Positions 1 through 64,000 of a DNA stretch of 64,000 nt are shown piece after piece. The notes beneath the pieces were generated by a model. The model did not search any database. It had not been told where the DNA came from and saw only the letters and a program-made list of their open reading frames with translations. This DNA is from Paenibacillus sp. 32352 (lineage in GTDB: Bacteria > Bacillota > Bacilli > Paenibacillales > NBRC-103111): positions 124,001-188,000 of the forward strand of contig NZ_MZNT01000009.1 in assembly GCF_002042965.1 (NCBI RefSeq), given 5' to 3'. How positions within the stretch are numbered: position 1 is the first letter of the stretch; the number at the start of each line of letters is the position of its first letter. The position numbers and the translations under genes were made by a program.

Positions 1-467
1 CGAACTGGGCAATCAAACCGATGTCGCAAGTGCAAAAAGACAAATTCGGCGTCGTCGGCTTTCCGTCGAACAAGATACAGCCGAAAGCCAATGTTTTTCA
101 AGTCTATGGCTATGGAATTTCGCCGCAATGTACCAATAAGGAGCTGGCATGGTCGTTTCTTCGCAAGCTTGCTTTACCGGGTAGCGGGGTCGATAAGCTA
201 TGGGCGGTTATTAATCTGGCCGTATCCAAAACGACGGCGATCCAAAGCGGGCAGGCGGCAGATCCATTATATATCCCATTCCTGGAGGAGCTGAAATATG
301 GCCGAAAGAGCGCCTATCAATGGCTGAACATGATTCCGACTTTCCATCACAATAAAACATTCGATACGATGCGACATGCATCCGATGTGAAGCGGGTACT
401 GCAGGAAACGGTCGATAGAACGCCGGTCTTACAGCCCCTTGACCCTCACTCGCTTCCAGGATGGTAG
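1..467 (+). CDS. ABC transporter solute-binding protein, C-terminal part (cut by window start)
   Basis: The reading frame is open from the left edge and ends at a TAG at 465-467, so only about the last 155 residues are present. The segment with YGYGISPQCTNKELAWSFL resembles the C-terminal lobe of family-1 extracellular solute-binding proteins, where a helix of the type 'N..EAW.FL' follows the last beta strand. The likely role is capture of a sugar or oligosaccharide outside the membrane for an ABC importer. No permease lies downstream; the next gene is a WYL regulator. The lipobox is outside the window. The family call rests on this short C-terminal part, so the substrate cannot be given. Confidence 0.6.
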   Translation, partial: NWAIKPMSQVQKDKFGVVGFPSNKIQPKANVFQVYGYGISPQCTNKELAWSFLRKLALPGSGVDKLWAVINLAVSKTTAIQSGQAADPLYIPFLEELKYGRKSAYQWLNMIPTFHHNKTFDTMRHASDVKRVLQETVDRTPVLQPLDPHSLPGW

Positions 468-507
468 CCGGATAAACAAGACCGCAAATGGAGTTGATGA
501 CGGTACC

Positions 508-1137
508 ATGAGCAATTTGCATCGGATCCTGTGGTTCGACGAACGAATCCGCGCCAAGCGTTACCCGAATGCCAAGGACATAGCGGAGCAGTTTGAAATA
601 TCCGTTCGCCAGGCGGGGCGCGATATCGAATACATGCAAAGCTCGCTCCGAGCGCCGATATCGTATAATGCCAAGCATCGCGGCTACGAATATGAGGATG
701 CGGCTTATATTTTACCTTCCGTATTTTTGACGGAGACGGATGTGCGGATTCTTAACTTTTTAATCTACAAGTATGAGGAAGCGGCACAGTCGATGGGATA
801 TATCGAAGGATTGGACCGGGTCGTGCAGACGCTCAAGCGCTTCGTTCCCTATCAGCCTGAAGAGAGCGAAATTCCGCTCCTGTATGCAGATGCGAAGCAG
901 GCCAACATGAAACATAGCATCGACGAGGCTATTAAGAGGAGCCTGAAGCTTCATCTTACGTATCAGGACGGGGAAGATGAGTATACCGTCCTTGTACACC
1001 CGTATCGAATCTACTCCCAGTCCTCGCATTTGTATGTAATCGCCTTTTGCGAGCAATCGGGAGAAGTAGAATATTATGCTCTAGAGAAGATGACACGGAT
1101 CGCTTTGACCGACACCGTATATAGCATGGTGAAATAG
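508..1137 (+). CDS. Short HTH-WYL transcriptional regulator
   Basis: A 209-residue protein. Residues 1-60 form a DeoR/HTH_11-type winged helix (AKDIAEQFEISVRQAGRDIEY). From about residue 135 a WYL-type domain follows, with a strand resembling the WYL core (LYVIAFCEQSGEVEYYALEKM). WYL domains sense ligands and usually sit between the HTH and a C-terminal WCX domain. This protein stops right after the WYL domain, so WCX is absent. The ATG at 508 is chosen because the domain begins there; the frame is open further upstream, to 439, but that part overlaps the preceding gene. It runs toward a TetR gene and shares a bidirectional terminator with it. Confidence 0.75.
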   Translation: MSNLHRILWFDERIRAKRYPNAKDIAEQFEISVRQAGRDIEYMQSSLRAPISYNAKHRGYEYEDAAYILPSVFLTETDVRILNFLIYKYEEAAQSMGYIEGLDRVVQTLKRFVPYQPEESEIPLLYADAKQANMKHSIDEAIKRSLKLHLTYQDGEDEYTVLVHPYRIYSQSSHLYVIAFCEQSGEVEYYALEKMTRIALTDTVYSMVK

Positions 1138-1188
1138 CGGTCCAAAGCCAGGTTGGAGACTGGCGTGGTTCTTGCCTGACGCCAGAAG

Positions 1189-1236
1189 AAGCATCGCCCC
1201 CTATCAGCCCGCAGTCTGATAAAGGGCGATGCTTTT
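1189..1236. terminator. Bidirectional Rho-independent terminator
   Basis: AAGCATCGCCCC at 1189-1200 pairs with GGGCGATGCTT at 1224-1234. An inner TATCAG/CTGATA pair extends the stem and T runs follow. It separates the convergent WYL regulator and TetR gene. Confidence 0.85.
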
Positions 1237-1807
1237 AACCTGAAAAATGATGCTCAATCAACCGCTTGGCCGCACTCAGGAAATGTTCCGGCCGGAAGGA
1301 GGTCTTATCGATATAGGCGCTCATCATGGCCCCATCGCTAATGATGCGGAGCTGTGAAGTCAGCTCTTCCGGATCGCGAACGCCGCCTTTCATCGCAATT
1401 TCCTTCACCTTATCCCATGTCCGGTGGCGGTTCTCTACGGCGGACCGGTGACCCGGATGCTCCAGATCGGGAAACTCGACAACCGCATTCATAAATGGAC
1501 ATCCGCGAAATTCCGGATGAGTCATCCGCTCGACCAGTTCATCCAGAAGGGCATACAGCTGATCCTTCGGGGAGTCGGGAAAGCGCTGAATGGCTTGTTC
1601 AATGGATATTGATCTATTGCAATGCCTTTTCTCCAAATACGCGACGATAAGGCTGTCCTTGGTCGGGAAGTTGCGGTAAAAGCTCGCCTTGGCGACCCCG
1701 GATTCTTCGATGATCCTGTCGATGCCGACCGCACGAACCCCCTCTTTATAAAACAACCCGGAAGCGACGCGCAAAATGCGCTCCTTCGCCGTTTCTTTCT
1801 TTTCCAT
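1235..1807 (-). CDS. TetR/AcrR family repressor of the adjacent MFS exporter
   Basis: A 190-residue TetR-type repressor. The N-terminal HTH spans about residues 8-55 (GIDRIIEESGVAKASFYRNF, then TKDSLIVAYL). The C-terminal ligand domain resembles the group seen beside multidrug exporters. It is divergent from the MFS gene at 1977. The shared region holds two palindromes built on GAGACAG/CTGTCTC, one between the -35 and -10 of the exporter promoter. By family precedent the protein should repress both genes and release DNA when it binds a drug-like ligand. The inducer is unknown. Confidence 0.88.
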   Translation of the reverse strand: MEKKETAKERILRVASGLFYKEGVRAVGIDRIIEESGVAKASFYRNFPTKDSLIVAYLEKRHCNRSISIEQAIQRFPDSPKDQLYALLDELVERMTHPEFRGCPFMNAVVEFPDLEHPGHRSAVENRHRTWDKVKEIAMKGGVRDPEELTSQLRIISDGAMMSAYIDKTSFRPEHFLSAAKRLIEHHFSG

Positions 1808-1846
1808 AGATGATCACCCAATTCCAAATGTAAGGAAAAACCGATA

Positions 1847-1875
1847 TTGACATGAGACAGATCTGTCTGTATCAT
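1847..1875 (+). promoter_or_regulatory. SigA-type promoter of MFS exporter with operator in the spacer
   Basis: TTGACA at 1847-1852, a 17-nt spacer and TATCAT at 1870-1875. A perfect 14-bp palindrome AGACAGATCTGTCT occupies 1855-1868, inside the spacer, so a bound TetR dimer would block RNA polymerase directly. Confidence 0.8.
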
Positions 1876-1890
1876 ACGAATCAGTAATGG

Positions 1891-1910
1891 ATGAGACAGT
1901 TCTGTCTCAT
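1891..1910. promoter_or_regulatory. Second TetR operator palindrome
   Basis: ATGAGACAGTTCTGTCTCAT, with 9-bp perfect arms and a 2-nt centre. It repeats the GAGACAG half-site of the palindrome at 1855-1868, 36-37 bp away centre to centre. It lies in the exporter's leader and upstream of tetR on the other strand. Confidence 0.8.
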
Positions 1911-1976
1911 TTATTGTAATCGAGCATACCTGCTTATGTCAATGTTCCCAGGGTGCATAAAGGAGGAGAAAGATTT

Positions 1977-3650
1977 ATGTCTCAAGCGGCGGCACACGGC
2001 TCGCTAAATCGTCAGCAGTTGGAGGTTCATGCCCTCCAGCGTCCGCGTCTCATGCTGGCGGTCATTTTGCTATCGGTTTTTATGGCGGTAGCCAATATTT
2101 TTATTGTCAATGTGGCGACCCCTTCGATACAGCAGGGGCTCCATGCCGATTTCTTCGGCGTTCAATTTGTCATCTCCGCCTACACCCTGTCTTATGCCAT
2201 CGCGCTTATTATCGGCGGCAGACTTGGCGACCGCTTCGGGCGGAGAAATATGCTGCTTGCCGGCGTCGCCGGCTTTACGGTCAGCTCCCTGTTGTGCGGG
2301 TTATCTACCGGAGTGGGGATGCTCGCCGTGATCCGGGTCGTGCAGGGCTTGAGTGCAGCCATGATCTCGCCGCAAATTTTATCGCTTATTCAAGCTCAAT
2401 ATGCGCCTGAGAAAAGAGGCAGGATATTCGGCCTTTACGGAGCTGCGCAGGGCATTGCCGCCTCTACGGGGCAGTTGATCGGAGGGCTGCTGCTGTATTG
2501 GAACCCCTGGAATCTGGAATGGAGAATGGTATTCTTCTTCAGCGTACCGATAGGCATCGCACTGTTGGGCATGATTCCTTTTATCGCCGACTCCAAGGAA
2601 AAGGTTCAATCGAAGCTGGATTGGTTCGGCGCTTCGTTAGTCGCCGCCGGCTTACTCCTGCTCGTGTACCCGCTAGTGCAGGGCCAAAAAGAGGGCTGGC
2701 CGGTTATCCTCATCATTAGCCTCTTCCTATCGATTCCCGTGCTGGCTTTGTTCGTCTGGGTACAGCGAACCATTTTGCGCCGCAACGGCGATCCGTTCAT
2801 GAACGTGAATTTGTTCAAGCAGCGGGGCTTCAGCGTCGGGATGGCTGTCGTCTTCTTGCTTATGTCCTCCCAAGCCAGCTTCTTTTTAATCTCCGCTTAT
2901 TTGTTCCAAATCGGGCTGGGATTTTCCCCGCTCAAAGCCGGAGCTGTCATTTTGCCCATGGGAATGGGGTATTTCCTTGCCTCACTCTTGTCCTCGCGCG
3001 TTGCCTCCCGGATAGGGCCGCATGTTCTGAGCCTAGGTTCAGTACTCACAGCAGGAGGGTACCTGTTCCTCGCGCTTACGGTGCAGGGCTCAGGGCTGTC
3101 GCCGAATATCGCCGCATGGCTGCCGGCGTTGACCATCCTTGGACTAGGCCAGGGCTTTATTGCCGCTCCGCTGACGAATGTCGTGCTTTCCAAGGTCAAC
3201 AGACAGGATATTGGCTCTGCCTCCGGGATTTTGACGACAGGAATGCAAGTGGCTTATGCCATCGGAATCGCCCTTATCGGGATCGTATGGTTAAATTCGC
3301 TCAGCCACAATGCGGATAAGGCTGGCGCTCAGACCAAGGCGCAGCTTCGTCAGCAAACGGCGGTCTATGCGCCCCTGTCTACAGAACAAAGCGAAACCGC
3401 ACTTTCCCGATTCCGGGTCTGCTATCCGGAATTCGTAAGCACCCGTGCTTCCGTTTCAGCTGGCTGTACCGATCTGGCCTCCTTCTCCCCTGAAGCCAAG
3501 AAGCTGTTCGCGGACGGGGTCCGGCAGGCGACCACAAGGAGCTATATGGCAGCCTTTGTCTTTTGTCTGTACGTGCTTGCGGTATATACAGTTTTGCTAT
3601 TGCCTTTAAGTCTCATTTTAGCAAGAAAAACTAGGCCTGCCAGGCAGTAG
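1977..3650 (+). CDS. MFS drug exporter, DHA2 (14-TM) type
   Basis: A 557-residue integral membrane protein with about 14 hydrophobic segments. It carries the MFS loop motif GGRLGDRFGRR between TM2 and TM3. A long hydrophilic insert of about 90 residues (roughly 450-540, including a CYPEFVSTRASVSAGC stretch) precedes the last TM. DHA2 proteins export drugs or toxic compounds by proton antiport. The ATG at 1977 is preferred over the upstream in-frame ATG at 1953 because the AAAGGAGG ribosome site (1959-1966) lies between them. Transcription is likely controlled by the divergent TetR gene. Confidence 0.9.
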   Translation: MSQAAAHGSLNRQQLEVHALQRPRLMLAVILLSVFMAVANIFIVNVATPSIQQGLHADFFGVQFVISAYTLSYAIALIIGGRLGDRFGRRNMLLAGVAGFTVSSLLCGLSTGVGMLAVIRVVQGLSAAMISPQILSLIQAQYAPEKRGRIFGLYGAAQGIAASTGQLIGGLLLYWNPWNLEWRMVFFFSVPIGIALLGMIPFIADSKEKVQSKLDWFGASLVAAGLLLLVYPLVQGQKEGWPVILIISLFLSIPVLALFVWVQRTILRRNGDPFMNVNLFKQRGFSVGMAVVFLLMSSQASFFLISAYLFQIGLGFSPLKAGAVILPMGMGYFLASLLSSRVASRIGPHVLSLGSVLTAGGYLFLALTVQGSGLSPNIAAWLPALTILGLGQGFIAAPLTNVVLSKVNRQDIGSASGILTTGMQVAYAIGIALIGIVWLNSLSHNADKAGAQTKAQLRQQTAVYAPLSTEQSETALSRFRVCYPEFVSTRASVSAGCTDLASFSPEAKKLFADGVRQATTRSYMAAFVFCLYVLAVYTVLLLPLSLILARKTRPARQ

Positions 3651-3663
3651 GCTGTGAGCAATA

Positions 3664-3698
3664 GGTCCCCCTCTTCATAGGAGCGGGGACTTATTTTA
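3664..3698 (+). terminator. Terminator of MFS gene
   Basis: GTCCCC at 3665-3670 pairs with GGGGAC at 3685-3690, followed by TTATTTTAT. Confidence 0.7.
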
Positions 3699-3809
3699 TA
3701 TCATTTATGTAAAAAAATGCATATACCTATTAACTAATGTCATTTTCTTGCCGATAAAGTCAACCAAAGGAAATATTTATCAAAATGAAAATGAGGTGTG
3801 CGTGTACAA

Positions 3810-4184
3810 ATGGAATGGTACATGAAAGTAATCAAAAATTACGCAGGATTTGAAGGGCGGGCAAGACGGCAGGAGTATTGGATGTTCGTTCTATTCAATG
3901 TTATTATCTCTGTTGTCCTGTCGTTATTAAGCAACATCACAAGTCTGTTCTCCATATTATCGATGCTTTATGCTTTGGCAATACTCGTACCGTCTCTTGC
4001 GGTTGGGGCACGTCGATTGCATGATACGGGAAGAAGCGGGTGGATGCTGCTGATTGGTTTGATCCCGATCATCGGGAGCATTATCCTGATTGTGTTTATG
4101 TGTCAAGACAGCCAAGCGGGTGATAATCAGTACGGCCCGAACCCTAAAGGTGATTTGTACGGAAATACGACTCACACTATGTAA
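3810..4184 (+). CDS. DUF805 small membrane protein
   Basis: A 124-residue inner-membrane protein starting MEWYMKVIKNYAGFEGRARR, the characteristic opening of DUF805 proteins. Three to four hydrophobic helices follow, with the conserved ARRLHDTGRSGW motif near residue 75 and a C-terminal QYGPNP segment. DUF805 function is not known. The ATG at 3810 is chosen because GAGGTG lies 11 nt upstream and family members begin here; a GTG at 3798 would overlap that ribosome site. Its terminator carries the first copy of the structured element. Confidence 0.85.
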   Translation: MEWYMKVIKNYAGFEGRARRQEYWMFVLFNVIISVVLSLLSNITSLFSILSMLYALAILVPSLAVGARRLHDTGRSGWMLLIGLIPIIGSIILIVFMCQDSQAGDNQYGPNPKGDLYGNTTHTM

Positions 4185-4193
4185 TGAAAAAGT

Positions 4194-4209
4194 GACCTCG
4201 AAAGAGGTC
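4194..4209 (+). repeat. Left 16-bp duplication (hairpin of the DUF805 terminator)
   Basis: GACCTCGAAAGAGGTC, identical to 4455-4470. It is the hairpin of the gene's terminator (6-bp stem, GAAA loop), preceded by AAAAAGT but followed by AAAGGTG rather than a T run. The outer bases differ on both sides (T/A before, A/T after), so the duplication is exactly 16 bp. Confidence 0.85.
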
Positions 4210-4454
4210 AAAGGTGTTGTAAAACTCTGTTTTGCGTGAACTATGCTACATAGGGAGGTGGGGTATGCCTCGGAGGAGTTTACGTCCGCCTTTGAAACCC
4301 GTGAAAATACCGCTAAATCCAATCCAATTCACGGGTTTCAACAGCTATGGGCTTTGTGTAGCAAAGCCTGCTTCGGAAGCCTGGCTGGAGGGGGATACCC
4401 CACTGGAGTATATTGGCAGTAGTTCAAGCTTCACAGGTTTTTCAACAGACTCTA
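4210..4454 (+). ncRNA. Terminator-inserted structured RNA element, copy 1 core (245 nt)
   Basis: There is no plausible protein. Bases 4229-4318 match 60990-61079 of copy 2 at 88 of 90 positions without gaps. The ends can pair (TGTTG 4215-4219 with CAACA 4443-4447, plus adjoining A/T pairs). An inner helix pairs GAACTAT 4238-4244 with GTAGTTC 4419-4425. A perfect 14-bp hairpin joins 4292-4305 with 4328-4341. A variable arm at about 4342-4400 contains extra hairpins (GGCTTTG/CAAAGCC, GCTTC/GAAGC) that copy 2 lacks. The arrangement indicates a folded RNA that can move. I do not recognise the family; a bioinformatically described structured-RNA motif is possible. Confidence 0.75.
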
Positions 4455-4482
4455 GACCTCGAAAGAGGTCTCTTTTTTTGCC
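4455..4482 (+). terminator. Right 16-bp duplication with U-tract: working terminator
   Basis: GACCTCGAAAGAGGTC at 4455-4470 followed by TCTTTTTTTG. This is the second copy of the hairpin at 4194-4209, and only this copy keeps the T run. It should terminate the DUF805 transcript after the inserted element. Confidence 0.85.
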
Positions 4483-4542
4483 CAAAACCCGAAAGAACAT
4501 GAAGAAGTTTTTCTCTTTAATTCGGTCTTTCGCTGTATTTTA

Positions 4543-5115
4543 ATGAATAGAAGGAATCGATTCGGGAGAGGCGGGGTACAGGTGTCGTTAACCATTCTTT
4601 TTTTACTGGGAATTATAGGGGTTACGCTTGTTATGACATTCAGAGCTGCGCTGGCAAGGGCTATACTTGACGACAACGCCGTCGTTCAAAGATTGCGAGG
4701 AGCCGCATGGTTTCATCATTATTGGAAAGGCGGTCTGCTGCTGTTTGCGGTGAATGCCGCATTGTTTTTTACCGCCGTGCTTGGATTTTACGGGGCCATA
4801 ATGTATTCCATACCGTACGTTCACATTCTGTTGATGCTTATTGCTGTCGTGGGGAGTATCTATGTATGGCTAATCATCAATCGCTCTTGGCGGGGGCTGC
4901 GGCGTGACCGCATCAAGATGGGATTGGTGGGAAGCAGCTTTTATGCTTTGTTAGTCATGATGTTCATGTATGGGCTGATGACACTTAAGCCATCGTATCC
5001 GGGTGAGGATACCTTTATGGGAGCCATTGGTCTCCTGTTCGCCATCGTTGCAGCCCTCGGTGCATTCGTCACCTGCTTGGTATTGACCGGCTTTTCGAAG
5101 AGCGATCAGAAATGA
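4543..5115 (+). CDS. Five-TM membrane protein of unknown function
   Basis: A 190-residue protein with five hydrophobic segments at about residues 14-36, 63-86, 92-116, 128-150 and 160-183, and short charged loops (NRSWRGLRRDR between TM3 and TM4). I do not recognise the family. The ATG at 4543 has no clear ribosome site. A GTG at 4582, 10 nt after GGGAGAGG, would give a protein starting at SLTILFLL and is a reasonable alternative. It follows the element-bearing terminator, so it probably has its own promoter. Confidence 0.6.
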   Translation: MNRRNRFGRGGVQVSLTILFLLGIIGVTLVMTFRAALARAILDDNAVVQRLRGAAWFHHYWKGGLLLFAVNAALFFTAVLGFYGAIMYSIPYVHILLMLIAVVGSIYVWLIINRSWRGLRRDRIKMGLVGSSFYALLVMMFMYGLMTLKPSYPGEDTFMGAIGLLFAIVAALGAFVTCLVLTGFSKSDQK

Positions 5116-5167
5116 ATCATAGGCTGTGAGAACTCGATCGGATGCGGGTCGGCCATACAGAGCTTCA

Positions 5168-5533
5168 TTACTTATTATATCTGCGTCTGATCTCAGCCAG
5201 CTTGTTCTCCAGCTCATGCTCCAAATCCAGCTCAAAGAAATTTGCAAGCTTGCACAGATAAGCCAGACAGTCGGCAAATTCCTTCCCCAGATTTTCTTTA
5301 ATTTCTTCCTTCGCCTGCAGGTAGGCTTCGTTTTGGTCCAGGCCTGCGTCCCTCAAATCCGCCGTTCTATACAGCAGGGTACGGAATTCCTCAGCTACCT
5401 CAGCAACCTCTGTCGTGAGCAGCATGTGAATATACAGCAGAAACTCCTTGCTGGATTGAAAGTCATTCTTATCGACCTTGTCCCAGCCCATATCCTCCTG
5501 AAAAGTCTGATACATTTGTTGAACCGCTTTCAA
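5168..5533 (-). CDS. MazG-like nucleotide pyrophosphohydrolase
   Basis: A 121-residue, mainly helical protein. It contains the metal-binding acidic helices of the MazG/all-alpha NTP-PPase fold: TTEVAEVAEEFR near residues 39-50 and KEFADCLAYL near 83-92. These enzymes hydrolyse nucleoside triphosphates to the monophosphate and pyrophosphate, usually to clear non-canonical nucleotides. The start is a TTG behind AGAGG. It is divergent from the phosphatase at 5611 with about 77 bp of AT-rich sequence between them. Confidence 0.75.
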   Translation of the reverse strand: MKAVQQMYQTFQEDMGWDKVDKNDFQSSKEFLLYIHMLLTTEVAEVAEEFRTLLYRTADLRDAGLDQNEAYLQAKEEIKENLGKEFADCLAYLCKLANFFELDLEHELENKLAEIRRRYNK

Positions 5534-5610
5534 TTAACCTCTTCCCTTCTGATCCTGTTATAAATTACAATTATTGTTATTATACGACATAGATAGGAGG
5601 AAGAACATAC

Positions 5611-6147
5611 ATGATTTATGTCATCAGGCACGGGCAAACCGATAGGAACAAGGAAGGCAGACTGCAGGGGAGACAGGGGCTTCCGCTCAATGACAGCGGC
5701 ATCAAGCAGGCGGAATGGGTAAGAGACCATCTTCGGCACATACCGTTTGATTACGTCTTTTCCTCTCCCCAGGAAAGAGCGCTCCAAACGGCACAAATCA
5801 TAACGGGGAAGCCGCCGATAACGGATCCGAGACTCGATGTGTTTGATCTGGGCGAAGCGGACGGACTAACCAAAGCGGAAGTCAAGATGGCCGGTGCCGT
5901 TCCCGATCCCGGCGTGTATGAAGGCGTTGAGGATGTGGACGGGTTTGTTAGAAGGGTTTTCGCATTTATGCATGAGCTCGAGAAAAAGTACGGCTTGCAA
6001 CAGGCCCACATTCTACTATCTGGACACCGGTGTACGACGGGATGTATAGGGGCGTATTTCGAAGGTCTGCCCAAGGACGGCAACCTCTTGAAATTATCTT
6101 CAGACAATGGACAGTACAAAACGTATTCCTTCCGTTCGTTGAATTAG
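5611..6147 (+). CDS. Histidine phosphatase (phosphoglycerate mutase-like) protein
   Basis: A 178-residue protein starting MIYVIRHGQTDRN. RHG is the catalytic motif, with its His the phospho-acceptor. The DYVFSSPQERALQTA segment supplies the conserved Arg, and SGHRCTTG near residue 138 supplies the second catalytic His. Such enzymes remove phosphate from small metabolites or phosphoproteins; the substrate is not deducible. A good AGGAGG ribosome site lies about 9 nt before the ATG. Confidence 0.85.
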   Translation: MIYVIRHGQTDRNKEGRLQGRQGLPLNDSGIKQAEWVRDHLRHIPFDYVFSSPQERALQTAQIITGKPPITDPRLDVFDLGEADGLTKAEVKMAGAVPDPGVYEGVEDVDGFVRRVFAFMHELEKKYGLQQAHILLSGHRCTTGCIGAYFEGLPKDGNLLKLSSDNGQYKTYSFRSLN

Positions 6148-6186
6148 ACATAACTATAATAAAATAAAACGAGGTGCATTACTAAG

Positions 6187-6834
6187 ATGCCGCTGCCGAT
6201 GATTCATTTCCAAGTTGCTGTTCATTTTTTCCGGAATGAGGATATTCCTGATTCTTTTATTCTTGGCAGTATAGCGCCGGATGCTATCCACATGAGAAAG
6301 AACGCAAGCAGAGAGGATAAGAAGAGAACTCATTTTGATGCTGAATCCGATACTAGTAAGCGGGAGCTCGTACAGAGGGAATATTCCCATTACATCAGCA
6401 TGAATGCCGATGAGGAATGGAAATGGTTTGTTCGAGGATACTTTGCTCATGTGCTTACCGATTATTTTTGGGTGCAGCAAGTGTATTCCAGCTTTAAAGA
6501 GAAGGCTTTGGCTGATGGGCTGGAACCCGAATCGATGAGAAGAGCCTATTATCGGGATACGGATCAGATCGATTTCAACTACTATCGAAACAAACCGTGG
6601 ACCGGCGAGGTTTGGAGCCAACTGATTCAATCCAAAGCCTTTGCTCTGGAGCCTTACGTTACCTTTGATGAAGTGAATTATTGGCGGTACAGGACGGTTC
6701 ATTGGTTTGATCTGTTGGCCAAGGAGCCGGGAGAGACGCCGCGTTATATTACGGAGCCGATGACCGAGGAATTTAGCCAAGCTGTCGCCGAGCGCGTGAA
6801 ACAGGTACTTACGGATTGGGACCCGACGCTTTAA
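6187..6834 (+). CDS. Zinc-dependent phospholipase C-like hydrolase
   Basis: A 215-residue protein. It has His/Asp-rich motifs typical of the bacterial zinc-dependent PLC-like family: MPLPMIHFQVAVHFF at the N-terminus, LGSIAPDAIHMR near residue 27, and RGYFAHVLTDYFW near 82. These likely form a multinuclear metal site. There is no signal peptide, so the protein should be cytoplasmic, and the natural substrate is unknown. It starts at the ATG after CGAGGTG. Similar stand-alone genes are common in Paenibacillus and Bacillus (from memory). Confidence 0.65.
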   Translation: MPLPMIHFQVAVHFFRNEDIPDSFILGSIAPDAIHMRKNASREDKKRTHFDAESDTSKRELVQREYSHYISMNADEEWKWFVRGYFAHVLTDYFWVQQVYSSFKEKALADGLEPESMRRAYYRDTDQIDFNYYRNKPWTGEVWSQLIQSKAFALEPYVTFDEVNYWRYRTVHWFDLLAKEPGETPRYITEPMTEEFSQAVAERVKQVLTDWDPTL

Positions 6835-6942
6835 TATTTCGTCTAATGGCAGCTGGACATAAGAGTATAATCATTTATTACCTTTATTTGGTATGTGAAT
6901 GAAGCATATTATTTAGGAAATGGCTGCTGCCTAAGGAGTTTG

Positions 6943-7032
6943 ATGATCATTCGACATAGGCAAATCGGCAGACTACCGCGTGCCAAAGATGCGGAAAGCA
7001 TAAGACTGCTTCAAAGCATAATGGACTTTTGA
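6943..7032 (+). pseudogene. Possible GNAT N-terminal remnant (29 codons)
   Basis: An ATG behind CTAAGGAG opens a 29-residue frame, MIIRHRQIGRLPRAKDAESI then RLLQSIMDF and stop. It resembles the first strand and helix of GNAT acetyltransferases (the 'IR.A...DAESI..L' pattern) but lacks every catalytic part. It lies 37 bp before a complete GNAT gene. It may be a broken gene, a real small protein, or chance. Confidence 0.35.
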
Positions 7033-7069
7033 TCATGGGATAATTGAACGATTAAGGGGAAGGAAGCGT

Positions 7070-7540
7070 ATGATCTTTAGAGAATTGGATGAGCTGGATG
7101 AAAAGCTGAAGGCAGGCATGGAAGCATTGAGAGGCACCATGATCGTATCAAGGGGCCGCGTACATATTTTGCAGGAGCTGCCGGGATTTGCCGCAATGAT
7201 CGGCGACGAGATCCAGGGCTTAATCACCTATCATCTGCGTGAGGACGAATGTGAAATTGTCTCTCTGGACAGCAAAATCGAGGGCAAAGGTCTAGGAACG
7301 AAGCTAATCCAACTTGTTATAGAAAAAGCAAGACAGAAGGGCTGCAGACGAGTCTGGCTGATTACGTCCAATGATAATATAAAAGCGATACGCTTCTATC
7401 AGAAAAGAGGCTTCGATTTAAAGGCTGTTTATCCCGATGCGATTACGGAAGCACGAAAAATAAAGCCCTCCATTCCATGGGTAGGGTACGACGGCATCCC
7501 TGTTCGGCATGAAGTTGAATTTGAGTATAGGGTAACGTAG
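7070..7540 (+). CDS. GNAT family N-acetyltransferase
   Basis: A 156-residue acetyltransferase. The acetyl-CoA loop (motif A) is EGKGLGTKLIQLVIEKARQKG at about residues 67-87. It is followed by the beta5 strand RRVWLITSNDN and the motif-B helix AIRFYQKRGF. The N-terminal part is short and not diagnostic of the substrate. The ribosome site AAGGGGAAGGAAG precedes the ATG. It is probably a small-molecule or protein N-acetyltransferase in the cytoplasm. Confidence 0.88.
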   Translation: MIFRELDELDEKLKAGMEALRGTMIVSRGRVHILQELPGFAAMIGDEIQGLITYHLREDECEIVSLDSKIEGKGLGTKLIQLVIEKARQKGCRRVWLITSNDNIKAIRFYQKRGFDLKAVYPDAITEARKIKPSIPWVGYDGIPVRHEVEFEYRVT

Positions 7541-7590
7541 CTGTAAGGTTGTTCTGCTCATAGATCGCTGCAGATGAGGAGGATGTCAGG

Positions 7591-8358
7591 ATGACGATAA
7601 CCCGTGAGACCATTATACAAGAAATCGCCGCCGATCTCGGAAGTCAGGACTATATACTGGCAATCTGGCTGGAGGGCTCGGACGGTACCGGGAGCTTGGA
7701 CGAATATTCGGACATCGACATGGTGTGCTATACCAAGGAAGGCTTCGGAGAGGCCGCATTGTCGCGGCTGGATGATTGTATCGGACGCATGGGTGCGGTC
7801 GATATTGCCTATGAACAGCCGGGGCGGCCCGCCAATAACCGTTATAAGGTTTATCATATCATAGGGACCCCGGACCATTTGTTGATCGATGTGACCGTGC
7901 AGAGCGAGAGTATGCCCGTTGCATTTATCCATGAGGACCTGACCGTAGTACCGGTTGTTTTGATCGATAAAGCAGGCATTGTGAACATGGCGCATGTAGA
8001 GTCTGCTGCCCATCTATCCCGGCTTCGCCAGCAATGGCTGCAGGCCCAGGCTATATACAGTCAGAGGAGCCGGGCAGTGAAGTATACTAAGCGCGGGCTA
8101 TTTTTGGAGTCGATGATCTACTATCAGAAATACGTTTTGCAGCCGTTGGTCGATGTGCTCCGCATCCTCCATACTCCTTATCAGGCGGACTGCTATTTAG
8201 TGCACGGTTCGAGGGATTTTCCGGCGGACGTGGTGCTGACTCTGGAATATCTATATGGGGTCAAAACCGTGCAAGATATAGCAGAGCGGATCGAGGCGTC
8301 CGATGAGCTGTTTCATCAGGCTGTGGCTGAGACGAAGGCCATGCTCTCCTGGGCATAG
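7591..8358 (+). CDS. Nucleotidyltransferase, aminoglycoside adenylyltransferase-like
   Basis: A 255-residue protein. Near residue 28 it has the polymerase-beta nucleotidyltransferase signature LEGSDGTGSLDEYSDIDMV, in which the GS and the DxD of SDID bind nucleotide and metal. A helical C-terminal half follows (residues 140-255). The layout resembles streptomycin/aminoglycoside 6-adenylyltransferase relatives (AadK group). Resistance activity cannot be claimed from sequence; many chromosomal homologues have unknown substrates. GATGAGGAGGATGTCAGG supplies the ribosome site. Confidence 0.7.
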   Translation: MTITRETIIQEIAADLGSQDYILAIWLEGSDGTGSLDEYSDIDMVCYTKEGFGEAALSRLDDCIGRMGAVDIAYEQPGRPANNRYKVYHIIGTPDHLLIDVTVQSESMPVAFIHEDLTVVPVVLIDKAGIVNMAHVESAAHLSRLRQQWLQAQAIYSQRSRAVKYTKRGLFLESMIYYQKYVLQPLVDVLRILHTPYQADCYLVHGSRDFPADVVLTLEYLYGVKTVQDIAERIEASDELFHQAVAETKAMLSWA

Positions 8359-8404
8359 GCGGATTAGGGTAACCACTGCGCTAAGTCTTGAGCAGCACAA
8401 GCAG

Positions 8405-8445
8405 CCCTCCACACGGATAAAGTGATGGAGGGTTCTTGCTTTCCG
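8405..8445. terminator. Hairpin between convergent genes
   Basis: CCCTCCA (8405-8411) pairs with TGGAGGG (8426-8432), followed by TTCTTGCTTT. The T-tract is weak; probably terminates the nucleotidyltransferase gene. Confidence 0.5.
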
Positions 8446-8458
8446 GCGTTTATTAATC

Positions 8459-8701
8459 CTAGCCAAACAAAATATCCAGTACGGTTCCCAGCTGCCCTCG
8501 GCTTTTTCCTTCAAGAATACTGGGATTGTACACTTCGACGAAACCGCAATGCTCACAGGAAACAAACAGAAAATGATTGTGTTGAATATCTAGGAGCTTG
8601 CTTAACCCGGTTCCTGTCATAGCAACTTCCTTGATTCTGCAGCTAGTGCCGCTGCATTTAGAACACTTGAACTTTTCCTGGATGGCATCCTCGATTCTCA
8701 T
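8459..8701 (-). CDS. Small zinc-ribbon nucleic-acid-binding protein
   Basis: An 80-residue protein with two paired cysteine motifs, CSKCSGTSC near residue 12 and CEHCG near 49, forming a zinc ribbon. It resembles predicted nucleic-acid-binding zinc-ribbon proteins (COG3478-like, from memory). The ATG at 8701 lies 9 nt after AGGAGG. The in-frame ATG two codons earlier sits only 3 nt from it and is unlikely. No operon partner. Confidence 0.7.
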   Translation of the reverse strand: MRIEDAIQEKFKCSKCSGTSCRIKEVAMTGTGLSKLLDIQHNHFLFVSCEHCGFVEVYNPSILEGKSRGQLGTVLDILFG

Positions 8702-8776
8702 CAGCATTCGCCTCCTATTTATTTACAACTATGACGAGTGGTTGTAATAGAAAGTTCCGGTCTCGAAGAAAAAGAA

Positions 8777-9763
8777 TCAGTCATACATCGTCATAATAGC
8801 CTGTGCCCCTGCCACGACGGCTTGCCGCAGCTCTGCGGGTTCCAGAATGAGAAGCCGGGCCCCGAACCCCAGTATGATCCCGACAGCCGATTCCAAGGTA
8901 TTGAATGCCAATTCAGCCTCATACCATCCGTCAGGGGAGGGTTCGCTCCACGCTTGGATGCGGACATAACGTGTCTGCTCCAATCGGGCACGGGCCTCTT
9001 CGTGCACCCTTGCGCGTGCCGGATAAGTCGGCAGATCCGCGCGGAATCGGTTCACCGACTGCTCCCAATAGGAGGCAAGCTGAAAGCCTTCCGGCCGTAC
9101 GGCGGGTGCTGACAGCATTTCCGCCGCGCGAATGCGCGAGATACGGTAGGTTCTTGGCTCGACAGTTTTCATATTTTGGGGGTCGCTAGCATTCGAATCA
9201 GCAGGAAGCGCAACAAGGTACCAAAGCGTGCCCTTCACTACAAGGCCTAACGGATGCACCGTGCGATAGCCGGATCTGCTTTCCGATACGTAGTCCATAT
9301 GAAGCTGCCGCCCTTCCCAGACGGCCTCTTGCACAAGGTGCAAGAGCGGCACATTCTCTCCGGACGGATGCCATCCGGCTCCGTCCACGTGCAGCCTCTC
9401 GCGGGTGTACTCGACATCCCGCCGCAAGGTGGGGGTCAATGAGGCCAGCAGCTTAAGCAGCGCGGCCTCAAAGGTACTGTCCCAGCCGAGATCGGCGACA
9501 TGACGATGGGGCTTGGCAGCGAGTAAGGAGACGATCTCGCTCTTGTTCATGTTGGCCCAGTCTGTGCGATATCCCTCCATCAGCTTCCAGCCTCCTTGCG
9601 AACCTCGTTCGGCATAGACAGGTATGCCTGCAGCGCTAAGCGCCTCCATATCACGGAAGATGGTTCGTACGGATACTTCTAATTTTGCAGCCAGCTCATT
9701 CGAGGTCAGACTGCCCTGCGTATGCAGCAGGAGCATAATTTTCAAAAGCCGGTCCGCTCTCAA
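8777..9763 (-). CDS. YafY-type HTH-WYL transcriptional regulator
   Basis: A full-length, 328-residue WYL regulator. It has an N-terminal HTH_11 domain (SLTSNELAAKLEVSVRTIFRD, residues about 18-38), a wing ending in GGW, a central WYL domain with the canonical LWYLVALP near residue 180, and a C-terminal WCX-like region to residue 328. It is divergent from the SDR oxidoreductase at 9883 with 119 bp between them, and may regulate that gene in response to an unknown ligand. The start is a TTG preceded by AAGGAAG. Confidence 0.85.
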   Translation of the reverse strand: MRADRLLKIMLLLHTQGSLTSNELAAKLEVSVRTIFRDMEALSAAGIPVYAERGSQGGWKLMEGYRTDWANMNKSEIVSLLAAKPHRHVADLGWDSTFEAALLKLLASLTPTLRRDVEYTRERLHVDGAGWHPSGENVPLLHLVQEAVWEGRQLHMDYVSESRSGYRTVHPLGLVVKGTLWYLVALPADSNASDPQNMKTVEPRTYRISRIRAAEMLSAPAVRPEGFQLASYWEQSVNRFRADLPTYPARARVHEEARARLEQTRYVRIQAWSEPSPDGWYEAELAFNTLESAVGIILGFGARLLILEPAELRQAVVAGAQAIMTMYD

Positions 9764-9822
9764 AGGGCATCACTTCCTTGCTCATGGTTTTCTTTTATTT
9801 TATCACATATATATGACAGTCC

Positions 9823-9851
9823 TTGACATGATTACTTTGTTATCTTAAAGA
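9823..9851 (+). promoter_or_regulatory. Candidate promoter of SDR gene
   Basis: TTGACA at 9823-9828, a 17-nt spacer, and TAAAGA at 9846-9851 (4 of 6 -10 matches), about 30 bp before the SDR start. Confidence 0.5.
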
Positions 9852-9882
9852 TGAAACTAAGAGAGAAGGAGCTGCTAGTAGG

Positions 9883-10770
9883 ATGAGCATTCATGCGAAC
9901 AAGCCCTTGGAAGGGCGCGTTGCTCTAGTTGCCGGAGCGACACGTGGTGCGGGCAGAGCCATCGCAATCAAGCTGGGAGAAGCGGGGGCGACAGTGTATG
10001 TTACCGGCCGGAGCACCAGAGGCAACCCGTCCCCGATGAGGAGACCGGAGACCATTGAGGAAACCGCTGAGCTGGTCACTGCCAGGGGAGGCTTCGGCAT
10101 ATACCACGCTGTGGATCATACAGAGGAGTCCCAGGTGAAGATGCTGTTCGAGCGCATAAGCGATGAGCAGAAGGGACGGCTGGATATTCTCGTCAATGAC
10201 GTATGGGGCGGGGAGATGCTCGTCCACTGGGGTACGGGCTTCTGGGAAAGCCCGCTGGCAGACGGCCTCCTTCTCCAAAAGCAAGCGGTGCACTCGCACA
10301 TGATCACTTCGTATTACGCCGCGCCTCTTATGGTAAAACGTAAGCGGGGACTCATCGTCGAAGTGACCGACGGGGTAGGCTATCACTATCGGGGCAATCT
10401 GTACCACAGCCTTGCCAAAATCGGAGTTTCTCATCTAGCTCAAGCGATGGCGGCCGATCTAAAGCCGCATGGCGTTGCCGCGGTTTCGGTGACCCCTGGA
10501 TTTTTGCGCTCCGAAGAAATGCTGGAGCATTTCGGGGTTACGGAGGAGAATTGGCAGGAAGCAGGGAAGAAGGATATTCATTTCCTGCAATCGGAGACTC
10601 CGTTTTTCGTCGGGCAGGCGATTGCTTCCTTGGCGGCGGACCCTCGAGTGATGGATAAAACCGGCCAGCTCCTCAGCTCATGGGGATTATCGGACGATTA
10701 CGGATTTGCCGATGAAGACGGCCGACGCCCGCACTGGGGACGCTACGCGGAGGAGCAGGGCTTCAGTTAA
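9883..10770 (+). CDS. SDR family oxidoreductase
   Basis: A 295-residue Rossmann-fold dehydrogenase. The cofactor motif is GATRGAGRAIA near residue 18, followed by a TGRST segment after strand 2 that suggests NADP(H) preference. The catalytic Tyr-x-x-x-Lys is YHSLAK near residue 179. Length and the C-terminal 'GQLLSSWGLSDDYGF' segment are typical of large SDRs of unknown substrate. It is divergent from a WYL regulator, its likely controller. Cytoplasmic. Confidence 0.88.
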   Translation: MSIHANKPLEGRVALVAGATRGAGRAIAIKLGEAGATVYVTGRSTRGNPSPMRRPETIEETAELVTARGGFGIYHAVDHTEESQVKMLFERISDEQKGRLDILVNDVWGGEMLVHWGTGFWESPLADGLLLQKQAVHSHMITSYYAAPLMVKRKRGLIVEVTDGVGYHYRGNLYHSLAKIGVSHLAQAMAADLKPHGVAAVSVTPGFLRSEEMLEHFGVTEENWQEAGKKDIHFLQSETPFFVGQAIASLAADPRVMDKTGQLLSSWGLSDDYGFADEDGRRPHWGRYAEEQGFS

Positions 10771-10820
10771 AATGAATTCGGCTTGAACCAAACTATTTTC
10801 AAACAATTCGGCGTATAAAT

Positions 10821-10863
10821 AAAGGATCGCAGACTGCTATGCCAGTACTTCGATCCTTTTTTC
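10821..10863 (+). terminator. Terminator of SDR gene
   Basis: AAAGGATCG (10821-10829) pairs with CGATCCTTT (10851-10859), followed by a T run. Confidence 0.85.
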
Positions 10864-10894
10864 TATGAATCATCATTGCTAAACGAACATTTGT

Positions 10895-10923
10895 TTGGTA
10901 AAATTACAATAATATGGTACAGT
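10895..10923 (+). promoter_or_regulatory. Candidate promoter before membrane protein gene
   Basis: TTGGTA (10895-10900), a 17-nt AT-rich spacer, and TACAGT (10918-10923). Modest match. The leader to the ATG at 11036 would be about 105 nt. Confidence 0.35.
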
Positions 10924-11035
10924 ATGTCAGTTTGGCAAGTCCAGTTCACTTGATGACATCGTCTTCTAGAGTGTTGGATCAGAGAGCTTTCCAATCCATT
11001 CATCAGGATGGCTCGGCCCTAAAGGAGGGGACAGA

Positions 11036-11794
11036 ATGATTAAGAGAAAACTGACCGCCGCCTACTTCACTTCTTGGGCTATCGTGCTGTGGGTTTCATT
11101 TCCCTTCGTGTCTCTGGAGGGAGCTTGGAATGCCGCCCAGAACTATTTGTCCTGGGCTTCTATCATTGCGATGTATGCCGTACCTTCCATTTTTCTGTAC
11201 GGTATTCTTATTTCCTCTCTGTTGGAGCTGGGCGCAGCGAAGCTGAAAGTTTCCGGTCCTGTCGAATGGATAACGTCCGGCTTGCTGCATGCTGTCTTCG
11301 GGCTTTTATTCGGTTTTGTCCTCCAATCTTCCATGTTCAGCATCATGGGCGGGGCTTCGGCGATCTTATTCTTTCTTATTGACAGAATCATTCTGGCGTT
11401 TCTTCCGTACCTTAGACGGAGCTTACGCGTTGTACTGTTCAGCGCACCCCTTCTTCTTTTTGGAATATCCGCAGGATCGATCTATGCTCTCTCGCCACCC
11501 AAGCCGCCCTTTACCAGTACGGATGCCGTGCAATTCGCGACTTCGGGCACCGGAACGGTAATCGACTTATTCCCTAAGCAAGCCGGTATGGTGAAGCTTC
11601 AGATCGAAGGGTATGATGTAGAGCGAGAAACGGCCGTGGAAGAAACCGGGGAAAAAGAAAAGTATCTGGTACATTTCATAGAGCGTTGGAGCAAGGGGGA
11701 AGAAAAGGGAGAACACCGCATGATTTATGAGGTGACCCGAGGTGCGATGGGAGGAAAGGGCGGCGGAGGCGACGAGCCGCCTTATAGGAGGTAA
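11036..11794 (+). CDS. Membrane protein with C-terminal extracytoplasmic domain
   Basis: A 252-residue protein of unrecognised family. Four or five hydrophobic segments lie at about residues 8-26, 37-64, 78-100, 104-121 and 131-153. A soluble region of about 95 residues follows, ending in a Gly-rich tail (GGKGGGGDEPPYRR). AAAGGAGGGG precedes the ATG. It ends 36 bp before a phosphotransferase gene on the same strand, so the two may be co-transcribed. Confidence 0.6.
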   Translation: MIKRKLTAAYFTSWAIVLWVSFPFVSLEGAWNAAQNYLSWASIIAMYAVPSIFLYGILISSLLELGAAKLKVSGPVEWITSGLLHAVFGLLFGFVLQSSMFSIMGGASAILFFLIDRIILAFLPYLRRSLRVVLFSAPLLLFGISAGSIYALSPPKPPFTSTDAVQFATSGTGTVIDLFPKQAGMVKLQIEGYDVERETAVEETGEKEKYLVHFIERWSKGEEKGEHRMIYEVTRGAMGGKGGGGDEPPYRR

Positions 11795-11830
11795 GGGAGC
11801 AACTAAATCTAAGCAAAGGATGGGAAAAGT

Positions 11831-12766
11831 ATGGGTTCGATCGATGCGGAGCTTTCGGAACGCGTCCTGAGTTGGGTAATCCGGGCCGTACATCCCGAGG
11901 CGACAATTCTTTCCGTACAGCAGCTGCACGGAGGCGTGTCATCTTTGGTTCATGAGATCAGCTTGGCTGTACGCGGAGAAGTAAGCTCGGTCGTGCTGCG
12001 CCAGTTCCATGATGCGGAATGGGTTCGGGAGGAGCCGGATCTGGCTGTCCGCGAAGCGGAGAGCTTGCGCAGGGCGGTGCAGTCGGTCGGCGTGCAGACG
12101 CCGAGGCTGATTGCTTTCGACGCGACAGGGGATCAGTGCGGCATGCCGGCCCTAATGATGACCCGGCTCGAAGGCTCCGTTGTGCTGGAGCCGAGGGAGC
12201 CGAACCGGTGGCTGCAAGGAATGGCCGAAGTGCTGGCAGGCATTCATGCGTCGGATGCAAGTGGCTTTGGATGGACGTTTAAGCCGTACACCAACGCTGC
12301 CAAGATGGATGCATCTTCGTGGTCGAGGAATCCGGACAAGTGGCGGATGGCGGCCGAGATCGTCCAAGCCTCCCGCCCAGAGGCAGTGACACGTTTCATT
12401 CATCGCGACTATCATCCAACGAATATTTTGTGGAGCGGGGATAAAGTGAGCGGCGTGGTGGACTGGGTCAACGGCTGTCTAGGTCCGGCAGGCATCGACG
12501 TCGGCCATTGCCGCGTGAACCTTGCGCAGCTGCATGGTGTCGGTGCAGCCGACGCATTTTTGGAGTATTACCGGAATCGTACCGGAGACTCCTTTCAATA
12601 CGATCCCTATTGGGATCTGGTTACCTTGATCGATTATGCCTTTTGGCCTCCTGACGTCTATGAGGGATGGACGGCGTTAGGGATGACCGGACTAACGAAG
12701 CAGATCATCATTGAACGGCTGGACTCGTATTTGATAAGCGTTCTAGACCGCGTGTCAGGTTGTTAA
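11831..12766 (+). CDS. Aminoglycoside phosphotransferase (APH)-fold kinase
   Basis: A 311-residue protein with the APH catalytic loop FIHRDYHPTNILW near residue 193 and the metal-binding DFG-equivalent VVDWVNGCLGP near 211-221. The N-terminal lobe (LHGGVSSLVHEI, residues 32-43) is the nucleotide-binding Gly-rich segment. The family phosphorylates small molecules such as aminoglycosides, choline or homoserine; the substrate is not predictable here. It is possibly in an operon with the preceding membrane protein. Confidence 0.8.
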   Translation: MGSIDAELSERVLSWVIRAVHPEATILSVQQLHGGVSSLVHEISLAVRGEVSSVVLRQFHDAEWVREEPDLAVREAESLRRAVQSVGVQTPRLIAFDATGDQCGMPALMMTRLEGSVVLEPREPNRWLQGMAEVLAGIHASDASGFGWTFKPYTNAAKMDASSWSRNPDKWRMAAEIVQASRPEAVTRFIHRDYHPTNILWSGDKVSGVVDWVNGCLGPAGIDVGHCRVNLAQLHGVGAADAFLEYYRNRTGDSFQYDPYWDLVTLIDYAFWPPDVYEGWTALGMTGLTKQIIIERLDSYLISVLDRVSGC

Positions 12767-12838
12767 GGCTTGTTTTCAGTTGCATCGCTTTCAGGAATAG
12801 CCGCCTCGGGAGACGGTTGATGAAGCCGCACCAGAAAC

Positions 12839-12876
12839 TACAAAAAGAAGTGTGGGAGAGCACACTTCTTTTTGTA
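12839..12876. terminator. Bidirectional terminator
   Basis: A perfect 16-bp stem (TACAAAAAGAAGTGTG with its complement) and a 6-nt loop. A runs on one side and T runs on the other let it stop both the APH gene and the convergent LLM gene. Confidence 0.9.
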
Positions 12877-12900
12877 ATTTGGAGCTATAACTGGCCGCCG

Positions 12901-13971
12901 CTATCCTTGGGATTCGATGCGCTCCAGCTCCTTATGCACGATAGGCGCTACACGAGTGCCTAGCAGCTCGATGGCATGCATGATGTCGCGATGCGGCATC
13001 GTGCCGACGTTGATGTGGAGGAAGAAGCGGGTGACTCCCAGGTTTTTGCGCAGCAGGAGAATCTTCTCGGCTACGAATTCGGGATCGCCGACATAGAGCG
13101 CACCGCGAAGACTGCGTCCGGCATCAAAGGTGGAGCGGGTGTACGGTCCCCAGCCGCGTTCGCGTCCGATGACGTTCATTTGGGCTTGTGTCGGTGGGAA
13201 GAACAGGTCGGCCGCTTGTTCGGTTGTGTCGCCGACAAATCCGTGCGAATGGGTCGCGATCTCCAGCTTGTCGGGATCATGCCCGGCCCGGACGGCGGCC
13301 TCTTTATAGAGCGCTACTAACGGTGCAAAGCTCTCCGGCATACCGCCGATGATGGCGAAGGCGATGGGGAGCCCGAGCATCCCCGCGCGAACGGCGGATT
13401 GCGGATTTCCGCCGCTTGCAATCCATACGGGCAGCGGATCCTGCACGGAGCGGGGGTAAACCCCGAGATTATCGATGGGCGGACGATGCCCGCCGCGCCA
13501 GGTCACCTTCTCCGATGCTCTGATCTTGAGCAGCAACTCCAGCTTTTCCTCGAACAGCTCGTCATAGTCTTCCAGACTGTACCCGAAGAGCGGGAACGAT
13601 TCGATGAACGAGCCGCGGCCGGCCATAATCTCCGCCCGGCCGTTGGAGATGCCGTCTAGAGTAGAGAACGCTTGATATACGCGAACCGGATCATCCGAGG
13701 ACAGTACGGTTACTGCACTTGTCAACCGGATCCGCTTGGTCATAGCCGCTGCCGCAGCCAGCACAACGGCAGGCGAAGTACCTGCGTAGTCGGCCCGGTG
13801 ATGCTCTCCAATGCCATAGACATCGAGACCGACCTGATCGGCCAGCACAATCTCCTCTACTGCGTCACGCAGACGTTCGGCATGGCTGATGCTTTTACCG
13901 GTCACCGGATCCGGAGTTGCTTCCAGAAACGTGCTGATTCCAATTTCCATTTTCTTTGCTTGATGGGCCAT
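12901..13971 (-). CDS. LLM class flavin-dependent oxidoreductase
   Basis: A 356-residue luciferase-like monooxygenase: TIM barrel, [19 protein letters not shown] near residue 55, a strand ending [19 protein letters not shown] near 81-99, and the phosphate-binding [12 protein letters not shown] near 113. Such enzymes use FMNH2 or F420 with O2. The family includes many oxidoreductases of unknown substrate found in Bacillales. A strong AGGAGGCGAAATCAA ribosome site precedes the ATG. Confidence 0.88.
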
Positions 13972-14058
13972 TTGATTTCGCCTCCTATATCCTATATATT
14001 ACTCACTTTTTTATGGTTTCTCAACTAAAGTAAGTAAATAAAAGGGAAGGATGCGCCC

Positions 14059-14333
14059 GTGGAACGAGAAATCATCCGGGCAGAGCGGGAGCTGGCATCA
14101 TTCCGTTCCCTTTCCGCAGTGTGTCCGGAGAATAAAATGCAGATCAAATGATAGAAGAAGTGGAGGTGCGAACATGGGGGATTGGCAAGGGTTTCTTGGA
14201 CTATTATGAAGCTCATTCTGGATTAGAGGAATCGGACGATAACGGCAGACGGGTGCGATATCTTCACTGCCGCCGGCCGCCGAATCATCTGCTTGCACTT
14301 GTCATTAAGCTTGATTCGCCCTTACAGACTTAG
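14059..14333 (+). other. 350-bp gap with two overlapping short frames, possibly a decayed gene
   Basis: The 13972-14321 gap holds a GTG frame at 14059-14151 (30 residues, GGAAGG nearby). It overlaps by ATGA a 61-residue frame at 14148-14333. A third start (ATG 14174) has the best ribosome site (GTGGAGGTGCGAAC) but stops after 11 codons. The sequence is gene-like in composition, yet no frame is long or recognisable. I read it as probable remnants and cannot name an ancestor. Confidence 0.3.
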
Positions 14334-15155
14334 AAGCTTTTTCATTTTATCGGGGGTATCGTCTAAAGGCATATTAATTGTCACTGTTAGGTGCGGTGAC
14401 GTTGTCGAAAGAAACGAAATCTGATCGAAAACAAGACGTCCCGCTGCCGGATGATGATTGACCTTCAGCCCCTCAGGACCGCTTAACACATCATGCTGCG
14501 GCCACCAGGCTCTGAATTCTGCGCTGGTTCGGTTCAATTCCTCAATAAGACCGCTCCACCAAGGGTCGCCGACGAAATTTCCGTATAGGGCGCGAAAATT
14601 AGCCAGCCGATGCCGGGCATGATTCTCCCAGTTTTCCTGAAGCATCAGGCGGACATACGGGGACGTAAACGTCCGCCAGACCGAATTGCGCTCGCGGTCG
14701 GACATCGCCGCATAATCCCCATATACGAGACAAGCCGCCCGGTTCCACGCTACGATATTCAGGCGCTGATCGGTAACATATGCCGGACTTGTCCCTTGAA
14801 GATCGAGGAACGCTTGTAACGTTGAATCTACAGGTTCATCGATCGGTGCGGCGTCTGCTGGCAGCTGTTGAAGGGCAAGCATGTACAAATGCTTGCGTTC
14901 ATTGGAATCTAGCTGAAGCGTGCGCGCAATGCTGTCCAGGACCTGTGAGGACACTTGAATGTCCCGCGCTTGCTCTAGCCAGGTGTACCAATCCACGCTG
15001 ACTCCGGAGAGCAGCGCTACCTCTTCCCGGCGCAGTCCTGGCGTGCGGCGCCTTCCTCCGCCGGGAAGACCTGCCTGCTCAGGAGAAAGGCGTGCGCGCC
15101 TGGAACGTAAAAACTGGGCCAGCTCCATAAGCCGTTCCTTGGCCGTTGGTGCCAT
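14322..15155 (-). CDS. XRE-family regulator with MmyB-like ligand domain
   Basis: A 277-residue regulator. The N-terminal HTH carries GLRREEVALLSGVSVDWYTW near residues 40-59, the hallmark of the MmyB-like group. The C-terminal ligand-binding domain (residues 100-270) contains LNIVAWNRAACLVYGDYA. Actinobacterial and Bacillales relatives regulate neighbouring oxidoreductases or exporters. It is divergent from the MFS exporter at 15306. The ATG at 15155 follows AGGTGA; the upstream GTG at 15164 is part of that ribosome site. Confidence 0.85.
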   Translation of the reverse strand: MAPTAKERLMELAQFLRSRRARLSPEQAGLPGGGRRRTPGLRREEVALLSGVSVDWYTWLEQARDIQVSSQVLDSIARTLQLDSNERKHLYMLALQQLPADAAPIDEPVDSTLQAFLDLQGTSPAYVTDQRLNIVAWNRAACLVYGDYAAMSDRERNSVWRTFTSPYVRLMLQENWENHARHRLANFRALYGNFVGDPWWSGLIEELNRTSAEFRAWWPQHDVLSGPEGLKVNHHPAAGRLVFDQISFLSTTSPHLTVTINMPLDDTPDKMKKLLSL

Positions 15156-15189
15156 TAGATTCACCTGCCTCTAAAGAAGGATATTAGGG

Positions 15190-15206
15190 TAGGAGAATAA
15201 CTCCTA
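15190..15206. promoter_or_regulatory. Candidate operator palindrome
   Basis: TAGGAG-AATAA-CTCCTA in the gap between the MmyB-type regulator and the MFS gene. It could be an operator, but no second copy was found. Confidence 0.4.
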
Positions 15207-15305
15207 GGATAAACCGTCATCTTCTTTGCTGCTGTCATCCATTATACACTCTCCCTGAAGAAAGCAACTGCTTTCAATTAGGGAATAGAAGGGAATGGAG
15301 ACAAA

Positions 15306-16691
15306 TTGGACAACATCGCGCAAATTCAGACGGAAACGTCGAATAAGATGACAAGGGCTTTGCTGCTTCTTGGCATATCGTTAGGATACTTTATGGTCCT
15401 CCTGGATACAACCGTCGTGAGCATTGCGCTCCCGGCAATTCACGCGGACATGGGCGGAGGCATCGTCGGCCTGCAGTGGGTCGTGAATTCATACACCCTG
15501 GTTTTTACAGGCTTTCTGCTCTCAATGGGGGGAATTGCCGACAAGCTGGGAGCCAAGCGGGTGTACGTTGGCGGTCTTGTCTTGTTTCTTGCCGCATCGG
15601 CCGTTAGCGCCGCCGTTCCCTCGCTTCCTTGGTTAATTGCCATGCGTGCGGTACTTGGCATCGGCGGGGCCGCTCTGATGCCTTCCTCGCTTTCGCTAAT
15701 TGCCCGGGCTTTTCCTGAACCGGCGAAGCGTGCACGGGTTATGGGCATCTGGGCGGCGGTAACCGGAATCGCTATGGCGTCGGGCCCTGTTATCGGCGGA
15801 TTTCTGGTCGATTCGTTTGGCTGGCGCAGCATATTTCTTCTTAACGTGCCGCTTGCTGCTGCCAGCGTTGTGTTAACATCCCGGCTGGTCCCGGAGACGC
15901 AACGAAACCGGGAAAGCGGCTTCGATTGGTTAGGACAACTGCTTGCGATTGCCGCAATAACAGCATTGTCCTTTGCAATTATGGAAGGGGAGGTCTATGG
16001 ATGGGGCTCCCCGGTCATTGCCGGGGGTTTCGGCTTCTCCGCGCTGAGCATTCTTTGGTTCCTGATCCACGAAGCCAGGGCCAAGGCGCCGCTTCTCCCG
16101 CTTTCTATATTCCGTAATCCTACCGTATCCGCCGGCATGGTTAACGGGATGGCTATTAATTTCGGCTTATCGGCCGTTCTATTCATTCTGCCATTGTTCT
16201 ATGAACAAATACGGGGTTTATCCGCTCATATGGCAGGACTTGCGCTTCTGCCGATGACCATTCCGCTCGCGGTGAATCCGGTGGTAACCGGGCGCATTGT
16301 GGGGCGCTTCGGAGCGCGAATCCCTATGACAGCCGGCTTCGCACTTACGGCTATTGGCGTGCTGCTGCAAACCGGAGCGGATACGGACACGGGCCATATT
16401 CTTGCAGCGATTGGATTGCTGCTAATCGGCCTCGGAGTCTCGCTCACGATCCCTTCGTTAATGACGGCCGTTATTTCTGCTGCGCCGAAGGAACAGACCG
16501 GCACCGTATCCGGCGCGCTTAATTCAAGCAGACAGCTCGGGGCTACCCTTGCCGTTGCCTTTGCCGGAGCGATCATAAACGGCAGCGAATCGTTCACAGC
16601 CGGGATGCGTGTATCATTCCTGGCTGCTGCAGTGATTTTGTTAGGCGGGAGCCTGCTTTCTTACCTGCTGATGGGCCGCAGGAAGGGATAG
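15306..16691 (+). CDS. MFS exporter, DHA2 (14-TM) type
   Basis: A 461-residue transporter with about 14 hydrophobic helices. It has DHA2 motifs LDTTVVSIALPAI in TM1, GGIADKLGAKRVYVGG between TM2 and TM3, and a motif C-like stretch MASGPVIGGFLVDSFGWR in TM5. These proteins export drugs or antiseptics by proton exchange. The start is a TTG six nt after ATGGAG. The divergent MmyB-type regulator is the likely controller, paralleling the TetR/MFS pair at 1.2-3.7 kb. Confidence 0.9.
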   Translation: MDNIAQIQTETSNKMTRALLLLGISLGYFMVLLDTTVVSIALPAIHADMGGGIVGLQWVVNSYTLVFTGFLLSMGGIADKLGAKRVYVGGLVLFLAASAVSAAVPSLPWLIAMRAVLGIGGAALMPSSLSLIARAFPEPAKRARVMGIWAAVTGIAMASGPVIGGFLVDSFGWRSIFLLNVPLAAASVVLTSRLVPETQRNRESGFDWLGQLLAIAAITALSFAIMEGEVYGWGSPVIAGGFGFSALSILWFLIHEARAKAPLLPLSIFRNPTVSAGMVNGMAINFGLSAVLFILPLFYEQIRGLSAHMAGLALLPMTIPLAVNPVVTGRIVGRFGARIPMTAGFALTAIGVLLQTGADTDTGHILAAIGLLLIGLGVSLTIPSLMTAVISAAPKEQTGTVSGALNSSRQLGATLAVAFAGAIINGSESFTAGMRVSFLAAAVILLGGSLLSYLLMGRRKG

Positions 16692-16848
16692 AGCAGTCCC
16701 AGCTGCGATAGCTCGTATCAGTCCAGTCCTCTAGGTTTAGGGGGCTGGCCCTCTTGGCAGAGTAACTTTCCGATAAAGTGCTTCCCCACACCAGGGGCGG
16801 TTCATTTTCCACAAAACAATAAATCCCAATAAGAACGGAGTGCCTCAT

Positions 16849-17286
16849 TTGAAAAAAATTCATGTAGCATTGGGCTGGATAACGGATGACGCGGGTAACG
16901 TCCTCCTGGTGAAAAACGTGAAAGGGGATAGAACCTACTGGGATCTTCCGGGGGGTGCGGTTGAAGAGGGCGAGACCTTCGAGCAGGCTGCGGTGCGCGA
17001 AGCGAGAGAGGAAACCGGACTTCATGTCGTCCTTACGGGTCTGAGCTCATTGAGAGAGAAGATTTTTTCAGAGACCGGCAGCCATGCTGTAATTGTCACT
17101 TTTTTTGCCCAAATCACTCATGGCGATATGAGCTGTCAAGGAGATCCGGATCAAGATATCACCGAGCTTCGCTGGGCGGATATGGACACAGCCCGGCGGC
17201 TCATGCCTGCCCTGTTCGAGGAGTTGAGGTTAAGCTCTGCGGGTGATAAACAGGCTCCATTCTATGCTTATCATGGGACCGTATAA
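16849..17286 (+). CDS. Nudix hydrolase
   Basis: A 145-residue Nudix protein. The box is GGAVEEGETFEQAAVREAREETG near residues 36-58 and matches GX5EX7REUXEEXGU fully. It hydrolyses a nucleoside diphosphate linked to another moiety, with Mg2+ held by the REXXEE glutamates; the specific substrate is unknown. A TTG at 16849 eight nt after CGGAG is preferred over the GTG at 16840, which abuts the GGA of the ribosome site. Confidence 0.85.
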   Translation: MKKIHVALGWITDDAGNVLLVKNVKGDRTYWDLPGGAVEEGETFEQAAVREAREETGLHVVLTGLSSLREKIFSETGSHAVIVTFFAQITHGDMSCQGDPDQDITELRWADMDTARRLMPALFEELRLSSAGDKQAPFYAYHGTV

Positions 17287-17306
17287 CCATTCTGAGCCAT
17301 CCTGCA

Positions 17307-18035
17307 TTAGTGAAAGGCCGCCCACAGCAGAGATATCCCCGAACAGAACAGCAGCACGTCCAATACGTAATGGAAGGATGCGGCGTTCATTCTTTTTACA
17401 ATGGCCTTGGCTCCAAAAGTGCCGAGCATGAGGGAGCTGCCGACGATAACACCTTTGAGGATCATGTCCGCCGGCAGGGCTCCGAGCTCCCGAAACGTGG
17501 CGATTTTACTGAAATAAATGGCAAGCGAGCTGGCGGCTTCCGTAGCTAGAAATGCTCCCTTGGTTAGACCGAAGGAGGTAAACGCAGGCACACTGAGAGG
17601 TCCTGTAGATAAAACGATTCCTGTTAAAAAGCCGATGACAGCTCCGGCAGCCGAAAGCTGCCACAGGGAGATACGTATCTGCTTGGATTGCAGCCAGTGC
17701 CTGACAGGGATCATCGCCAGAAAAAATAGAGCCAGCCCAATATCAACCCAATGAGCGGGTAATTCCCATAGCGTACGTGCCCCTAATGCAGCAAAGGGGA
17801 TGCCGGGAAGCGAGTATGCGGCGAATGCTTTCCAATGAATTTCTCGTCTCCAGGTGTAGACCCTTGCGATATTGGCCATGACGGCGGCTACGGCCATAAT
17901 GGGTACGGCTTGCTTGGGACCGAAGGCAACGATCAGAACAGGCATTAACATGATGGATGAGCCAGTTCCGATGATGCCGCTTATGGCGCCTGCCGCCAGC
18001 CCTACAACCAGGACGAATAAATAGGATGATTCCAA
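17307..18035 (-). CDS. TauE/SafE family membrane permease
   Basis: A 242-residue integral membrane protein with about eight helices and the TauE/SafE features GAISGIIGTGSSIMLMPVL near residues 16-34 and a second half-repeat GFLTGIVLSTGPLSVPAF. Members export sulfite, organosulfonates or other small anions; the substrate here is unknown. TTG at 18035 lies eight nt after AAAGGAAG; the upstream ATG at 18056 is part of the leader. It is convergent with the Nudix gene, 20 bp apart. Confidence 0.82.
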   Translation of the reverse strand: MESSYLFVLVVGLAAGAISGIIGTGSSIMLMPVLIVAFGPKQAVPIMAVAAVMANIARVYTWRREIHWKAFAAYSLPGIPFAALGARTLWELPAHWVDIGLALFFLAMIPVRHWLQSKQIRISLWQLSAAGAVIGFLTGIVLSTGPLSVPAFTSFGLTKGAFLATEAASSLAIYFSKIATFRELGALPADMILKGVIVGSSLMLGTFGAKAIVKRMNAASFHYVLDVLLFCSGISLLWAAFH

Positions 18036-18292
18036 GACGTACACTTCCTTTATCATAGGGGCAATTTCTATAAAAGCTATTATTTTTCTATATTATCCGC
18101 CTCATGCTTCCAAGCTTATGATATATTTAAAGAGGACGGGTAGCAATGATCAATCAGCCCAAGGTATTGAAAAAGTGATTGAATATAAGCTGGTTGCTGC
18201 TTCGGATCAGCCGCCTCGTTGCCCTAAACCGTCTTCAAAGATTACACACCTAGCATAATAGCCTGGTTTTAAAAAAAGGAGCAACAAAGATC

Positions 18293-21200
18293 GTGCCCAA
18301 TGTATCTGCTCTAGGAACGAAGGATTACAAATCCTACATAAAATATTTCTTCATATTCACTCTGTTTGTCACGGTTCTTCTAGGCTTTCGGCTGCTTTGG
18401 TCCGAGGTATTTCCAAACCCGAAGCATCCCCTTGCTGAGAAAGGCGTGCTTGACATGCGCGGTTGGAACTTTGAGACCTCACATGCCATCAGTCTTAACG
18501 GGGAGTGGGAGTTCTACCCGTCAGCCTTCATCTCGAACGAAGCATCCTCCAGCCGCTCTTCCGAAGCCCCACATTATCTCCAGGTTCCTGGGGACTGGCG
18601 CAGCGCTTTCCCGGAAGGTACCGATACGTCATACGGATACGGGACCTACCGGCTTCGTATTTTGGTCGACTCTGCCTTAGAGCAGCCTTATGCAGTCTGG
18701 ATTCAGGACATCCAAGCCTCTTCCGTCGTAGAGATTAATGGTCAAAAACAAAAGGAATTCGGCCATCCGGCAGAAAATCAGCAAAATTATAAGCCTTATA
18801 ATGTTTCATATACCGTTACGTATGAGGCCAATGGGGCGAAGGAAATCGAGCTGCTTATCCGTGCGGCTAATTTTGAGCATCCTTTTTTAGGGGGCATAGC
18901 CAAATCGATCCGATTCGGCTCGCAAGCGGCCATAGATTTTGAGCGTTGGTATTCCATCGGCTTTCAGCTTGTGACGTTCGTCGTTCTGCTGCTGCATGGC
19001 CTATACGCATGTATATTGTATCTGTTCTATCCAAGGCAAAAAGCACTTCTTGTATTTTTCCTGCTGCTCCTGGCCGCGGCGCTTACGGTTGTGTCCGATA
19101 ATGACAAGATACTCCAGCTCTGGTTTCCGATCAATTACATGTGGATACAAAAAATCCGATTGTTCGCCTACATGGGGGTTTCATTTTTTATTTTATATTT
19201 GACTAAAATGTTATATGGAAAGTCGGGCAATCGACGGTTGTTTCATCTGTATATCCTTCTGCTCGTACTATATTCGATCTTCATCGTATTCGCATCGCCT
19301 CCGCTTATTTATTATTCCAGAAAAGCAATGCTCTTCGGGTTCTTGTATTTGTTTCCTATGCTATGGTTTGTCTATCTGGCCATCAAGATGGTGCTAAGAC
19401 AGCAAAAGGACTCCATCTATCTGCTGCTTGCGATTATAAGTATTGCTTCAAGCATCCTTTGGGGATTGTTTCAATTCACCGAAAAGGTTAGCAACGTATT
19501 TTTTCCGGTCGATATGATTGCGGCTATTATCGCGTTCTCCTCCTATTGGTTCAAGCAGTATTTCCGCAATGCCGAGGAAAATGCGAGACTGAACAAGCAG
19601 CTTCGGGAGGCTGATAGGCTTAAGGACCAGTTTCTCGCCAATACATCTCATGAGCTAAGAACCCCGCTGCATGGGATTTTGAATATTTCCCAAAGCCTTA
19701 TGAACAGACAGCGGCATCCGTTGGATAACAAAAGCATGGAGGACTTGCAACTGCTCGTCATGATCAGCACCCGGATGTCTCATATGGTGGAGGATTTAAT
19801 GGACGTGGCGCGTCTTCAGGAGAAGCGCATTGTGCTGAAGAAGGAACCCTTGGCGGTCCGCTCCATCGTCTCTGGTGTTTTCGGTATGCTTGCGTTTATG
19901 ACGGAGAGCAAGCCCGTTCAGCTGGAAATGAAGATCCCGGAGACGATACCGCCTGTTCTTGCAGATGAAAAAAGACTAACGCAAATTTTGTTCAATCTGG
20001 TTCATAACGCTCTAAAGTACACTATGCAAGGGACGGTAGCCGTATCTGCCCGAAGCGAAAACGGCCAGGTCGTTATTGAAGTTTCCGATACAGGGTATGG
20101 CATGGATGGTAAGACGCAGTCCCGTATTTTCAACAGATACGAGCAGGGATTTCACGGCGGCAGTAATAGCTCGGGAATTGGACTCGGGTTAAGCATCTGC
20201 AAGGAGCTTGTGGAGCTTCACGGCGGGGATATTGCGGTTCGCTCCAATCTTGGTGAAGGCTCTGTATTTAGCTTCACGCTGCCTATGCTGGATTTGCAGG
20301 AAATGCCTGCATCAGACCTTGTGGCGTGCGGCATAGACACACCGCCCCGGCTCCTTCCGGAAAGCGTAGCAGGTCCATACCCATACCCTTCTATCGAGGT
20401 GGAATCGGTACCTTTTGAAGAAGGAAGGGCTAATATACTTGCAGTAGACGATGATCCGGTGAATCTGAAGGTGCTTGCAGGCATTCTCGGAACAGAGCCT
20501 TACAATCTCAAATTAGTTTCCTCTGCGGACGAAGCATTGTCCTTGCTCGGCACGGAGCAGTGGGATTTGATTATCGCCGATGTAATGATGCCGCAAATGT
20601 CCGGCTACGATCTGACGCGTTTGGTAAGAGAGCGCTTCTCTGTATCAGAGCTTCCTGTCTTGCTGCTAACGGCACGTAACGAGCCCGCGGATATCTATGC
20701 GGGATTTAAGTCCGGCGCTAACGATTACGTCGCCAAGCCGGTCGATGCATTGGAGTTAAAATACCGAATCCGGTCCTTAATTGCGTTGAAGCAGTCGGTT
20801 CACGAACATCTTCGCATGGAGGCCGCCTATCTGCAGGCGCAAATACAGCCTCATTTTCTGTTTAATACCTTGAACTCCATTATGGCCTTGAGTGACCTGG
20901 ATACCGATCGGATGCGCAAGCTGGGGGATGCGTTTATCGAATACCTGCGAATCAGCTTTCATTTTCTAAATACAGGCAGCCTGGTACCTCTTTCTCATGA
21001 GCTGAAGCTTGTCCGTACTTATTTGTATATCGAGAAAGAACGCTTTGGTGACAGGCTCTCCATCCTGTGGGAAGGGAATGAGGATGAGACGTTGCTTCTT
21101 CCGCCGCTGACCATTCAGCCGCTGGTAGAAAATGCGGTGAGACATGGCATTCAAAGCCGCGCAAGGGGCGGGACGATACGTATCCGGATCGATCGCAAAG

Positions 21201-21421
21201 GGGATTGCATTCTCATAGAGGTTCAAGACGATGGGAAGGGGATGAAGGCCGACGACATCCGCAAGGCATTGGACCCAACGAAGAAGAAAGAATGGGGCGG
21301 GATCGGACTTACCAATACGAATCGGAGATTAAAGCAAATGTATGGCAGCGGGCTGACGATTCAAAGCCTGGCGGATCAAGGTACCACGGTTTCATTTGAA
21401 ATTCCGGTAACCTCGTTGTAA
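18293..21421 (+). CDS. Hybrid sensor: 7TM-DISM, HisKA kinase, receiver and LytS-type kinase in one chain
   Basis: A 1042-residue membrane sensor. Order: TM1 (about 17-36); an extracytoplasmic jelly-roll-like domain with FETSHAISLNGEWEFYPSAF (about 60-215); seven helices (about 222-425); a HisKA domain with FLANTSHELRTPL (His 453); a HATPase (NALKYT, DTGYGMD, GIGLGLSI); a receiver with ADVMMPQMSGYD (Asp 763) and KPVD; then a second kinase of the LytS/YesM type, QIQPHFLFNTLNSIM (His 854), and its own HATPase (VENAVRHGI, DDGKGM, GIGLTNTNRRL). No output DNA-binding domain is present, so a separate response regulator must act; none is adjacent. It starts at a GTG behind AAAAAGGAG. Confidence 0.88.
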   Translation: MPNVSALGTKDYKSYIKYFFIFTLFVTVLLGFRLLWSEVFPNPKHPLAEKGVLDMRGWNFETSHAISLNGEWEFYPSAFISNEASSSRSSEAPHYLQVPGDWRSAFPEGTDTSYGYGTYRLRILVDSALEQPYAVWIQDIQASSVVEINGQKQKEFGHPAENQQNYKPYNVSYTVTYEANGAKEIELLIRAANFEHPFLGGIAKSIRFGSQAAIDFERWYSIGFQLVTFVVLLLHGLYACILYLFYPRQKALLVFFLLLLAAALTVVSDNDKILQLWFPINYMWIQKIRLFAYMGVSFFILYLTKMLYGKSGNRRLFHLYILLLVLYSIFIVFASPPLIYYSRKAMLFGFLYLFPMLWFVYLAIKMVLRQQKDSIYLLLAIISIASSILWGLFQFTEKVSNVFFPVDMIAAIIAFSSYWFKQYFRNAEENARLNKQLREADRLKDQFLANTSHELRTPLHGILNISQSLMNRQRHPLDNKSMEDLQLLVMISTRMSHMVEDLMDVARLQEKRIVLKKEPLAVRSIVSGVFGMLAFMTESKPVQLEMKIPETIPPVLADEKRLTQILFNLVHNALKYTMQGTVAVSARSENGQVVIEVSDTGYGMDGKTQSRIFNRYEQGFHGGSNSSGIGLGLSICKELVELHGGDIAVRSNLGEGSVFSFTLPMLDLQEMPASDLVACGIDTPPRLLPESVAGPYPYPSIEVESVPFEEGRANILAVDDDPVNLKVLAGILGTEPYNLKLVSSADEALSLLGTEQWDLIIADVMMPQMSGYDLTRLVRERFSVSELPVLLLTARNEPADIYAGFKSGANDYVAKPVDALELKYRIRSLIALKQSVHEHLRMEAAYLQAQIQPHFLFNTLNSIMALSDLDTDRMRKLGDAFIEYLRISFHFLNTGSLVPLSHELKLVRTYLYIEKERFGDRLSILWEGNEDETLLLPPLTIQPLVENAVRHGIQSRARGGTIRIRIDRKGDCILIEVQDDGKGMKADDIRKALDPTKKKEWGGIGLTNTNRRLKQMYGSGLTIQSLADQGTTVSFEIPVTSL

Positions 21422-21493
21422 GATTTCTCCTCCGAATGGCATCTAACTGTTGATACGAATGGTAACCAACATGGACACGTAGGGGTGAATGGG

Positions 21494-22261
21494 TTGATTA
21501 CGCAATGGTTTGAGGACTCTGCCGTTTCTGATGGAACTAGGGATGATGCGGAGGAGGTCATAAGCCTACAGGATGACCGGCTGGTAGATCGTGCTCGTAC
21601 AGGGGATCGTGAGGCATTCGGGGAGCTGGTGCGAAGGCATCGGGAGAGGGCTCTAGGCTGGGCAGCCACCATCACACAGGATGGGCATCTGGCGGAGGAT
21701 ATTGTTCAGGAGGCACTGGTGGCCGCGTTTTTGCGGATTGAAACGTTGATGGAGCCGGGCAAATTCCGGTATTGGCTGCAGCGGATCGTCCGGAATCAGG
21801 CAATGATGAAGCTTCGCAGGGGAGGGCCGGGCGGAAGAGAGAGCTCCTTTTCCGCGTTGGAAACACGGCAATTCCCGTCCTCTCCCACGGGCGACGGCTT
21901 CATGCTGGATCGCCTGTTATATCGCATGACGGTACGCTTGGAGGAAAAGCCAGGTCCTCATCAAGATCCCCAGGTCCAGTGGATGCGCAAGGATCTGTAT
22001 AACGGGTTGTATCAGCTGCTCCAATGCTTGACGGCGAAGGAACGGGCTATCTTCGAGGCCCATGTATTCCGCCAGTTTACTCCTGCGGAGATTGCCGAAG
22101 CGCTGGGTGTCTCCATCGGCTCGGTCTATACGGCGATCTCCCGTTCACGTACGAAGGTGCAGAGGGAACGCATTCGTGTCTATTTTCAAGGTTTTTTGCT
22201 GGAAAAGCAGCAGCAGGGGAAGCCTACCCGCCGAGTGCTTGTACAGCCTATACGAATGTGA
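21494..22261 (+). CDS. Sigma-70 family, ECF-type sigma factor
   Basis: A 255-residue protein. Region 2 has DRARTGDREAFGELVRRHRER and the -10 binding DGHLAEDIVQEALVAAFLRI (about residues 30-75). Region 4 is an HTH (CLTAKERAIFEAHVFRQF, TPAEIAEALGVSIGSVYTAI) at about 175-225. It directs RNA polymerase to a private set of promoters. No anti-sigma gene is obvious. The next gene begins 13 bp later and is almost certainly co-transcribed. A TTG at 21494 lies eight nt after AGGGG; the in-frame GTG at 21485 overlaps that site. Confidence 0.82.
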   Translation: MITQWFEDSAVSDGTRDDAEEVISLQDDRLVDRARTGDREAFGELVRRHRERALGWAATITQDGHLAEDIVQEALVAAFLRIETLMEPGKFRYWLQRIVRNQAMMKLRRGGPGGRESSFSALETRQFPSSPTGDGFMLDRLLYRMTVRLEEKPGPHQDPQVQWMRKDLYNGLYQLLQCLTAKERAIFEAHVFRQFTPAEIAEALGVSIGSVYTAISRSRTKVQRERIRVYFQGFLLEKQQQGKPTRRVLVQPIRM

Positions 22262-22274
22262 GGAGATGACGGAG

Positions 22275-23258
22275 ATGACAGAGCGTTCCTGGGACAAGAC
22301 GTATACCGCAGCAGCGCAATCGATTTATGCAGCACTGCAATACACGGACAAAAAAGACGACTATTCCCTGATTGATGTGATGGGGCTGACCGGCCATGCA
22401 TTTCGAATCAACATTCATCCTGCGGATGTAAGCCCTGCGGGACCGACCATGTTCTCGCCTATGGAGCTGCTGGAAAAGGGATTGAATCTTCTTGGATTCC
22501 GGTGCGAGCAGCTTCATGGCTTTCGGACACCGGCACCGCCGGAAAAGCTGGAGCAAGCGATCCGATTCGCTCAGGAGACGATCGACCGCGGGATCCCGGC
22601 CATCGGATGGAGTCTGTTTATTCCGGAATTCGGGGTCATATACGGATATGACGACGAGCTGCAGGAGCTTTACTGCAAAGATCCTTCTCATGACGGGCCC
22701 TTGCCCTATGCCAAGCTGAATGAGCTGCCGTTAAACTTCGTCTTCATGCTGCGAATTCTTGAATCGGTTCCCAGCGATCCGGTAAAGGAGCTGACAGCGG
22801 CTTTGGAGCGGGCGATACAATTCGCCCATGAGGAAGCTCCTACTTTGTCCAAAGAGTATAGACACGGATTAGCTGGCTACGATGCCTGGATTCAGGCCTT
22901 CCAGAGCCGTACCGTAAACCCGTTCGGCAATGCTTACAATGCCGAGGTGGTTGGCGACGCAAGGGAGTATGCCGCCCGGTTTCTCAAGACTTTGCCTGAT
23001 AGATGGATTGGAGTCAAGGAAATTGGGGAACCTTTCCGGGAATTGGCCCGGGAAGCGGGGGAGCATTATGAGCAGGTAGCGGAAGTCTTTCGTCAATTTC
23101 AACAGCGGTTTCCTCATCCACACGGCGGCGAACCGAACGATCCGGAGCAGTCTCGGGAAGCAATCCGGTTACTGGAGCTCGCCAAGCAGAGCGAGGCGTT
23201 GGGAGTAGCTGTGCTGGAGCGAATGTATGAGGATATTTCAATAGCTGTCGGCCGTTAA
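22275..23258 (+). CDS. Unrecognised protein coupled to the sigma factor, possibly BtrH/C39-peptidase-like
   Basis: A 327-residue soluble protein with no signal peptide or TM. The N-terminal part (YSLIDVMGLTGHAFRINIHP, then GLNLLGF, IGWSLFIPEFGVIYGYDD) weakly recalls the BtrH N-terminal/C39-like papain fold. The C-terminal 130 residues are helical. I cannot confirm catalytic residues. The start at 22275 is nine nt after GAGGAG. Tight linkage to the sigma gene suggests a regulator, sensor or target of that sigma factor. This is inference. Confidence 0.5.
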   Translation: MTERSWDKTYTAAAQSIYAALQYTDKKDDYSLIDVMGLTGHAFRINIHPADVSPAGPTMFSPMELLEKGLNLLGFRCEQLHGFRTPAPPEKLEQAIRFAQETIDRGIPAIGWSLFIPEFGVIYGYDDELQELYCKDPSHDGPLPYAKLNELPLNFVFMLRILESVPSDPVKELTAALERAIQFAHEEAPTLSKEYRHGLAGYDAWIQAFQSRTVNPFGNAYNAEVVGDAREYAARFLKTLPDRWIGVKEIGEPFRELAREAGEHYEQVAEVFRQFQQRFPHPHGGEPNDPEQSREAIRLLELAKQSEALGVAVLERMYEDISIAVGR

Positions 23259-23280
23259 GGCCGATAGCTTTTTCTTTTTT
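23241..23280 (+). terminator. Terminator of the sigma factor operon
   Basis: AGCTGTCGGCC pairs with GGCCGATAGCT across a short loop containing the TAA stop codon, followed by TTTTTCTTTTTT. Confidence 0.85.
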
Positions 23281-23357
23281 TAAGGTAGGAGGCTTAAATC
23301 TCACCTCTCTATTATCCAACTTATGGTAATATAGAATGCATAAAAAGAGAGGACGAA

Positions 23358-23507
23358 ATGAAGCTTCAGCTTAAAGGTGTCTTCAAGCTGGTACTGATCG
23401 TCAAGCCTGAAAGCCATTTTTTCATAACTACACCGCCCGCCTTATATCTGTTTATGAAAATGGTAGTTTATTTTTTGACGGCAGCCAAGCGTGCTTCCGC
23501 AGCATGA
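23358..23507 (+). CDS. Possible small protein, 49 residues
   Basis: The ATG follows AGAGAGGACGAA and opens MKLQLKGVFKLVLIVKPESH, then a hydrophobic stretch, ending at 23507 inside the 3' end of the antisense exporter gene. The first half has gene-like features, but the overlap with the convergent gene argues for chance or decay. No homologue is recognised. Confidence 0.25.
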   Translation: MKLQLKGVFKLVLIVKPESHFFITTPPALYLFMKMVVYFLTAAKRASAA

Positions 23508-24394
23508 CTCCTGGACACATGCCAAATTCCTAAGCAAACAAAGGCGCTGCCTACAAGGTGGGCCGCCGAGACCGGCTCCTTCAGCACGGCATACGACAGC
23601 AGCAGCGTGCTGATGGGGATGCATCCGGTATAGACGGCGACAGTTCCCGCAGATACTTTGGCAACGCCGCGGAACCATAGGATATAGGCGAGAGCAGTGA
23701 CGAAAACGCCGTAGTACAGCAGCATGCCGAATTCCTTCAGATGAATAGAAGCGAAGTCATATTGGTTAGCCTCGACCAGCGCGAACGGGGTAAACATCAA
23801 GAAGGAGAACAAGGTCACATAAGTTGTTCCGACCAGGGAGGATACGCTGCTTGCCGTCATTTTCCGCAGAATGGTGAGCATCGCTTCCCCGCATACAGCC
23901 GCCAGAATGAGAATCAGACCGAAGGAGGAGCTTGCTGAGTGGAGCGAAGAGGCTGATACGAACCAGGCCGGAGCTTGAATGCTGATAATCCCCAATAAGG
24001 AACACGTTATCCCAATGAGGAGCCTAGTCGTCAATCGTTCCTTCAGGAAAATAAAGGACAAAACGGCTACGGCAGCCGGAGTCAGGCTGGTTACGATGCC
24101 GGCCTCGGCGGCGGGTGCGGTCTTTAAACCGTAAAGCAGCAGCACGCGGAACAGGAACATCCCGAGGAACGCCTGTAAAAGTAAATACAGCAAGTCTTTT
24201 TTGGCCAGTGAAAGACTGGCGCTACGACTCATCCATACCATCGGGACCAGCAGTATCAAGGCAATGGCAAGGCTTATGGATTGGGATAAAAAAACGGGCA
24301 GCTGCATCGTGGTCCATTTGCCTGCTACGACAGAGCTTCCTATGAGAACAGCGGCGGCACTCAGCTCCAGGTAAGCGGTAGTTCGAACGTTCAT
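23468..24394 (-). CDS. EamA/DMT family metabolite exporter
   Basis: A 308-residue protein with ten hydrophobic helices in two EamA repeats. The first half ends with AIVSLTPAAVAVLS-like features (GIVTSLTPAAVAVLSFIFLKERL) and the second with GCIPISTLLLSYAVLKEPV. Members export amino acids, nucleosides or other metabolites. The divergent MocR-type regulator 117 bp away probably controls it, a pairing often seen in Gram-positive genomes. Confidence 0.88.
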   Translation of the reverse strand: MNVRTTAYLELSAAAVLIGSSVVAGKWTTMQLPVFLSQSISLAIALILLVPMVWMSRSASLSLAKKDLLYLLLQAFLGMFLFRVLLLYGLKTAPAAEAGIVTSLTPAAVAVLSFIFLKERLTTRLLIGITCSLLGIISIQAPAWFVSASSLHSASSSFGLILILAAVCGEAMLTILRKMTASSVSSLVGTTYVTLFSFLMFTPFALVEANQYDFASIHLKEFGMLLYYGVFVTALAYILWFRGVAKVSAGTVAVYTGCIPISTLLLSYAVLKEPVSAAHLVGSAFVCLGIWHVSRSHAAEARLAAVKK

Positions 24395-24448
24395 CCGTTA
24401 AGCATCTCCTTTTACTTGGGTTCATCTTACTGTAGCAGGCTGCAACTG

Positions 24449-24469
24449 GTTGTTGGTAGAGCCAATAAC
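24449..24469. promoter_or_regulatory. Candidate MocR operator
   Basis: GTTGTTGG-tagag-CCAATAAC, arms matching at 7 of 8 positions, in the gap between the exporter and the MocR-type gene. Suggestive position; no second copy. Confidence 0.35.
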
Positions 24470-24511
24470 GAGGAGTTTTGAGAGTACCACTTTAAAAGGA
24501 GGGATCGGCCT

Positions 24512-25897
24512 TTGTGGTTTTCCATTGATAAGCAATCACGGTTACCCATGTTCCGGCAGGTGTTTGAAGCCTTCCGAGACGCTATTTTATCCGGCAGGCT
24601 GCCGGCGGGTTACAAGCTTCCCTCCACACGGGAGCTGGCCGGGGAGCTGCATGTTTCGCGCAACGTGATATTGGAGGCATACGAGCTGCTGCTGGCCGAG
24701 GGCTATATTACAGGGCGCCAGGGGGCCGGAAGCTATGTGGCGGAAGGAGCGCGTTTACTCGGGTATCGGCCTGCGAATCCTAGGAAATTAGCTGAGAATG
24801 AGCATGCAGGGGCTGACTCGGCTGAAGATGTGATTTCGTTTCGTACCGGACTTCCGGCCGTCGATTTATTTCCGTTAAAGCAATGGGGCGCCCTTCTTCA
24901 GAGCGTGTGCATGGAGGCTTCCACGTCGCAGCTCGATTATGGAGATTGTTCAGGGAATCCGGAATTGCGGCGGATATTGGCCGATTATTTGTGGAGGATG
25001 AGGGGCGTGATTGCCAAGCCGGAGCAGATCCTTGTCACCAATGGCGCCGTGCAGGCTCTGGATCTTATCGTGAGGGCGCTGCTAGCGGATGGAGATGAAG
25101 CGGTAGTTGAAGATCCGTCCAATGAAGATTTGCGGACGATTCTGACCTCGACAGGCGCTGCTCTTCACAAGATCCCGGTGGACGATTCGGGCATGCTGAC
25201 GCAAAGCCTGCCCGCGGACAGCAGGCCCAGATGTATTTATGTCACGCCCTCGCATCAGTTCCCGTTGGGAGGGATCATGCCGATCCAAAGGCGGATTGAA
25301 CTGGTGGAGTACGCCCGCTGCTGCGGGAGCTACATCCTGGAGGACGATTACGACAGCGAATTCCGGTTCGACGGCGCGCCTGTTCATTCCTTGCAAAGTC
25401 TCTGTACGGAGAGAGTCATCTACATCGGGACCTTCAGTAAAATCATGTTTCCTTCACTTCGGATCGGTTACATGGTCTTGCCCGAGCCGCTGGTTCCATT
25501 GTGCAGGAAGCTGAAGAAGCTGACCGATTACCAGACGCCTAGCCTGGACCAGCTGGCTCTGGCTCGATTCATGGAGGCGGGCTATCTCAACACCCATATC
25601 CTTAAAATGAAAAAGCTGTACCGCAAGAGGCGCGAGAAGCTGGTCGAGGCTTTGCATAAGGTGGTGGACATGCCCTTCCGGGTATGCGGCAAGGCTGCCG
25701 GCTTGCATATGGTCATAGAGTTTAAGCATCCGTTTCCGGAAGGCTTGAGTGATGCGCTGCTGGAGCAGCAGGTGGCTGTAACGGTGCTGCCGGACAACCG
25801 GATGCTGCTGGGTTACGGTCATTTGAATGAGGAGCAAATAGAAGAAGGGGTTTCCCGTATAGGCAGGGCTCTACAGGTTGGTGCCGGAGTTTCTTAG
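24512..25897 (+). CDS. MocR/PdxR-type regulator (GntR HTH fused to class I aminotransferase fold)
   Basis: A 461-residue fusion. The N-terminal GntR wHTH spans residues 1-75 (YKLPSTRELAGELHVSRNVI, GYITGRQGAGSYV). The aminotransferase-like domain (residues 110-455) has YGDCSGNPELR, ILVTNGAVQALDLI, DDYDSEF and the PLP lysine in IGTFSKIMFPSLRIGYM. In characterised members PLP acts as effector or cofactor, and targets include pyridoxal or amino-acid transport genes. The start is a TTG after AAAGGAGGG. Divergent from the EamA exporter. Confidence 0.9.
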   Translation: MWFSIDKQSRLPMFRQVFEAFRDAILSGRLPAGYKLPSTRELAGELHVSRNVILEAYELLLAEGYITGRQGAGSYVAEGARLLGYRPANPRKLAENEHAGADSAEDVISFRTGLPAVDLFPLKQWGALLQSVCMEASTSQLDYGDCSGNPELRRILADYLWRMRGVIAKPEQILVTNGAVQALDLIVRALLADGDEAVVEDPSNEDLRTILTSTGAALHKIPVDDSGMLTQSLPADSRPRCIYVTPSHQFPLGGIMPIQRRIELVEYARCCGSYILEDDYDSEFRFDGAPVHSLQSLCTERVIYIGTFSKIMFPSLRIGYMVLPEPLVPLCRKLKKLTDYQTPSLDQLALARFMEAGYLNTHILKMKKLYRKRREKLVEALHKVVDMPFRVCGKAAGLHMVIEFKHPFPEGLSDALLEQQVAVTVLPDNRMLLGYGHLNEEQIEEGVSRIGRALQVGAGVS

Positions 25898-25924
25898 ACA
25901 GATAGCTGATCGGGGGATGAGAGA

Positions 25925-26023
25925 GTGATAGAAAATATCACGGCTTTGTTGGTAAGCAAGATTCCTTCGGAGACTGAAGCTCCGGTAATGCGATCAAATC
26001 TAGTATTGAACAGTTTGTCTTAA
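25925..26023 (+). CDS. Possible small or truncated ORF, 32 residues
   Basis: A GTG behind GGGGG opens MIENITALLVSKIPSETEAP plus 12 residues. It ends overlapping the stop of the convergent nucleotidyltransferase gene by four bases. It could be a gene start cut off by rearrangement. Weak evidence. Confidence 0.25.
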   Translation: MIENITALLVSKIPSETEAPVMRSNLVLNSLS

Positions 26024-26718
26024 GCCTTCCAGCCCTCCTTCATCCAACCTCCGATTGGTTCAAGAACATAGGAGCATAGCGTTTCCAGCTCCTCTTTGGA
26101 GCCGGGTGAAGCGAGGCACCGTTCAAGCAGGTCGGCTATACTGACGTTGCGGCTCTTTATTTCTTTAAGCTGGTATTTGGGCTTTACAGCCCACCATCGG
26201 CGAGTTACAAATAACGTATTGACACACTCCTGAAGGATCACGAAGGATAGCCATTCTTTTTCCCGATCATCGATAATATCGAGATAATCTTCCCATAAAT
26301 CGGTTAGCTGAACCCGTAGTTTTCTCGTTTCATCAGCTGATGGAGCCTTTGGGCCCTCATGATAGAAACGGTGTGCCAAGGCTTGCAATTCCCGCCATCT
26401 CCCGTTATCACCGATTAAACATCGGCCAGTGGCCAGCATAATGGTAATGGTGGCGATGTTTCCCTTACGTTCATAATCCTTAACAACATGCTCATACCAT
26501 GCCCAGGGCGCAATCATGATTTGGAATTCGCGTCCGCAATAGTAAATGCTTTCTCTTTGAAAATGATCGAACGCGCCGATATAACATAAATCGACGTCAC
26601 TGTGTTCTGCCGCTTTTCCATTCGCATAGGAGCCGCACAAAACAACGGTCTCCACGTCTTCTCTTTGGGATAAATCGTGCTGTAAAAAATCGCTGATGAA
26701 GTCGATTGGATGTGCCAA
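26020..26718 (-). CDS. Nucleotidyltransferase-domain protein
   Basis: A 232-residue protein with the minimal nucleotidyltransferase signature VVLCGSYANGKAAEHSDVDLCYI near residue 26. GS and DVD bind nucleotide and metal. A helical C-terminal region follows (residues 115-230) that could bind a partner or small-molecule acceptor. The role may be antibiotic modification or regulation; neither is shown. A TTG at 26718 seven nt after GAGG is preferred to the GTG at 26727, which overlaps the ribosome site. Confidence 0.65.
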   Translation of the reverse strand: MAHPIDFISDFLQHDLSQREDVETVVLCGSYANGKAAEHSDVDLCYIGAFDHFQRESIYYCGREFQIMIAPWAWYEHVVKDYERKGNIATITIMLATGRCLIGDNGRWRELQALAHRFYHEGPKAPSADETRKLRVQLTDLWEDYLDIIDDREKEWLSFVILQECVNTLFVTRRWWAVKPKYQLKEIKSRNVSIADLLERCLASPGSKEELETLCSYVLEPIGGWMKEGWKA

Positions 26719-26796
26719 AACTATCACCTCTTTCTCTTTATTTTACCATAATGTGGAATAGCTTAGTGTGGTTCTTTTCCGCGGCGCATTAATATG

Positions 26797-26831
26797 CGAA
26801 CAAGGAACGAGAAATCCCCACTCCTTGTTCG
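26797..26831. repeat. Inverted repeat in a 328-bp gap
   Basis: CGAACAAGGA at 26797-26806 pairs with TCCTTGTTCG at 26822-26831. No T-tract on either side, so a classical terminator is unlikely. The rest of the 26728-27055 gap holds the tetR promoter and operator and nothing else I recognise. Confidence 0.5.
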
Positions 26832-26975
26832 TTCTTAGCAGGCTCCCTACTCTATTTTACCTTTGGCGGTAATGCGTGCTCGATTTGTCGAGCTGATCCC
26901 TTTAGCTTATTTGGTCATCGAAGGCATTTCTATCATTAAAATGTTCTGCTAAATGTGGTAAAGGAAGCACAGAAG

Positions 26976-27005
26976 TTGCAATCATTGATGAGGCTGATTT
27001 ACAAT
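26976..27005 (+). promoter_or_regulatory. Promoter of the CYP102-linked tetR gene
   Basis: TTGCAA (26976-26981), an 18-nt spacer and TACAAT (27000-27005). The operator at 27017-27032 covers the expected start point, consistent with autorepression. Confidence 0.65.
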
Positions 27006-27016
27006 AAAAAGGTGAG

Positions 27017-27032
27017 GAATGAATATTCATTC
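27017..27032. promoter_or_regulatory. FatR/Bm3R1-type operator 1
   Basis: Perfect palindrome GAATGAATATTCATTC. The same 16 bp recur at 27705-27720. It closely resembles the GGAATGAACGTTCATTCC-type operator of Bm3R1 in Bacillus (recalled). Confidence 0.85.
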
Positions 27033-27055
27033 ATTTCTTGGAGGGAGGGCGATAG

Positions 27056-27640
27056 ATGGAAGCGACGTTAAGCAAGCGGGATAAAATCATGGAGGCCGCC
27101 CTCGTCTTATTCGCAGAGCGGGGATATGACGGGACGACTGTACCGATGATTGCCGACAAGGCGGAGGTTGGAACGGGCACGATTTACCGGTATTTCGAGA
27201 ACAAGGAGGCACTGGTGAATGCATTGTTTCAAGACTGCGTCCAAGGTCTCCATGACACCGTTAAGCGGGATTATCCCGAAGCAGGCGGTGTAAGAGAGCA
27301 GTTCAGACATGTATTTTTCGCTATGGTTCGTTTTGCCAAGGCGAATATCCACGGCTTTTATTTCGTTGATACTCATAGCAATGCGAGATATTTGGACCCG
27401 GAGAGCCGGGAGTCGTTTCGTCAATTGATGGATTTTCTTCATGCTTACGCCGCTGCAGGCATTCAACAAGGGATCATTCGTCCGTTACAAGCGGATGTGT
27501 TGATTGCGATTGTGTTTGGTGCATTTGCCAAGGTGTTCAGCCTGATTCGCGCCGGAAAGCTGACGGAAACTCCGCAAATGCTCGGACAGCTGGAGGAAAG
27601 CTGCTGGGATGCGGTCAGTGTCCATGGGAAGAACGTCTGA
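27056..27640 (+). CDS. TetR family repressor, FatR/Bm3R1-like, of CYP102
   Basis: A 194-residue TetR protein with the HTH GTTVPMIADKAEVGTGTIYR near residues 26-45 followed by YFENKEALVNALF. The ligand domain is about residues 60-190. Characterised relatives beside CYP102 genes (Bm3R1, FatR) are displaced from DNA by fatty acids or barbiturate-like compounds. Here identical palindromes precede both this gene and the P450 gene, supporting the same role. Strong GGAGGGAGGG ribosome site. Confidence 0.88.
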   Translation: MEATLSKRDKIMEAALVLFAERGYDGTTVPMIADKAEVGTGTIYRYFENKEALVNALFQDCVQGLHDTVKRDYPEAGGVREQFRHVFFAMVRFAKANIHGFYFVDTHSNARYLDPESRESFRQLMDFLHAYAAAGIQQGIIRPLQADVLIAIVFGAFAKVFSLIRAGKLTETPQMLGQLEESCWDAVSVHGKNV

Positions 27641-27703
27641 ACGATGTTTGGAAATGAAGGAATTGTGCAGAATGCTAAGTCTGCGTAGTTCTGAACCGCA
27701 TGC

Positions 27704-27721
27704 GGAATGAATATTCATTCC
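27704..27721. promoter_or_regulatory. FatR/Bm3R1-type operator 2, upstream of CYP102
   Basis: Perfect 18-bp palindrome GGAATGAATATTCATTCC, the core identical to operator 1, lying 106 bp before the P450 start. A convincing -35/-10 was not identified here. Confidence 0.85.
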
Positions 27722-27826
27722 TATGGTTGCTTTTGCATAATCAAGCACTTTATTGGCAAATTAACTAGATGAACCTACGACTTGATTTCATGTACGATAA
27801 AGTCTCCATTGGAAAGGATGAACTCT

Positions 27827-30800
27827 ATGACTCAACCCGAATCTGTTACGATCCCTCAGCCCAAAACCTTCGGACCGCTCGGTAACCTGCCTCAACTGAA
27901 TTTGGATGAGCCGGTTCAATCATTGGTCAGGGTTGCTTACGAATATGGTCCTATCTTTCGATTCGATATGCCGGGAAGAAGCGAAATCTTCATATCCAGT
28001 CATGAGCTGGTAGAGGATGCCTGCGACGAATCCCGATTTGATAAAAGAGTATGGGCACCTCTCAGGAAGGTGCGTGCTTTTGCGGGGGACGGCTTGTTCA
28101 CAAGCGAAACAGAAGAGCCCAATTGGCGCAAGGCGCACAATATTTTGCTGCCGAGCTTCTCGCAAAGAGCGATGCAGGGCTATCACGGCATGATGGTTGA
28201 TATTGCGGTTCAGCTCATTCATAAATGGGCGCGGCTGAATCCCGATGAAAGCGTCGAGGTTCCCGAGGATATGACCCGCTTGACGCTGGATACGATCGGG
28301 CTTTGCGGCTTTAATTACCGGTTCAACAGCTTTTACCGCGAACAGCCGCATCCTTTCATTACGAGTATGGTGCGCGCATTGAACGAGGCGATGAATCAGC
28401 TTCAGCGTCTCGGGCTGCAGGATAAGCTGATGGTCATAACGAAGCGGCAGTTCAAGCACGATATCCAGGTGATGAACTCGCTTGTAGATAAAATTATCGC
28501 AGAACGCAAAGCCCATGGAAGCGAGGGTGACGATCTGCTGGCCCACATGCTGAACGGAAAGGACCCGGATACGGGAGAGGCGCTGGATGATGAAAATATC
28601 CGTTATCAGATCATTACGTTCCTGATTGCCGGACATGAAACGACCAGCGGACTGCTTTCCTTCGCCTTATATTACTTGCTGAAGCGTCCCGATAAGCTCC
28701 AGAAGGCTTACGAGGAGGTCGATCGGGTGCTTAAGGACCCCGTTCCGACCTATGGACAGGTACGGGAGCTGAACTATATCCGCATGATTCTTAATGAGTC
28801 GCTGCGCTTGTGGCCTACAGCTCCCGCGTTCTCGCTCTATGCGAAGGAAGACACCTTATTGGCCGGGAAATATCCGATGAAGCAAGGGGACAGCGTCAGC
28901 GTCCTGATCCCGAAGCTGCACCGGGATGTTGAGGTGTGGGGCGAGAACGCCGATGAGTTTGTGCCGGAGCGCTTTGAAGATCCGAGCAAGATTCCTTTTC
29001 ATGCCTACAAGCCATTCGGCAACGGACAGCGCGCGTGTATCGGACAGCAGTTTGCACTTCAGGAAGCGACACTTGTTCTAGGCATGGTGCTCCGTCATTT
29101 TGAAATCATCGACCATACGAATTATCAGCTGAGGGTAAAAGAGACGCTGACGCTGAAGCCGGAAGGCTTCACGATGCGTGTTCGTCCTCGCGGTGCCCAA
29201 ACGGTATTCGCGACTGTAGGCACGGCCCCTCAAGCCGAAAAGCGGTCTGCGCAGCAGGAAGAGCCGGCAGCAGCCGTCGAGGCGGCTCACCAAACGCCAT
29301 TATTGGTGCTGTACGGCAGTAATCTCGGTACCGCTGAAGGCATCGCCAGAGATCTGGCGGATAAGGCCCGTTATCAGGGCTTCCGCAGTGAGGTTGCTCC
29401 GCTCAACGATTACGTAGGCAAGCTGCCCAAGGAAGGAGCCGTATTCATCGTCACGGCGTCCTACAATGGCAAACCGCCAAGCAACGCCCGCAAGTTCGTG
29501 CAGTGGCTGGAAGGCGTGGAGCAGGGCGAGTTGAAGGGAGTCCGTTATACCGTATTCGGCTGCGGCGACCATAATTGGGCAAGCACGTACCAGCATATTC
29601 CGCGCTTCATTGACGAGCAGCTGCAGGCCAAGGGAGCGACGCGTCTGGTCGTGCGTGGAGAGGCCGATGCGAGCGGCGACTTCGAGAAGCAGGTCGACGA
29701 TTGGAGCGAGCATCTGTGGCCGGATGTCCTCCACGAGATGGGCTTGAAGGCCATCAGCAAGCCCCGGCAGGAGACCAGCACCTTGAGCATACAGTTTGTC
29801 AGCGGCTTGGTTGGCACGCCTCTGGCGGACAGCTACGATGCGCTGCTAGCTGCCGTTGCCGAGAACAGGGAGCTGCAGAAGGAAGGCAGCGAACGAAGCA
29901 CAAGGCACCTGGAAATTGTCCTGCCCGAGGGGGTCACTTACCAGGAGGGGGATCACCTCGGCGTGATTCCGGAGAATTCGCCGGAGCTGGTTGACCGTGT
30001 GCTGCGGCGCTACGGGCTGAGCGGCAGCGATCACCTCATCATAAGCGGAAGCGGCCGCAGCGCGGCTCATCTGCCGCTGGACCGGCCGATCAGCGTCCAT
30101 GACCTGTTGAGCCACAGCGTGGAGCTGCAGGAGGCGGCGACACGGGCACAGCTGAGGGAGCTTGCAGCCTTCACCGTCTGCCCGCCGCACAAGAAGGAGC
30201 TGGAGGCGCTCCTTCAGGAGGAGGCCTACAAGGAGCAGGTGCAGAGCAAGCGTCTGACGATGCTTGAGCTGCTCGAGCAGTACCCGGCTTGCGAGCTGCC
30301 GTTTGAACGGTTCATCGAGCTGCTTCCGCCGCTCAAGCCGCGGTATTATTCAATATCGAGCTCGCCCAAGCTGCAGCAGGATAAGGCCAGCATTACCGTC
30401 GGCGTCGTCAGGGGACTGGCTAGAAGCGGACGCGGAACCTATTTGGGCGTAGCTTCGAACTACTTGGCGAGACGCGAACCGGGTGATGCCATCGTCATGT
30501 TCGTCAAAACCCCTGAATCGGGCTTCCAGCTGCCCGATAATCCGGAGACTCCGATCATCATGATTGGACCGGGTACAGGAGTGGCGCCGTTCCGCGGCTT
30601 CCTTCAGGCAAGGCGTGCCCTCAAGCAGGAAGGAAAGACTCTGGGAGAGGCACATCTGTATTTCGGCTGCCGTAATCCTGAGCATGATTATATATATCAG
30701 GAAGAGCTGGAGCAGGATCAGTGCGACGGACTTGTGACGCTTCATACGGCGTTCTCCCGAGTGGAAGGGCAGCCGCGGCAGCATGTCCAGGATCTAATGA

Positions 30801-31012
30801 AGCTCAATGCTGAGCAATTCATCGGAGTTCTCGAACGGGGCGGCATGCTATATGTGTGCGGAGACGGAAGCAGGATGGCGCCGGAGGTCGAAGAGACGAT
30901 GAAGCGGGCGTATTGCGAGGTCAAGGGAGTATCGGAAGAAGCAGCCGGCGATTGGCTGCAAGCGTTGCAGAAGGAAGGACGTTACGTGAAGGACGTCTGG
31001 TCAGGAGTATAG
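27827..31012 (+). CDS. cyp102: CYP102-type cytochrome P450/NADPH reductase fusion
   Basis: A 1061-residue self-sufficient fatty-acid hydroxylase. The P450 domain (1-465) has I-helix AGHETTSG (Ala 268), the K-helix ESLRLWP, and the heme loop [10 protein letters not shown] with ligand Cys 404. The FMN domain begins near 495 ([12 protein letters not shown]). The FAD segment RYYSISSSP is near 838, and the NADPH motif [11 protein letters not shown] near 914. Compared with P450 BM3, the substrate-anchoring Arg47 (PGR) and Phe87 (DGLFTS) are kept, while Tyr51 is Phe. It should hydroxylate or epoxidise medium/long-chain fatty acids in the cytoplasm. ATG 27827 is nine nt after GGAAAGG. Confidence 0.96.
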
Positions 31013-31020
31013 GCCATCGG

Positions 31021-31056
31021 AGACCCGCGCTGTGATTTCGCGCGGGTCTTTCTCAT
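31021..31056 (+). terminator. Terminator of CYP102
   Basis: AGACCCGCGC pairs with GCGCGGGTCT, followed by TTCTCATTTT. Confidence 0.85.
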
Positions 31057-31241
31057 TTTAGTATTTAAATCGGGGCTCCCCGCGATGCACATGAATCCGC
31101 TTTAAAGCTATGCTCCGCTTGTGAAGGGGAGTGCACGGAGAGGAAGCAAGGGTCACGCCTATGATACAATAGGTGAAGAGTGAGTGAGGAAACACCGCCT
31201 GACGGCCTGGATGCCGAAGGCAATTGAAGGAGGCTGAACAG

Positions 31242-32333
31242 ATGAACGACCGTATCAAGAAGCTGTATTCTCTTCTGGAAGACGAGGCATTGGATGTTCT
31301 GTTTATTACGCTGCCTAAGCTGGTTTATTATTTTACCGGGTTTTATTCGGACCCTCATGAGCGCTTCATGGCGCTAATCTGTGCCAAGGGCGAGGAGCCG
31401 ATGCTGATGGTTCCCGTGCTGGATTACGAGAAGGCTGTGCGTTCAACGGGCTTAACGCGCATCGTTTCGCACCAGGACACGGATAACCCTTATGAAGTGC
31501 TGAAACGCCATCTTGGGAACGGCATATCCCGTATGGGGATTCAAGCCGAGCATATGAATGTGAAGCGGTACCTCGCCTTGAAGGAGGCGACGGGGGCCGC
31601 GGAGATCGTTCAGCTGGATGACCGGATCGCCGATTTCCGGGTGATCAAGAGCGAGCAGGAAATCGCCTCGATACGACGGGCGATTCAGTGTATAGAGGAG
31701 GCCTTACGGGATACGGTACAGCTGGTTAAGCCGGGAGTAACCGAAGTGGAGCTTGTTGCGGAGCTGGAATATCGCATGAAGCGCTTGGGGGCTGAAGGAC
31801 CTTCATTCGATACAATGGTATTGACCGGTGAGAAGACGGGTCTGCCCCACGGGATACCGGGGACGGACGCCGTCCGTGAGGGAGAGTTCCTGCTCATTGA
31901 CGCCGGTGTTTTCGTGGAGGGTTATGCGTCGGATTTGACGCGTACCTTTGCCGTAGGTGAAGTGAGCCCGCGTCACAAGGAGATCTATGAAACGGTGCTT
32001 CAAGCGAACCGAAGCATGATTGCGGCTGTTCGTCCGGGAGTTCCCTTCGGCAGTTTGGATCATGCCGCGAGAAGCGTTATTGAGAGCAAAGGGTACGGGG
32101 AATATTTCATCACCCGGGCAGGACATGGCTTCGGGCTCGAAATCCACGAGTACCCTTCCATTCATGGCGGCAATACGGATTTGGTGCGACAAGGCATGGT
32201 GTTCACGGCGGAGCCCGGAATTTATATGTCGGGACTAGGCGGCGTGCGGATTGAAGATAATGTATACGTCACTCAGGCAGGGGCGGAAGTGCTGACAACT
32301 TATCCGAAAGAGCTGACGGTTATCGGAGTCTAG
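31242..32333 (+). CDS. M24 family Xaa-Pro peptidase
   Basis: A 363-residue aminopeptidase P/prolidase-like enzyme. An N-terminal creatinase-like domain (1-130) is followed by a pita-bread domain. All five metal ligands are visible: LLIDAG, YASDLTRTF, AGHGFGLEIHE, FTAEPGIY and VRIEDNVYV. It cleaves dipeptides or the N-terminal residue before proline using two Mn/Co ions. ATG at 31242 is eight nt after GAAGGAGG; the frame continues upstream only as leader. Confidence 0.92.
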   Translation: MNDRIKKLYSLLEDEALDVLFITLPKLVYYFTGFYSDPHERFMALICAKGEEPMLMVPVLDYEKAVRSTGLTRIVSHQDTDNPYEVLKRHLGNGISRMGIQAEHMNVKRYLALKEATGAAEIVQLDDRIADFRVIKSEQEIASIRRAIQCIEEALRDTVQLVKPGVTEVELVAELEYRMKRLGAEGPSFDTMVLTGEKTGLPHGIPGTDAVREGEFLLIDAGVFVEGYASDLTRTFAVGEVSPRHKEIYETVLQANRSMIAAVRPGVPFGSLDHAARSVIESKGYGEYFITRAGHGFGLEIHEYPSIHGGNTDLVRQGMVFTAEPGIYMSGLGGVRIEDNVYVTQAGAEVLTTYPKELTVIGV

Positions 32334-32374
32334 GCTGCAGGCGGCCGCCGTGATATCAAGTGCTTTCATGAAAT

Positions 32375-32407
32375 AAGGGCTGCCGCTTAATCCGCGCGGC
32401 AGCCCTT
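32375..32407. terminator. Hairpin between convergent genes
   Basis: AAGGGCTGCCGC pairs perfectly with GCGGCAGCCCTT across nine nt. T-tracts are poor, but the position after the peptidase gene fits a terminator. Confidence 0.55.
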
Positions 32408-32482
32408 GGCGTTGGTCTTGCGATTCCGGAGAAGGGATCGCCTACATAGTTTATGTGTATCGAAACCTAGTAGAATACAGGA

Positions 32483-33142
32483 TTATTGTTCTCCGTTCCA
32501 GGAGAAGCCGACAGCATTAAGGAATGCTCTGGCCAAGGTCATATGGCCCGCCATGTTCGGATGAACCCGGTCCCAGGCCAAGGTTGCGGGATAAATATGC
32601 TCCAGCACAGGCTTGAACGCCTCCTGCGTGTCGACGAAGACAGCGCCGTATTGGTCGGCGATTTTTTTGACGACGGCACCGTACCGGTCCATAGCGGCTC
32701 TCATGCCATCATTGGGATTAGGCTCGATGTAGTAAGGAGTCATCAGAATTAGGCCCTTCAGGGAAGGCTTCGTACGTTCGACCAGCTCGCGCAGCGTCTG
32801 CTCGTACTCCTCTATGTACACATGCTTTTCGACAAGCTGCGGCAAGTCGTATTGACGCCATACATCGTTGATGCCGATCATGATCGACAGCCAATCCGGC
32901 TTCAGGTTCAATACGTCGGTTTCCCAGCGGTCCTTCAGGTTACGCACGGTATTGCCGCCGATGCCCATATTCGTCACACGGATGCCCAGCTGCGGATAAA
33001 AGGATTGAAGGAAGGCATCGACCAAAGCGACATAGCCGTTGCCGAGCGAATCGTTACGGCCTTCCCCTTCCGGTTTTTTTCGGCCGCAATCCGTGATGGA
33101 GTCGCCAATCATAACGAGTCGATCTTGTTTTTGGAATAGCAA
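32483..33142 (-). CDS. SGNH/GDSL hydrolase
   Basis: A 219-residue esterase/lipase-type hydrolase. All four SGNH blocks are visible: GDSIT (Ser 15), the block-II Gly in NMGIGGNTV, GIND (Asn) and DRVHPN (Asp and His) near residue 193. There is no signal peptide, so it is probably cytoplasmic. Paenibacillus homologues often deacetylate sugars; the substrate here is unknown. Starts at a TTG after GAGAGGATG. Confidence 0.88.
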   Translation of the reverse strand: MLFQKQDRLVMIGDSITDCGRKKPEGEGRNDSLGNGYVALVDAFLQSFYPQLGIRVTNMGIGGNTVRNLKDRWETDVLNLKPDWLSIMIGINDVWRQYDLPQLVEKHVYIEEYEQTLRELVERTKPSLKGLILMTPYYIEPNPNDGMRAAMDRYGAVVKKIADQYGAVFVDTQEAFKPVLEHIYPATLAWDRVHPNMAGHMTLARAFLNAVGFSWNGEQ

Positions 33143-33296
33143 TGCAGATTCATCCTCTCTTAGGTTGAGTTATTTAACTTAGTATTCTATGCTCAGCAAC
33201 CGTTTCCTTCTGGAAATGGAAACGTTTTTGGATCATTGGATTAATTCGGCGCACAGCATGCCAGACTAACAAGAGGAAATCCATGGAGGTGAAGGA

Positions 33297-34541
33297 ATGA
33301 AAGGATCGCTGCTGCACAGGATGCTTAACTGCACATTGGCATTCGGCCTGATTATAGTTTCCGGCTGTACGACTGCCCCCAGGCAAGGCAGCACGGAGAC
33401 CGCACCGCCTGCCGTATCGCCGAAACCGACAGCTGCTCCGGATCCGATTCAGGATCTGGTTAACTCGATGACCTTGGAGGAAAAGCTCGGGCAGATGGTG
33501 CTGTTCGGAGTAGAAGGAACCGTACTGGATGACACGACCCGGAACCATATTACGAAGGACCACGTTGGCGGCTTTATTTTTTTCGGACCTAATATCAAGG
33601 ATAGTCATCAGGCATGGAGCCTGTTCCAATCGATGCAAAAGGAGAACGCATCCGCCAAGCTTCCGTTATTGCTGGGCGTCGACCAAGAGGGCGGCAGGGT
33701 ATCGCGCTTGCCTAAGGAGCTTCCCGCCTTTCCTGCAAGTCAGGCTGTTGGAGCTGCCCAGGATCCGGACTATGCCTATAAAGTGGGGAGCACCCTCGCC
33801 CACGCTCTGGGGGCCTTCGGCTTGAACATTGATTTTGCCCCGGTGCTCGATGTGAACAGCAATCCGAACAATCCGGTCATTGGGGACCGATCCTTCGGCT
33901 CCACGGCCGAAGCAGTAAGCAGGATGGCGATTCCGGAGATGAAGGGGATACAGTCCGGCGGCGTTATTCCGGTTGTCAAGCATTTTCCCGGGCATGGGGA
34001 CACATCTGTTGATTCTCACAAGGAGCTTCCCGTTGTTCAGCATGATCTGCAACGACTGAGAACCGTCGAGTTCGCGCCTTTCGCCGAAGCGATCCGCCAA
34101 GGAGCCGATGCGGTGATGGTAGCCCATCTCCTCGTCACGAAGCTGGATCCGAAGCTTCCGGCCTCACTATCTCCTGTCATCATTCAGCAGTATTTGAGGG
34201 GAGAGCTGGGCTTTAATGGCGTCGTCATCACCGATGATATGACGATGGAGGCTATCGGCTCGACGATGCCGATCGATAAGGCGGCTGTGCAAGCCGTTCA
34301 GGCGGGGGCGGATATCGTCCTGGTCGGACATGAGCCTGCGAAGGAGCGGGCCGTGCTGAATGCGCTGCTGCAAGCGGCGCGCGAGGGAGCTCTGAAGCAG
34401 GAAACGATAGACGCGAGCGTGTATCGGATCGCCAAGCTGAAGACCAAAGCGAAGCTCACCAAGGAAAGCGTACCGGAGCCGAATATCGAGAAGCTGAGCT
34501 CAGACATGAAATCGGCTTTAAAGAGAGAAGCGAAAAAGTGA
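33297..34541 (+). CDS. nagZ: Glycoside hydrolase family 3 beta-N-acetylhexosaminidase lipoprotein (NagZ-like)
   Basis: A 414-residue exported lipoprotein with lipobox IVSGC at residues 21-25. The GH3 barrel follows: KLGQMVLFG, GVDQEGGRVSRLP, NIDFAPVLDVN. The NagZ catalytic His loop is KHFPGHGDTSVDSH near residue 226, and the nucleophile Asp is in VVITDDMTMEA near 312. It should release terminal beta-N-acetylglucosamine from muropeptides during wall recycling on the cell surface. There is no C-terminal second GH3 domain. Ribosome site GGAGGTGAAGG. Confidence 0.9.
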   Translation: MKGSLLHRMLNCTLAFGLIIVSGCTTAPRQGSTETAPPAVSPKPTAAPDPIQDLVNSMTLEEKLGQMVLFGVEGTVLDDTTRNHITKDHVGGFIFFGPNIKDSHQAWSLFQSMQKENASAKLPLLLGVDQEGGRVSRLPKELPAFPASQAVGAAQDPDYAYKVGSTLAHALGAFGLNIDFAPVLDVNSNPNNPVIGDRSFGSTAEAVSRMAIPEMKGIQSGGVIPVVKHFPGHGDTSVDSHKELPVVQHDLQRLRTVEFAPFAEAIRQGADAVMVAHLLVTKLDPKLPASLSPVIIQQYLRGELGFNGVVITDDMTMEAIGSTMPIDKAAVQAVQAGADIVLVGHEPAKERAVLNALLQAAREGALKQETIDASVYRIAKLKTKAKLTKESVPEPNIEKLSSDMKSALKREAKK

Positions 34542-34552
34542 ATGAGTGTGCG

Positions 34553-34575
34553 GCTGCCTATCGGCAGCTTTTTTT
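34553..34575 (+). terminator. Terminator of NagZ-like gene
   Basis: GCTGCC-TATC-GGCAGC followed by seven T. Confidence 0.9.
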
Positions 34576-34587
34576 ATAGTAAAGGGA

Positions 34588-34818
34588 TCAGTCCGTACTC
34601 CGTCGTTCTGCCCTTCTGCTTCTGCTGACAAGCATGAGCCAAACCGCCGCGTTGCCTGCCAGGAGCCCTAGTGAGCACAGGGTGAAAAACATCCACATGC
34701 TAATGCTTGCATGGTTCTTGTCCGATATAAGCAGATAAAGGGTGATAGCGAAGGAGACGAAGAAGGCGAATAGAAGGCATAAGATGATACGGGTGCGCTG
34801 TTTTATGGCCGCATTCAA
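34588..34818 (-). CDS. Small two-TM membrane protein
   Basis: About 76 residues from a TTG at 34818, with helices at residues 10-30 and 40-62 and a basic C-terminus (SRSRRAERRSTD). Start choice rests on AAAGGAG 11 nt upstream; the frame is open to 34854. Function unrecognised. A minus-strand terminator-like hairpin lies in its upstream region at 34908-34948. Confidence 0.5.
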   Translation of the reverse strand: MNAAIKQRTRIILCLLFAFFVSFAITLYLLISDKNHASISMWMFFTLCSLGLLAGNAAVWLMLVSRSRRAERRSTD

Positions 34819-34907
34819 ATGGAATTTCACTCCTTTGGACCTTTCTAACAACAATGACGGCGGGGAACCGCGTGAAGTTGCTCCTTTTACTAATTTGCTT
34901 CATACAA

Positions 34908-34948
34908 AAAAAGAGACCCACTGGCAACGGGCCGCGGGTCTTAAGGTT
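34908..34948 (-). terminator. Minus-strand terminator upstream of the small membrane protein gene
   Basis: Read on the minus strand, AGACCC and GGGTCT bracket a GC-rich loop followed by CTTTTTTTG. No minus-strand gene lies upstream, so it may end a short leader or small RNA. The rest of 34855-35109 shows only very short frames. Confidence 0.6.
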
Positions 34949-35109
34949 TATATATTAAAAAGGGGGTCAGGTATTAGTATAGCCCAGCAACATTAAAGGA
35001 AGATGAATGGTATATTTCAGTTTTATTACAAATGAAAACCAGCACTTTTTCCAATTGAAGGGGAGGGATTATTTTCCAAGCGTCGAATAGATCTGGGAGG
35101 GGTGAGAGG

Positions 35110-35682
35110 ATGTCGAATGAACATGGAATCGTTATGGTTATTCAATTGAACGACAAAATAATGCCGGTAGATAGAGCGGGGCTGTATGAGGATCCGTTGG
35201 ATGAATTTCTCTGCTCCAATAACTACGGTGAAATCATCGGAGGAGGGACGATGCAGTCCCAGTCGGGGGAAATTCTGTTCTGCGATATTGAAATTCAACT
35301 TCATAGCGGGAACGATCGCGAAATGATTATCCGTAAAGTGATTGGAATCCTTGAAGACGCGGGCGCTCCCAAAGGATCGCATCTCATGATAGAAGATTCA
35401 GACGAACGCATTGACTTTGGCCAAAAGGAAGGACTGGCGGTTTATCTGGATGGGGTCCATCTTCCTGCCAATGTTTACGCGGAGTGCGATTGCAATGTCG
35501 TATTAGAGGAGTTATCCGCGCTTGTGGGATCTAAGGGAGAAGTGGAACGGTACTGGCATGGGAATACCGAAACGGCTTTATATTTTTACGGGGATTCCTT
35601 TGAGGAGATGAAAGCTTCTATATCCGGCTTTATCCATACTTATCCGCTATGCCAAAATGCAAGAATTGTCCAGATCGCTTAA
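35110..35682 (+). CDS. Hypothetical protein, 190 residues
   Basis: An acidic soluble protein with no signal peptide. Its N-terminal half (VMVIQLNDKIMPVDRAGLYE, DPLDEFL, GGGTM) and its C-terminal half (GLAVYLDGVHLPANVY, ETALYFYGDSFEEMKASI) have alternating strands and helices. It resembles stand-alone immunity-like or DUF proteins, but I cannot assign a family. Ribosome site GGGAGGGGTGAGAGG. Confidence 0.6.
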   Translation: MSNEHGIVMVIQLNDKIMPVDRAGLYEDPLDEFLCSNNYGEIIGGGTMQSQSGEILFCDIEIQLHSGNDREMIIRKVIGILEDAGAPKGSHLMIEDSDERIDFGQKEGLAVYLDGVHLPANVYAECDCNVVLEELSALVGSKGEVERYWHGNTETALYFYGDSFEEMKASISGFIHTYPLCQNARIVQIA

Positions 35683-35736
35683 ACAGGGTTCATTCGCAGC
35701 AGACGATGAAATGATTTCGAGTCTGGGGGAGCAGCT

Positions 35737-35924
35737 ATGGTGATTTTCGGCTTTAGTGCCATGTACTTTGTTCCGGTATTCAGCTTTCTCTTTGTATGGA
35801 TATTCCTGAAAGCCATAGAGAAAATCGTTCATAAGAGAAAAAATACACCGCCGAGTTGTTTTGGAGCGGCATGATGTTCGCATTAACCATGTGGACGATT
35901 AGCGTAATGACCATCCTTCAATGA
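35737..35924 (+). CDS. Small two-TM membrane protein split by a -1 shift at an A6 run
   Basis: An ATG five nt after GGGGGAG opens a 45-residue frame with one TM (YFVPVFSFLFVWIFLKAI), ending at 35874. The -1 frame from 35844 continues YTAELFWSGMMFALTMWTIS and stops at 35924, adding a second TM. The zero-frame heptamer A-AAA-AAT (35838-35844) fits a slippery site. A slip there gives a 62-residue hairpin protein. It could be programmed frameshifting, a recent indel or a sequencing error. Confidence 0.5.
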
Positions 35925-35961
35925 CCCGCAGATAATGAAATAGCCGCAAAATCCAATACGT

Positions 35962-35996
35962 AGAGCAGGTACCCACAGCGGTCTGCTCTTTTTTGT
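35962..35996 (+). terminator. Terminator
   Basis: AGAGCAG pairs with CTGCTCT, followed by TTTTTG. Confidence 0.85.
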
Positions 35997-36085
35997 TCTG
36001 CTGAAAATTCACAAAACGTTCACTTATGAGAAAATTTTCGTTTCGCTATACTTACAAAGAAAAATAAAAGAAGGGAAGAAAGGAT

Positions 36086-36571
36086 TTGCCTACAACGAAA
36101 AAGCAAGGAATTTGTTTTGGACTGATGATGTGCTGCGGAATGGTTATAGCAATGACCTTCTATAACCTGCTGATGAATGATTTGCTTAGCGGAATGACGT
36201 TTATGAAAGGATTGCTCCAGCTTATCGTAACCTTCCTGGTTGCTGCAGCGTTGGAGCTGCTGGTGGTGAGCCCGATAGCCGGGAAGGTGGTTTCCAAACT
36301 GCCGTTTGACAAGAGCAAGAAGCTGCTGCTGATCCTGGCCATGTCCGGCTGCATGGTGCTTGGAATGGTAACATTCATGTCGTTCTACGGCCTGATAACG
36401 GCTTCTATCAATAATGGACTTCCTTCAGATTCCTTGATAAAAAGCTACCTTTTGATTTTTATTAAAAATCTGGTATTCGCTTTTCCTCTGCAGTTACTGA
36501 TCATGGGGCCGCTAGTCCGTTTTTTATTTTCCAAGATGGTTAGAGCCCGGCAATCTTTAAAAACAGCTTAA
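36086..36571 (+). CDS. DUF2798 membrane protein
   Basis: A 161-residue protein with two DUF2798-like halves, each of two helices: GLMMCCGMVIAMTFYNLLMN and AMSGCMVLGMVTFMSFYGLI. These show the repeated 'M..(V/I)M..(T/V)FY' motif about 80 residues apart, an internal duplication. Function of the family is unknown. Starts at a TTG after GAAAGGA. Confidence 0.8.
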   Translation: MPTTKKQGICFGLMMCCGMVIAMTFYNLLMNDLLSGMTFMKGLLQLIVTFLVAAALELLVVSPIAGKVVSKLPFDKSKKLLLILAMSGCMVLGMVTFMSFYGLITASINNGLPSDSLIKSYLLIFIKNLVFAFPLQLLIMGPLVRFLFSKMVRARQSLKTA

Positions 36572-36645
36572 TTCCAAACCATTCTGGAATAAATCTCATT
36601 ATGAGCAGGCATATGCCGCGCGGCGGCCTGTGCGAGTACAAGGAG

Positions 36646-36676
36646 CAGCTGCCTTAAGCAAGCAGCTGTTTTTTTG
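36646..36676 (+). terminator. Terminator of DUF2798 gene
   Basis: CAGCTGC (36646-36652) pairs with GCAGCTG (36662-36668), then T7. Confidence 0.8.
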
Positions 36677-36791
36677 TTTGCTGAAAATCCCTCTTATATA
36701 TCTGAAGTTTCATGTGGGGGAAGGGATGTAACAGTCTCTCGAAGGTTCGTTAGCGAATGAATCTGTTGGTGCAGTTTAAACAGCTATTGAC

Positions 36792-36832
36792 CAATACGAT
36801 ATATCGTTATAATATAACGATATATCGTATTG
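36792..36832. promoter_or_regulatory. 41-bp perfect palindrome (19+3+19) before the PadR gene
   Basis: Arm CAATACGATATATCGTTAT, centre AAT, then the exact complement. Each arm contains a nested 12-bp palindrome ACGATATATCGT, so two dimer sites may be present. It ends at the ribosome site (GAGGAG) of the PadR gene, as expected for an autoregulatory operator. Confidence 0.85.
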
Positions 36833-36847
36833 AGGAGTGGGTATAGA

Positions 36848-37552
36848 ATGAAATATTATCATGGTCGTCATAAAGAGCGCAGAAGATTTCTTCATCAAGA
36901 GGCTTTCCAAGAGAAATTTTCAAGGCACCGCCATGGCGGTTCGCGCGGGGGCTTTGGGGGGCGCGGTGAAGGCAAGCGCCGTTTTTTTGAACGCGGGGAG
37001 TTCAAATTTGCTTTACTGCGATTGTTGGAAGCGGAGCCTATGCACGGATATCAATTGATCAAGGCCATGGAGGAAAAAACCGGCGGATTGTACACCCCGA
37101 GCGCAGGCTCGATCTACCCTAATCTTCAGCTGCTGGAGGATATGAAGCTGATAGACAGCACTGAAGCAGACGGTAAGAAGTTGTACCGTATAACGGAAGA
37201 GGGTCTGGCCACTCTTCGCGAAAGGGAAGGGGCTGAGGCCGATGATCGTACCGAGACCCGCTGGGAACGTCACGGGCGCCAACGCTTCTCCGGCAGCGGC
37301 TATGGGAAACGTGATTTGCGCGGCTTTATGAAGGAATGGTCCGGGGTGATCTATTTAATGGCCAGCGCCGCAGCTGCTGCTAAAGACGACCCTGCCTCCA
37401 ACCAGGCAGCACAATTTCAAGAGCTGATGGATAGTGTTCAAAGCCGCTTGAAGGAAATCCTGGCTTCCGCCCCAAGTAACGGCGCAGAAGAATCGGCAGC
37501 ACAGCCGCCGGAGACCGGGGCATCACCGGACGATAATCAGGCTGGTGAATAG
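36848..37552 (+). CDS. PadR family transcriptional regulator
   Basis: A 234-residue PadR protein. An unusual 45-residue N-terminal extension is rich in His, Arg and Gly (HRHGGSRGGFGGRGEGKRRF). It precedes the PadR wHTH: FALLRLLEAEPMHGYQLIKA, then AGSIYPNLQLLEDMKLI. A helical dimerisation region and an acidic Ala/Pro-rich tail end the protein. No partner gene is adjacent on the same strand, so the main target may be its own palindromic promoter. ATG at 36848 is chosen from GAGGAG ten nt upstream. Confidence 0.88.
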   Translation: MKYYHGRHKERRRFLHQEAFQEKFSRHRHGGSRGGFGGRGEGKRRFFERGEFKFALLRLLEAEPMHGYQLIKAMEEKTGGLYTPSAGSIYPNLQLLEDMKLIDSTEADGKKLYRITEEGLATLREREGAEADDRTETRWERHGRQRFSGSGYGKRDLRGFMKEWSGVIYLMASAAAAAKDDPASNQAAQFQELMDSVQSRLKEILASAPSNGAEESAAQPPETGASPDDNQAGE

Positions 37553-37636
37553 AACTACGCCGGTTAGCTTGCCCCGGCAGCCAGCATAGTCGAGTGCACA
37601 GGCTGACATTTACAGCCCGAGGCAAGCACAAAAAAC

Positions 37637-37682
37637 GGCATTGACATGGATGGTATCCATATCAATGCCGCAGCTTTTTTCC
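37637..37682. terminator. Bidirectional terminator
   Basis: GGCATTGA/TCAATGCC with an inner ATGGAT/ATCCAT stem, T6 on one side and A6 on the other. Separates padR and the convergent transporter. Confidence 0.85.
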
Positions 37683-37689
37683 TTAATCA

Positions 37690-38688
37690 TTAAGCAAATT
37701 CGTTAAGAACCTCGGGCGTCCAGTCTTTGACACCATTATCCTCAATAATTCCTAACACAACATCCGTAATATCGGGATCAGCTATCAGCTTATCCTGAAC
37801 CCGAAACTTTATATCGTCAGCATCGGCCAATGTTAAGCCTTTGCGTAATTCTATCATAGCATCGACGTGGTAATAGCGTCCCTCCTGGGTAATCCGGAGG
37901 TCGTTAATGTCGGTTACATCTTTATCGGAAAGAATCAGCATGGCGACCCTCTCAGCTACATCACGGGGAGCAGCTACACCGATTAAGCCTACCATATTGT
38001 CATAACCGACTCTAAAGGCTACGCCTACCATTAATAAGCCGATAAGGATGGTAACGACGCCATCCAACGCATTAAAGGCCGTCAAAGAAGTGATCAGCAC
38101 GGCTGCCAAAGCTAATACCGCGCCCGTAACAGCAACCAGATCCTCGTAAAACACAAGACGAGTAGGAGGCGCTGAGCGGCCCACGTGTTTAAAAGATGAA
38201 AAAATAAATCCGAATCCCTTGGTTTCGACCCGGGCTTCCTTCGTAATTTCCTTCATCGCTTTCAACAAGATAGCTCCGTCGACAGCGAGGTTAAACAATA
38301 ACGCTCCGATATTTAACCAGAATCCTCCGCCGGCCTGAACGGGATGCTGAAGCAAATGCCATCCTTCGCGAATCGTTTCGTAAGCCATGATGCTTACTAC
38401 AATCACAGCGATCATACAGAAAATGTTAATCACTCGTCCGAATCCCGTAGGGAATTGCGGGGTAGGTTTTTTCTCCGCAAGAATGCTGCCTGCGAATACA
38501 AAGCCTTGGTTAATGCTGTCCGCCAATGAATGCATGGATGAAGCGAACATAGCTCCGCTGCCGCTCATGGCAGCACCCACACCCTTGACTGCGGCAATCA
38601 AAGCGTTGCCGATCATCGCCAGTGCAGAAGATTTGTTACCTTTCTTCAGTAATTCCAATAAATTTTCTCGTTCCGGTTCGGGGTCCAT
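37690..38688 (-). CDS. Cation diffusion facilitator (CDF) family transporter
   Basis: A 332-residue transporter with about six TM helices. The metal-site motif is HSLADS in TM2 (near residue 53) and the partner motif YEDLVAVTG in TM5 (near 180). A cytoplasmic alpha-beta dimerisation domain spans residues 245-315. CDF proteins export Zn, Mn, Fe or Co in exchange for protons. The HxxxD plus Exxxx pattern departs somewhat from classical HD-HD zinc sites, so the metal is uncertain. Strong AGGAGGAAAC site. Confidence 0.85.
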   Translation of the reverse strand: MDPEPERENLLELLKKGNKSSALAMIGNALIAAVKGVGAAMSGSGAMFASSMHSLADSINQGFVFAGSILAEKKPTPQFPTGFGRVINIFCMIAVIVVSIMAYETIREGWHLLQHPVQAGGGFWLNIGALLFNLAVDGAILLKAMKEITKEARVETKGFGFIFSSFKHVGRSAPPTRLVFYEDLVAVTGAVLALAAVLITSLTAFNALDGVVTILIGLLMVGVAFRVGYDNMVGLIGVAAPRDVAERVAMLILSDKDVTDINDLRITQEGRYYHVDAMIELRKGLTLADADDIKFRVQDKLIADPDITDVVLGIIEDNGVKDWTPEVLNEFA

Positions 38689-38956
38689 TGTTTCCTCCTA
38701 AAGTATTTGGAATTCATTTGAACATTCCTAAGCCCAGCCGAGTTGTAAGCTTAGGCTTAGTTCTATCATATACTACGAGCAAGGGCTGAGGAAAGTTTCA
38801 CAACAATTTATATATCGGCCTGCTCGTCCTTTTTTGACAGATTAAGTAATAAAACCATCCTTTTTGTCAATAATAAGAAAATTTACGTGAAAAAACATAT
38901 CTGATTTTTCATTCTTGTGGTATCCTACTTACAAACAACTTTTAGAGGTGAAATCT

Positions 38957-40102
38957 ATGCAATCGACTGTAGTGCCTACAACTTATTCAAGAACGAATCC
39001 GTTCCAAGCCAAAGTAATTAAAAATGTAAACTTAAACGGTGCAGGCTCCAAAAAAGAAACGAGACATCTCGAGCTCTCGTTAAAAGGATCCGACCTTTCA
39101 TATGTTCCAGGTGACTGCCTAGGTATTCTTCCTACCAATGATCCAGAGCTGGTAGCTTCCATTCTGAGCGAAATGAACTGGGATGGAGATCAGCCTGTTG
39201 CCGTGAGCAAGCAAGGGGACACGCTGCCATTAAAAGAAGCGTTGTCTACCTACTTTGAGCTCACATTGTTGTCGAGAAAAATGCTCCAGCAGGCGGCCGA
39301 ATTTACCGATAACGAGAAGCTGAAAGCGATGGCGGCCGACGCGAATCAATTGAAGGAATATACCGAAGGCCGTGATTTTCTTGATATGCTTCGGGATTTC
39401 GGTCCTTGGAAAGCATCTGCCCAAGAGCTGGTTGCTTTGTTGAGAAAGATGCCTCCGCGGCTGTATTCCATTGCAAGCAGCATTGCCGCCAATCCTGAAG
39501 AAGTGCATCTGACGATCGGTGCGGTGCGCTATACGGCCCATGGACGCGAACGCAAAGGGGTTTGCTCCGTTCAATGCGCAGAGCGTCTTCATGAAGGTGA
39601 CACGCTTCCGATTTTTATTCAACAAAACAAGCACTTTAATCTTCCGGAATCTCAGGACACCGATATTATTATGGTAGGTCCGGGAACAGGAATCGCGCCA
39701 TTCCGCTCCTTCATCCAGGAGCGTGCGGTGAGCAAAGCGTCCGGAAGAGCATGGCTGTTCTTCGGCGACCAGCATGCAGCGACGGACTTCCTATACCAAA
39801 GCGAGCTGGAAGGATATCAAAAAGACGGCGTATTGACTCGGATCGATGCCGCATTCTCCCGTGATTCAGAGCAAAAAGTATACGTTCAGCATAAAATGCT
39901 TGAAAACAGCAAGGAATTGTTTGCATGGCTGGAAGGCGGTGCTTGCTTCTACGTATGCGGCGATAAGCAGTATATGGCGAAGGATGTTCACAACGCTTTG
40001 ATTGATATCATTGAAAAAGAAGGCTCCATGACTCGCGAAGCGGCTGAAGCGTACCTCAATACGATGCAAGAGCAAGGACGTTACCAACGCGACGTGTACT
40101 AA
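38957..40102 (+). CDS. Stand-alone FAD/NADPH reductase (CysJ C-terminal-like) lacking the flavodoxin domain
   Basis: A 381-residue protein homologous to the C-terminal two-thirds of sulfite reductase flavoprotein/diflavin reductases. The FAD domain has YVPGDCLGILP near residue 50 and PRLYSIASS near 172. The NADPH domain has GPGTGIAPFRSFIQ near 242, YVCGDKQYM near 340 and the terminal stacking Tyr (RDVY). The N-terminal FMN domain is absent and the start is firm (AGAGGTGAAATCT). It probably reduces a separate flavodoxin-like protein. No cysI-type gene is adjacent, so a sulfite role is unproven. Confidence 0.85.
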   Translation: MQSTVVPTTYSRTNPFQAKVIKNVNLNGAGSKKETRHLELSLKGSDLSYVPGDCLGILPTNDPELVASILSEMNWDGDQPVAVSKQGDTLPLKEALSTYFELTLLSRKMLQQAAEFTDNEKLKAMAADANQLKEYTEGRDFLDMLRDFGPWKASAQELVALLRKMPPRLYSIASSIAANPEEVHLTIGAVRYTAHGRERKGVCSVQCAERLHEGDTLPIFIQQNKHFNLPESQDTDIIMVGPGTGIAPFRSFIQERAVSKASGRAWLFFGDQHAATDFLYQSELEGYQKDGVLTRIDAAFSRDSEQKVYVQHKMLENSKELFAWLEGGACFYVCGDKQYMAKDVHNALIDIIEKEGSMTREAAEAYLNTMQEQGRYQRDVY

Positions 40103-40140
40103 AATGCATAGTGTTTCGTAGGGGCTGACCCTATAGCTAG

Positions 40141-40196
40141 TAAGAGTGACCTTTATTTCCGCAGGTGCGGTTTAAAACGGTCGCTCTTTTTTTTAT
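40141..40196 (+). terminator. Terminator of FAD/NADPH reductase gene
   Basis: AAGAGTGACC at 40141 onward pairs with GGTCGCTCTT at the right, with a long loop, followed by T8. Confidence 0.75.
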
Positions 40197-40215
40197 TCAA
40201 GAAGCAGATCGCAAT

Positions 40216-40245
40216 TTGACCATTTTTGGATGGATATGGTATTAT
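40216..40245 (+). promoter_or_regulatory. Promoter of lipoprotein gene
   Basis: TTGACC (40216-40221), an 18-nt spacer, and TATTAT (40240-40245); leader of about 90 nt. Confidence 0.65.
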
Positions 40246-40341
40246 CGTTCTCGTCCGGAAACAGCGGATCACGCGCCTCCTGGGGGAAGCACCTTGGAGG
40301 CATTTTATTTTTCACGGAAGACATGGGGGGCCATTCATCAG

Positions 40342-40968
40342 ATGAAACCATTCGTAATCGCCGCAGCATGCATTTTACTCCTAGCGGGGTGTCAGCCTAA
40401 AGAGCAGACTGCTGCACCAACCACAAGCCAGGCCGGAGGCACAGAGACCGCTAAGCAAGAGGGTGAAGCACAGAAAGTCCAAGTGGATAAAGGGCTCTTG
40501 AACGTTGAAATCACTCTCCCGGCATCTTTATTTAAGAACCAGGATATGGACAAAGTCATCGAAAAAGCAAAGGCTGACGGGGTGAAGGATGTAACCCCAA
40601 ATCCGGATGGTTCCGTCACCTATAAAATGCCTAAATCGGTCCACGCCGAGATGATGAAGAAAATGGAGAAGTCCATTACGGATTCCGTCGAAGATTTGAA
40701 GAGCGGCAATAACTTCAAGTCCATTAAGGATGTCACTCATAACAAATCTTTCTCCGAGTTTACATTGATTGTGGATAAAGGCGCCTATGAAAAAAGCTTT
40801 GACGGAATTGCATCCTTAGGGCTTGGCATGAGCGCTATGTATTACCAATTGTTTAATGGGGTTTCTTCGGAAAAGCTGAAAGTGTCCATCCAAATCAAGG
40901 ACGAGGCAACAAAAGAAGTGTTCAAGACGATAGTGTACCCGGATGCTTTTGACCAAATGAAAAAATAA
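40342..40968 (+). CDS. Lipoprotein of unknown function
   Basis: A 208-residue lipoprotein with signal peptide and lipobox LLAGC at residues 14-18. A low-complexity Thr/Ala/Glu linker follows, then a soluble domain starting KGLLNVEITLPASLFKNQ. No family recognised. The ATG at 40342 is chosen because it starts the signal peptide; the frame is open upstream to 40165 without a signal. A promoter at 40216-40245 agrees with this start. Confidence 0.75.
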   Translation: MKPFVIAAACILLLAGCQPKEQTAAPTTSQAGGTETAKQEGEAQKVQVDKGLLNVEITLPASLFKNQDMDKVIEKAKADGVKDVTPNPDGSVTYKMPKSVHAEMMKKMEKSITDSVEDLKSGNNFKSIKDVTHNKSFSEFTLIVDKGAYEKSFDGIASLGLGMSAMYYQLFNGVSSEKLKVSIQIKDEATKEVFKTIVYPDAFDQMKK

Positions 40969-41016
40969 CGGACGATGCCCTCACCTGGATAATAAGATCT
41001 TAGTGGGGGTATTTCG

Positions 41017-41436
41017 TTGCTAAGCTATGATACTAATGATTTGATGAAGGATGTGATTCAGATGTGCCGCTACGCGATGTACGGTCCATACAAGGATATT
41101 TACGCTTGTTTTGCCTGCCGCAAAGTGTTCAAACAAACCTCCCGTTATGAGTTAAATCAACAGGAAGCCCAGAACAGACATTACAACTGTCCCCAATGCG
41201 GAGAAGTCATGAAGGATATGGGGCATGATTTTAAGGCGCCTAGGCAAAATGACCTTAAAAAATGGTTGAAGATCGAGCAGCTGTATCATCACGGCTTTAC
41301 TTATCATTCCTGCGGATGCGGGGGACCCGGGTACAGACCGGCGAAGCTGTCGGAGGTAGAAGAGTTTATAAGAAGCCGGAAAGGCTTTGCCTCTGAAGGA
41401 GAACGCTTGCTGCACAATTTGACGGTCAAGATATAA
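41017..41436 (+). CDS. Zinc-ribbon hypothetical protein
   Basis: A 139-residue soluble protein with CFAC near residue 31, CPQC near 58 and a CGCGG cluster near 97-101, suggesting one or two structural zinc sites. It may bind nucleic acid. Starts at a TTG after GTGGGGG. It lies 60 bp before a phosphotransferase gene, possibly the same transcript. Confidence 0.6.
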   Translation: MLSYDTNDLMKDVIQMCRYAMYGPYKDIYACFACRKVFKQTSRYELNQQEAQNRHYNCPQCGEVMKDMGHDFKAPRQNDLKKWLKIEQLYHHGFTYHSCGCGGPGYRPAKLSEVEEFIRSRKGFASEGERLLHNLTVKI

Positions 41437-41496
41437 CCTTACTGCCGAACTGCCGCTGTGAAAATGGATTATGATTAAGCCGAAGGGGGAAAAGGG

Positions 41497-42495
41497 ATGG
41501 ACCTGCATGCCGCCGAGCAGCGAATGAAAGAATGGGCCGCCGCAAACTCATCTTCGTTAGGGTTGAAGGGAGCGGATACGAAGGCTGAGTATATTTGGAA
41601 TCCGGGAGGATTCGTCAATCAGTCCTATCGGATTTCCGACGGGGAGACGATACGGCATGTCAAGCTTTCAACGGAAGAAAATGCTTCTAGTCTTAAGCAA
41701 TGGACCCTGATTAGCGAGTATCTGTCCCATCAGTATCACGCCCCCTGGCTGGTGGGAGAAGTGACGCAGGAGATCCTGCCCGGGTATCCCTATGGCCTGG
41801 TGTTTGAATATATTAAGGGAGAGCCGCTAAGCTCCATTTCCAATCCGGATCTGGTCGTTGAGAAGCTTCTGAACGTACTGAAGCGGCTGCATTCCGATGC
41901 AGAGATACGGCACAGAATCGCAGGGAAGGCGAAGGGTCGCTCTTACGCGGATGCCTTTATAGAGGAATACGTTGCCCGTTTCGAAGAGGATATGCAAGTC
42001 GTTCGGGCCAAACGGCATTTGCTGGACTTTGTGACGGACAGCACTTTGGAATGGTTTGATCATGAAGTTGAAGCCTTGAGACGGATGGTGAGCGGAAACG
42101 CAGCTTTTCAGAAGCAGGCGCAGGATGTCGTGCATAACGATTTGAACTGGCAAAATGTTTTAATCGAGGATAGCGGTCATTTTCGGATTATCGATTGGGA
42201 TAATCTGGAGACCGACGGGGACGCTGCGATGGACTACTCCGTGCTTCTTTGGCCGATGGTTCGCTCCCCCAAATGGCCTTGGTGGAAGGAGCGGGTCGTA
42301 GGTTTGGCAGGGGAAGAGCTGCTCGAGAGAATGGAGCTTTACTTCAGAGCCAAGCTGCTGGATGATGTTATTGATATTCTTGCTGATTATGTGGAGGCGG
42401 AGAGCATACCGGAGGTCAAAGAAAAGACGCAAAGACGGGCCAAAGAAATCCATCTTCGTGCCTATCCCGAATATGTTAGATTGTACGCAAAATAA
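41497..42495 (+). CDS. Aminoglycoside phosphotransferase (APH)-fold kinase
   Basis: A 332-residue kinase with catalytic loop VVHNDLNWQNVLI near residue 211 and metal-binding FRIIDWDNLETD near 228. The N-lobe contains WNPGGFVNQSYRI. It is related to the choline/aminoglycoside kinase superfamily; the acceptor is unknown. It shares only fold-level motifs with the APH protein at 11831, so it is not a recent duplicate. Confidence 0.8.
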   Translation: MDLHAAEQRMKEWAAANSSSLGLKGADTKAEYIWNPGGFVNQSYRISDGETIRHVKLSTEENASSLKQWTLISEYLSHQYHAPWLVGEVTQEILPGYPYGLVFEYIKGEPLSSISNPDLVVEKLLNVLKRLHSDAEIRHRIAGKAKGRSYADAFIEEYVARFEEDMQVVRAKRHLLDFVTDSTLEWFDHEVEALRRMVSGNAAFQKQAQDVVHNDLNWQNVLIEDSGHFRIIDWDNLETDGDAAMDYSVLLWPMVRSPKWPWWKERVVGLAGEELLERMELYFRAKLLDDVIDILADYVEAESIPEVKEKTQRRAKEIHLRAYPEYVRLYAK

Positions 42496-42652
42496 CATCA
42501 TGTTATTGACATAGTAGACACCATGAGGCTGCTGGAATCATCCGGCGGCCCTTTTTTACATAACTGCCATTTAAAAAAAGATCATTTACATAAGAACAAA
42601 TGTACGGTATTGTTATTGGGTAAATATGGAATTTACTTTCTAAGGGAGGGCA

Positions 42653-42823
42653 TTGTATGGGGATTCAATCGGTGATTCATCATCAGGTACCTGTTCAGAG
42701 CTTCAGCAAAAGCTGATTGATAGCGGTATTACAGCGACCTTGGAGGATGGCGGCGGATGCGGGTGGTGGCTGTATTTTAGCGATATCGACGGTAACCGGT
42801 ATTTCGCAGCCGAGGACAAATAA
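42653..42823 (+). CDS. Small hypothetical protein, 56 residues
   Basis: Within the 361-bp gap. TTG at 42653 just after AAGGGAGGG opens a frame with MYGDSIGDSSSGTCSELQQK, then LIDSGITATLEDGGGCGWWL and YFSDIDGNRYFAAEDK, ending at 42823. The sequence has clear protein-like character (amphipathic helix, then a GGGCGWW strand). An ATG at 42657 in another frame stops after 19 codons. The ribosome site is close to the TTG, so the start is uncertain. Function unknown. Confidence 0.5.
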   Translation: MYGDSIGDSSSGTCSELQQKLIDSGITATLEDGGGCGWWLYFSDIDGNRYFAAEDK

Positions 42824-42856
42824 GGCTCTTAATTTACCTATTTCATGGAGGTATGG

Positions 42857-43360
42857 ATGACAGAACCTAAGGAAGTATGGCACCGCCATTTAGGAGCGTA
42901 TGGGATTTGCTTGCGTCAGGAGGATTTGTTAGTGATCCGAAAAGGGGGCGGCCCCTATATCGGGCGTTACGATCTTCCGGGAGGTACTGTAGAGGAGCAT
43001 GAAACCTTGAACGATGCGGTGATAAGGGAATTTGTCGAGGAAACAGGGTTGAAGGTACGAATGGAAAGGAATCTCGGTGTGTGCGACTATATAGTTCCCT
43101 ATGCATTGCGTAAAAAGGGAACCTCTCATATTCATCATGTGGCTGTATTTTACCTGGTTCAAGAGCTGGGCGGAGTGTTGGCTCCGAAGCCGGACCCTTT
43201 CGATGGGCAAGATTCTTTAGGTGCCTTATGGGTTTCCACTCGAGACATTACGGAAGATAATGCATCCCCGCTAGTTGTTCAGGCCGTGGAATGGATAAAG
43301 CAGGGGCAGCTGCCTGTTGAATCGAAAAGGCTGGATGATTGGGTTGTAATTAGCAGCTGA
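42857..43360 (+). CDS. Nudix hydrolase
   Basis: A 167-residue Nudix protein with box GGTVEEHETLNDAVIREFVEETG near residues 42-64, matching GX5EX7REUXEEXGU. ATG at 42857 is preferred to 42845, since GGAGG lies between them. Hydrolyses nucleoside-diphosphate-X compounds; substrate not predictable. It is only distantly like the Nudix protein at 16849. Confidence 0.85.
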   Translation: MTEPKEVWHRHLGAYGICLRQEDLLVIRKGGGPYIGRYDLPGGTVEEHETLNDAVIREFVEETGLKVRMERNLGVCDYIVPYALRKKGTSHIHHVAVFYLVQELGGVLAPKPDPFDGQDSLGALWVSTRDITEDNASPLVVQAVEWIKQGQLPVESKRLDDWVVISS

Positions 43361-43384
43361 TCGTTCGGGAAAGAGCCCGAAGGC

Positions 43385-43957
43385 TTATTGAAGCCTTGGC
43401 GGAATCTCGCGGTCATGCCGGTCCTTGCTGACTTCTGTGAAAATATTGGGAGACGGGGCTGGCGTTCCGAGCTTCACTCCCAGCATTAGCTCCAGATCGC
43501 TCCTAGTTACCGGCTGGGCGTGGGGCATCAGCTCATACCCGTACTCTCCATTGTCTTCGATTGTACCGGTCTTTACGTTCCGGATGCTTGAAATCCCGGC
43601 GATTCTCAGCCGTTTCTCCAGATCATCTACGGACATGCGAAGCTTCTTCAGGTTATCCAACACCAATTGTCCTTCCGAAATGACAAGGACGGATTTGCCT
43701 TTTAATATCTTTTCCGAACGGTTCCAATGAAGGGTGAGAAATTCCATAGCCACTAAAAATGCAATGAACGTCGCAGCGGCTAATAAGGAATAGCCTATGC
43801 CTTTGCCGCCGGCCTCCGAACCAAGAATAGCACCGATAGATAGCAGAATAACGATTTGAGGCGTCGTCATTTGAGATAAAGATTTTCGTCCTGCCAATCT
43901 TAAAAATACGGTACCCATAGCCGCCAATATAAGCGAATTAACAATAATATTCCACAT
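43385..43957 (-). CDS. DUF421 (YetF/YdfS-like) membrane protein
   Basis: A 190-residue protein with three N-terminal TM helices (residues 3-23, 34-50, 54-76). A cytoplasmic DUF421 domain follows (KILKGKSVLVISEGQLVLDN and NLKKLRMSVDDLEKRLR). In Bacillus related proteins occur in spore-forming species and their role is unclear. It is convergent with the Nudix gene. GGAGGGCGGCAT gives the ribosome site. Confidence 0.88.
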   Translation of the reverse strand: MWNIIVNSLILAAMGTVFLRLAGRKSLSQMTTPQIVILLSIGAILGSEAGGKGIGYSLLAAATFIAFLVAMEFLTLHWNRSEKILKGKSVLVISEGQLVLDNLKKLRMSVDDLEKRLRIAGISSIRNVKTGTIEDNGEYGYELMPHAQPVTRSDLELMLGVKLGTPAPSPNIFTEVSKDRHDREIPPRLQ

Positions 43958-44139
43958 ATGCCGCCCTCCGAATGTTAATTTATTACAGTATTATTTGCAT
44001 CTATGGGGGGCGCTTATGCATTGCTGCAGCTATGAGGAACAGCAGAGGCAGCTTACTTTTCATAAAATAGGCGCGGTATATAACTTTACTTTAGTGAAAT
44101 GCGTCTATGGTTTAGGAAGAGCTTTCAGAACTGAGAGTG

Positions 44140-44262
44140 ATGATAATGAGCAAAGAAAGCAATAGAGTTGTTGTGCTGCTCCTAACCATAGTCTGCCTGC
44201 TTCCGTTTCTTTTTCTCTGGTGGTTTATATCGGTAATGAATTCACCGATGGTGGACAATTGA
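44140..44262 (+). CDS. Possible single-TM small protein, 40 residues
   Basis: In the 431-bp gap before the lipoprotein gene. ATG at 44140 opens a frame with a clean TM (VVVLLLTIVCLLPFLFLWWF) flanked by MIMSKESNR and a short polar tail. The ribosome site (GAGAG) is weak. The rest of the gap holds no recognisable feature. Confidence 0.4.
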   Translation: MIMSKESNRVVVLLLTIVCLLPFLFLWWFISVMNSPMVDN

Positions 44263-44388
44263 AGCCCGTTTGAAAAACAATTTCGAAATCTACGGTGAAC
44301 GGCACCAAGGTCCGGAGTCGGAGGACTCGTGGACAGACATTTGTTTTCCCATACGGAGAGATGCCGGAGATTAGTGAGGAGAATGTAA

Positions 44389-45225
44389 GTGAAACGATGG
44401 ATTGGATTTATGGCCCTGACGATATTGGTCACCGGCTGTTCGGGGGCTGCTGAAAGTAAGACCCAGGGTGCAGCGTCACTGATCCCACAGCAGGTTTTGG
44501 AACAACCGCACTATCAAGAGCTGTCTGCCCAACCCTCTCTTGAGCTGGAATTTTCTCCGCTGCCTTCAACTGAATTTCAGGAGTTACGTGAAGAGAAGCC
44601 CCCTAAGGAAGAGGTCTTTTTACATACAATCGAGGTTCAGACAAGCCATGAGCAATCTATCCTTGTTCACCTTTACGCACATAAAGACGATAAGAATCTC
44701 ATTTATGGCTACTTGCAGGATCAGGATACCTGGTATAGCTTAGGGCGGCTTTCGGGCGACGGATCGAGTAAGGTGGAGCCTTCCCAGTGGAGAGGAGGGA
44801 CGGTTCCGGAATTTGAAGTGAATGGCTCCATCGGATTAAGCATCTTTTACTACAGGGAGGACTCCCGTAAATGGGTTAAGGATAACGATTTCCAGATGCA
44901 TGAGATTTACAAGCTCGATCTTGATGGTGACCATAAGGCTGAAATCATTGAGACGCTGTGGACACAGGATCCTTATGTTGCCGTTTATCGGTGGAATCCT
45001 GACGTGAAGCAGTTTGAAACCGCGCATATCGCCCCTGCGGCTAATTCATTCTTTGCCGGGGGCAGCGAGCCGCAGTTTGCTTTTCCCTTTCAGGAGGACG
45101 GACAATGGTACATTCAGTCGGGAAATGGAGATGTGTACAGCTTTTTCAAGTATAGCAGCGGCTCCATTACCCCGGTCATTCTGGATGATACCCGAAATAG
45201 GTTAAAAGAAAAGCTCAGGTACTAA
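44389..45225 (+). CDS. Lipoprotein with an FG-GAP/VCBS-like calcium motif
   Basis: A 278-residue lipoprotein starting at GTG (after GAGGAGA) with lipobox LVTGC at residues 13-17. In the C-terminal half, LDLDGDHKAEIIETLW has the DxDGD-type calcium loop seen in FG-GAP/VCBS proteins, once only. Cell-surface location is expected; function unknown. Confidence 0.65.
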   Translation: MKRWIGFMALTILVTGCSGAAESKTQGAASLIPQQVLEQPHYQELSAQPSLELEFSPLPSTEFQELREEKPPKEEVFLHTIEVQTSHEQSILVHLYAHKDDKNLIYGYLQDQDTWYSLGRLSGDGSSKVEPSQWRGGTVPEFEVNGSIGLSIFYYREDSRKWVKDNDFQMHEIYKLDLDGDHKAEIIETLWTQDPYVAVYRWNPDVKQFETAHIAPAANSFFAGGSEPQFAFPFQEDGQWYIQSGNGDVYSFFKYSSGSITPVILDDTRNRLKEKLRY

Positions 45226-45319
45226 AGGGTGAGGAGGGGAAGTTGTTGCCTAAGTCGATGGGAGCAGCGGCCGTTACGTTTCTTCCCAGACCCATTAGCG
45301 ACTTCACATGTCAGCGTAT

Positions 45320-45348
45320 TTGACTTTAATTGAATGATCGTTTATTAT
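45320..45348 (+). promoter_or_regulatory. Promoter of tetR (45355), possibly giving a leaderless mRNA
   Basis: TTGACT (45320-45325), a 17-nt spacer and TATTAT (45343-45348). The expected start point is at or next to the ATG at 45355. An imperfect inverted repeat TTGAAT-N11-ATTCAA (45330-45352) overlaps it, a likely TetR operator. Confidence 0.65.
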
Positions 45349-45354
45349 TCAACC

Positions 45355-45927
45355 ATGAGATATAAGGACAAAAATAAAAATGAAGCTATTTTTCAAGCAA
45401 CCATACAGCTTTTGAATGAGATCGGCTTCTCTGAAATTTCCATGTCTAAAATCGCCAAACGGGCTCAGGTATCGCCAGGAACGATCTATGTTTACTTCGA
45501 AAACAAGGAGGACATGCTGAGGAAGCTGTTTTTGAATGTCGAGCAAAAGATTAGTTCAAGTATGTTCCAGGGTGTTCATCATCCAATGCCGGTCAAGGAA
45601 AGATTTGAACTGATTATGAGCAACTATATTGAATTCATTCTTAACCATAAAGATGAATTCCTCTTCTATGAACAATTTTGCAACTCACCGCTTGTCGAGA
45701 ATTTGTATCTTGAAGATTCCAGTATGATGTTCCAGCCTTTTTATAAATTGATTGAGGAAGGCAAAGAACAGAAGCTGCTTAAAGATTACGATACCATGCT
45801 GATGTTAGTTTTGATTTATGCTCCTGTTACCGAGCTTGCCAAGCAATATTACAGAAGAGAATTTGAATTTAATGATAAAAATGTGAAGGACTTGATTCAA
45901 TCAAGCTGGGACGCAGTCAAAGCATAA
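45355..45927 (+). CDS. TetR family transcriptional regulator
   Basis: A 190-residue TetR protein: HTH ISMSKIAKRAQVSPGTIYVY near residues 28-47, then FENKEDMLRKLF; ligand domain 65-188. The ATG at 45355 is favoured because the promoter -10 (45343-45348) would exclude the in-frame ATG at 45334, and no ribosome site precedes either. A TGAACGTTCA palindrome (45959-45968) after the gene, before the metallo-hydrolase, is a second candidate operator. Confidence 0.82.
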   Translation: MRYKDKNKNEAIFQATIQLLNEIGFSEISMSKIAKRAQVSPGTIYVYFENKEDMLRKLFLNVEQKISSSMFQGVHHPMPVKERFELIMSNYIEFILNHKDEFLFYEQFCNSPLVENLYLEDSSMMFQPFYKLIEEGKEQKLLKDYDTMLMLVLIYAPVTELAKQYYRREFEFNDKNVKDLIQSSWDAVKA

Positions 45928-45958
45928 GGAGTCCTTCTTTTTTTAAATCATAAATGAA

Positions 45959-45968
45959 TGAACGTTCA
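45959..45968. promoter_or_regulatory. Candidate TetR operator before the metallo-hydrolase
   Basis: TGAACGTTCA within ATGAATGAACGTTCAAT, sharing the TGAAT half with the site at 45330-45352. Confidence 0.5.
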
Positions 45969-46009
45969 ATTTTTATTGATTTTAATAAACAATTGGAGAG
46001 TTGGTACCT

Positions 46010-47028
46010 ATGTCCAGTAAGAGAAGAACGGAATATCAAACATCCAAAAACTTCGTAAACGGGAGGTTTAAATATCCTGTTGAAACGACTGTCGATTACA
46101 ACGTGAAGGCTTTGCTCCCCATCTTGCGGCAATATATCAAAGGCAATCCCAGGGCTCGGCCGAAAGAAATACTTCCGGTCCAGCGAATCGTGGCACCTTT
46201 ATCAAAGGAAGATGTTAATAAAACGGCTGTTACATGGCTCGGGCACTCTACTTCGTTAATTCAGCTGGAGGGGCGGCTATTACTGTTAGATCCGATATTT
46301 GAGTCCTATTCCTCTCCTTTCAGGGCGGCAGACGTTATAGCGAACAATTGCCCATTGAAATCGAGGATCTTCCGCAGATTGATGCGGTGCTTATCTCACA
46401 TGATCACTATGATCATCTGGATTTCAGGTCTATCATGAAATTAAAAGATAAAGTGAGAACATTTCTTGTCCCTCTTGGGGTTGACGGCCGTTTGGAAAGA
46501 TGGGGTGTTGTTCCTGACAAGATTGTGGAGCTTGACTGGTGGGAGGAATTTGGGTTTGAAGGACTGAAGTTTCGCTGCACACCGGCAAAGCACTCATCGG
46601 GAAGAGGGATTTTTAGGAAAAACACTACGCTGTGGTGTTCCTGGATTATTGAAGGAAAACATACAAAGATATTTTTTAGCGGAGATAGCGGCTACGGCCC
46701 TCACTTTAAAGAGATTGGCGAAATCTGCGGTCCCTTTGATCTGACATTAATTGAGGCTGGACAATACGACAACAATGGCTTGTGGCCACTGCATATGCTG
46801 CCCGAGGAGACAGTTCAAGCCCACATTGAACTTCACGGTAACATATTGCTCCCGGTTCATTGGGGCGCATTTACACTCGCGTTCCATGACTGGGATGAAC
46901 CGATCAAGCGTGTTCTCAAGGCTGCAGCTGAAAGAAGCGTCGTCATCGCGGTACCTCGCATAGGTGAAAGTGTTGAGATTGGTTCTTCCGAAATGCCATC
47001 GGTTCCATGGTGGAGAGATATTACTTGA
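46010..47028 (+). pseudogene. MBL-fold metallo-hydrolase (UlaG/NAPE-PLD-like), frameshifted
   Basis: The N-terminal part (46010 on, after GGAGAG) has TAVTWLGHSTSLIQLEGRLL and LLDPIFESYSSPF, then runs out of frame. The matching continuation is in the +2 frame from about 46327 (GRRYSEQLPIEIEDLP) to 47028. It contains the metal motif SHDHYDHLD, FFSGDSGYG and LLPVHWGAF. Joined, they make a normal protein of about 339 residues. A one-base indel near 46315-46335 explains the break; real inactivation or a sequencing error are both possible. Confidence 0.8.
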
Positions 47029-47138
47029 AGGGGGTGATTCATGTAAAAAGCGGCGCATCCAACGATGATCATTTTCTTATAAAAAAAGAAAGATTTCCAG
47101 TTTTGAAAAAAATGAATAACTATGATTAGGAGGCATTT

Positions 47139-48188
47139 ATGAAATATTATTTATTAGGAAAAAGCGGATTACGCGTCTCGGAGCTTGCTCTTGGCACCAT
47201 GACTTTCGGAACGGATTGGGGATGGGGTGCAGACAAGGATGAAGCACGCAATATGCTGGACATTTATCTTGATCGGGGCGGAAATTTTGTCGATACGGCC
47301 AGCGGTTACACGAACGGAAGCTCGGAAAAAATGTTGGGTGACATTCTAGGCGAGCGGCGTGAGCGTATCGTTCTTGCTACAAAGTATACGATGAATACGC
47401 ACCAAGGGGACCCGAATGCAGGCGGAAATCACAGAAAAAATATGATTCGCTCTGTTGAAAAGAGTTTGTCACGAATGAAAACAGATTATATCGACCTGCT
47501 GTATCTGCACTCCTGGGACAATACGACGCCGGTTGAAGAAGTTCTGCGGGCCATGGATGATCTTGTGCGAGCGGGCAAGGTGCTCTATGCAGGGATATCG
47601 GATACGCCAGCTTGGCAGATTTCACGGATGCAGACGATCGCAGACCTGAGAGGATGGTCTCCTCTAATTGCTCTGCAAAACGAACATAGTCTGATCGAGA
47701 GAACGTCGGAAAGAGAGCTCACTCCGATGGCTCAGGAAATGGGGCTCGGGATTATTGTCTGGTCGCCTCTGGCTAACGGTCTTTTGACCGGAAAATATTC
47801 AAGAGAGGATTTGCAGCAGCGAAATATGGAATCCGAGGGCTGGAGTTCACGGATAACCATGATGGCTAGCCATGGCATGTTAAACGAGCGAGTATTTAAT
47901 ATCGTGGATGAAGTCAAAAAGGTAGCAGATGAAGTGAATGCTCCGGCAGCACATGTTGCGTTGGCATGGCTGAGAGCCCAACCGTCCGTTACATCTATTT
48001 TGCTGGGTGCTAGTAAAGCTGGGCAGCTTGAAAGCAATTTGAACATGCTGGATCTGAAGCTGTCTGAAGCGCAGCTGCATAGACTCGATGCGATAAGTGC
48101 GATTGAGCTGGGGTTTCCGCATAAATACTTAAATGATCCTGCAAATCTGTGGGGCGTTTTTGGGGGCGTAGCCGTCGAGCGTCGCTAA
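47139..48188 (+). CDS. Aldo/keto reductase
   Basis: A 349-residue AKR. The TIM barrel starts MKYYLLGKSGLRVSELALGT. Catalytic residues are visible as Asp in NFVDTASGY, Tyr in that segment, Lys in ATKYT and His in LYLHSWD. The NADPH site includes SILLGASKAGQLESNL near residue 288. It reduces aldehydes or ketones; the substrate is unknown. It follows the metallo-hydrolase by 110 bp and may belong to the same TetR locus. Confidence 0.9.
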   Translation: MKYYLLGKSGLRVSELALGTMTFGTDWGWGADKDEARNMLDIYLDRGGNFVDTASGYTNGSSEKMLGDILGERRERIVLATKYTMNTHQGDPNAGGNHRKNMIRSVEKSLSRMKTDYIDLLYLHSWDNTTPVEEVLRAMDDLVRAGKVLYAGISDTPAWQISRMQTIADLRGWSPLIALQNEHSLIERTSERELTPMAQEMGLGIIVWSPLANGLLTGKYSREDLQQRNMESEGWSSRITMMASHGMLNERVFNIVDEVKKVADEVNAPAAHVALAWLRAQPSVTSILLGASKAGQLESNLNMLDLKLSEAQLHRLDAISAIELGFPHKYLNDPANLWGVFGGVAVERR

Positions 48189-48197
48189 GATATGTAC

Positions 48198-48263
48198 AAA
48201 ACACCTTCAAGTGATGTTTACCATGTCGTTAGATATGGAAATAACCTTGGAGGTGTTTTTTGA
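48198..48263 (+). terminator. Terminator of aldo/keto reductase gene
   Basis: AAAACACCT pairs with AGGTGTTTT over a long loop, followed by T. In the remaining gap to 48553 only the Fur box is recognisable. Confidence 0.7.
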
Positions 48264-48498
48264 AAATGATAGAATTTTTCACTCAAATACTTGTCAATTT
48301 CGCCTGCGCAAGTCGAGTACTTTCTTTTCCAGCCTATAACATTATTTTCTTCAGACAAAAGAGGGCTATTTGCGCTGTAGCTCAACTCAGGGTTCCATAT
48401 TATAAAGCTGAAACGGTGTACAGGGGAAGATGGGATAAATTTAGTATGTGAAACGGCTAATATTGGATATGTACAAGGAAAAGTCTGCCTCCTATAAT

Positions 48499-48513
48499 TG
48501 ATAATAATTATCA
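48499..48513. promoter_or_regulatory. Fur box before siderophore uptake operon
   Basis: TGATAAT-A-ATTATCA, a perfect 7-1-7 Bacillus-type Fur box, 41 bp before the binding-protein start. It predicts repression when iron is sufficient. Confidence 0.92.
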
Positions 48514-48553
48514 GTATCAACTGAAAGGTCTAATTACGGGGGGAAGCAATCGG

Positions 48554-49549
48554 ATGAGAGTAATAAAAATGATGTTGGTGCTAGTCCTGGCGCTGGCGGT
48601 TTCAGCTTGCGGACAGTCGAGTACGGCTGGGACCGGGGATAAGAACAATAGCGGTCAGGCTGCCGATGGAGGTAAGCCGCCGCAAGGCGCTGCCGCCTAC
48701 ACAGAGAAAACAATTAAACACGCTATGGGTACGGTAACGTTGAAGAAGAAACCGGAGCGCGTCGTCGTCCTGTTTAACGGCGCTGTAGATATTGTTGTCA
48801 CACTTGGCGTAAAACCGGTCGGGGCTGTAGAATCCTGGGATCAAAAGCCTTGGTACAACTATTTGCGTCCTCAAATGGAGGGGGTCAAGAACTTGGGGGA
48901 TGAGCTTCAGCCGAATGTGGAAGCCATAATGGCTTTGAAGCCTGATTTAATCATTGGACAAAAAACACGTCACGAAAAAATATACCCTCAGCTCAACAGC
49001 ATCGCCCCTACGATCATTATGGAGGAATTGTTTGATTGGAAGGAAAACTTGAAGATGGCTGCGGATGCTCTGGATAAAGAAGACGAAGCGGCCAAATTCT
49101 TGAGCGATTGGGATAAGCGTGTCGCCGAATTCAAGCAAAAGGTGGGCAATAAGCTTGCGAATACGGAAGTGTCGCTGATCCGGTTTGAGAAGGACGGCAG
49201 CGCGCGGATATATGTCACGGGTTTTGCAGGGACGATATTTAAAGAGCTGGGACTTAACCGGCCAAAAGCTCAGCAGGTGGAAGGCAAGAACGTCGTCAAC
49301 TTAACTTCGAAAGAACAGATGTCTCAGCTTGACGGGGACTACATATTCGACATCACCCAGATCACAAGTGATGCGAACCACGCGAAAACACAAGGCGACT
49401 GGACATCGCATCCGCTATGGAAAGGCTTGAAAGGCGTCAAGAACGCTAAATATTTCAAAGTAGATGTCATTACATGGAATTTAAGCGGCGGTGCTACGGC
49501 AGCAAAAGCGATGCTCGAAGATCTGTACAAATACTTCGATATCAAATAG
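48554..49549 (+). CDS. Iron-siderophore ABC transporter binding lipoprotein (YfiY-like)
   Basis: A 331-residue lipoprotein with lipobox VSACG at residues 16-20. The class III (FecB/FhuD) fold follows: TVTLKKKPERVVVLFNGAVD near 56-75, GDELQPNVEAIMALKPDLII near 115-134. It binds a ferric siderophore at the membrane surface for the two permeases downstream. The order binding protein, two permeases, nitroreductase resembles yfiY-yfiZ-yfhA-yfhC of Bacillus subtilis, reported for schizokinen/arthrobactin uptake (recalled). No ATPase is encoded here; a shared FecE/YusV-type ATPase must be elsewhere. Confidence 0.9.
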   Translation: MRVIKMMLVLVLALAVSACGQSSTAGTGDKNNSGQAADGGKPPQGAAAYTEKTIKHAMGTVTLKKKPERVVVLFNGAVDIVVTLGVKPVGAVESWDQKPWYNYLRPQMEGVKNLGDELQPNVEAIMALKPDLIIGQKTRHEKIYPQLNSIAPTIIMEELFDWKENLKMAADALDKEDEAAKFLSDWDKRVAEFKQKVGNKLANTEVSLIRFEKDGSARIYVTGFAGTIFKELGLNRPKAQQVEGKNVVNLTSKEQMSQLDGDYIFDITQITSDANHAKTQGDWTSHPLWKGLKGVKNAKYFKVDVITWNLSGGATAAKAMLEDLYKYFDIK

Positions 49550-49562
49550 CTAATACATGCCT

Positions 49563-49588
49563 ATGAATGAGCCGGGGTGCTCATTCAT
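49563..49588 (+). promoter_or_regulatory. Intercistronic hairpin
   Basis: ATGAATGAG pairs with CTCATTCAT across an eight-nt loop, between the binding protein and first permease, without a T6 run. Likely a 3' stabiliser or partial attenuator that favours high binding-protein levels. Confidence 0.6.
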
Positions 49589-49613
49589 TTGTGCATCACA
49601 GGGAGATTCTCAG

Positions 49614-50627
49614 ATGATAGCAAGCAAATCAACAACCGGATGGAAGTGGTTCGGATTATTGGCAGGATGTATCCTTATGCTGCTGTGCGCTGCCTCAAGC
49701 ATCCTGTTCGGAGCGACGAACTACAGCTGGCATACGGCGTGGGATGCAGCTTTTCATTACAATGAGGAAATTACCGAGCAGGTCATTGTCCGCACAACCC
49801 GGATACCGAGGGCGTTTATTGCTGCGTCGATCGGTGCAAGTCTCGCGATAGCAGGCGCGATCATGCAGACGCTGACTCGTAATCCGCTGGCGGCACCAAG
49901 CGTACTCGGGGTGAATGCCGGTGCCTCCTTCCTTGTCGTATTAGGAGCAGTGGTATTCTCTGTCACATCCATGCAGATGCTTATGGTGCTGGCCTTTATT
50001 GGAGCGGCCGGCGCCGCCATTATCGTGTATGTATTGGGTTCGGCCGGACGCGACGGGTTAACGCCTTTGAAGATTGTTTTGGCCGGTGCGGCAATGACCG
50101 CTTTATTTTCTTCTTTTACCCAGGCCATTCTCGTCTTGAATAAGCAGGGCTTGAATACGGTGCTCTACTGGCTGACAGGCACGATCGCCGGCCGGTCCCC
50201 CGATAATTTAATCGCAGTTCTGCCTTACATGATCCTTTGTTGGATAGCGGCATGGGCCATAGCCAAGGATATGAATCTTCTGATGATGGGAGAGGACACG
50301 GCGAAAGGCTTGGGACAGAGGACGATGTGGGTTAAAGTGACGGCCGGGCTCATTATCGTTGTACTGGCCGGCGGCTCCGTATCCGTTGCCGGACCGATCG
50401 GCTTCATCGGGATTGTCATCCCGCATATTTCGCGATTTTTTACCGGGGTGGACCACCGGTGGGTGATCCCGTACTGCGCTGTACTGGGAGCCATTCTTCT
50501 CCTTGCGGCGGATCTGGTCGCCCGGTTCATCATGATTCCGGAAGAGATGCCCGTAGGTGTCATGACCGCGTTAATCGGAGCCCCGTTCTTCATGTATATC
50601 GCGCGGAAGGGGTTGGCTCGATCATGA
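49614..50627 (+). CDS. FecCD family siderophore ABC permease 1 (YfiZ-like)
   Basis: A 337-residue permease with about nine to ten TM helices. FecCD signatures are RIPRAFIAASIGASLAIAGA, TRNPLAAPSVLGVNAGASF, and GFIGIVIPHISRFFTG, the EAA-like ATPase-contact loop, near residue 265. ATG 49614 follows AGGGAGATTCTC. Overlaps the next gene by four bases (ATGA), showing translational coupling. Confidence 0.92.
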   Translation: MIASKSTTGWKWFGLLAGCILMLLCAASSILFGATNYSWHTAWDAAFHYNEEITEQVIVRTTRIPRAFIAASIGASLAIAGAIMQTLTRNPLAAPSVLGVNAGASFLVVLGAVVFSVTSMQMLMVLAFIGAAGAAIIVYVLGSAGRDGLTPLKIVLAGAAMTALFSSFTQAILVLNKQGLNTVLYWLTGTIAGRSPDNLIAVLPYMILCWIAAWAIAKDMNLLMMGEDTAKGLGQRTMWVKVTAGLIIVVLAGGSVSVAGPIGFIGIVIPHISRFFTGVDHRWVIPYCAVLGAILLLAADLVARFIMIPEEMPVGVMTALIGAPFFMYIARKGLARS

Positions 50628-51667
50628 AGCAATATGTCCCTTTGCGCACTAAGCAAGGCCGTCTCTCCATGCTGATGCACAAGAAAACGATGTGGGTGTC
50701 GCTTGCGCTTTTATCAGCTTGTTTGCTGATAGCCATCCTGAGCACCGGGATGGGAGAGCTGTATATCTCTCCGTGGAACGTGGTTCTAAGCCTGCTCGGA
50801 GCAGGCTCTGATGACTATTCCATGGTGATTCAGAAGCTGAGGCTGCCGAGGATTTTGGTCGGCTTGCTTGCGGGAGCATCGCTGGCCGCAGCCGGAGCGA
50901 TGCTGCAGGGCATCGTCCGCAATCCGTTGGCTTCGCCGGATATCATGGGAGTAACGGGCGGGGCTTCCGTAGCCGCCGTAGGCTTTCTTACTTATTTTGC
51001 AGGCAGCTTGAGCATTCGCTGGCTGCCGGTTGCAGCATTAATAGGAGGGGCGGCCGTCTCCATTGTGCTGTACTTGCTGGCGTGGAAGCGGGGCATAACC
51101 CCTTTTCGGCTTATTCTGGTGGGCGTCGGCATGTCTTCTCTTATGTCTGCAGCAACCTCGATGATGATTATGTTTAGCCCCAGCAATGATGCGGGTCAAG
51201 CCTATCTGTGGCTGACCGGGTCTGTGTATGCCGCCAACTGGGAGAACGTTCTGACCATCTTGCCTTGGGCAGCCGTCCTGCTGCCGCTTTCTTTCATTCT
51301 GGCCCGCCATGTCAACATCAGCCAGCTTGGGGACGACATCTCGGCAGGGGTCGGAAGCTCTGTAGAGCTGAACCGGATGCTCCTGCTGCTGGTCAGTGTG
51401 GCGCTGGCAGGAGCTGCCGTCGCCGTGGCGGGCGCTATAGGCTTCATCGGACTTATTGCACCGCATATGGCGCGCAAGCTGGTCGGCTCCAGCTTCGAGA
51501 ATGTGCTGCCCGTCTCCGCGCTGCTGGGAGGCGCCATCGTCATGCTGGCCGATCTTGTAGGGAGAACCTGCTTTCTCCCGTTGGATGTGCCTGTAGGCAT
51601 CTTCACTTCCGCTGTAGGAGCTCCATTTTTTATTTATTTGCTGTACGCAAGACGAAACTCGAGATAA
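50624..51667 (+). CDS. FecCD family siderophore ABC permease 2 (YfhA-like)
   Basis: A 347-residue permease, partner of permease 1. Signatures: RLPRILVGLLAGASLAAAGA, VRNPLASPDIMGVTGGASV and GFIGLIAPHMARKLVG near residue 273. ATG 50624 lies within the ATGA overlap with the upstream stop; a much longer in-frame ORF upstream is antisense-like noise over permease 1. The two permeases form the transmembrane heterodimer. Confidence 0.92.
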   Translation: MKQYVPLRTKQGRLSMLMHKKTMWVSLALLSACLLIAILSTGMGELYISPWNVVLSLLGAGSDDYSMVIQKLRLPRILVGLLAGASLAAAGAMLQGIVRNPLASPDIMGVTGGASVAAVGFLTYFAGSLSIRWLPVAALIGGAAVSIVLYLLAWKRGITPFRLILVGVGMSSLMSAATSMMIMFSPSNDAGQAYLWLTGSVYAANWENVLTILPWAAVLLPLSFILARHVNISQLGDDISAGVGSSVELNRMLLLLVSVALAGAAVAVAGAIGFIGLIAPHMARKLVGSSFENVLPVSALLGGAIVMLADLVGRTCFLPLDVPVGIFTSAVGAPFFIYLLYARRNSR

Positions 51668-51698
51668 GACTATGCATTAGAACAGGGAGGATTGTTGT

Positions 51699-52277
51699 AT
51701 GACAAGAACAGATACGAAGCCGGCAGGAAGTGTGGCCGAATTGATCAAACAAAGAAGAACGGTCAGATTATTTAAAAGCGATGCGGTCCCGACCGAGCTG
51801 TTGACGGAGCTTCTGAATGTGGCGGTTTGGGCCCCGAATCATGAATACCGGGAGCCTTGGAGATTCATCCTGTTTCAGGGAGAAGGGAGAGCCAGGCTTG
51901 CTCAGGCAATGGTACAGACCTATTCGGCAGAGGAGCGGGAGAAGTACGGCAATAAGAAGATGGACTACTTCCTGCGGGTACCGGCCCATCTTGTGATCGT
52001 CATGCAAGAGGATCCCCGGCAAAAAGTATGGGAGGAGGACTATGCCGCTGTCTGCAGCCTGATTCAGAACTTCCAGCTTGCAGCTTGGGAGCAGGGGCTT
52101 GGCGTCGTTTGGAAAACCAACCATTACAGCTATGACCCTGATTTCAGGACAGCGATCGGCATCCGGCCGGGAGAGAAGATTGTAGGCGTGCTTCATGTCG
52201 GGTACCCGGAGATCATTCCACCGGCAAGACCTCGTACTGCGGCTGAAGAGCGATTGACTATCGTAGAGCATAGTTAA
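51699..52277 (+). CDS. Nitroreductase family protein (YfhC-like)
   Basis: A 192-residue FMN-dependent nitroreductase. RRTVRLFKSDAVP and APNHEYREPWRFIL carry FMN-binding residues; VCSLIQNFQLAAWEQGLGVVW forms the dimer helix. It lies 31 bp after the permease operon behind AACAGGGAGG. It could reduce ferric siderophore or another electron acceptor; the former is inferred only from context. Confidence 0.85.
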   Translation: MTRTDTKPAGSVAELIKQRRTVRLFKSDAVPTELLTELLNVAVWAPNHEYREPWRFILFQGEGRARLAQAMVQTYSAEEREKYGNKKMDYFLRVPAHLVIVMQEDPRQKVWEEDYAAVCSLIQNFQLAAWEQGLGVVWKTNHYSYDPDFRTAIGIRPGEKIVGVLHVGYPEIIPPARPRTAAEERLTIVEHS

Positions 52278-52339
52278 ATAAAGAATGCAGCGGAATAACC
52301 CTTCCCAACAGTGAAAAAACCATCTATACTACAAAGTAA

Positions 52340-52354
52340 TGATAATGATTCTCA
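52340..52354. promoter_or_regulatory. Fur box before the AraC/binding-protein regulator
   Basis: TGATAAT-G-ATTCTCA, 14 of 15 match to the 7-1-7 box. It covers an in-frame ATG at 52339, another reason to place the start downstream. Confidence 0.85.
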
Positions 52355-52380
52355 ATGCTGTTGGGGAAGGTGAAATGCAG

Positions 52381-53961
52381 ATGCTGAAATGCCAATATCC
52401 TCTTGTTTTCCTCTCCTCCATACATAAGCGCCGCTATCCCAAGTACCATACGCCGCAATTTCCGGCAATTCCTGCTGACCTATTGTGCGTAGTAACCGGC
52501 GGGAAAGGGATGGTACGAATACAAAATCAAATGATTCCCCTAGGTCCCAACCAACTGTTTTATTTGAAGCCCTCCATGGAAATTGAGGTAATGCTGGAGT
52601 CCGATTATGCGGATTACTATTTGTTAATGCTGCGGCCAGTGACTGTTACCAGGCAAAAAGGCGAATGGTCATGCCAAGATTCGAACGGCACTATAGACCT
52701 TTTGCCAACCGGCAGGCTGCCTTTCCAGCACGCCAAAGGATGGATTCAACAAGTCGAGCAGCTGTACGCTCTCAGCAAGTCCGGGTCCAAAACCGCTTCC
52801 TTAGAGGCTCATCAGCTTTTTCAAAGACTTGTTCAAGAGCTTCTTCAGGAGCTGCCTGAGCAGGAAGGGACAGAGCCATCGAGCAATGGCATCGACGAAA
52901 GCATCGGGTATATGTACAAGCATTACTCCGAGAAAATTAAGCTGGATACGTTAGCGGATATAGCCGGTTTAACCAGGACCTCCTACTCCAGGAGCTTCAA
53001 AAAAGCCAAAGGGATCACACCGGTTCAATATTTGAACCAGATTCGGATTGAGAGCTCTAAGGAGCTTTTGAAGCAGGATTGCTCCATTCAGGAGGTTGCC
53101 GAATCCGTCGGCTTCGGAAATGAATTTTATTTTAGCCGCATGTTCAAAAGGACGATCGGTCTATCTCCCACCGTTTATATGAAACGCAAGCAATTGAGAG
53201 TGGGAGTGGCATCCTGCTATAGATATAGGGAAAATCTTCGCACCTTGGGGACTGAGGCCTTATATGAAATGAACGGCTATACCATTGAGCAGCTGAGCCC
53301 GGAGGAGCATCGAAGATTTGTCCAGGTACAGCTGGATGCTTTACGGGAAGCCCAGCCGGATATTATTTTATCCGATTATCGGCATCTGCCCTTCTACGAT
53401 CGTCTAAAGGATATTGCCCCGACGATTTGTCTGGATTTTACGATGGATTGGCGCCAACATCATTGGAGAATAGCGGAGCTTGTAGGCCGGGAGAAGGAAG
53501 CCAGACATAATTTCGATCAGATGGAGCTTAAAGTGAATTATGCCAAAAAAGTGCTGTCTCAACGGCTCGGGAATGAGACGCTATCGGTCATGCGCTTTTA
53601 TTACGGCAAATTCCGCGTGTACGGCATGACCGATCATCCCTTGAATCATTTGCTGTATAAGGAGCTTGGGCTGAAGCCGGGGAGCTGTGTCCCGCAGCAT
53701 GAACGGAGCAAGGAGTATTCGATGGAGAATATGCCGCCTTTCGAGACCGACCACCTGATGATCTACAAGCATCACGTGGGGCCGAAGGACGAAGCTAATT
53801 TTGCGGCCATGCTGGCTGGTGAAGAATGGAGTACGATGAAGGCCGTTCGGAATCATCAGGTTCATTTCACTCCGAATTGGATCGGCATGAGCTGGTCGCC
53901 TACCGGGCAGAACGAGATCATCGATTATCTGCTGGCAGCTTATTCTTCGGTAAGAGCTTAA
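52381..53961 (+). CDS. AraC regulator fused to a siderophore-binding domain (Btr-like)
   Basis: A 526-residue fusion. A cupin-like N-terminal region (1-150) is followed by two AraC HTHs (KLDTLADIAGLTRTSYSRSF and IQEVAESVGFGNEFYFSRMF, about 185-270). From 280 to 520 comes a class III binding-protein domain (AQPDIILSDYRHLPFYDRLK). The architecture matches Btr, which activates siderophore uptake genes on binding ferric siderophore inside the cell. Fur-controlled and adjacent to uptake genes, its likely target. ATG 52381 is seven nt after AGGTGA. Confidence 0.9.
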   Translation: MLKCQYPLVFLSSIHKRRYPKYHTPQFPAIPADLLCVVTGGKGMVRIQNQMIPLGPNQLFYLKPSMEIEVMLESDYADYYLLMLRPVTVTRQKGEWSCQDSNGTIDLLPTGRLPFQHAKGWIQQVEQLYALSKSGSKTASLEAHQLFQRLVQELLQELPEQEGTEPSSNGIDESIGYMYKHYSEKIKLDTLADIAGLTRTSYSRSFKKAKGITPVQYLNQIRIESSKELLKQDCSIQEVAESVGFGNEFYFSRMFKRTIGLSPTVYMKRKQLRVGVASCYRYRENLRTLGTEALYEMNGYTIEQLSPEEHRRFVQVQLDALREAQPDIILSDYRHLPFYDRLKDIAPTICLDFTMDWRQHHWRIAELVGREKEARHNFDQMELKVNYAKKVLSQRLGNETLSVMRFYYGKFRVYGMTDHPLNHLLYKELGLKPGSCVPQHERSKEYSMENMPPFETDHLMIYKHHVGPKDEANFAAMLAGEEWSTMKAVRNHQVHFTPNWIGMSWSPTGQNEIIDYLLAAYSSVRA

Positions 53962-53969
53962 GGATAAAT

Positions 53970-55424
53970 TCATCCAACTCGATGGTTAAAGGGGTTTGCT
54001 TGTATGAAAGCATTAGAAGGAGCAGATCGCTGGAATAAGAGGCTTTCCTGCCCCCCCTGATACAACGTCATGGTGTATGAATCCTCATCCTGTCCCTGGT
54101 ATTGATCGGTTAGATCCAAGCGGATGCGTTGTAATCGTTCGGATATGGCCTGGATGATGTCGGGTTCTTGAAGGGTGATCCGCTTTCCTTGTTTAAATTC
54201 CAGTTCAATTTTATCGATGCGGGTCACATCAAAATCAAGTATGGTGCTTAGCGGAATACCTTCTTCACTTGGTTTGTTTTCTCCAGCGATAGCTATTTCA
54301 TAGGCGGTGGTCTGCCCAGGATAACTCATTAAGCTAAACCTCGCTTTCCAAACTTCTACGGTCTGGCCAATGGTAAGGTCATCGAAGCGGAGCTTTGAAT
54401 CCTGCCCCTTTCTATGAATGTTCGAATCGCCGGCAACACTAAACCAACTCGCCTCAGGAGTAGGATTTATCAATCCAGTTCTTTTATTGTAATTAATAAC
54501 AAGAATACGTTTCCTTGAATGATCGATTGACATAATATTCCCCTCAACATCCGCCTGGTGTGAAATAGTGAAGGTGGTGATGGAGAGAGGGAAGGAACCT
54601 CCGATTTCATTGAATATGGCGTTTTTTAACGCTTCGATCTCATCGTAATTTAACATGTCTCTGTGGCGATAGAGCCTTCGCACTTCAAGCCGCTCTATAT
54701 CGTTTTCGGTGTGGAGTGAAACAGGCTCCAGGGACAATTTGGTGAAAAGAGGCTCAAACTCTTTCATACCTGATGAACGGAATTTATCCCGGTAGTTCGC
54801 TTCTGAAGCGGTGAGGTGAGCTGCAGCCTCTTTATCCTCGTAATGTTCAATAGCTCTAGCCGGGTGAATCCACTTTTCTCCTAAATAGGTTACTACGCGA
54901 TACCATGGCCTGCAGCGTTCTGATTCCGGTTGGACACTGCCAAGAGTTTCGTCACTGCAAGTATAAAGTTCACCGAGCACTCTTACTGTCTGTGGGGAAA
55001 GTGTTCCCACGGTTCGTTCAATGTCCCCAGGTAAGTCATAAATGTCCTCAATATCCTTCAACGTGACATCCATCTGGACTGCATAATATTTTTCTTTGAT
55101 GACCGCTGGCCCGTTTTGCAGCCATTTCTCGCCAAGCCATGTTTTTACAATATACCGGTTATTTTCCAGCTGATTAGGTGATTCCGGGAGAGCATTGCTT
55201 GTTTTAACTACCTGAACCGACTGGAAGGCTGATATAATTCCGACCGGCCCGTCGTTTGTTGAGGCCCCATTATAAACAGGGGTGTCAGCAAGCAGTGTAA
55301 GCTTTCCCGGCTGTTCATTTACACTCGTATCGGCTTGAGCTTCTGCCGTGTATATGGTTAAACAAGTAATGAATATTGCGATGATGATGGAGCAGAATCG
55401 CTGAAATCCATTTATTTTTGTCAA
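53970..55424 (-). CDS. Secreted protein with repeated SH3-like units and a DUF3221-like region
   Basis: A 484-residue protein from TTG 55424 (AAGGGAG eight nt upstream) with signal peptide SIIIAIFITCLTIYTAEAQA. Two repeats share the pattern Y-x-V-x-T-x-LGEKW (YIVKTWLGEKWL near 94, YRVVTYLGEKWIHP near 178), like surface SH3 domains. A later segment (VEGNIMSIDHSRKRILVINY and LTIGQTVEVW) resembles DUF3221. Function unknown; probably wall-associated. Convergent with the Btr-like gene. Confidence 0.65.
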   Translation of the reverse strand: MTKINGFQRFCSIIIAIFITCLTIYTAEAQADTSVNEQPGKLTLLADTPVYNGASTNDGPVGIISAFQSVQVVKTSNALPESPNQLENNRYIVKTWLGEKWLQNGPAVIKEKYYAVQMDVTLKDIEDIYDLPGDIERTVGTLSPQTVRVLGELYTCSDETLGSVQPESERCRPWYRVVTYLGEKWIHPARAIEHYEDKEAAAHLTASEANYRDKFRSSGMKEFEPLFTKLSLEPVSLHTENDIERLEVRRLYRHRDMLNYDEIEALKNAIFNEIGGSFPLSITTFTISHQADVEGNIMSIDHSRKRILVINYNKRTGLINPTPEASWFSVAGDSNIHRKGQDSKLRFDDLTIGQTVEVWKARFSLMSYPGQTTAYEIAIAGENKPSEEGIPLSTILDFDVTRIDKIELEFKQGKRITLQEPDIIQAISERLQRIRLDLTDQYQGQDEDSYTMTLYQGGQESLLFQRSAPSNAFIQANPFNHRVG

Positions 55425-55597
55425 AATTACCACTCCCTTCCACGTGTTTAGACGCATGGGATGGATGAAAGTTTCCCCCTCAGGGTAAATTCGAGATACC
55501 TACTTATGTACTGGCTATGCGAAAAAGATGATTGACACATTGATTACTATGGATAAAGCAATCTGACGGCGATAGCCGTTCCCCGTATCAGGCATCA

Positions 55598-55629
55598 AAA
55601 AAGCCGCCGGCTCTCGGAGCCAGGCGGCA
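55598..55629 (-). terminator. Terminator of ArsR/SRPBCC operon
   Basis: On the minus strand GCCGCC/GGCGGC with nested GGCTC/GAGCC, then T6. Confidence 0.88.
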
Positions 55630-55634
55630 ATGTT

Positions 55635-56156
55635 TTACTTAACCTCGTTCAGACGCTCTTCCAGACGATCCCAAGTTTCGGTGATGCCCTGCAGCATGCC
55701 CATATCCATAACGGTCTTGAGCGCTTCCGCAGACACATATTCACCACGATTGACCAGCTTCGTCTTACCGCCCAAATCGATAAATTCCAATACGACCTTG
55801 GTCGACGGCATAGAATCGTTCGAATTGCCTTCTGCATCGGAGAAATAATCCGTGTAGACGATTCTCTCCGGCTCGACAATTTCCTTGTACACTGCTTTGC
55901 CCCATGATTCCATACCATAAAATTGCCCCTGGTTCTGATCGACACACTTCATACAGTAGTGCCATACGCCCCCGGGACGGAAATCGATGCGGCATACCGG
56001 AACCTCCCAGCCTCTAGGTCCCCACCAGTGCTTAAGATGCTCCGGCTCTTTAAACATTTTGAACACGAGATCGCGCGGCGCGTCGAAAACACGCTCCAGT
56101 ACCAGCACCGTATCATTTTCCACCCTCGAAACCATTGCGTTGCTTGACATGGTCAT
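55635..56156 (-). CDS. SRPBCC (AHSA1-type) domain protein
   Basis: A 173-residue START/SRPBCC protein: VLERVFDAPRDLVFKMFKEP, HLKHWWGPRGWEVPVCRIDF and a C-terminal helix ITETWDRLEERLNEV. These form a cavity for a small hydrophobic ligand. Its ATG overlaps the stop of the ArsR gene (ATGA), so the two are coupled. ArsR/AHSA1 pairs are common, and the ligand is unknown. Confidence 0.88.
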   Translation of the reverse strand: MTMSSNAMVSRVENDTVLVLERVFDAPRDLVFKMFKEPEHLKHWWGPRGWEVPVCRIDFRPGGVWHYCMKCVDQNQGQFYGMESWGKAVYKEIVEPERIVYTDYFSDAEGNSNDSMPSTKVVLEFIDLGGKTKLVNRGEYVSAEALKTVMDMGMLQGITETWDRLEERLNEVK

Positions 56157-56524
56157 TCCTCCTCATGATTTGAATGCTTTAATGATTGTTCCTTGCTTTG
56201 CAGTTCACGCAAGTAGTTATCCAGATTATCGAATCTTTCTTCCATGACGCGTCGGAAAGAGTCCACCCAAGAATCCAAAGCTTGGAAGGGCTCAGGCCGC
56301 AGCTTGTAGATCCGGCGATTGGCTTCGGCCTTCACCTCCAAAATCCCGCTCTCGCTAAGCACCTTCAAATGCTTCGAGGCTTGGGGCTGGCGGAGTCCCA
56401 GCCGGTCGGCGATTTCTCCAACGGTCAGGGGACCGTCTCGCAGCAGCTCGACGATGTCCATCCGATTCGGCTCGGCTAAAGCGCTCAGCGTCTTCATGTT
56501 CATGTCCGGATGTTTACCTGACAT
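56153..56524 (-). CDS. ArsR family transcriptional regulator
   Basis: A 123-residue wHTH protein: TLSALAEPNRMDIVELLRDG, LTVGEIADRLGLRQPQASKH, then a wing ILEVKAEANRRIYKL. No cysteine metal site is visible, so it belongs to the non-metal ArsR group paired with SRPBCC proteins. ATG 56524 follows GAGGTGAACGAC. Its promoter carries a palindrome at 56616-56625. Confidence 0.88.
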   Translation of the reverse strand: MSGKHPDMNMKTLSALAEPNRMDIVELLRDGPLTVGEIADRLGLRQPQASKHLKVLSESGILEVKAEANRRIYKLRPEPFQALDSWVDSFRRVMEERFDNLDNYLRELQSKEQSLKHSNHEEE

Positions 56525-56601
56525 GTCGTTCACCTCGTTACATGATGGTCTGCCGGAATATCCCATCTCCTTTTTTATTAGGATCGACTTCTTATGAATT
56601 A

Positions 56602-56631
56602 AATATACCGCAAAGGGAATATTCCTGTCAA
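56602..56631 (-). promoter_or_regulatory. Promoter/operator of arsR-SRPBCC operon
   Basis: On the minus strand TTGACA (complement of 56626-56631), an 18-nt spacer, and TATATT (complement of 56602-56607). Palindrome GGAATATTCC at 56616-56625 sits in the spacer; a further GGAATATT lies at 56632-56639. Suits autorepression. Confidence 0.75.
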
Positions 56632-56712
56632 GGAATATTATTGGTGCAATGCTGCTTTTTTAGGGGATGGAGTGAACTATAGGGCTATTGAACATTTGTT
56701 AACAATGCCAGT

Positions 56713-56751
56713 TAACAAAACAGGCCAACCAGAACCCCTGATTGACCTGTT
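56713..56751 (-). terminator. Imperfect terminator after the 102-residue gene
   Basis: On the minus strand AACAGGTCAATCA pairs imperfectly with TGGTTGGCCTGTT, followed by TTGTT. Confidence 0.5.
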
Positions 56752-56781
56752 AGCAAGAAGAGCGTCTTAATCGCTCCCGCA

Positions 56782-57090
56782 CTATTCTTCCACTATATCT
56801 GCCCTCAAATCGCTTGCAACCTCCATCATTGTGGGGATCACGGCTTCATTGGTCCCGGATACATAAAGGTCCCCTTGATAATGACGGAAAGGAATCTTCG
56901 CATCGCCATAGCTCCACATGAAAAAGTCGCCCTCAATGGACATGCTGGTGGTGCCCTTCACCGTAAACACGGATGTATAGGCAAAATCAGGCTTGGATGA
57001 AAAGTACTGCTTGCACTCTTCCAAGGTAATGGTTGACTCCGATGGGTTGTTGTCCTGCAAGGTTCTTGTAATACGATAGCGTTTATTCAT
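56782..57090 (-). CDS. Hypothetical protein, 102 residues
   Basis: A small soluble protein with strands MNKRYRITRTLQDN, YTSVFTVKGTTSMSIEGDFF and IPFRHYQGDLYVSG, followed by a helix near the C-terminus. No family recognised. Ribosome site ATGGAGGCAC before the ATG. Monocistronic. Confidence 0.6.
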   Translation of the reverse strand: MNKRYRITRTLQDNNPSESTITLEECKQYFSSKPDFAYTSVFTVKGTTSMSIEGDFFMWSYGDAKIPFRHYQGDLYVSGTNEAVIPTMMEVASDLRADIVEE

Positions 57091-57270
57091 GCTAAAGTGC
57101 CTCCATAGGTTTCGATTGCTATTTGTCCCATGCCCCCCTATTCTACCATGACGGTTTGAATTTCACTATTCCTGTCCGCAAGGCAGCGTTAGAACATTGG
57201 AAAAACCATTGCTTTGTCCCTGGACAAGAGTGAAATTACCGGCTGTAAAAAGGAGAGGAGGTTCATTATA

Positions 57271-57294
57271 ATGTCATCCATATGGATAAACTGA
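57271..57294 (+). other. Seven-codon upstream ORF with a strong ribosome site
   Basis: AAAAGGAGAGGAGG precedes an ATG opening only MSSIWIN. It lies 47 bp before the response-regulator gene. Possible leader peptide, or relic of an older start region. A TTGTCC-CT-GGACAA palindrome at 57214-57227 lies upstream. Confidence 0.3.
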
Positions 57295-57341
57295 AAGTAA
57301 ATTCAATGTGTCTTGGCGTATAAGAGAGGTGTCTTACGGCT

Positions 57342-58964
57342 TTGGAACCATTACTGCGCATGTGCGTTATTGATGATATTAAAACCATTGTGAACGGCAT
57401 TGTTCATCATATTCCTTGGGAGGAGCATGGAATTCAGATTGTCGGCACGGCCTCGAATGGAGAAAAGGGGATTGAGCTGATCCGAACAACGAAGCCCCAT
57501 TTGATCTTATCCGATATTCGCATGCCGAAGCTGGATGGGTTGGAAATGACCCGCTCGGTCGTTAAGCAAGGGGATTTGACCAAAATTATTTTTTTGAGCG
57601 GTTATACCGATTTTGACTATGCCCAGCAAGCGATCCGGTTAGGGGCATTTGATTTCATTCAGAAGCCGTTTACCCCTTCACAAATATTGGAGGTCGTCTT
57701 GAAAGCCAAGAAAGCGCTGGAGACGGAGCTTTCCGAGCTCGAACGGATGAAGGACATGGAAAGTAAGGTTCGCGAGAGCATGCCGCTGCTTCGCCAGGAG
57801 TATTTTCGATTGCTGATGCGTTACCCGACAAGCCCGATTAGCGCAAGCAAACGATGGGATTTTTTGCAGATCCCGATTGCGAAGCAGCATTTTACCGTCA
57901 TGCTCGTGGAGATTGATCATTTCACAGAGCGGAGCCAGTCCCTCCCGGTGAGTGAGGTGGAGCTAATCCGCTTTGCCATTCAAAATATAATGGAGGAAAC
58001 GATCGCTACCTATACGACGGGGCTGGTGTTCCGGGAGGATGTGCATCAGTTTGCGGCGATTTTGAACCCTTCACCCACTGAGAAAATGGAAGTTATAGCG
58101 GAAAAATGCCGGGAGCATATTAGCCGCTACACCCGCGAAACCGTCTCTATCGGATTAGGCAGCGAGGTTCAGGAAATTCATGAAATCGCGCATTCGTATC
58201 AACAGGCCATAACCGCTCTGTCGTACAACTTTTATACGGGGGGCGACAGCGTCTACAGCTTCAGCAACGTTCCCGAGCATAATGGATTGTCTCCGAGGTA
58301 TTCTACGGAAAAAGAAAAAGAGCTGCTGTATTGCATCCGTTTGGGCAACGAGCAGAAGGCTCTGCAAAGCCTGGAGGAGTTTTTTCAGGAGAGCCAAGCG
58401 ATGTCGATGTCAACTCCTCCGAATCCGGAATCGATGAAATCGGTGTATTTTGAGCTGACCTTTCTGATTAACAGGGTGCTGGCTGAGAAAGTGCCGCCTG
58501 AAGAAATGGCCGAGATGGAAGCCCTGATGCTGGATATGAAGAACGACCCTTCCATCAACCTTGGTGAGCTGCAGGAGCAGCTTAAACGGCTGTGCCGGGT
58601 AGGCTGCCAAAAAATCCGCAGGCAGCAGAGCAAAGAGGCGAGCCAGCAGGTAGATGAAGTGATTGCGTACATCCGGGAGCATCTGGACTTGAACCTTACA
58701 GTCGGGGAATATGCCAAAATGGTGTATTTGAGCGCCAGCTATTTTTCCAACCTGTTCAAGAAGGTGACCGGGATGACGGTTACACAGTTCGTTACGATGG
58801 AACGGATGGAGCGGGCGAAGGAGCTGCTGTCGCAGGGCATGCAGGTGCAGGAAATTTCCCTTGCGCTCGGCTACGAGGACAGACCGTATTTTACCGAGCT
58901 GTTCAAAAGGCATACCGGCATGACGCCGTCGGAGTTCAAGCAGCTGTATGGCCTTCCCAAGTAA
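57342..58964 (+). CDS. YesN-type response regulator (receiver plus AraC HTH)
   Basis: A 540-residue regulator. The receiver spans residues 5-125, with CVIDDI at the acidic pocket, phospho-acceptor Asp 58 in LILSDIRMPKLDG and Lys in IQKPFTPS. A middle region (130-430) resembles the YesN linker. Two AraC HTHs end the protein (TVGEYAKMVYLSASYFSNLF and VQEISLALGYEDRPYFTELF). It should activate the following permease genes. TTG 57342 is used; an ATG at 57360 also fits the receiver start but lacks a ribosome site. Confidence 0.9.
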   Translation: MEPLLRMCVIDDIKTIVNGIVHHIPWEEHGIQIVGTASNGEKGIELIRTTKPHLILSDIRMPKLDGLEMTRSVVKQGDLTKIIFLSGYTDFDYAQQAIRLGAFDFIQKPFTPSQILEVVLKAKKALETELSELERMKDMESKVRESMPLLRQEYFRLLMRYPTSPISASKRWDFLQIPIAKQHFTVMLVEIDHFTERSQSLPVSEVELIRFAIQNIMEETIATYTTGLVFREDVHQFAAILNPSPTEKMEVIAEKCREHISRYTRETVSIGLGSEVQEIHEIAHSYQQAITALSYNFYTGGDSVYSFSNVPEHNGLSPRYSTEKEKELLYCIRLGNEQKALQSLEEFFQESQAMSMSTPPNPESMKSVYFELTFLINRVLAEKVPPEEMAEMEALMLDMKNDPSINLGELQEQLKRLCRVGCQKIRRQQSKEASQQVDEVIAYIREHLDLNLTVGEYAKMVYLSASYFSNLFKKVTGMTVTQFVTMERMERAKELLSQGMQVQEISLALGYEDRPYFTELFKRHTGMTPSEFKQLYGLPK

Positions 58965-59103
58965 GTCATATGGACCTTGCGATGCATGGGGCGGACGATC
59001 ACAGTTGCATTATCCCCTCTCAAAAGTGAGTTTCTCTCTCCTTGAGCCTGCAATGTTTCTCTTATAGTTAAGAGGAAGAAAGTTCATAAGGAGAGGATCA
59101 CGC

Positions 59104-60003
59104 GTGTCTAAGAGGTCATTAAGCTATTTCAATTCCTATGTGTTCATTATACCTAGTCTGGTGCTCACGCTGGTTCTCGGTATTTATCCGATACTGTGGG
59201 CGTTCCGGTTTATGTTCTACGATTATCAGGGTTACGGTGTCCCGAATTTTATCGGTATAGATAACTTTACCCGCGTCATGAAGGACGATCAGTTCTGGCA
59301 GTCAGTGTACAATACGTTCCTGTATGCCGCAGGCAAAATTGTGGTCACGGTCCCCTTATCCCTGATTTTGGCGGTCATTCTGAATCAGGCGCTGAAGGGC
59401 AGGCAGCTGCTGCGGGCCATTTATTTCATGCCGACGATCATCAGCGCATCGGTCATGTCCGTTGTTTTCGGGATTGTATTTAATTCGTACAACGGGATTC
59501 TGAACCAATATTTAATGAAGCTTGGCATCATCTCCAAGCCGATTGAGTGGCTAGGCCCTGACCATGCCATGCTCACCGTCATTATTATTGCCATTTGGGG
59601 GGCGGTCGGGAACTATATGCTTCTGTTTATCGCAGGTCTGCAAAATATTCCGGACGATCTGTATGAAGCAGCCTCCATCGATGGAGCCAATACGGTGCAA
59701 AAATTTTGGTTTATTACCGTTCCGATGCTCGGCCCTATCCTGCAAATGATTATGATGCTCGTCATCACGGTTTCTCTGAAAGGCTACGAGAACATTATGG
59801 TCTTGACGGAAGGCGGTCCTTTCGGCAAGACGGAAGTCATGTTCCTGTATGTGTATAAGCTCTTCTTCCCGGTTTCCACGACGAATGCGAACGTACAACA
59901 GATTGGTTACGGGAGTGCCGTAGGCTTTGTAACGGCGGTTATTGTAGGCATCATCACCCTGGTGTACTTTGCTGCCTCCCGCAGACTTAACAAGATGTAC
60001 TAA
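59104..60003 (+). CDS. Sugar ABC transporter permease (MalF/LplB type)
   Basis: A 299-residue membrane protein with six helices and the permease EAA loop DDLYEAASIDGANTVQKFWF near residues 184-203. It starts at GTG eight nt after GGAGAGG. With the next gene it forms the CUT1-type channel for a sugar or oligosaccharide; the ATPase is probably a shared MsmK-like protein encoded elsewhere. Confidence 0.92.
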   Translation: MSKRSLSYFNSYVFIIPSLVLTLVLGIYPILWAFRFMFYDYQGYGVPNFIGIDNFTRVMKDDQFWQSVYNTFLYAAGKIVVTVPLSLILAVILNQALKGRQLLRAIYFMPTIISASVMSVVFGIVFNSYNGILNQYLMKLGIISKPIEWLGPDHAMLTVIIIAIWGAVGNYMLLFIAGLQNIPDDLYEAASIDGANTVQKFWFITVPMLGPILQMIMMLVITVSLKGYENIMVLTEGGPFGKTEVMFLYVYKLFFPVSTTNANVQQIGYGSAVGFVTAVIVGIITLVYFAASRRLNKMY

Positions 60004-60033
60004 TCATTCTTCAGGAGAGAGGGGAATCAACCG

Positions 60034-60930
60034 ATGAATACGAATGTATCTGCACCCGGCGGTTTAAATGCCGCTAACCAAACGAAACGGCAATTACGAT
60101 TGTACAAATACATCTCTTTCACGATTTTATGGGTATTTTTGCTTGCCCTCGCGATCATGACTTTGTTCCCGGTAGTGGTGGCTATTCTGGGTTCTTTCAA
60201 AACGAACATGGAAGTGACGGTTGGAGCGACGCTGCTTCCTGAGAAATGGCATTTTTCCAACTACATCGAGGCTTGGAAAAAGGCGAACTTCGCCCTGTTT
60301 ACCTGGAACAGCGTGTTCGTCAGTGCAGCCGCTACCGTCGGGACTCTGCTGGTAACTTCCATGGCCGCCTATTCTGTTGACCGCGGAAATTTCCCGGGGA
60401 AAAAAGCGTACGTAGCGCTGCAGGCGAGCACCATGTTTATCTCAATCGGCGCGGTAGTTTTGCGCCCTCAGTTCGACTTGATGGTCGCACTGCACTTGAA
60501 TCAATCGCTCTGGGGAGTTATTCTGATACTCATAAGTGCTCATGCGACTGCCTTTTTCATGCTGATCGGCTTTTTCAAAGGGATACCTAAAGATCTGGAC
60601 GAGGCCGCTTATATTGACGGATGCAATTATTACACGGTATACTGGCGAATTATACTGCCGTTGCTTAAACCAGCCATTGGCGTAACGGCGTTATTCACTT
60701 TCCGGAATGCCTGGAACGAATATATTCTTCCTTTCGTATTTACCATGAGCAATCCGAAGCTGCAGACCTTGACGGTCGGACTGACGAACCTGAAATATGG
60801 CGTCGGCGCAGCCGCCGAATTGCAGCTGATGTTGGCCGGGGCGTGCATTTCGATCGTACCGATGCTTGTCGTCTATATTTTCGCGAACAAATCGTTCATG
60901 CAGGTGACGGCCGGCTCCTTAAAAGGATAA
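60034..60930 (+). CDS. Sugar ABC transporter permease (MalG type)
   Basis: A 298-residue partner permease with six helices and EAA loop PKDLDEAAYIDGCNYYTVYW near residues 187-206. Ribosome site AGGAGAGAGGGG. The transcript then enters a terminator occupied by copy 2 of the structured element, which separates the permeases from the kinase and binding-protein genes. Confidence 0.92.
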   Translation: MNTNVSAPGGLNAANQTKRQLRLYKYISFTILWVFLLALAIMTLFPVVVAILGSFKTNMEVTVGATLLPEKWHFSNYIEAWKKANFALFTWNSVFVSAAATVGTLLVTSMAAYSVDRGNFPGKKAYVALQASTMFISIGAVVLRPQFDLMVALHLNQSLWGVILILISAHATAFFMLIGFFKGIPKDLDEAAYIDGCNYYTVYWRIILPLLKPAIGVTALFTFRNAWNEYILPFVFTMSNPKLQTLTVGLTNLKYGVGAAAELQLMLAGACISIVPMLVVYIFANKSFMQVTAGSLKG

Positions 60931-60952
60931 ATGATTTCTAAACGAAAATAAC

Positions 60953-60968
60953 CTCTAGCTCAGGCTAG
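60953..60968 (+). repeat. Left 16-bp duplication (terminator hairpin)
   Basis: CTCTAGCTCAGGCTAG, identical to 61179-61194. Outer flanks TCTAAACGAAAATAAC (60937-60951 region) and GTTATTTTCGTTTAGA (61197 on) are complementary. This shows that one long terminator stem was opened by the insertion. Confidence 0.85.
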
Positions 60969-61178
60969 GTTAGATTGTTGAGAAAACCTGTTTTGCGAGA
61001 ACTATGCTACATATGGAGGTGGGGTATGCCTCGGAGGAGTTTACGTCCGCCTTTGAAACCCGTGAAAATACCGCTAAATAGAATCACCTTTCACGGGTTT
61101 CAATAGCGGCTGGAGGGGCATGTCCCATCGGAGTATATTGGCAATAGTTCAAGCTCTATAGGTTTCTAAACAGATTCA
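60969..61178 (+). ncRNA. Terminator-inserted structured RNA element, copy 2 core (210 nt)
   Basis: Same family as 4210-4454. Shared helices: terminal pairing (TGTT 60976-60979 with AACA 61169-61172 and adjoining bases); inner helix GAACTAT 60999-61005 with ATAGTTC 61144-61150, a T-A where copy 1 has T-G; and the 14-bp hairpin 61053-61066/61090-61103. The GGGG-CATG-TCCC arm replaces GGGG-ATA-CCCC of copy 1, changing sequence but keeping pairing. The variable arm is 35 nt shorter than in copy 1. CCGCTA in the hairpin loop can also pair with TAGCGG just downstream, a possible pseudoknot. No ORF. Confidence 0.75.
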
Positions 61179-61215
61179 CTCTAGCTCAGGCTAGAGTTAT
61201 TTTCGTTTAGACAGG
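61179..61215 (+). terminator. Right duplication with restored terminator arm
   Basis: CTCTAGCTCAGGCTAG (61179-61194) then AGTTATTTTCGTTTAGA. With the left flank it reconstitutes the original long-stem bidirectional terminator. Confidence 0.75.
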
Positions 61216-61299
61216 AAATCATGAAGAGAACGAATAGTTACGGAATGATCGGGGACTTATCGATTTTGATTTTCATACAGCAGGCGGTGAAGCTAAGAG

Positions 61300-63090
61300 A
61301 TGAATCGTTTTTTTTATCGCTCATCCTTGAAGAGAAGAATTTGGATTACCTGTATTTTCTTAACGGTGCTGTGCATCGCGGCTACGGGGATCATGTCGTA
61401 CTACATTGCCTCCAAGGTAACGGAAAATAATGCGTTTCAGCTGAGTCAGAACACATTGAACAAATCCGCTCAAGTGCTCGATGAACGGCTGAGGCATATT
61501 GTGGTATCGTCTTCGACGATAATGATCAGCGAGCCGTTCAAGCGGATGATGGAGGATTCCGCCATGCGTAACGTGGATAGCTATTACCAGCATTTATCCG
61601 CGCTGCAGTCTCCCTTCACGCAAATCAAGCTGAACGAGTCATCGATTGAGTCTGTACTGATCAGCACGCCCATCGGAGACTTCTACCCTACCAATGCGGT
61701 GCGTAATACGCAGATTCCGTTCAAGAGCACTTCAATGTACAACCTGTTAGAAGAGCGCAGCAGCCCTGCTGTCTGGATGGAAGGACATGAGGATACCCTG
61801 TTCACGGGGCGCAGCCGCGTCATCTCCTTGCTGCTCAAGCCGTTTACCGAGGGCTCGGGCTCGGATGTGTATATTGTGATCAATGTGAAGGAAGAGGACA
61901 TTAAGCAGGACATTTACCAAAATTTTAACAGCAAGGGAGCGGAGTTTCTCTTGCTAGGCAGCGAGGGGCGGGAGGCCGTACCGATGACTGCAGCCTCCTC
62001 TTCTCTAAGAAATGACCCCGGTTTCTTAAAGCTGCTGGCGGACCAGAAGGTGGGGCATTTTGAATATACGATGGGTCAACCGCATAATAAGCTGCTGGTC
62101 AACTATTCACGTCTGCGGCTGGTCGAAGATTGGACGCTGATCAGCCTGCAGTCGAAGTCGGAGCTGCTAAGCCAAATCACGTTAATCAAATGGTGGATTG
62201 TGCTGATTATGGGCGTGTGCGTAGTGATCGCGTTTGTGTTCTCCAATGTGCTGTCCGAACGGCTGCTCAGGCCTTTGTACAAGCTGCAGGGACTGATGCA
62301 TAAGGTGGAGCGGGATAATACATTGGACGTTCGTTTCGAGAGCCAGTTCAATGATGAGGTCACCAAGGTCGGCCATAGCTTTAACCGGATGCTGACGCAG
62401 CTGGCGGCCTTGATCGAAGAGGTGAAGCTGTCGGAGCAGGAGAAGAGGAAATCCGAAGTTAAGGCGCTTCAAGCCCAGATTGATCCGCATTTTCTATACA
62501 ACACGTTAAATACGATTCTCTGGAAGTCCGAAACGGCCGAGCAGCAGGATGTAAGGGAAATGATTATTTCTCTCTCGAAGCTGTTCCAGCTTGGGTTAAA
62601 CAATGGAAATGAAATGACGACATTGGAGAAGGAATTGGAGCATGTCAGACAGTACCTGGATATTCAGCAAAAATGCTACGAGGGTCTGTTTACTTATATT
62701 ATCGAGCTGAAGAATCCGGAGCTGGCCCGGCTGCCTATGATCAAAATTCTTTTACAGCCCCTGGTGGAGAACAGTATTCTGCACGGCTTTCAGCAGATGG
62801 AGCAGGGCGGGTTTATTTATATCTGTATTGAGCAGGAAGGCGACTATCTGAAGCTAAGTGTAGAGGATAACGGGTGCGGAATGGATGCAGGGGAGGTCTA
62901 TAGTCAGCTTACCTCTCCCGGCACGGCAAGGTCATCCTATGCATTATCCAATGTGTACAGCCGGCTTCAGCTGTATTACGGCTCCGAGGCGAGACTGAAG
63001 CTTGCCAGTGAACCCATGGAACGCACTGTTGTTACGATATGGCTTCCACTCGATGGAAAAAAAGCGATTTCATCCTCTATGGATAGTTGA
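61300..63090 (+). CDS. YesM-type sensor histidine kinase
   Basis: A 596-residue membrane kinase. TM1 (about 15-36), an extracytoplasmic cache-like sensor (40-290), TM2 (about 293-315), HAMP (315-370), His_kinase domain with QIDPHFLYNTLNTI (His 397), and a HATPase with VENSILHGF and VEDNGCGMD. It should phosphorylate the regulator encoded at 57342 in response to an external sugar or its binding protein. It is unusually separated from that gene by two permeases and the RNA element. Confidence 0.9.
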   Translation: MNRFFYRSSLKRRIWITCIFLTVLCIAATGIMSYYIASKVTENNAFQLSQNTLNKSAQVLDERLRHIVVSSSTIMISEPFKRMMEDSAMRNVDSYYQHLSALQSPFTQIKLNESSIESVLISTPIGDFYPTNAVRNTQIPFKSTSMYNLLEERSSPAVWMEGHEDTLFTGRSRVISLLLKPFTEGSGSDVYIVINVKEEDIKQDIYQNFNSKGAEFLLLGSEGREAVPMTAASSSLRNDPGFLKLLADQKVGHFEYTMGQPHNKLLVNYSRLRLVEDWTLISLQSKSELLSQITLIKWWIVLIMGVCVVIAFVFSNVLSERLLRPLYKLQGLMHKVERDNTLDVRFESQFNDEVTKVGHSFNRMLTQLAALIEEVKLSEQEKRKSEVKALQAQIDPHFLYNTLNTILWKSETAEQQDVREMIISLSKLFQLGLNNGNEMTTLEKELEHVRQYLDIQQKCYEGLFTYIIELKNPELARLPMIKILLQPLVENSILHGFQQMEQGGFIYICIEQEGDYLKLSVEDNGCGMDAGEVYSQLTSPGTARSSYALSNVYSRLQLYYGSEARLKLASEPMERTVVTIWLPLDGKKAISSSMDS

Positions 63091-63122
63091 TTTGTCCTTC
63101 CTGCGGTTCGTTCGGAATGAAC

Positions 63123-63128
63123 TATAAT
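63123..63128 (+). promoter_or_regulatory. Candidate -10 of binding-protein gene
   Basis: TATAAT about 45 nt before the start; no convincing -35 at 16-18 nt. Confidence 0.35.
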
Positions 63129-63172
63129 AAACAAGCAAACCTGACTTTAACCTGCATGGGGGAGGATTTTAG

Positions 63173-64000
63173 ATGAATAAGAAAGTGTACGTACCGGCCT
63201 TAAGCATGCTGCTGGCAGTATCGCTAAGCGCTTGCTCGACTCAGCCGGACAGTTCTTCTGCAACGAACGGAGGCGCCAAAACCGGAGGCAAAACCAAGCT
63301 GACCTATTGGACCAATGACCGTTCCGATGCCGACTATATTAAACAAGTGATTGCGAAATACAATGAAACGAACAAGGATAACGTAGAAGTTGAGATGACG
63401 GTGATGGCCGATAATTACGACCAGTCCGTAGATATCGCTTTTGCCAGCAAGCAGGCGCCTGACATTTTGCGTGTTGACTTTAACAAAGTGGTGCCTTGGG
63501 TAAAGAAAGGCTTCTTGACGCCGCTGGATCCTTATATGAGCGAGGATATGAAGAAGAAGTTCTCCGGCACGTTAATCGAGGAAAAGAACCTGTATGAAGG
63601 CAAGATTTACAGTCTGCCTAACGTAGGCCAGATTTGGCGTTTAATTTATAACGTCGATCTGTTCGAGAAAGCGGGCATTAAAGAACCGCCAAAAACACTG
63701 AAGGAACTAGTTGAAGTCTCCAAGAAGCTTACGGAAGCGGGCAAAGGCATCGGAGCTTACGGATTCGCGGGCAACTTCAAGAATACCTCGGCTATCGACC
63801 GCGTCGCTTATCCGATTGCAACGTTGAGCGGTACAGGAGTTGTTGAAGGATACAATCTGAAGACAGGACAATTTGATTTCGGCGCTTATAAAGAAATTGC
63901 GGAAGCTTTGCGCCAAATGAAGGTTGACGGCAGCATGCTGCCAGGTTCGGAAGGGCTGGATATCGATCCGCTGCGCGCGCAATTCGCTCAAGGCAAGATC
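63173..64000 (+). CDS. Sugar ABC transporter binding lipoprotein, N-terminal part (cut by window end)
   Basis: 276 codons are present. Signal peptide and lipobox LSACS (residues 18-22) are followed by a Ser/Gly linker and the family-1 fold: KLTYWTNDRSDADYIKQVI, APDILRVDFNK, IYSLPNVGQIWRLIYNVDLF. It delivers the substrate to the permeases at 59104-60930. Ribosome site GGGGGAGGATTTTAG. The C-terminal part lies beyond the window. Confidence 0.9.
   Translation, partial: MNKKVYVPALSMLLAVSLSACSTQPDSSSATNGGAKTGGKTKLTYWTNDRSDADYIKQVIAKYNETNKDNVEVEMTVMADNYDQSVDIAFASKQAPDILRVDFNKVVPWVKKGFLTPLDPYMSEDMKKKFSGTLIEEKNLYEGKIYSLPNVGQIWRLIYNVDLFEKAGIKEPPKTLKELVEVSKKLTEAGKGIGAYGFAGNFKNTSAIDRVAYPIATLSGTGVVEGYNLKTGQFDFGAYKEIAEALRQMKVDGSMLPGSEGLDIDPLRAQFAQGKI

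What the first reader, a model, noticed from the sequence alone, without database searches (positions are those of the whole stretch)
4194..4470. Protein-free element inserted in a terminator, with an exact 16-bp duplication of the terminator hairpin
Seen: GACCTCGAAAGAGGTC flanks a 245-nt core whose 90-nt segment (4229-4318) matches a second locus 57 kb away at 88 of 90 positions. The duplicated sequence differs between the loci but is identical within each, as expected for a target-site duplication. In both cases it is 16 bp and is the hairpin of a Rho-independent terminator. Inference: a mobile or mobilisable structured RNA that recognises terminator hairpins. No transposase or reverse transcriptase is linked.
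Basis: partly seen in the sequence, partly recalled or inferred. Interest (0 to 1): 0.9.

Follow-up and report, generated by a model that had tools for sequence, protein, structure and literature searches.

The report
Jumping DNA that copies transcription terminators
The element is a small, gene-less DNA transposon that lands in the hairpin-shaped stop signals at the ends of bacterial genes and copies the whole hairpin as it lands, so that a hairpin remains on each side of it.

Summary
In detail: an exact 16-bp terminator-hairpin duplication around a 245-nt core that matches a second locus at 88 of 90 positions. The element is not a mobile RNA but a MITE: inverted ends, no gene, 62 copies found in this genome. 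A transposase remnant of the IS1182 family in the same genome lies behind the same end sequence, and intact IS1182-family elements elsewhere have the same end motif and the same habit.

In 45 of 45 events with an exact duplication of at least 12 bp, the duplication is centred on a hairpin axis; its length varies from 13 to 45 bp, also among copies of one IS in one genome. Three plasmid pairs show the exact empty site; one MITE copy has empty orthologous terminators in two related genomes. One derived clade duplicates 6-7 bp between the arms of a short palindrome instead.

Papers on IS1272 (same family) report hairpin targeting with hairpin loss, and draw whole-hairpin and loop duplication as possible pathways. 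Best explanation: structure-guided joining at the two 5' feet of the hairpin, then repair that copies the hairpin; this step is inferred. The kind is known; this natural form of it was not found in print by my searches.

The parts
4187..4191 (+). A-run before the left hairpin; with the T-run at 4473-4479 it makes the original target look like a two-way terminator
   Evidence: read
4194..4209 (.). left copy of the duplicated terminator hairpin
4210..4454 (+). MITE core, long form (245 nt between the hairpins); about 5 nt outside each TGT motif belong to the element, 4453-4454 may belong to the target
4215..4226 (+). left terminal inverted repeat (2 mismatches to TGTYGARAAACC)
4258..4269 (+). 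arm of inner inverted repeat, pairs with 4392-4403
4292..4305 (+). arm of inner inverted repeat, pairs with 4328-4341; the 21-nt core pattern lies at 4291-4311
4349..4458 (+). right half, 94 of 110 positions identical to the end of the IS1182 remnant locus L031
4436..4447 (-). right terminal inverted repeat
4455..4470 (.). right copy of the duplicated terminator hairpin
4473..4479 (+). T-run of the terminator
   Evidence: read
60953..60968 (.). second MITE copy (L017): left copy of its own duplicated hairpin
60971..61177 (+). second MITE copy, short form; inverted repeats at 60976-60987 and 61161-61172, each with 1 mismatch
61179..61194 (.). second MITE copy: right copy of its duplicated hairpin

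Best explanation
The element is a MITE: an internally deleted derivative of an IS1182-family insertion sequence, moved in trans by an IS1182-type DDE transposase. The transposase takes intrinsic-terminator hairpins as targets by their shape. The two strand joinings fall symmetrically at the two 5' feet of the hairpin (one on each strand of a cruciform, or of a transiently single-stranded hairpin). Host repair then copies the whole hairpin on both sides, so the duplication is as long as the hairpin allows and not of fixed length. At a two-way terminator the left copy keeps the A-run and the right copy the T-run, so termination from both sides should survive. SHOWN by sequence: kinship of the ends, duplicated hairpins, symmetry about the hairpin axis, variable length, empty sites. 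INFERRED: movement in trans, recognition of an extruded hairpin, joining at the 5' feet, little effect on termination.
For: 62 core copies, control 0. Inverted ends in 60 of 62 (at up to 4 mismatches in 12) and flank likeness above the null's 99% point in 40 of 58 usable copies, above its maximum in 26 of 58. Seven copies fall in two groups with identical cores; the five of them with both flanks in view have different hairpins, which suggests recent movement. IS1182 transposase fragment L031 behind the MITE's right end, 94 of 110 nt. Intact ISs of the same end motif with duplicated hairpins. Duplication centre within 1 nt of the hairpin axis in 45 of 45 events chosen for an exact duplication of 12 bp or more; lengths 13-45 bp. 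In G033, 11 of 13 fetched copies of one IS gave exact duplications of 13-45 bp. Exact empty sites in three plasmid pairs, 0 mismatches over 119-128 bp. Empty orthologous terminators of MITE copy L098 in G011 and G004 and paralogous empty hairpins for copy L096. Pathway 'b' of the IS1272 model predicts this outcome (PMC5678879).
Against: 18 of 58 MITE copies do not exceed the null's 99% point. 21 of 93 IS loci with assigned ends show no duplication, about 10 of them by my reading between two different hairpins. No intact transposase was found in the own genome: four fragments, none over the family cut-off. Only the right half of the MITE has a matched partner; no left half was matched to an IS. 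No alignable empty site for the window's own copy. The duplication often stops inside the paired A-run/T-run, and its correlation with full pairing length is only moderate (Spearman 0.45, p 0.002). Other IS1182-family members are reported with 4-bp or no duplications (PMC3196728, PMC3281130, PMC3852290) or with loss of the hairpin (PMC4923244, PMC5678879). Cruciform against single-stranded hairpin against plain dsDNA palindrome is untested.
Confidence: 0.85

Rival explanations
1. Same MITE and IS1182 transposase, but the enzyme recognises a double-stranded palindrome by sequence symmetry (a dimer with flexible spacing) and not an extruded hairpin.
For: Every target is a palindrome, so symmetry alone could guide it. 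In the clade with 6-7 bp duplications the arms share sequence between targets: 4.55 of 8 positions pair even when flanks of different loci are combined, against 6.0 for true pairs.
Against: Distances between the two joinings run from 13 to 45 bp for one IS in one genome, hard to span for one protein complex on plain duplex DNA, while the two feet of an extruded hairpin are always close. I saw no shared sequence in the hairpins of the whole-hairpin type (by eye; not tested).
Confidence: 0.2
2. A mobile or mobilisable structured RNA: an RNA inserts itself at terminator hairpins by reverse splicing or reverse transcription.
For: The transcript would fold very well (-123.7 kcal/mol, z -8.33); 12 of 33 consensus pairs have a change on both sides among 50 short copies (no control for relatedness).
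Against: Strong folding is expected of a self-complementary MITE. DNA-transposon ends, IS1182 kinship, and ISs with the same ends making the same duplications. No Rfam match.
Confidence: 0.02
3. The hairpins are part of the element, or arose by recombination or conversion, and are not target-site duplications.
For: Some ISs lie between two different hairpins (about 10 of 93 by eye), so recombination between copies does occur.
Against: Hairpins differ between copies with identical cores, and empty sites hold one copy of the same hairpin.
Confidence: 0.02

Closest known systems
IS1272 / TnSha1 (IS1182 family, staphylococci; PMC4923244 passages, PMC5678879)
   Same: Same transposase family; targets are hairpins without shared sequence, several of them terminators; variable target size reported (21-85 bp).
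   Different: IS1272 deletes or replaces the hairpin and makes no target duplication; here the hairpin is duplicated. That paper drew hairpin duplication and loop duplication only as pathways of a model, in the part that I read.
IS1182-related MITEs of Methanosarcina acetivorans (partner ISMac2; PMC3852290 passages)
   Same: MITEs of 160 and 169 bp, 14 and 7 copies, whose partner is an IS1182-family element.
   Different: Direct repeats listed as 4 and 0 bp; no hairpin duplication mentioned in the passages seen.
ISBspe1 (IS1182 family, Alkalihalophilus pseudofirmus; name from the annotation of hit H4)
   Same: Loci L185, L191 and L194 of A. pseudofirmus OF4 show duplicated whole hairpins of 20, 23 and 23 bp and the same end motif. 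L185 is the annotated plasmid copy; the other two are taken as the same IS by likeness.
   Different: Autonomous IS of about 1.56 kb, not a MITE.
Group IIC introns at terminators; IS1397 in the loop of palindromic units (both recalled, no call)
   Same: Mobile elements that settle at or in hairpins.
   Different: Group IIC introns move as RNA without target duplication; IS1397 is of the IS3 family and duplicates a few bp.

Membership tests
MITE | short, repeated, no coding capacity for a transposase, terminal inverted repeats | tested here: met
   62 copies; both ends found in 60 of 62; 50 of those 60 are about 196 nt. Absence of a gene rests on length, not on a test.
MITE | target-site duplication that differs between copies | tested here: met
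   40 of 58 above the null's 99% point; 13 exact duplications of 16-37 bp
MITE | autonomous partner with the same ends | tested here: inconclusive
   Right half matched to a transposase remnant, 94 of 110 nt; intact ISs share the end motif only; no intact partner in the own genome
IS1182 family (partners) | transposase over the NCBIfam cut-off for transpos_IS1182 | tested here: met
   4 of 4 full-length transposases tested score 431.7-484.6 against a cut-off of 270; the own-genome fragment scores 211.8, below it
IS1182 family (partners) | terminal inverted repeats at both ends | tested here: met
   both ends assigned in 70 of the 80 scan loci
IS1272-type hairpin replacement | loss of the target hairpin, no target duplication | tested here: not met
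   hairpin kept and duplicated in three filled/empty plasmid pairs
Rfam ncRNA family | match to a covariance model | tested here: not met
   0 matches at gathering score in the window; 0 at E up to 0.1 in L001, L098 and L245
Group II / IIC intron | catalytic core or reverse transcriptase | tested here: not met
   no Rfam match of any intron family in the window; reverse transcriptase was not searched for separately

The most novel reading that the evidence does not exclude
In a large part of the IS1182 family, in Bacillota, alpha- and gammaproteobacteria and a Desulfuromonadales bin, the target is a DNA hairpin read as a shape, and the place of joining on that hairpin is what evolves: at the 5' feet (whole hairpin duplicated; this MITE and its kin), at the loop in one derived clade (6-7 bp duplicated), and elsewhere in the family the hairpin is lost (IS1272, published). 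The length of the target duplication is then set by the target and not by the enzyme, and elements that duplicate terminators spread at little cost because they rebuild the stop signal on both sides.
Probability: 0.6. Interest if true: 0.75.

Novelty: new variant of a known kind. Interest (0 to 1): 0.62.

Why it matters
DDE transposons as a rule make target duplications of fixed length, because the enzyme sets the stagger of the joining (recalled). Here the target sets it, up to 45 bp, which points to joining on an extruded hairpin. The series whole hairpin, loop, and lost hairpin within one transposase family makes a mechanism that was so far drawn as a model directly testable by comparing close relatives. 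It also shows how mobile DNA can spread through gene ends while leaving a stop signal on both sides, and it warns that paired terminators may be footprints of transposition.

Tried and rejected
RNA mobility: rejected after the transposon ends and the IS remnant were found. Known ncRNA: no Rfam match. MITE in phage or plasmid records: no blastn match at E 1e-5. Empty site of the window's own copy: the one flank match outside MITEs was G007 (L134), whose downstream region I could not align by eye, so it is inconclusive; copies L098 and L096 served instead. Insertion modes on a tree of 41 transposases: the 6-7 bp label is confined to one clade, the whole-hairpin label is not significantly clustered (82 of 500 shuffles as low); in that tree L236, L239, L240 and L242 were labelled 'na' and proved whole-hairpin type only afterwards. 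Covariation of the MITE fold: seen but without a control for relatedness, so not used as evidence for an RNA function. A-run and T-run counts have no chance control. Papers: ten searches over open-licence PMC papers only; by listings and the passages I read, none described whole-hairpin duplication with examples. Seen as passages only: PMC4923244, PMC9782665, PMC3852290, PMC3196728, PMC3281130, PMC10969869; of PMC5678879 the abstract, outline, passages and part 1 of 2 of the Discussion; one paper was not held. I recall, unverified, that ISfinder lists direct repeats of 0-60 bp for IS1182; if so, long duplications in the family have been recorded before.

Recounts made for this filing: both ends were assigned in 70 of the 80 scan loci (10 were not: L166, L173, L174, L189, L190, L207, L216, L219, L220, L221), so the 93 IS loci are these 70, 10 loci of relatives, 6 plasmid loci and 7 of 8 further G033 loci.

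Full report
OBSERVATION. The 16-bp repeat, the 245-nt core and the 88-of-90 match to the second locus are present. The core is not a two-copy curiosity. A DNA search of the window's own genome (unnamed, 7.9 Mb in 70 contigs) had 146 first-look candidates, of which 40 were scored. A 21-nt core pattern with up to 3 mismatches occurs at 62 places, 35 forward and 27 reverse, against 0 for the reversed control.

ANATOMY. All 62 places were read (30 loci, 32). Both terminal inverted repeats (TGTYGARAAACC and its complement, up to 4 mismatches in 12) were found in 60 of 62 (not in L103 and L121); two more lie at contig ends (L095, L097); 58 were used for flanks. About 5 nt outside each repeat (such as CAGGN or GAGTC) belong to the element, then comes the hairpin. 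Of the 60, 50 are a short form of about 196 nt; the window copy is a long form with an extra inner stretch. The copy at 60953-61194 is a short form. Folded as RNA, the window copy with its hairpins is far more stable than shuffles (z -8.33).

FLANKS. The alignment score of left against right flank has median 15.25 against 6 for 3306 mismatched pairs; 43 of 58 score 10 or more, 40 exceed the null's 99% point, 26 exceed its maximum, and 18 do not exceed the 99% point. A hairpin of stem score 7 or more stands in 30 of 58 left and 34 of 58 right flanks, against 1.7% of shuffles. Both hairpin windows fold at -6 kcal/mol or better in 41 of 58, but 21 of 58 shuffled windows do so too, so this cut-off is loose; medians are -11.55 and -11.60 against -3.85. 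An A-run on the left or a T-run on the right is present in 51 of 58, both in 31, without a chance control. Of 57 copies with enough flank, 29 lie between convergent open frames of at least 80 codons, 18 after a left frame only, 5 before a right one only, 5 with neither; these are mechanical frames. In some older copies the two hairpins have diverged while each still looks paired (L012, L099, L106; by eye).

PARTNER. The own genome holds four IS1182 fragments, none over the family cut-off. One, L031, is a 199-aa C-terminal piece next to the MITE's own right end; 94 of 110 nt match the window copy (families). In G004, of the same genus, four loci carry pieces 85-87% identical to the L031 protein; each has an end starting CAGATTGTAGAGAAACCC next to a different hairpin and breaks off within about 330 nt. 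In other relatives, elements of 1.54-1.57 kb between the TGT motifs carry the end motif at both ends. A scan of named genomes with a transposase alignment found 370 relatives; the best 80 were fetched. Four of four full-length transposases tested are IS1182 by NCBIfam. MITE-like DNA matched 18 of 59 genomes (the own genome included) at E 0.001, richest in the genus (G004, G010, G011); weak matches in others were not examined.

USE OF THE TARGET. In 93 IS loci both ends were assigned (70 of the 80 scan loci, 10 loci of relatives, 6 plasmid loci, 7 of 8 further G033 loci). The script's classes are 23 whole hairpin, 17 loop, 24 other, 21 without duplication, 8 at contig ends. Reading the 24 'other' by hand, 9 are whole-hairpin duplications of 17-45 bp whose outermost bases do not pair, and 15 are 6-7 bp duplications with a weaker stem or none. 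That makes 32 whole-hairpin, 32 of 6-7 bp, 21 without and 8 at contig ends, of 93. Of the 21, about 10 lie by my reading between two different hairpins, as recombination or deletion between copies would give; 6 are of Paenibacillus sp. 2.1.

SYMMETRY AND LENGTH. 45 events were chosen for an exact duplication of at least 12 bp (32 IS, 13 MITE). In 45 of 45 the centre of the duplication is within 1 nt of the axis of the best hairpin of the rebuilt site; lengths are 13-45 bp. G033 has 15 matches with the same score to the L031 transposase. I fetched 13; 11 gave exact duplications of 13, 21, 21, 22, 26, 26, 26, 26, 27, 38 and 45 bp; in L083 the repeat is present but not flush with the ends, and in L126 one end was not found. 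That these copies are identical over their whole length was not checked. The correlation with full pairing length is moderate (Spearman 0.45, p 0.002), as pairing of the A-run with the T-run often goes on outside the duplication. The exact rule for the place of joining is open.

EMPTY SITES. Three plasmid pairs: B. pumilus pBP-T2 against pBP-33-3 (IS 1548 bp, duplication 28 bp), a B. subtilis plasmid against a B. velezensis and a B. subtilis plasmid (19 bp), a Klebsiella IncC plasmid against a Salmonella IncC plasmid (20 bp). The empty site equals the filled one minus the IS and one hairpin copy, with 0 mismatches over 119-128 bp. Three further records are also empty but differ: L233 by 2 mismatches, L235 by 6, L230 by an added T that shifts the frame of comparison. 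For the MITE, copy L098 aligns with empty sites in G011 and G004 that end in a terminator-like hairpin of partly changed sequence. Copy L096 lies in the end hairpin of a second repeat family, whose empty form is matched at 14 places with up to 2 mismatches.

BREADTH. Whole-hairpin duplication was seen in loci named Paenibacillus, Paucisalibacillus, Piscibacillus, Alkalihalophilus, a Clostridia bin, a Desulfuromonadales bin, Gilvimarinus, Marinobacterium, Marinicella, a Lysobacterales bin and Serratia. Of 6 plasmid ISs fetched first, 4 show it and 2 lie between different hairpins. Of 7 more distant plasmid members, 4 show it (Macrococcoides 22, Sutcliffiella 30, Peribacillus 24, Rhizobium 23 bp), 2 do not, and in 1 the ends were not found. 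These were chosen from the best 60 of 1114 plasmid records, not at random.

LOOP TYPE. In a tree of 41 transposases the nine rows with 6-7 bp duplications and one row without form one clade (100/99), next to a whole-hairpin element, L067 (joint clade 100/100). Beside the 6-7 bp, 6.0 of 8 positions pair on average over 32 loci, against 0.8-2.0 when the frame is shifted and 4.55 when flanks of different loci are combined; 20 of 32 have 6 or more pairs. So the targets share sequence, and a sequence-specific palindrome is not excluded. Most of the 32 loci are from two species.

MECHANISM AND WHAT IS KNOWN. Wan et al. 2017 (PMC5678879; abstract, passages and part 1 of the Discussion) proposed for IS1272 that joining at the 3' feet of a cruciform removes the hairpin, at the 5' feet duplicates it, and 5' of the loop duplicates the loop; they claimed the first for IS1272 and, in what I read, gave no examples of the others. 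Furi et al. 2016 (PMC4923244; passages) report hairpin and terminator targets with partial deletion, and cite a review that some IS1182 members target palindromes. Other IS1182-family members are listed with 4-bp or no repeats (PMC3196728, PMC3281130, PMC3852290; passages), so the habit is not shown for the whole family. The present data fit the 5'-foot pathway for the MITE and its kin, and the loop pathway for one clade. Cruciform or single-stranded hairpin is not decided.

VERDICT. It is a new MITE family with IS1182-type kin that place themselves in terminators with hairpin-length duplications. My ten paper searches found no such natural series in print, within open-licence papers only.

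Noticed in passing
L243-L256 (G000, e.g. C55:85858, C63:258959); filled member L096: A second repeat family of roughly 75 nt, ending in GGCCCCACTTTGTGGGGTTATTTT, matched at 14 places. In the six copies aligned, the shared stretch begins shortly after what looks like a gene's own terminator. One copy carries the MITE in its end hairpin.
   Followed up: partly
L068 (G033) near 1310; L064 (G007): The transposase is split in two overlapping frames at a run GGAAAAAAG, as in programmed -1 frameshifting; in L067 (G026) the frame is continuous.
   Followed up: no
L192, L210, L213, L215, L217, L218, L222, L227, L228, L065: ISs that lie between two different hairpins, as if copies had recombined or the DNA between two insertions had been lost (by eye).
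   Followed up: no
L124 (G000 C46:319996): After the right hairpin of this MITE copy the sequence goes on with another element-like end (GAGTTTATCGAGAAACC), as if two elements shared a hairpin.
   Followed up: no
L012, L110, L119 (G000): In these older copies the left hairpin is followed by a T-run where other copies have the element's outer 5 nt, as if the left terminator had regained its own T-run.
   Followed up: no
L095 and L097 (G000 C11:1-700 and C18 end): Two contigs end at MITE copies with identical cores, so the assembly breaks at these repeats and more copies may be missing.
   Followed up: no
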